Source of the DNA: Candidatus Poribacteria bacterium
GTDB taxonomy: Bacteria; Poribacteria; DTPJ01; WJIO01
Direction of reading: 5' to 3'
Assembly (NCBI GenBank): GCA_014730235.1
Contig: WJIO01000383.1
Span: forward strand, 1 to 16,975
DNA length: 16,975 nt
Positions within the stretch are counted from its first letter, which is position 1; each line of letters opens with the position of its first letter. A program made the translations under genes and the position numbers. Below are positions 1 through 16,975 of this stretch, piece after piece. The notes beneath the pieces were generated by a model, which saw only the letters and a program-made list of their open reading frames with translations, was not told where the DNA came from and made no database searches.

Positions 1-35
1 ACTAAGAATATACTGGCCCCTTTCCTGGCAATCAT
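1..35 (-). CDS. Start of an unidentified gene running off the left edge
   Basis: Reading the minus strand from 35, an ATG opens a frame of eleven codons (MIARKGASIFL) to the window edge without a stop. A GAGGAG ribosome-binding site lies about 9 nt upstream, and a sigma-70-like promoter (111-139) precedes it. It follows rlmN in the same orientation with a 111-nt gap. A nearer upstream ATG (38-40) hits a stop after one codon. The basic start followed by hydrophobic residues could be the beginning of a membrane or exported protein, but eleven residues are too few to say. Function unknown. Confidence 0.4.
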   Translation of the reverse strand, partial: MIARKGASIFL

Positions 36-110
36 CTCATAACTCTCCTCTTAATTTATAATTTATACCAAAGATTAATTCACTTTAAGATATGTTGTCA
101 TAACAGCGAT

Positions 111-139
111 AGTTTACATAATTATGGCTTTGCTGTCAA
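111..139 (-). promoter_or_regulatory. Sigma-70-like promoter for the gene starting at 35
   Basis: On the minus strand, TTGACA (139-134) is followed after exactly 17 nt by TAAACT (116-111). The -35 is perfect and the -10 matches four of six positions. Transcription would begin near 104, giving a ~70-nt leader before the ATG at 35. It lies just after the rlmN stop codon. Confidence 0.5.
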
Positions 140-146
140 GACCAAA

Positions 147-1262
147 TTACCCTTGATTCTTAACTCTGAGTTGACCACAGGCTGCCGCTATGTCTATACC
201 CCTGCTAATTCTTACAGGAGCGACAAAATGAGAATCAGCAAGCCTTTGACGGAAAATCTCTACTTTTTCTGGTTCAGGACGTTCAAAAGATATCCCCTCA
301 ACCGGGTTATATGCGATTAAATTTACCTTGCTGGGTATTCCATGAAGAATTTTACACAATTCTTTTGCATGAGTCAAGGAATCATTTACATTTTTTATAA
401 GGATATATTCAACAGTAAGCTGTCTATTCACCGCCAAAGCCCATTCTTTACAGGCTAATAATACATCTTTTATGGGATATTTTCTATTCACAGGCATCAG
501 TCGGCTTCTGAGTTTATCATCTGTCGCATTAAGTGATAGGGCCAATCCGATCTGAGTACCTTTAGCAGTGAATTTTCTTATCATGGGAACTAAACCAGAC
601 GTTGATATAGTTATCTTTCTGGCGGCTATCATAAGGCCTTCTGCCCCGTTCATCAGACTTACAGCTTTTTCCACTTGTTCATAATTGGCAAAAGGTTCGC
701 CCATACCCATAAGCACCACATTAGTAACAACTTTGGGAGTAACTGCACCGTCGGCTCTAATACCCCCTCCCAGTTCGGCCTCTATGGTCATTATCTGATT
801 TATTATTTCAGAAGCTGTAAGATTTCTGACAAAGCCGCTTTTTCCTGTAGCACAGAAAGCGCATCCCTGAGCACAACCTACCTGAGTTGATACACAGCAT
901 GTAACCCTATCCCGATCATACATCAAAACGCTTTCTACTTTATTACCGTCATCCAATTCAAACAGATATTTTGTCGTATCATCCAGGGATGATTTGATTT
1001 TATCCAGAATTTTTAAATGACTCACATACGCCTTTTCGTTGAGGACTTTGCGGAAGGCCTTTGAGAAACTTGTAATCTCCTCAAAATCTGTCACCCTCTT
1101 GTGATATAACCAGAGCATCAACTGCCTGGCCCTATAGGATTTCTCGCCCCATTTAACCATTATCTCCTCAAGTTCCGGGAGGAGTTTACCTTTTAAATCT
1201 ATTTTATCTTCCATACCGTCTGTATACAGGCTGGTGGTATTAGTTTCGTAATTTAACTGCAT
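147..1262 (-). CDS. rlmN: Dual-specificity 23S rRNA/tRNA adenine-C2 methyltransferase RlmN
   Basis: A radical-SAM methyltransferase that methylates C2 of A2503 in 23S rRNA and A37 in some tRNAs, by family knowledge; cytosolic. The 371-residue protein carries the cluster-binding motif C130-x3-C134-x2-C137 within VGCAQGCAFC. It also has Cys123 seven residues earlier and C-terminal Cys362 in AAACGQL, which match the two cysteines (C118 and C355 in E. coli) used in the methyl-transfer mechanism. The N-terminal helical domain (about 20-90) with GEKSYRARQLMLWLYHK is typical. The start codon overlaps the gatB stop by one base (TAATG), suggesting translational coupling. An internal Met17 lies nearer the usual family start but lacks a clear ribosome-binding site. 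The start is therefore slightly uncertain, the identity is not. Confidence 0.96.
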   Translation of the reverse strand: MQLNYETNTTSLYTDGMEDKIDLKGKLLPELEEIMVKWGEKSYRARQLMLWLYHKRVTDFEEITSFSKAFRKVLNEKAYVSHLKILDKIKSSLDDTTKYLFELDDGNKVESVLMYDRDRVTCCVSTQVGCAQGCAFCATGKSGFVRNLTASEIINQIMTIEAELGGGIRADGAVTPKVVTNVVLMGMGEPFANYEQVEKAVSLMNGAEGLMIAARKITISTSGLVPMIRKFTAKGTQIGLALSLNATDDKLRSRLMPVNRKYPIKDVLLACKEWALAVNRQLTVEYILIKNVNDSLTHAKELCKILHGIPSKVNLIAYNPVEGISFERPEPEKVEIFRQRLADSHFVAPVRISRGIDIAAACGQLRVKNQG

Positions 1263-2704
1263 TATAATTTTTCTCTTAGTATCTTGTTTACAAGTTGTGG
1301 GTTGGCTTTTCCCTTTGTAGCTTTCATTACCTGGCCCACAAAGAAACCTATCACCCTCTGGTTTCCGCCTCTATAATCCTCTACCGGACTGGGATTATCG
1401 GCGATAACCTGGTCAATAATATTCCCAAGCTCGTTTTCATCGGTTATCTGCAAAAGACCCTTTTCTTTAACAATAACATCAGCCATCTTGCCGGTATTAA
1501 ACATCTCAGCATATACGGTTTTACCGATTTTGCCGCTTATTGTTCCATCGTCCATCAGTTTAATCATACCAGCAAAATGATCAGGTGTTATTTTACATTC
1601 TAAAAGAGTTTGTTTTGCATCGCTTAGCAATGCCAGTAGTTCGGTCAAAATCCAGTTGCTTGCGGATTTGGGATTATTGCTGGCTTTTGCGCATTCTTCG
1701 TAGTAATCAGCCAATTCTTTATCCGATACCAGCAACACCGCGTCCTGTTCCGGTAATCCGTATTCTTCCATAAAGCGATTTATTCGATCATAAGGAAGTT
1801 CCGGCAGGTTTAGCTTTATCTCCTGTACCCATTCTTCATCGGGTTCAACAGGAACCAGATCGGGTTCGGGGAAATAGCGATAATCATGGGCTTCTTCTTT
1901 TCCCCTCATGGTTCGGGTTACACCTTTGTCAACGTCAAAAAGCCGGGTTTCCATTGGCAGAATTTTGCCGGATTCCAGCGCTTTTGTATGGCGTTTGACT
2001 TCATACTCGACGGCCCTCATGGCATAGCGAACGGAATTCAGGTTCTTGATCTCACTCCGGTCTGTGGTGATCTCTGGATTGTCTTTAGACCTGACACTTA
2101 TGTTGGCTTCGATCCGCATCTGGCCCTTTTCCATATCACAGTCACTTACTTCTGTGTATTCAAGTATACTCTTAACTGTTTCGCAATAGGCTTTCATCTC
2201 CTCTGCTGAACGCATGTCCGGATCACTGACTATCTCAATAAGGGGAACGCCTGCCCGATTAAAGTCGATGTAACTATTAAGGGATTCGTCAATATTTCCG
2301 GTATGAACCGATTTTGCGGCGTCGTCCTCCAGGTGGATTCTAGTGATGCCTATTCGTTTGGTTTTTCCATCCACGTTTATATCCACGTAACCGTATTCGG
2401 AAAGGGGCTCGCGATACATGGAAATCTGATATCCTTTGGGCAGGTCAGGATAAAAGTAATTTTTTCGCTCAAAGGAACTATGGGAATTTATGCGGCAGTT
2501 CATGGCAAGAGCAGCTTTGATGCCATATTCCACAGCCGTTTCATTTAACACCGGTAAAATCCCTGGCATTCCCAGACATACAGGGCAGGTGTGGGTGTTT
2601 ACTTCTCCGCCGAAATCAATTTCACAGCCGCAGAATAATTTTGTGTTTGTGCCTAGTTCAACGTGTATTTCTACACCAATTACGGTTTCGTATGCACCTG
2701 GCAT
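1262..2704 (-). CDS. gatB: Asp-tRNA(Asn)/Glu-tRNA(Gln) amidotransferase subunit B
   Basis: GatB is the kinase/transamidation subunit of GatCAB, which converts misacylated Glu-tRNA(Gln) or Asp-tRNA(Asn) to the correct amidated form using ammonia delivered by GatA. The 480-residue length is normal for the family. The N-terminus has the signature VIGVEIHVEL (residues 8-17) and the cysteine set C25/C27 and C40/C43 (FCGC...CPVCLGMPG) that binds zinc in many GatB proteins. The catalytic cradle includes the stretch with YFYPDLPKGYQISMY. The C-terminal ~125 residues form the helical tail/YqeY-like tRNA-binding domain. An AAGGAAGGAA purine tract ~9 nt upstream supports this ATG. gatC and gatA are not in the window, so the subunits are probably encoded apart. 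The presence of GatCAB implies that Gln-tRNA or Asn-tRNA is made indirectly. Confidence 0.96.
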   Translation of the reverse strand: MPGAYETVIGVEIHVELGTNTKLFCGCEIDFGGEVNTHTCPVCLGMPGILPVLNETAVEYGIKAALAMNCRINSHSSFERKNYFYPDLPKGYQISMYREPLSEYGYVDINVDGKTKRIGITRIHLEDDAAKSVHTGNIDESLNSYIDFNRAGVPLIEIVSDPDMRSAEEMKAYCETVKSILEYTEVSDCDMEKGQMRIEANISVRSKDNPEITTDRSEIKNLNSVRYAMRAVEYEVKRHTKALESGKILPMETRLFDVDKGVTRTMRGKEEAHDYRYFPEPDLVPVEPDEEWVQEIKLNLPELPYDRINRFMEEYGLPEQDAVLLVSDKELADYYEECAKASNNPKSASNWILTELLALLSDAKQTLLECKITPDHFAGMIKLMDDGTISGKIGKTVYAEMFNTGKMADVIVKEKGLLQITDENELGNIIDQVIADNPSPVEDYRGGNQRVIGFFVGQVMKATKGKANPQLVNKILREKL

Positions 2705-2810
2705 TTAAGAATATTCCTTCCTTTTCCTGATAACATATTGTAATCCGGCATCTTTGTCTTTTTAATTTTTTACGGGAGAATGAGTTTTTTACTGAGCTTT
2801 GTATTAGATA

Positions 2811-2838
2811 CTGGACACAAGACTCTGGACTCAAGACA
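2811..2838. repeat. Two imperfect 14-nt tandem units
   Basis: CTGGACACAAGACT (2811-2824) is followed directly by CTGGACTCAAGACA (2825-2838), matching at 12 of 14 positions. The units can be read as alternating heptamers (xxCTGGA / CxCAAGA). It lies in the ~400-bp gatB-DUF1844 spacer. The rest of that spacer contains AT-rich sequence, a short palindrome and the repeat element at 2951-3100, and no convincing gene. Confidence 0.5.
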
Positions 2839-2910
2839 AAGAGTTTTTGAATTTTAAGCAAGTTTAACATAGGATTTTGAAGTTTTCAACCGTGCTAGAA
2901 ATCACCCTAC

Positions 2911-2927
2911 CTCCCTTATTAAGGGAG
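2911..2927. repeat. Short perfect palindrome (REP-like)
   Basis: CTCCCTTATTAAGGGAG is an 8-bp inverted repeat around a single base. It has no following T-run on either strand, so it is not a convincing intrinsic terminator. Similar CCCTTA/TAAGGG palindromes occur as dispersed REP-like elements in many bacteria. Confidence 0.45.
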
Positions 2928-2950
2928 AATAATGGGCTTTGCAAATTAAA

Positions 2951-3100
2951 ATACTCAGACTGGAATAACCAATTATTTTTGGCTTTTCCGGGTTTAGTGT
3001 TTTAAAGATAAAAAACTTCTATATGCTGTCATTCCTGCGAAAGCAGGAATGACAAGCTGAGAGAATTTTTAATTATAAACACACTGAACATGGAAGAAAC
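2951..3100. repeat. Dispersed inverted-repeat element, copy 1
   Basis: The 2981-3070 stretch aligns without gaps to 7176-7265 (copy 2, offset 4195), with only scattered mismatches. The centre is a perfect hairpin: GTCATTCCTGC (3028-3038), loop GAAA, GCAGGAATGAC (3043-3053). Flanking inner arms oppose each other: 2979-3000 (TTGGCTTTTCCGGGTTTAGT...) and 3080-3099 (ACACACTGAACATGGAAGAA). A third arm-like stretch at 2951-2972 (ATACTCAGACTGGAATAACC) faces the left arm, giving a second smaller palindrome. The right arm ends one base before the DUF1844 stop codon. The outer arm of copy 2 is absent here. Confidence 0.85.
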
Positions 3101-3517
3101 TTATTTTTCTTCTTCAGCCTTTTTTTCAGTATCATTTTTTTCGCTTTCAGAACCTGTCCCTTCAGAATCTTCAGGTTTTGATTCCGCTGGCTTTTCTTTT
3201 TTGGCTTCTTCGAAACTTTTGGCAACTCTCAAATAATTCATCCTGAGTTCATATAAAATATTTTCGAGTAAATTGCTTTCCGGTGCTGTTGTATTTCCCT
3301 TTGTTTTTTCCTGGATCATAACCATAGTATCAATAGTATGACGGGCCAGTTGGAGATTTCCAACAATTTCACCGGATTCCGGATCCTGGTGACCCATGTG
3401 TATAAGAGCTGTATTATACAAACCCAGGATAAAGTTTTCAAAAGTAACAGGTGGTAATTCAAATTCCTGTTCCTGCTCAACATTTTGATTTTCACCATTA
3501 GTTTTTTCTTCAGCCAT
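3101..3517 (-). CDS. DUF1844 family protein
   Basis: A small cytosolic protein of 138 residues. The conserved core, about residues 20-103, has the family pattern LPPVTFENFILGLYNTALIH..., then ELARHTID-like NLQLARHTIDTMVMIQEKT, then KGNTT and LLENILYELRMNYL. This matches DUF1844 (PF08899) as I know it; the biochemical role of the family is unknown. The core is flanked by a Glu/Gln-rich N-terminus and a highly charged Lys/Glu/Ser tail (~105-138) that is probably disordered. The ribosome-binding site GAGGAGG, 8 nt before the ATG, overlaps the end of hisG's downstream spacer. The gene starts 18 nt after hisG, so the two are very likely co-transcribed. The stop codon abuts repeat copy 1. Confidence 0.85.
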   Translation of the reverse strand: MAEEKTNGENQNVEQEQEFELPPVTFENFILGLYNTALIHMGHQDPESGEIVGNLQLARHTIDTMVMIQEKTKGNTTAPESNLLENILYELRMNYLRVAKSFEEAKKEKPAESKPEDSEGTGSESEKNDTEKKAEEEK

Positions 3518-3535
3518 TTTACATCCTCCTCTATT

Positions 3536-4426
3536 CTATTCAATGACTTTGTTGAGTGGGTATTCTATAATATCATGCGCTCCTACCATTTTTAATTCTG
3601 GTATTAAATCCCGCACAATCATTTCATCAACAACCGTTTCCACAGCACACCATTCTTTATCCTGTAAAGCTGAAACGGTGGGGGCTTTCATAGCAGCTTT
3701 TTTTTCAATCAGCAGGTCCATAAGGGCATTTAGATTGTTTGAAGACACATTCATTTTAAGACCGACTTTAGCTTCAGCATCCAGAGCACCTCTAAGTAGT
3801 ATGGCGATATTTTCAAGCTTTTTGCGTTTCCAGGCATCCTGATAAGCGTCTTTATTGGCGATAAGTTTTGTAGTTGATTTCATTACTTCGGCAATAATTT
3901 TAAGTCTGTTGGCTCTGAGAGAAGAACCCGTTTCAGTTATCTCCATTATTGCATCGGCAACATGCGGTACTTTTACCTCTGTAGCTCCATAAGAAAACTG
4001 TATATCGGCTTTTACTCCTTTTTCTGCCAGATATTTTTTAGCAACCTGAACCAGTTCAGTAGATATAGTTTTACCTTCCAGGTCTTTAACAGATTTTATT
4101 TTCGAGTCTTCATGAACAGCAATAACCCATCTGGCGGGTGTAGACCACTGCTTGGAGTATACCAAACTGGCAATTTCCACCACATCGGCTTCTCTCTCAG
4201 CGATCCAGTCGGCTCCGGTCAATCCAGCGTCAAGGACACCTTTTTGAACATAGGGGAAAGCCATATCCTGTGCCCTTACCAGCATAACTTGTATTTTATC
4301 ATCATCAATTGATGGATAATATGACCTTTCAGTTATACTTATATTGTATCCTGCTTTCTGGAACCATTTAACTGTGGAATCCTGCAAACTTCCTTTAGGT
4401 ATCCCCAGCTTCAGCTTCTTCTCCAT
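3536..4426 (-). CDS. hisG: ATP phosphoribosyltransferase, long form (HisG)
   Basis: Catalyses the first step of histidine biosynthesis, condensing ATP with PRPP to phosphoribosyl-ATP. At 296 residues it is the long form, with its own regulatory domain, so no HisZ partner is required. The catalytic part begins [10 protein letters not shown] (5-14) and includes [12 protein letters not shown] (63-74). The PRPP-binding loop is at 158-174 ([17 protein letters not shown]). The C-terminal ACT-like histidine-feedback domain occupies about 215-296 ([27 protein letters not shown]). The start lies 32 nt inside the preceding CNNM gene, in another frame. A GGGA-type ribosome-binding site is embedded in that gene's Glu/Arg-rich tail, and the protein start agrees with the family. 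No other his genes are in the window. Confidence 0.96.
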
Positions 4427-5681
4427 TCTGTTCCCTTTCTTCCTCTATAATAAATTTAACCCTCGATATGCTGCGTTCATCAGCCTGAAGCACAACAATT
4501 CTCAGATTTTTCCATCTCATTTCTTCTCCAACTTTAGGTATTTTATCCATTTGCTTTATGACAAATCCGGCTATTGTTTCATAACCTTCTCTTGGGATTT
4601 CCACTTCAAGTCTTTCGTTTACCTCGTCAACAGATATTCTTCCGTCACATTCCAGGGTTTTGTCATTAAAGCTTTCCTGTTCCTGATCCCTTTCATCTCT
4701 TATCTCACCGACTATTTCCCCTACCAGATCTTCTATAGTTACTACCCCTGTTACTCCACCATATTCATCAACCACAATACCCATAGGATGATGGCTTTTT
4801 TGCAATTCCTGAAGTGATGTAGTTATATGTTTTGTCTCGGGTAGATAAGTAACATCTTCATGTATAAATTGACTTATGCTTTCCATTTGATACGAGGCAT
4901 AAAGAACATCCATAGCGTTTATAATACCGATAATATTATCTACCCTATCATCATAAACAGGAAATCTTGAAAATTTCGTTTCGGCCACTATATTGTAAAA
5001 ATCTTCCAATCCAATATCTTTTTCCACAGAAACCACATCCACCAAAGGAACCATAGCACCGGCTACTGTTTGTCTTTCCAGGTCAAATACACTATCAATC
5101 ATTTTCCTCTGATGTGGTCTTATCAATCCCTCTTTTTCGCTAAGCCTTGCCAGAAGTCTTAATTCCTCTGTAACACTTGAACCTTTTTGGCGATTTTTTT
5201 TACTAAATAACAGGGCAAAATAAGTTGATATTTTTGTTATTGCTGTTACGGCCGGATATAATATAATGGAAGACCACCTTAATAATGGCGATATTACAAG
5301 GGATATGGAATTTGCCCTGGCTCTGCATATTGATTTAGGTATAATTTCCCCAAAGATCAGGATCAAAGGTGTCATTATGATGGTGTTTATGGTGCTTTCT
5401 ATATTTGCGGAATTGCCGGACTGGAAAAACGAAGCAACAACTATGGCGGCAAGAGTGGTACTTGTTGCCACAGATATATTGGTTCCAACTAAAGTCGTGC
5501 CAAGAACTCTTTCTGGTCTTGACAATAATCTCAAGGTTAATTTCGCCTTATTATTTCCCTGATCTGCCATTACCTTTATGCGCATTTTGTTAGTTGATAT
5601 AACGGCAGTCTCTGAACCGGAAAAAAATGCTTCAAAACCTAGAAACATTATAACTGGAATGACGAGAATTAAAGTCCACAT
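4395..5681 (-). CDS. CNNM/CorC-family membrane protein (DUF21-CBS-CorC_HlyC), paralog 2
   Basis: A 428-residue inner-membrane protein of the CNNM/CorC/HlyC group, several of which export Mg2+ or related divalent cations. The N-terminal DUF21 transmembrane domain (about 1-160) holds the hallmark [11 protein letters not shown] (19-29) and GEIIPKS (111-117). A tandem CBS pair spans about 205-330 ([46 protein letters not shown]). The C-terminal CorC_HlyC domain is about 335-412. The acidic tail overlaps the hisG start. It begins 2 nt after the stop of the upstream paralog, so the two are almost certainly translated from one message. The actual substrate cannot be read from the sequence. Confidence 0.9.
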
Positions 5682-5683
5682 GA

Positions 5684-7036
5684 TTATAAACCTATTTGCT
5701 TTTCGGATTCCTTATCGTCTTCTTCTTTAACTTCTGGTTTTTTCACCATTATATTAGTTATTATTTGTTTATCCAACCCACTGATTTTAAATTCCACGTC
5801 GTCTACTTTTACCACTTCTCCACCTTTTGGAATACTTCCCAGAAGTTGTAACAAATAACCTCCGATAGTATCTATATCTTCATGAATGGGAAGGTTAAGT
5901 CCGAGCTTCTTATTGATCCTTCTCACACTTATGCCGCCGGAAACCATTACGGTTAAGTCGTCAATAAACCGGAAATCTTCTACATCATCATCATATTCAT
6001 CTGTAATTTCCCCCACCAATTCCTCAACCAGATCTTCCATGGTTACAAGTCCTGCTGTACCTCCGTATTCATCCAGCAGTATAGCAATCTGAACCCCTCG
6101 GGATCGCAGATCCTGGAGTAATCCTATGGCCGTCCTTGACTCAGGAACAAAAAGAGGTTTTCTGATTAATGTGTCTTTTTCTCGTTCCCATAATTTTTGG
6201 CGATTTTCCATAAATTTCTTTATTGTCATATTCATTATATCATGATGACGCCATATGGAAAAATCCCTTATATATAGAATACCAAAGATGTGATCCACAT
6301 CATCCCTGTATACGGGGATTCGGGAACGACCAGCTTCACGAGCTAAATCAAAAATGTCCTGTAAAGTTTCTAATTCTGAAGCACACACCATCTCAGTTCT
6401 GGGAACCATAATCTCTGCGGCGGTTATGTTTCTCAAATCAAAAATAGTGTCCAGCATATCTTTTTCGTGACCTTTGATTGATCCTTCTTCTTCCGCTGCT
6501 TCTATCATGGCTTTTAATTCTTCAGTAGTAAATCTATCCTCTATTGGAATACTTTCACCGGCAATTAAACGCATGATAACATTGGTTGTTGTTCTGAGAA
6601 CTATTCTTAGTGGAAAGATAATATATGAGAAGAGAAGTATCGGATATGAGATTGTCCGCGAGATTGTTTCTGCATTATGTACTGCAATAGTCTTTGGAGT
6701 CACCTCGCCAAAAATCAAAAGTAATACAGTGGTAACAAAAACAGCAACACCTGCACCCTGATTTCCCAGAAGGTTAGTGGCAAAAGAGGCGATCAGGCTG
6801 GCTGATGCCACATTAACAAACATATTGCCCACGAGGATTGTTATGAGTAAACGGCGCGGATTGTCCAGAAGCTGCGCGACGATATTGCCGCTTCTGCTGC
6901 TTTCCTGTCTAAGCCTTTCCACCTGGATTTTACTGAGGGAAAAAAGCGCTGTTTCAGAACCAGAGAAAAAAGCTGACAAAAACAGCAGAAAACCCAAACC
7001 TGCGAGATGAAGGGCTATTGAAATGGCACTAAACAT
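5684..7036 (-). CDS. CNNM/CorC-family membrane protein (DUF21-CBS-CorC_HlyC), paralog 1
   Basis: First gene of the leftward cluster; 450 residues. A DUF21 domain with hydrophobic segments at about 8-28, 65-90, 98-115 and 130-155 contains [11 protein letters not shown] (23-33) and GEVTPKT (110-116). CBS repeats follow at about 205-340 (MVPRTEMV, SRIPVYRDDVDHIFGI, DEYGGTAGLVTMEDLVEEL). A CorC_HlyC domain is at about 355-432, then a charged Lys/Glu tail. The family includes bacterial Mg2+/Co2+ resistance proteins and probable Na+/Mg2+ antiporters, so a cation-efflux or homeostasis role is inferred. AAAGG lies 8 nt before the ATG, and a strong sigma-70 promoter sits ~50 nt upstream. It is clearly related to the next gene, pointing to an old tandem duplication. 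Confidence 0.9.
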   Translation of the reverse strand: MFSAISIALHLAGLGFLLFLSAFFSGSETALFSLSKIQVERLRQESSRSGNIVAQLLDNPRRLLITILVGNMFVNVASASLIASFATNLLGNQGAGVAVFVTTVLLLIFGEVTPKTIAVHNAETISRTISYPILLFSYIIFPLRIVLRTTTNVIMRLIAGESIPIEDRFTTEELKAMIEAAEEEGSIKGHEKDMLDTIFDLRNITAAEIMVPRTEMVCASELETLQDIFDLAREAGRSRIPVYRDDVDHIFGILYIRDFSIWRHHDIMNMTIKKFMENRQKLWEREKDTLIRKPLFVPESRTAIGLLQDLRSRGVQIAILLDEYGGTAGLVTMEDLVEELVGEITDEYDDDVEDFRFIDDLTVMVSGGISVRRINKKLGLNLPIHEDIDTIGGYLLQLLGSIPKGGEVVKVDDVEFKISGLDKQIITNIMVKKPEVKEEDDKESEKQIGL

Positions 7037-7086
7037 GCGCCGAACCTTTGAATATCATTATAGCTGACATGATATAGAATAGTTAC

Positions 7087-7116
7087 ATTATAACCCAAAT
7101 ACTATGAATATGTCAA
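7087..7116 (-). promoter_or_regulatory. Sigma-70 promoter for the CNNM-hisG-DUF1844 cluster
   Basis: On the minus strand, TTGACA (7116-7111) and TATAAT (7092-7087) are both perfect hexamers, separated by 18 nt. Predicted start is near 7080, giving a ~45-nt leader to the ATG at 7036. The -35 box lies 16 nt outside the left arm of the inverted-repeat element. Confidence 0.8.
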
Positions 7117-7132
7117 TTCTTTATAATCCGAG

Positions 7133-7328
7133 CCAAGTATAAAATTTATGTCCGTGTGTTATTGCGATAAAGTTTGGTTCTTCCTGGTTCAGTGTGTTAA
7201 AGATAAGAAACTTCTATATGCTGTCATTCCTGCGAAAGCAGGAATGGCAGGCTGAGAAAATTTTCAAATTATTACCATACTCAAACCGGAAGAGCCAAAA
7301 TTTTCACGAACATAAATTTTATACTTGG
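7133..7328. repeat. Dispersed inverted-repeat element, copy 2 (most complete, MITE-like)
   Basis: This is a ~196-bp nested imperfect palindrome. Outer arms 7133-7156 and 7305-7328 are inverted copies matching at 23 of 24 positions (CCAAGTATAAAATTTATG...). Inner arms are 7174-7200 and 7273-7299 (TTGGTTCTTCCTGG... against TTTGGCTCTTCCGG... on the other strand). The centre is the hairpin 7223-7248, GTCATTCCTGC-GAAA-GCAGGAATGGC, with one G.T pair. A TAATCC hexamer occurs on both sides (7124-7129 and 7329-7334) and might be a target-site duplication, though three extra bases intervene on the left. There is no coding capacity; it fills much of the CNNM-secD divergent spacer. Confidence 0.88.
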
Positions 7329-7357
7329 TAATCCTAATCTGATTTAGAGATTTTGCG

Positions 7358-7386
7358 TTGACAAATATATAGGCAGATCTTATAAT
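7358..7386 (+). promoter_or_regulatory. Perfect-consensus sigma-70 promoter for secD
   Basis: TTGACA (7358-7363), 17-nt spacer, TATAAT (7381-7386). Predicted start is near 7393, leaving a ~150-nt leader before the secD ATG. A second TTGACA at 7401-7406, with TTTAAA 18 nt on, could be a weak additional promoter. The region 7393-7542 otherwise holds only a short doubtful reading frame. Confidence 0.82.
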
Positions 7387-7542
7387 AATAGCCTGAGACT
7401 TTGACAATTTTTAGATCATTCTTGTTTAAAATTCCTTCATTAATTTGTATATTACATCTTGCTTGCTGGTAAATAAGGTGAACCCTCCTATTCCCATGGG
7501 CATTGCAGGAATACGCGAAACTGTTCTGTAAGGGAGATCTGA

Positions 7543-10035
7543 ATGAATAAAATCAGTAAATGGAAACTCGGGCTGATTATAGCTGTCTTTGTATTTTCGG
7601 TATTATATCTATTACCTACAATACCGGGAATTTATGGCCGTTTATACGGTTACTTTGATATATGGATGCAGGGGAAGATTCCCCCGCCGGATATACAAAC
7701 AGAACGAAATAGTAATTATATCAGGTTTGTTATTCCTGATGATTTGCCCAAAGGCATTAGTTCCCAGGACGCATCCAAATCAATAAAAGATCTTGTGAGA
7801 AGAAGATTAATCAATCTGGGAATTGATGAAGTTTTGGAATTAGAATCTACACAGGAGGTAACTTCTGAAAAACAACTTACAGGTTTTAGTTTTGAAGATG
7901 TTATAATCACTAATCTATATATAGATTTTCTTCAGCCCAGAAGTAAAGCAGAACTGGAAGATATAAAACAGAAGCTGAGTTCAATAGTCAGTAGATCTCC
8001 CGCTTTACCAACAGGAAAAAAGCAGGGAAGTATTAAGCTGGTTATCTCTAAGAATGATATTCCTGATGGTAAAACTCAACAGGAAGGTGTCAAAGAGATC
8101 AGGGAAAAAGTAACAGAAATATTGGAAGATATGGAGATAAAACCGGGTGATAACTTCCGCTTTGATTCTAATGCCGGAAGTGAAATATACGTTAAATTTA
8201 CCCCACCGAAAAGCGCTCAAGAAATAAAAAAATTGATAAATAAGATGTCTCTTTACGGAAATATCCCCCTGGCACTAAGACCTATTTTCCCGGACAATCC
8301 GTTAAAGCAGGGATTGGATTTAAAAGGTGGTTTGCATATCGTCCTGGAACTTGACGTCAAGAAAGCCATGGATATATATCTCAGTGACCAAGCTCAGGAA
8401 GCTATTCTTAGTACATTAAAACGCGAAAAGATATTCTGTAGATCAATCGAAAAAACCCTGGAACAAACTGATGATTATACCTTTATTGTAAGACCATATA
8501 CAATAGGTGGGGTATCAGTAAGCCAGTCTCAAGCCATATCAGAGATGCGCAATAAGCTTATTGAAGCCGGTTTTGATTCCAGTGAAATTAACGACACCTC
8601 GACAACAGATAATCCCCAACTAACAGTAAAGACAACGGAAAAACAGTATATTGGTGATCTTGTAGATGAATTATTAGGTGGGGATAACCCACTTATAGTC
8701 ACTATTACAATTCCCACCCGATTCCAGGATGCGGATAGAACGGATTATCTGGAAAATGCGGAAAAAACTTTAAGGGATATGGAGCTATTTGACCCTCCCA
8801 AACTTCTAAGATCTGAAGGCAACACGGCCATATATTCAGTCCAGTTAAGCGAAAACAGCGCGCAAAAGCTAGCTGAGGATAATCTGGACACTGTAATGGA
8901 AACCCTGGAAAACAGAATAAATAAGTTCGGTGTTGCTGAATCAACCATAAGACGAATAAGTGGAAGGCCGCGAATACTTATTGAAGTTCCAGAAGAACAG
9001 AATCCAGCCCGTACTCTGGCAGCTATCAAAAGTCCCGGTATTCTGGAATTTAAGCTGGTGCTGAAAAATCCATTAACAGGCAGCTTATGGTACGGTACTC
9101 CGGGTACTCCTGAACCTGCACCGGATGAATTACCTCAGGGTGCTGAGGTTAGATACCATGTGGATGGCGGCTGGTACGTCGTTGGCTCAGAGGCATTTAT
9201 GCACGGCACAGATCTCAAGGGTAATTCGGCAACTGTTGCCAGGGGTCAGCTAGGTACTCCCGAAGTTCTGATGTATATGACATCAGAAGGTCAGGATAAA
9301 TTCTCGGATTTTACCGGTAAGAATGTTGGCGAACATACGGCTATTATGCTGGATGATGTTATTCAATCAGTACCCCGGATCACCGAAAAGATATCATCCA
9401 GAAGCGCAAGGATTACAGGGCAATTTACCACCGAAGAGGCTGACTATTTGGCCAGGATATTGAAAGCCGGGGCTTTCCCTGCTCCAATGAGAAGTGCTGA
9501 GGAGCGTATAGTAGGCCCTACTCTGGGTGAGGAAGCCATTGAAAGGGGAAAGCTTGCTTTTATAATCGGCATAAGTCTTGTCATTGTATTTATGATTATA
9601 TATTACAAGCTTTCAGGGATTATTGCAATTCTGGCTCTTCTGTTTAATTTTGTAATAATACTGGGCATTCTGGCTGGTTTTGGTGCTACTTTGACATTAC
9701 CGGGTATGGCTGGTCTTATTTTGACTGTTGGTATGTCGGTGGATGCAAACGTGCTTATCCTTGAAAGAATACGAGATGAACTGAGAAGCGGTAAAACGGT
9801 TCTTTCATCCATCAGCAGCGGCTATCAAAAGGCTTTCTGGACTATCCTGGATGCAAACATGACAACTCTTCTTACTGCTATCGTCCTATATGAATTTGGC
9901 ACAGGGCCAATAAAAGGCTTTGCGGTGACGTTAGCCGTTGGTATTATTGCCAGTATGTTTACAGCCCTGGTGTTTACCAGAGAAGTTTATAGCTGGATAT
10001 ATAACAGGCGTGGCACAATTAAATTAAGTATATAG
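7543..10035 (+). CDS. secD: Protein translocase subunit SecD, with enlarged N-terminal periplasmic region
   Basis: SecD works with SecF at the SecYEG channel, using the proton gradient to pull exported proteins through the inner membrane. Residues 8-28 form TM1. The hallmark GLDLKGG is at 257-263, the P1 head/base at about 264-650, and five more membrane helices at about 670-820. TM4 carries GMSVDANVLILERIRDELR (730-748), including the conserved Asp. The protein is 830 residues, against 615 in E. coli. The extra length is mainly before GLDLKGG: two related units (about 59-150 and 163-237), each a strand-helix-strand-helix pattern (..IYVKFTPPKSAQEIKKL..). E. coli has only one such unit, as I recall. 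AGGGAG lies 6 nt before the ATG. yajC is not adjacent. Confidence 0.96.
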   Translation: MNKISKWKLGLIIAVFVFSVLYLLPTIPGIYGRLYGYFDIWMQGKIPPPDIQTERNSNYIRFVIPDDLPKGISSQDASKSIKDLVRRRLINLGIDEVLELESTQEVTSEKQLTGFSFEDVIITNLYIDFLQPRSKAELEDIKQKLSSIVSRSPALPTGKKQGSIKLVISKNDIPDGKTQQEGVKEIREKVTEILEDMEIKPGDNFRFDSNAGSEIYVKFTPPKSAQEIKKLINKMSLYGNIPLALRPIFPDNPLKQGLDLKGGLHIVLELDVKKAMDIYLSDQAQEAILSTLKREKIFCRSIEKTLEQTDDYTFIVRPYTIGGVSVSQSQAISEMRNKLIEAGFDSSEINDTSTTDNPQLTVKTTEKQYIGDLVDELLGGDNPLIVTITIPTRFQDADRTDYLENAEKTLRDMELFDPPKLLRSEGNTAIYSVQLSENSAQKLAEDNLDTVMETLENRINKFGVAESTIRRISGRPRILIEVPEEQNPARTLAAIKSPGILEFKLVLKNPLTGSLWYGTPGTPEPAPDELPQGAEVRYHVDGGWYVVGSEAFMHGTDLKGNSATVARGQLGTPEVLMYMTSEGQDKFSDFTGKNVGEHTAIMLDDVIQSVPRITEKISSRSARITGQFTTEEADYLARILKAGAFPAPMRSAEERIVGPTLGEEAIERGKLAFIIGISLVIVFMIIYYKLSGIIAILALLFNFVIILGILAGFGATLTLPGMAGLILTVGMSVDANVLILERIRDELRSGKTVLSSISSGYQKAFWTILDANMTTLLTAIVLYEFGTGPIKGFAVTLAVGIIASMFTALVFTREVYSWIYNRRGTIKLSI

Positions 10036-10071
10036 CAGATATTGTTTTACATATATGGAAAATGGGATGTT

Positions 10072-10094
10072 GATCATCGAAAAATTCGTTGATC
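10072..10094 (+). other. Hairpin in the secD-secF spacer
   Basis: GATCATCGAA (10072-10081), loop AAA, then TTCGTTGATC (10085-10094) form a 10-position stem with one T-T mismatch. It sits 10 nt upstream of the GGGAGG ribosome-binding site of secF. It has no T-run after it, so it is more likely an RNA stability or translation-tuning hairpin than a terminator. The function is inference. Confidence 0.45.
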
Positions 10095-10118
10095 GCTTTT
10101 CTGCGGGAGGCACACTAA

Positions 10119-11033
10119 TTGCAATTCCTGAGTAATGCAAATTTTAATTTTATGAGCAAGCGTCGCATAGCGTTTGTTATTTCTGGTCTATTAATTATCG
10201 CAGGTGTAATTTCCCTCATAATAAGGGGTGGCCCAAACTTTGGAGTTGATTTCCGGGGTGGTGTGGTTATACAGGCAAAATTTGACAAAGCAGTAACACC
10301 TGACGAAATCCGTTCTATTTTACAGGCTGAAGGGCTTAGTAATGCCGCTGTGCAGCAGGGAGAAACGGATAACGAAATTGTCGTATCTACAAAAGAAGCA
10401 CAGATGAGCGGAGATCGGGATGTTAGCGATTATATAAAAGAGATTCTAAGCCGACCAAGTAATCCCTGGAAGATCGATGCGAAGGGCGTAAATACAGATA
10501 AGGTTAGCGCCAGTGTAGGTCGAGATTTTATGAGTTCCGCGCTGAAATCTACAATCCTTGCTCTGGTGCTTATTCTGGGTTATATATGGTTTCGCTTTGA
10601 ACTTCGCTTTGGCGTTGCGGCTATAATTACCCTTATCCACGATGTAATTATAACGCTGGGTATTTTTTCTATACTCAGGGAAGAAATAAACCTGGCAACT
10701 ATAGCTGGCTTTTTGACAATTATCGGTTATTCTCTTAACGACACTATCGTTGTGTTTGACCGTATCAGGGAAAATACAAAAATACAGCGGGGTACGGATT
10801 TTGACGCGGTGATAAACACCAGCATAAACCAAACCCTCAGCAGAACCATTATAACCTCAATAACAACGCTTTTTGCCGTTGTATCAATATTTGCATTATC
10901 CAAGGTTGGAACACTCCATACTTTATCTCTGGCTCTCTTAATTGGTGTTATTGTTGGTACATACTCCTCAATATTCGTTGCTAGTCCTATACTGCATGGC
11001 TGGCATCTCAGGCTTCAAAAAGAGAAAAGTTAG
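10119..11033 (+). CDS. secF: Protein translocase subunit SecF (TTG start)
   Basis: Partner of SecD in proton-driven post-translocational pulling. The 304-residue protein has TM1 at about 16-36, GVDFRGG at 42-48, a periplasmic P4-type domain at about 50-135, and five further helices from about 140. The conserved TM4 motif is GYSLNDTIVVFDRIREN (203-219). The start is set by a strong GGGAGG (10105-10110) placed 8 nt before TTG at 10119. The first ATG in frame, at 10152, has no comparable site. It lies 83 nt after secD. The next gene follows after only 23 nt, so secD, secF and the two-component genes are likely one transcript. Confidence 0.95.
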   Translation: MQFLSNANFNFMSKRRIAFVISGLLIIAGVISLIIRGGPNFGVDFRGGVVIQAKFDKAVTPDEIRSILQAEGLSNAAVQQGETDNEIVVSTKEAQMSGDRDVSDYIKEILSRPSNPWKIDAKGVNTDKVSASVGRDFMSSALKSTILALVLILGYIWFRFELRFGVAAIITLIHDVIITLGIFSILREEINLATIAGFLTIIGYSLNDTIVVFDRIRENTKIQRGTDFDAVINTSINQTLSRTIITSITTLFAVVSIFALSKVGTLHTLSLALLIGVIVGTYSSIFVASPILHGWHLRLQKEKS

Positions 11034-11056
11034 TTATCTGCTGTAAGTAAAAGATC

Positions 11057-11794
11057 ATGAAATTTTTCAGGAGATGGAAATCAAAATCCAAAAAAGGCGA
11101 TAAGGCCAGCAACAATATGATTGCCTGGATTGGTGCATTGGCCCATGAAATTAAAAATCCCCTGAACACCATGCGACTGAACCTGCAACTATTGGAAGAA
11201 GACCTAAAAAAGCAGGAGAAAATTGATAAAGCCAAAGCCCTTAAAAAGGTATCTACTTTAAGCAGGGAAGTTGATAGACAGGAAAAAGCCCTTAATGAAT
11301 TTTTACGTTTGGCAAGGCTTCCAACACCTGATTTCCATTCCACTGATCTAATTGAGTTGTTAAATGAACTCCTGGAATTTATCGGGCCAGAAACCAAACA
11401 GCATAATATAGAAATTGTAAAAGATTTTCAGAAGGATATACCCAGAATAGAACTGGATAGCAGTCAGATCCGCCAATCTCTTTTGAATGTAATACTAAAT
11501 GCAAATCAGGCCATGCCCGAAGGTGGTATACTGACCGTTAAAATTTATTCATCGGGGAATTACGTGGTAATAGAAATATCGGATACAGGACAGGGGATAC
11601 CTGAGGATAGAATTGATAAGATATTTGATCTTTTCTATTCCACTAAAAAGACAGGAACAGGTTTAGGACTTTCTATAGTTAAACGCATTGTTAATCTCCA
11701 TAATGGAGATATTAATGTTGAGAGTCAACCGGGAGAAGGAACGACCTTTTTCATAAACTTACCTATATATCAAACAAACAATCCCCAAAATTAG
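11057..11794 (+). CDS. Soluble NtrB-like sensor histidine kinase without a sensor domain
   Basis: A 245-residue kinase that is essentially the transmitter core. The H-box is LAHEIKNPLN with His30 as the phosphorylation site, in a helical dimerisation region (about 20-90). The HATPase domain follows, with N-box NVILNANQAM (144-153), G1 DTGQGIP (176-182), F-box FDLFYSTK and G2 GTGLGLS (200-206). There is no membrane segment, PAS or HAMP domain; the N-terminus is only a short Lys/Arg-rich tail. It is probably cytosolic and may read its signal through a partner protein. The NtrB/AtoS-type H-box fits the NtrC-type regulator encoded 13 nt downstream. The upstream ribosome-binding site is weak, so translation may be coupled to secF, and the exact start is uncertain (Met21 is an alternative). 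Confidence 0.9.
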   Translation: MKFFRRWKSKSKKGDKASNNMIAWIGALAHEIKNPLNTMRLNLQLLEEDLKKQEKIDKAKALKKVSTLSREVDRQEKALNEFLRLARLPTPDFHSTDLIELLNELLEFIGPETKQHNIEIVKDFQKDIPRIELDSSQIRQSLLNVILNANQAMPEGGILTVKIYSSGNYVVIEISDTGQGIPEDRIDKIFDLFYSTKKTGTGLGLSIVKRIVNLHNGDINVESQPGEGTTFFINLPIYQTNNPQN

Positions 11795-11807
11795 ATCAGG
11801 TATTGAA

Positions 11808-13175
11808 ATGAATAAAATCCTTATAGTTGATGACGAAGAAAATGAGTTAGAAGCTATGGAGGAAACCCTCAGCGGTCAGGGTTATGACATAATAACAAAA
11901 TCCAGCGGCAAAGATGCTTTGTCATCTTTAAAGACCGAGAATTTTGATGTGATCCTTACCGATCTGAAAATGCCTGATGTAGATGGGCTGGAGATACTGA
12001 AGACAGCTAAAGAAACCGAACCTGAACCCGATGTCATCGTAATAACAGGCTTTGGCTCAGTAGATACCGCTGTTGAAGCCATGCGTTCCGGCGCATCGGA
12101 CTATATAGAAAAACCACTGGACATAGGTGCGCTAAGGGAAAAAGTCAGGAAAACCCTTGAAAATCAGTCCATACGTCGGGAAAATACCGCCCTTCATCGC
12201 CAAAACGAAGCCCTTCAAAGGCAGATTAATGAGAAGTTTGGTTTTTCAAATATAATCGGAAATTCCAAGCAAATGAGGGATATATTCCAGAAGCTAAAGC
12301 TGGTATCCCCCACCAAAGCAAATGTGCTGATAATTGGTGAAACTGGCACAGGTAAAGACCTGATCGCCAATGCCATCCACATAAACAGCCCCCGCAAAGA
12401 CAAACCTTTTATACCAATAAACTGCGCGGCTATAAGCAGTGAACTTCTGGCCAGTGAGTTATTTGGTCATGAGAGAGGAGCTTTTACCGGTGCGGTAAAA
12501 CTTCGTCAGGGGGCTTTTGAATTGGCTAATAAAGGTACGCTGTTTCTGGATGAAGTGGGGGAAATGAGTCCGGATATTCAGGCGAAATTTCTTAGAGTTG
12601 TGGAAGAACAGCAGTTCAGAAGATTAGGCGGGGAAAAACCAATAAGTGTTGATGTAAGAATAATTTCTGCAACCAATAAAGACCTTTCTGAAGAAGTAGA
12701 GGCAAAAAGATTCAGACAGGATTTGTATTATCGTCTAATGGGGGTTACTATAGACGTACCTCCGCTCAGGAACAGGAAAGAGGATATCCCTATTCTTGCA
12801 AATGCTTTCCTTCATGAAGCAAACAAAGAAAACAATAAAGAGATAGCAAATATAGATCGAGAGGCTATGGAATATCTGATTAATTATGATTGGCCGGGAA
12901 ACGTCAGAGAGCTTAAAAACTACATAGAAAGCATGGTTGTTATGTCTGTTTCGGATACGATCACTGTAGATGATTTACCTGCAAATATACGCGGTGCGGA
13001 GAATTCCGAAACACAATCTATTATAAAACCGGGCATGACAATGGAGGAGATCGAAAAAGAAGCTATCAGGCAAACCCTTGAAGATACAGACGGTAACAGA
13101 ACAAAAACAGCAGACATACTTAAAATTAGCCTCAGAACTCTTCATCGTAAAATACAAAAATATGGATTATCATAG
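11808..13175 (+). CDS. NtrC-family sigma-54-dependent response regulator
   Basis: The presumed partner of the adjacent kinase; it activates RNA polymerase carrying sigma-54. The receiver domain (1-120) has D8/D9, phospho-acceptor D52 (ILTDLKMPD), T80 and K102. A Gln/Arg-rich helical linker (about 118-143) looks like a short coiled coil. The AAA+ domain (about 147-385) contains Walker A GETGTGKD (177-184), the sigma-54 contact loop GAFTGA (224-229), Walker B GTLFLDE (243-249) and WPGNVREL (362-369). The Fis-type helix-turn-helix at 430-452 (RTKTADILKISLRTLHRKI) binds enhancer DNA. All key residues are present, so it should be functional. Its targets are unknown; a sigma-54-like site at 7024-7039 is one weak candidate. 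Confidence 0.95.
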   Translation: MNKILIVDDEENELEAMEETLSGQGYDIITKSSGKDALSSLKTENFDVILTDLKMPDVDGLEILKTAKETEPEPDVIVITGFGSVDTAVEAMRSGASDYIEKPLDIGALREKVRKTLENQSIRRENTALHRQNEALQRQINEKFGFSNIIGNSKQMRDIFQKLKLVSPTKANVLIIGETGTGKDLIANAIHINSPRKDKPFIPINCAAISSELLASELFGHERGAFTGAVKLRQGAFELANKGTLFLDEVGEMSPDIQAKFLRVVEEQQFRRLGGEKPISVDVRIISATNKDLSEEVEAKRFRQDLYYRLMGVTIDVPPLRNRKEDIPILANAFLHEANKENNKEIANIDREAMEYLINYDWPGNVRELKNYIESMVVMSVSDTITVDDLPANIRGAENSETQSIIKPGMTMEEIEKEAIRQTLEDTDGNRTKTADILKISLRTLHRKIQKYGLS

Positions 13176-13202
13176 AAATCTAATAATAGAGAGGTGTTGT
13201 TT

Positions 13203-13547
13203 ATGTCCGACTGCATATTCTGCAAAATTGCCGAAGGGGAAATACCGGCAAAGATAGTTTTCCAGGATAATCATGTGGTAGCTTTTGAAGATATAAATCC
13301 CCAAGCTCCGGTGCATGTAATTATTATCCCCAGAAAGCACATACCAACTATCAGCGACCTAACAGAGGATGACCAGGAGTTAGTAGGATATATGCACCTG
13401 GTAGCAAACAAAATTGCCGCAAAAAATGGTTTGACTGAAGATGGCTTCAGGTTAGTTACTAACTGCAAAAAAGCCTCAGGTCAGGAAGTTTTTCATATAC
13501 ATACGCATTTCCTAGGTGGACGAGAATTTGGCTGGCCTCCGGGATAA
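13203..13547 (+). CDS. HIT family nucleotide-binding protein (HinT-like)
   Basis: A small cytosolic histidine-triad protein (114 residues) of the purine nucleoside phosphoramidase/HINT type. By family knowledge these hydrolyse AMP-linked phosphoramidates. DCIFCKIAEGEIPA gives the N-terminal Cys4/Cys7 pair of zinc-containing members. The triad is FHIHTHFLGG, with His98, His100 (nucleophile by family) and His102, and Thr at a position usually hydrophobic. It ends WPPG, typical of the family. I place the start at ATG 13203 because GAGAGGTG (13189-13196) then sits as its ribosome-binding site. The longer GTG frame at 13194 would start inside that site. The gap from the regulator gene is 27 nt. 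Confidence 0.93.
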   Translation: MSDCIFCKIAEGEIPAKIVFQDNHVVAFEDINPQAPVHVIIIPRKHIPTISDLTEDDQELVGYMHLVANKIAAKNGLTEDGFRLVTNCKKASGQEVFHIHTHFLGGREFGWPPG

Positions 13548-13552
13548 ATTAT

Positions 13553-13637
13553 ATTTTTTTGGAACTTTCCGCTTTGAGTGTGGAAATGTAAAAAACATCC
13601 TCTTTTTGTCATTCCCACCTTTGCAGGAATGAGGAAT
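13553..13637. repeat. Dispersed inverted-repeat element, degenerate copy 3
   Basis: Begins 6 nt after the HIT stop. TTTTTTTGGAACTTTCCGCT... followed by TTGAGTGTGG matches the inner arm of copy 2 read inward. After a ~27-nt spacer comes a decayed form of the central hairpin, TCATTCC (13609-13615) pairing with GGAATGA (13626-13632). No right arm is recognisable. It occupies most of the 126-bp HIT-argS spacer. Confidence 0.55.
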
Positions 13638-13673
13638 TCTATAGTCAACAATAGAAAAATAGGGAGTTAAAGC

Positions 13674-15395
13674 ATGTGGCAGGGACATAACAATATTCTG
13701 GCCAATATAAAAGCCGAATTGAGAAATATTATAATAGGGGCCATTGATAAGGCCAAGGAAGATGGTTCTCTCAAAATAGAAAATCTACCTGATTTTCCTG
13801 TCCAGAAACCTGATCAACCGGAATATGGTGATCTTTCTACATCCCTGGCACTGATGCTGGCTAAAGAAGCAAAGATGGCCCCGCGTAAGATAGCGGGAAC
13901 CATAATTGACTGCATAGATGACAATAAACTAATACAAAAGATAGAGATAGCCGGTCCTGGGTTTATCAATTTCTTCCTTACGGATGATTGGCTTCATGAC
14001 CTTTTAAAAACTATCCACGATAAAAAAGAAAAATATGGTGAGAGTGATGTAGCCAAAGGGCAAAAGGCCCAGGTGGAATTTGTCAGCGCAAATCCGGTGG
14101 GACCTTTAAACGTCGTCAGCGCCAGAGCTGCTTCAGTGGGTGATTCTATAGCCAATCTCCTTAAAGCCATAGGTTATGAAGTCGAAAGGGAATCATACAT
14201 TAACGATGCCGGCGGACAGGTAAATACCTTTGCTCGTTCATTAGAAGCCCGATACAGGCAAATTATGGGTGATGACGTGGAATTCCCGGAAGACGGTTAT
14301 CATGGTGCTTACATAAAAGAATTAGCTCAGGAATTAATAGACGATTTTGACTGTGAGCTTCATCAGAAATCAGAGGAAGAAAGACTTGGATTCTTTCGGG
14401 AAGAAGGCCTCCAGCGTATGATCCAGGGGCAGAAAGATGATCTAAGCAATTTTCGCGTAGTCTTTGACGTTTGGGCCAGCGAAAAATCAGTTCGGGATTC
14501 CGGTAAAGTTAACCATGTGATCCAGTATCTTAAAGACAACGGTTATACATATAGCTGGGAAGGTGCTGTCTGGTTTAAGTCAACCCTGTTCTGTGATGAT
14601 AGAGACAGACCAGCAATAAAGAGCAATGGTGATGTTACTTACATTGTGCCGGACTGGGCCTATCATCTGGATAAATCCCAAAGGGGTTTTGATAAGGTTA
14701 TAGACCTTTGGGGCCCTGACCATCACGGATATATAAACAGGATGCAAGCCGGGATGCAGGCTCTGGGACTTTCCCCTGAATGGCTGGAAATACTCATAGT
14801 ACAGCAGGTTAATCTGCTTAGCAAGGGCCAGGCGGTGCGCATGTCAAAGCGCGCTGGTCAGTTTGTTACCTTGAAACAACTTGTTGATGAACTGACGGAA
14901 AAAGTCGGGCATGAATTTGCCGTTGACGTTGCCCGTTTCTTCTTTCAGATGAGATCTACATCATCACATCTGGATTTTGATATGGATTTGGCTATTCAGC
15001 AGGCTGAAGCAAACCCGGTATTTTACATTCAATATGCTCATGCCCGGATATGCAGCATATTCCGGCAGGCCGAAGAACAGGGAATTGATAGGTGTAACTC
15101 GAATGATGTTAATCTCGGTTTAATGTCTACACTGGAAGAACGGGAGTTGATGAAAAAACTATCCGAATTCCCTGATACTATACAGGACAGTGCATTGGAC
15201 AGAGAACCCCACCGAATAGCCCGATACCTGCAAGACCTGGCATCTACATTCCATAGTTTTTACAATAAATGCCGGGTACTGGATGCTGATAACATGGATA
15301 TGACAAAAGCCCGGATGTTTTTGGTGTCCTGTGTTCAGATTACACTAAAAAACGGACTTTCACTTCTTGGAATATCCGCACCTACCTCAATGTGA
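13674..15395 (+). CDS. argS: Arginyl-tRNA synthetase with altered HIGH motif
   Basis: Class I synthetase charging tRNA(Arg); 573 residues, within the usual length. The N-terminal tRNA-binding domain (about 5-105) has YGDLSTSLALMLAKE. The Rossmann catalytic domain starts at QVEFVSANPVGPL. Where most ArgRS read HVGH, this one has N146-V-V-S149 (PLNVVSARAASVGD). The KMSKS region is canonical-looking (VRMSKRAGQ, 388-396). The DALR anticodon-binding domain (about 450-573) ends GLSLLGISAPTSM, close to the family's usual terminus. GGGAG lies 7 nt before the ATG. The reading frame is intact and well conserved elsewhere, so the motif change is likely a lineage trait, not decay. Confidence 0.95.
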   Translation: MWQGHNNILANIKAELRNIIIGAIDKAKEDGSLKIENLPDFPVQKPDQPEYGDLSTSLALMLAKEAKMAPRKIAGTIIDCIDDNKLIQKIEIAGPGFINFFLTDDWLHDLLKTIHDKKEKYGESDVAKGQKAQVEFVSANPVGPLNVVSARAASVGDSIANLLKAIGYEVERESYINDAGGQVNTFARSLEARYRQIMGDDVEFPEDGYHGAYIKELAQELIDDFDCELHQKSEEERLGFFREEGLQRMIQGQKDDLSNFRVVFDVWASEKSVRDSGKVNHVIQYLKDNGYTYSWEGAVWFKSTLFCDDRDRPAIKSNGDVTYIVPDWAYHLDKSQRGFDKVIDLWGPDHHGYINRMQAGMQALGLSPEWLEILIVQQVNLLSKGQAVRMSKRAGQFVTLKQLVDELTEKVGHEFAVDVARFFFQMRSTSSHLDFDMDLAIQQAEANPVFYIQYAHARICSIFRQAEEQGIDRCNSNDVNLGLMSTLEERELMKKLSEFPDTIQDSALDREPHRIARYLQDLASTFHSFYNKCRVLDADNMDMTKARMFLVSCVQITLKNGLSLLGISAPTSM

Positions 15396-15429
15396 TTATA
15401 ACCAATAGGATATCTGAAAATGATTCGAT

Positions 15430-16764
15430 CTATTTTTCCGGAAATTCCTGCAATAAACCTTTTTCTTTCATCAAAGATTCCACATCTTCAATTTCCAGCG
15501 GTGCTTCAGCGGTGAAATTTTCAATACCATCCTCGGTAATTACGATAGTATCCTCCACACGATAATAAAGCTTTTCTTCCGGGAGTCTAAACTGTGGATC
15601 TACAGTAAAAACCATGCCCGGTTCCAGAGGACGGGAATAATGCAGACCACCGTCATGAACCGTTAATCCAACACAGTGGGATATATGCCCACCAAAGTTA
15701 AACATGGCTCCTGCGGCTTCTTTGTGGTCAGGGGTAGCAAAATCCCAGTTTTCCAGGACATCTCCCATTTTTTCTGCCGCTTCCTTATGAATGTCAGCTA
15801 CCATGCGACCAGGGCCGATGAGATCAAGTAATACCTTGTGATATTCAACAACAAAACCATAAATAGCCTTTTGTGCGTTAGAATATACACCGTTTACTGG
15901 CCACATACGCCCAATGTCGCTTGTGTAGTAGTGATAATCGGGAGCACAATCGACCAGAACAATATCACCGTCATTCAACTGGCAGTCATTCTCGCAGTAA
16001 TGACCATAAAAAGCATTTTCACCACCAGCGATAATAGCATGATAACCCCGGTCTTTAGAACCACCAGCCAGATAATAATAGAGCATAACTGCATCAAGCT
16101 GATATTCCATAACTCCCGGAAGGGTTGATCTCATTGCTTCAATAATACCCAAAGCTGTCAGATGTCCGGCCTCTTTCAGTAATTCAATTTCTGCCGGTGA
16201 TTTTATGACGCGCATTTCATCCATCAACGGCGAAAGGTTTTTCACTTTAACATTTGGAAACTGCCTTTTGACTGTTTCAATAAATTGAGCCGCCCGGGTA
16301 ATTCGAGTATCCCAGGGATCTGCTGACTGCTTTATTGCCCATGATTTAGCGTGATGACGATTAACTGTTCGAATTTCTCCATCCTCAAAAGGCATATAGA
16401 TGGTAGATGCTCGATTCAGGTACTGGCCCAGGTCTTCCCATCCCAGGACCGCATCCACGCCGGAGAGTTTACAAACCAGATCAGCATTTTCAAAACATGC
16501 TACAGGTTTGGTTGATTGCTGTTCAACCTGGGATATATGGGGTAAAAAAGCGGTAGTATGACCGTTTCTACCCTCGATTAATAGATATGCCCGGGGTGTT
16601 TCAATTCCGCAGAGGTAATAAAAATCCTTATACTGATAGAATGAATCGCTCCCCATAGGCCCTGGTGCCCCCTGAAGTAAGGCAAAAGCATTATCTTCCA
16701 TAGCTTCACAGAGCTTTTTACGACGGGTGCTAAATTCTTCAAGGGTAAAATCGGTCTGATACAT
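15430..16764 (-). CDS. M24 metallopeptidase, Xaa-Pro aminopeptidase-like (AMP_N + pita-bread domain)
   Basis: A predicted cytosolic aminopeptidase removing N-terminal residues next to proline; 444 residues from this start. The AMP_N domain (about 5-130) has RRKKLCEAM and the DFYYLCGIETPRAYLLI stretch. The M24 domain (about 190-435) has metal ligands D272 (VDCAPDY), D283 (SDIGRMWP), H363 (GGHISHCVGL) and E404 (YRVEDT). The fifth ligand is Asp389 (FTVDPQ) where most members have Glu in T-x-E-P-G. The ATG at 16764 has GGAGGA 7 nt upstream and a promoter at 16843-16871. The frame opens farther, to 16896, but that would include the promoter. It converges on argS with a 34-nt gap and no clear terminator. 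Confidence 0.9.
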   Translation of the reverse strand: MYQTDFTLEEFSTRRKKLCEAMEDNAFALLQGAPGPMGSDSFYQYKDFYYLCGIETPRAYLLIEGRNGHTTAFLPHISQVEQQSTKPVACFENADLVCKLSGVDAVLGWEDLGQYLNRASTIYMPFEDGEIRTVNRHHAKSWAIKQSADPWDTRITRAAQFIETVKRQFPNVKVKNLSPLMDEMRVIKSPAEIELLKEAGHLTALGIIEAMRSTLPGVMEYQLDAVMLYYYLAGGSKDRGYHAIIAGGENAFYGHYCENDCQLNDGDIVLVDCAPDYHYYTSDIGRMWPVNGVYSNAQKAIYGFVVEYHKVLLDLIGPGRMVADIHKEAAEKMGDVLENWDFATPDHKEAAGAMFNFGGHISHCVGLTVHDGGLHYSRPLEPGMVFTVDPQFRLPEEKLYYRVEDTIVITEDGIENFTAEAPLEIEDVESLMKEKGLLQEFPEK

Positions 16765-16842
16765 TTTTTGTCCTCCAGTATTTTTCTTTTTATTTGCAAT
16801 AACATTCAGAATCTCACGGAAACAATTAAGTGATGGATTCTT

Positions 16843-16871
16843 ATCGTATCCAAAATATATATCTTTGTCAA
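16843..16871 (-). promoter_or_regulatory. Sigma-70 promoter for the M24 peptidase gene
   Basis: On the minus strand, TTGACA (16871-16866), 17-nt spacer, TACGAT (16848-16843). Predicted start is near 16836, leaving a ~70-nt leader to the ATG at 16764. Like the CNNM promoter, its -35 lies 17 nt outside a repeat outer arm. Confidence 0.72.
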
Positions 16872-16888
16872 CAATTTTATTATACCGG

Positions 16889-16975
16889 CCAAGCATAAAT
16901 TTTACATCCCTGTGTTATTGCGAAGAACGGAGTAACAAATAAAGTTTTTAGTCTGTATCAAAATTTTTGGCTCAT
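16889..16975. repeat. Dispersed inverted-repeat element, copy 4 (cut by window edge)
   Basis: The outer arm 16889-16912 matches that of copy 2 at 19 of 24 positions, and both continue with TGTTATTGCGA. Copy 4 then has ~15 extra bases (around 16924-16938, AGAACGGAGTAACAA), after which ATAAAGTTT resumes. The window ends in TTTTTGGCTCAT, which looks like the start of the inner arm (TTTTGGCTCTTCC in copy 2). The extra bases with the preceding GTTATTGCGA form a weak REP-like stem. Confidence 0.7.

Follow-up and report, generated by a model that had tools for sequence, protein, structure and literature searches.

A 196-bp intergenic palindrome in a Candidatus Poribacteria genome: a probable nest of two MITE families

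The space between a CNNM/CorC gene (start at 7036, minus strand) and secD (start at 7543, plus strand) of a Candidatus Poribacteria bacterium is occupied by a palindrome at 7133-7328 with two pairs of arms, one within the other. This raises the question of whether it is a single mobile element, two elements, or a structure of another kind. The window, that is the whole stretch of DNA analysed, is the entire contig C328 (16,975 bp) of a 5.53-Mb assembly of 451 contigs that is 91.6% complete. Its genes include, by Pfam, rlmN, a DUF1844 gene, CNNM/CorC genes, secDF, a sigma-54 response regulator and an M24 peptidase, and presumably gatB, hisG, a HIT protein and argS, which were named by eye from the translations. 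The outer arms (7133-7156 and 7305-7328) are identical at 23/24 positions (96%), as first described, and the fold, which pairs the element along its whole length, has an energy of -83.9 kcal/mol (z = -12.5 relative to 200 dinucleotide-shuffled sequences). It contains no ORF of at least 90 amino acids. Ten more full-length copies resemble the outer element of the window at 92-97% identity. The inner arms and the GTCATTCCTGC-GAAA hairpin of the preliminary description are likewise present, and the inner ends can be placed exactly, at GG 7176 and CC 7296. The parts of the locus are as follows.

7124..7132, left copy of the 9-bp target duplication, TAATCCGAG, matching the right copy at 7/9
7133..7328, plus strand, outer MITE of the A-type, 196 bp, CCAAG...CTTGG, with the inner element inside
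7133..7156, plus strand, left outer TIR
7176..7296, plus strand, nested inner MITE, 121 bp, with ISL3-like ends GGTTCTTCC...GGAAGAGCC
7222..7250, central hairpin TGTCATTCCTGC-GAAA-GCAGGAATGGCA
7305..7328, minus strand, right outer TIR
7329..7337, right copy of the 9-bp target duplication, TAATCCTAA

Two non-autonomous MITE families have very probably multiplied in this genome, with 7133-7328 as an example of one nested in the other. Both families are new, the MITE itself being a known kind of element, and the nested arrangement is unusual; a small search of the open-access literature found no earlier description of this nest. A genome-wide search with the arms and an alignment of the flanks, as initially proposed, returned numerous copies with sharp boundaries.

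The outer family is defined by the TIR CCAAGYATAAAWTTTAYRTCYSTG. With up to three mismatches allowed, 232 ends (115 + 117) are found in the 5.53-Mb assembly, which corresponds to about 116 element equivalents, and the pattern read backwards, used as a control, gives 0. Paired copies are 163-356 bp in length with a 24-bp TIR. Directly outside CCAAG/CTTGG, a target duplication of 9 bp is perfect in 30 of the 59 measurable, non-overlapping copies and matches at 8/9 in 9 more. Among the other lengths tested, perfect repeats occur in 0-2 cases at 4-8 bp and in none at 10-13 bp, and cross-paired flanks of different copies reach 8/9 in 0.06%. The 9-bp repeats vary between copies and are thus target duplications rather than common flanks. 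Being short, non-coding and bounded by TIRs, with a fixed 9-bp duplication (39/59 at 8/9 or better), the outer copies are MITEs. The duplication in the window matches at 7/9, so this insertion is probably somewhat older. The target duplication earlier suspected from TAATCC on both flanks does exist, at a length of 9 bp, and TAATCC is the surviving part of the 7/9 match.

The ends of the outer family are not entirely uniform. Two copies, at C25:12722-12746 (L012 1479-1503) and C120:4389-4413 (L054 1476-1500), have a doubled left end, in which a second, diverged TIR (CAAAGCATAAATTTCTTGTC...GGAT) lies directly outside the first. A perfect 9-bp duplication brackets the outermost TIR, which indicates that the alternative end served in transposition. 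On C440 (L077 2704-2726), two outer-type ends stand back to back in a 23-bp palindrome, CCAAGTATAAAGTTTATACTTGG, with flanks TTTAATAAA/TTTAATTCA that match at 7/9; this may be an element of minimum size, or a product of joined ends. Many contigs start or finish within an outer element (e.g., L053, L056, L101, L114 and the window at 16889-16975), and it follows that these repeats determine contig boundaries.

The outer family would be moved in trans, now or formerly, by a transposase that cuts with a 9-bp stagger. ISs with 9-bp target duplications include IS4/IS10/IS50, IS1, IS903 and some IS256, and the outer family resembles them in this length and in its TIR of about 24 bp. However, no such IS is known to have CCAAG ends, and the Pfam models for DDE_Tnp_1, Transposase_mut, IS1 and IS1595 gave no gene with such ends. 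They are absent from eight DDE_Tnp_1 loci and from one IS256-type locus, and Pfam models detected no IS1 or IS1595 gene in the genome. Among the matches to PF01609, PF00872, PF03400, PF12762 and PF01797 in this fragmented assembly, none is flanked by CCAAG ends placed as in an IS. A decayed transposase gene on C440 was considered as the partner and rejected, as it merely adjoins an outer copy. No long interior lies behind the unpaired outer TIRs: all but one enter ordinary MITE sequence, and the exception, on C18, is a lone remnant. Neither exact TIR was seen on an autonomous element, and in 0.71 Mb of other contigs no TIR pairs with duplications were present at spacings of up to 5 kb. The outer transposase may be extinct, or hidden in assembly gaps, which form at such repeats.

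The inner family carries the TIR GGYTCTTCCGGGTTYAGTGTGG, with 835 ends (419 + 416) in the assembly and 0 in the control. Its exact ends are GG(T/C)TCTTCC...GGAAGA(A/G)CC, i.e., GG(T/C)TCTTCCGG...CCGGAAGA(A/G)CC. Many copies consist of the inner arms and hairpin alone, with the outer arms absent. Lengths are mostly 120-165 bp, frequently 120, 141 or 161-165 bp, depending on whether the middle hairpin has a four-base loop, a TTCAAGCTTTTTCAAAAAGCTTGAA insert or a longer insert. Solo inner pairs are flanked by a perfect 8-bp duplication in 21/41 cases and by a 7/8 match in 7 more, and none is perfect at 9-13 bp; the 8-bp duplications are AT-rich. These elements, short, with TIRs, occurring alone and with a fixed 8-bp duplication (28/41 at 7/8 or better), are also MITEs.

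Inner and outer arms are combined at a fixed spacing in nearly all outer copies, as would be the case if they were two arm pairs of a single MITE family whose long palindromic ends are modular, and from which inner-only copies arose by deletion. This is very improbable, as deletion cannot produce inner-only copies that stop exactly at GG...CC with 8-bp duplications of their own, whereas those of the outer copies are 9 bp, and the inner ends outnumber the outer ends (835 vs. 232). The two-arm arrangement, first taken as one element, is better read as an inner MITE inserted in an outer MITE. The proposal of an abundant, non-autonomous, MITE-like family holds in each of these three respects, with two independent families of different TIRs and duplication lengths in place of one.

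The most likely mover of the inner family is an ISL3-family transposase with an 8-bp cut. The assembly contains three fragments of ISL3 transposase genes, each cut by a contig end. The terminus of the C342 fragment is GGTTCATCCGGTTAATGCGTAG, a repeat that includes the stop codon of the gene, and that of the C391 fragment is GGATTCATCCGGGAAATG; the tips of both are similar to that of the inner TIR. One fragment terminus, GGTTCATCCGG, is like the inner TIR at 10/11 tip bases, and the tip GGTTC(A/T)TCCGG is putatively shared by the inner family and the C342 fragment. The AT-rich 8-bp duplications and GG-starting ends also resemble those of ISL3 ISs and their derived MITEs, as ISL3 target duplications are classically 8 bp long (PMC7643977). 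This length and the likeness of the tips point to an ISL3-type MITE. Unlike in known ISL3 systems, the exact inner TIR was not found on any complete ISL3 element, and beyond the first 11 bases the likeness is weak (15/22 over 22 bases for the end on C342, where the gene is cut by the contig end). An autonomous ISL3 partner of the inner family would end in GGTTCTTCCGGG.

C228 carries a DDE_Tnp_1 element (L078 1104-2418), some 1.3 kb long, whose ends read ATGTAATCGTTAAAAAATG. Look-alikes of these ends (GTAATCGTTAAAAAATGA) lie beside inner copies on C224, C305 and C43, making a third MITE family likely.

Pieces related to the nest are found at three other places in the window, where the same architecture had been reported. 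They are different things, namely a solo inner element, a decayed inner element and a cut outer element.

2973..2980, left 8-bp target duplication TTATTTTT of the solo inner MITE, 8/8
2981..3100, plus strand, solo inner MITE ('copy 1'), 120 bp, outer arms absent
3101..3108, right 8-bp target duplication TTATTTTT, containing the stop codon of the DUF1844 gene (3101-3517, minus strand)
13561..13637, plus strand, decayed B-type inner element by comparison with other copies; left part with left end, arm and damaged hairpin, right end missing
16889..16975, plus strand, left part of a B-type outer MITE, the rest cut off by the contig end

All of these pieces are intergenic, in agreement with the first description, apart from an overlap at 16889-16896 with a doubtful, upstream-extended start of the M24 peptidase ORF. 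In the 0.71-Mb sample, which consists mostly of contigs not chosen for outer ends and thus undercounts the outer family, 43 of 46 element pairs lie outside ORFs of at least 100 amino acids, compared with 16% of random places. This almost exclusively extragenic position, the very strong folding and the placement of copy 2981-3100 exactly at a stop codon might be expected of functional RNA or DNA palindromes, such as terminators or processing signals, that are kept mainly by selection whatever their origin. It is nonetheless highly unlikely that this is the main explanation. Selection against gene disruption yields the same placement, no Rfam match at the gathering score was obtained in the window, and the many copies of 92-97% identity with intact duplications favour recent spread. 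Individual copies may still act as terminators.

Within the outer copies, the inner element occupies one fixed position, between AAAGTTTT-like repeats. In B-type nests, (G/A)AA(G/T)TTTT directly precedes GG...CC and AAAGTTTT directly follows it, and the two match at 7/8 or 8/8 in register, as expected of an 8-bp duplication. A-type nests, that of the window included, have the left flank TAAAGTTT, one base out of register, a shift that would fit the loss of TTTTTAGTCTGTATCAGAA-like sequence between two AAAGTTTT-like repeats. The flanks of solo inner copies are diverse. On the simplest account, one inner element would have entered an outer element of about 100 bp at a AAAGTTTT-like site, after which the composite would have been amplified through the outer ends, with the inner element carried along. 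The shorter A-type would have followed from this, with some 20 bp probably lost between the AAAGTTTT-like repeats. Composites with flipped or mixed inner arms are present, and recombination among hundreds of similar inner copies would have swapped and flipped these arms. The inner-arm tree is poorly resolved and mixed, and nested copies do not form one clade in it, some rows marked as nested being solo copies close to an outer one. The case for a single founding insertion is thus made from the common site, and recombination must be invoked.

The ancestral outer element without the inner one would read CCAAG...GTATCARAAGTTTTCACGG...CTTGG. A search of the genome for the expected junctions gave no intact element of this kind, just remnants. 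At the contig end C43:1-34 (L165 1-34), the outer left and right parts are joined as AGTAACAAATAAAGTTTTTACGGACATAAATTTT with the inner element absent, which represents either the ancestral empty outer element or a deletion between AAAGTTTT repeats. The nest recalls the “Russian doll” transposable elements of prokaryotes, a concept named in PMC3852290, in that an element lies in an element and each has its own TIRs and duplication. It differs in consisting of MITEs alone and in the amplification of the composite to about 100 copies.

The central hairpin had been likened to REP sequences, and a check for a RAYT gene had been suggested. The hairpin is palindromic, repeated and scattered alone in relatives, and the genome has one Y1_Tnp gene, so that the copies could be envisaged as REP/REPIN sequences mobilized at the GTCATTCCTGC hairpin by a RAYT (Y1) transposase. 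This sole Y1 gene (156 amino acids), however, has no paired hairpins on its flanks. Target duplications of 8 or 9 bp, such as those beside the sharp TIRs of these copies, are not made by Y1 transposition (IS200/IS605); an origin of this kind is extremely improbable. Abundant intergenic palindromes are a feature shared with REPINs and REPs with RAYTs (PMC3116915), from which the present elements differ by their DDE-type TIRs, their target duplications and the lack of RAYT association.

In 38 relatives, of which one belongs to the same order and the others to the same phylum, just the hairpin core recurs, and neither TIR was found as a pair at the relatives' loci checked. The hairpin GTCATTCCTGC-GAAA-GCAGGAATCCA is scattered alone in the relatives G001 and G003 (stretches L062-L073 without L068). 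Such lone hairpins elsewhere in the order and phylum indicate that the core palindrome is more widely spread than either MITE. In scans from which the records nearest to the window genome may have been missing, the exact outer TIR pattern gave one single end in the GTDB contig set, on an Aquimarina contig and without element structure, and none in viral contigs.

The nested reading carries several consequences. With two target-duplication rulers in one genome, it is seen that a MITE can sit within a MITE and multiply with its host element. The nest gives a time order of events and provides a natural test of module exchange among short palindromic elements, and the repeats explain the assembly breaks at these places. 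It is conceivable, though rather doubtful, that the nest is a two-engine unit, whereby a 9-bp transposase would move the whole and an ISL3-type transposase the inner part, with recombination exchanging modules between the solo and nested populations. If so, two unrelated MITE families would evolve as a single linked population. Beyond this lineage both TIRs are all but absent, so the 9-bp family may point to an insertion sequence that has been lost or never described.
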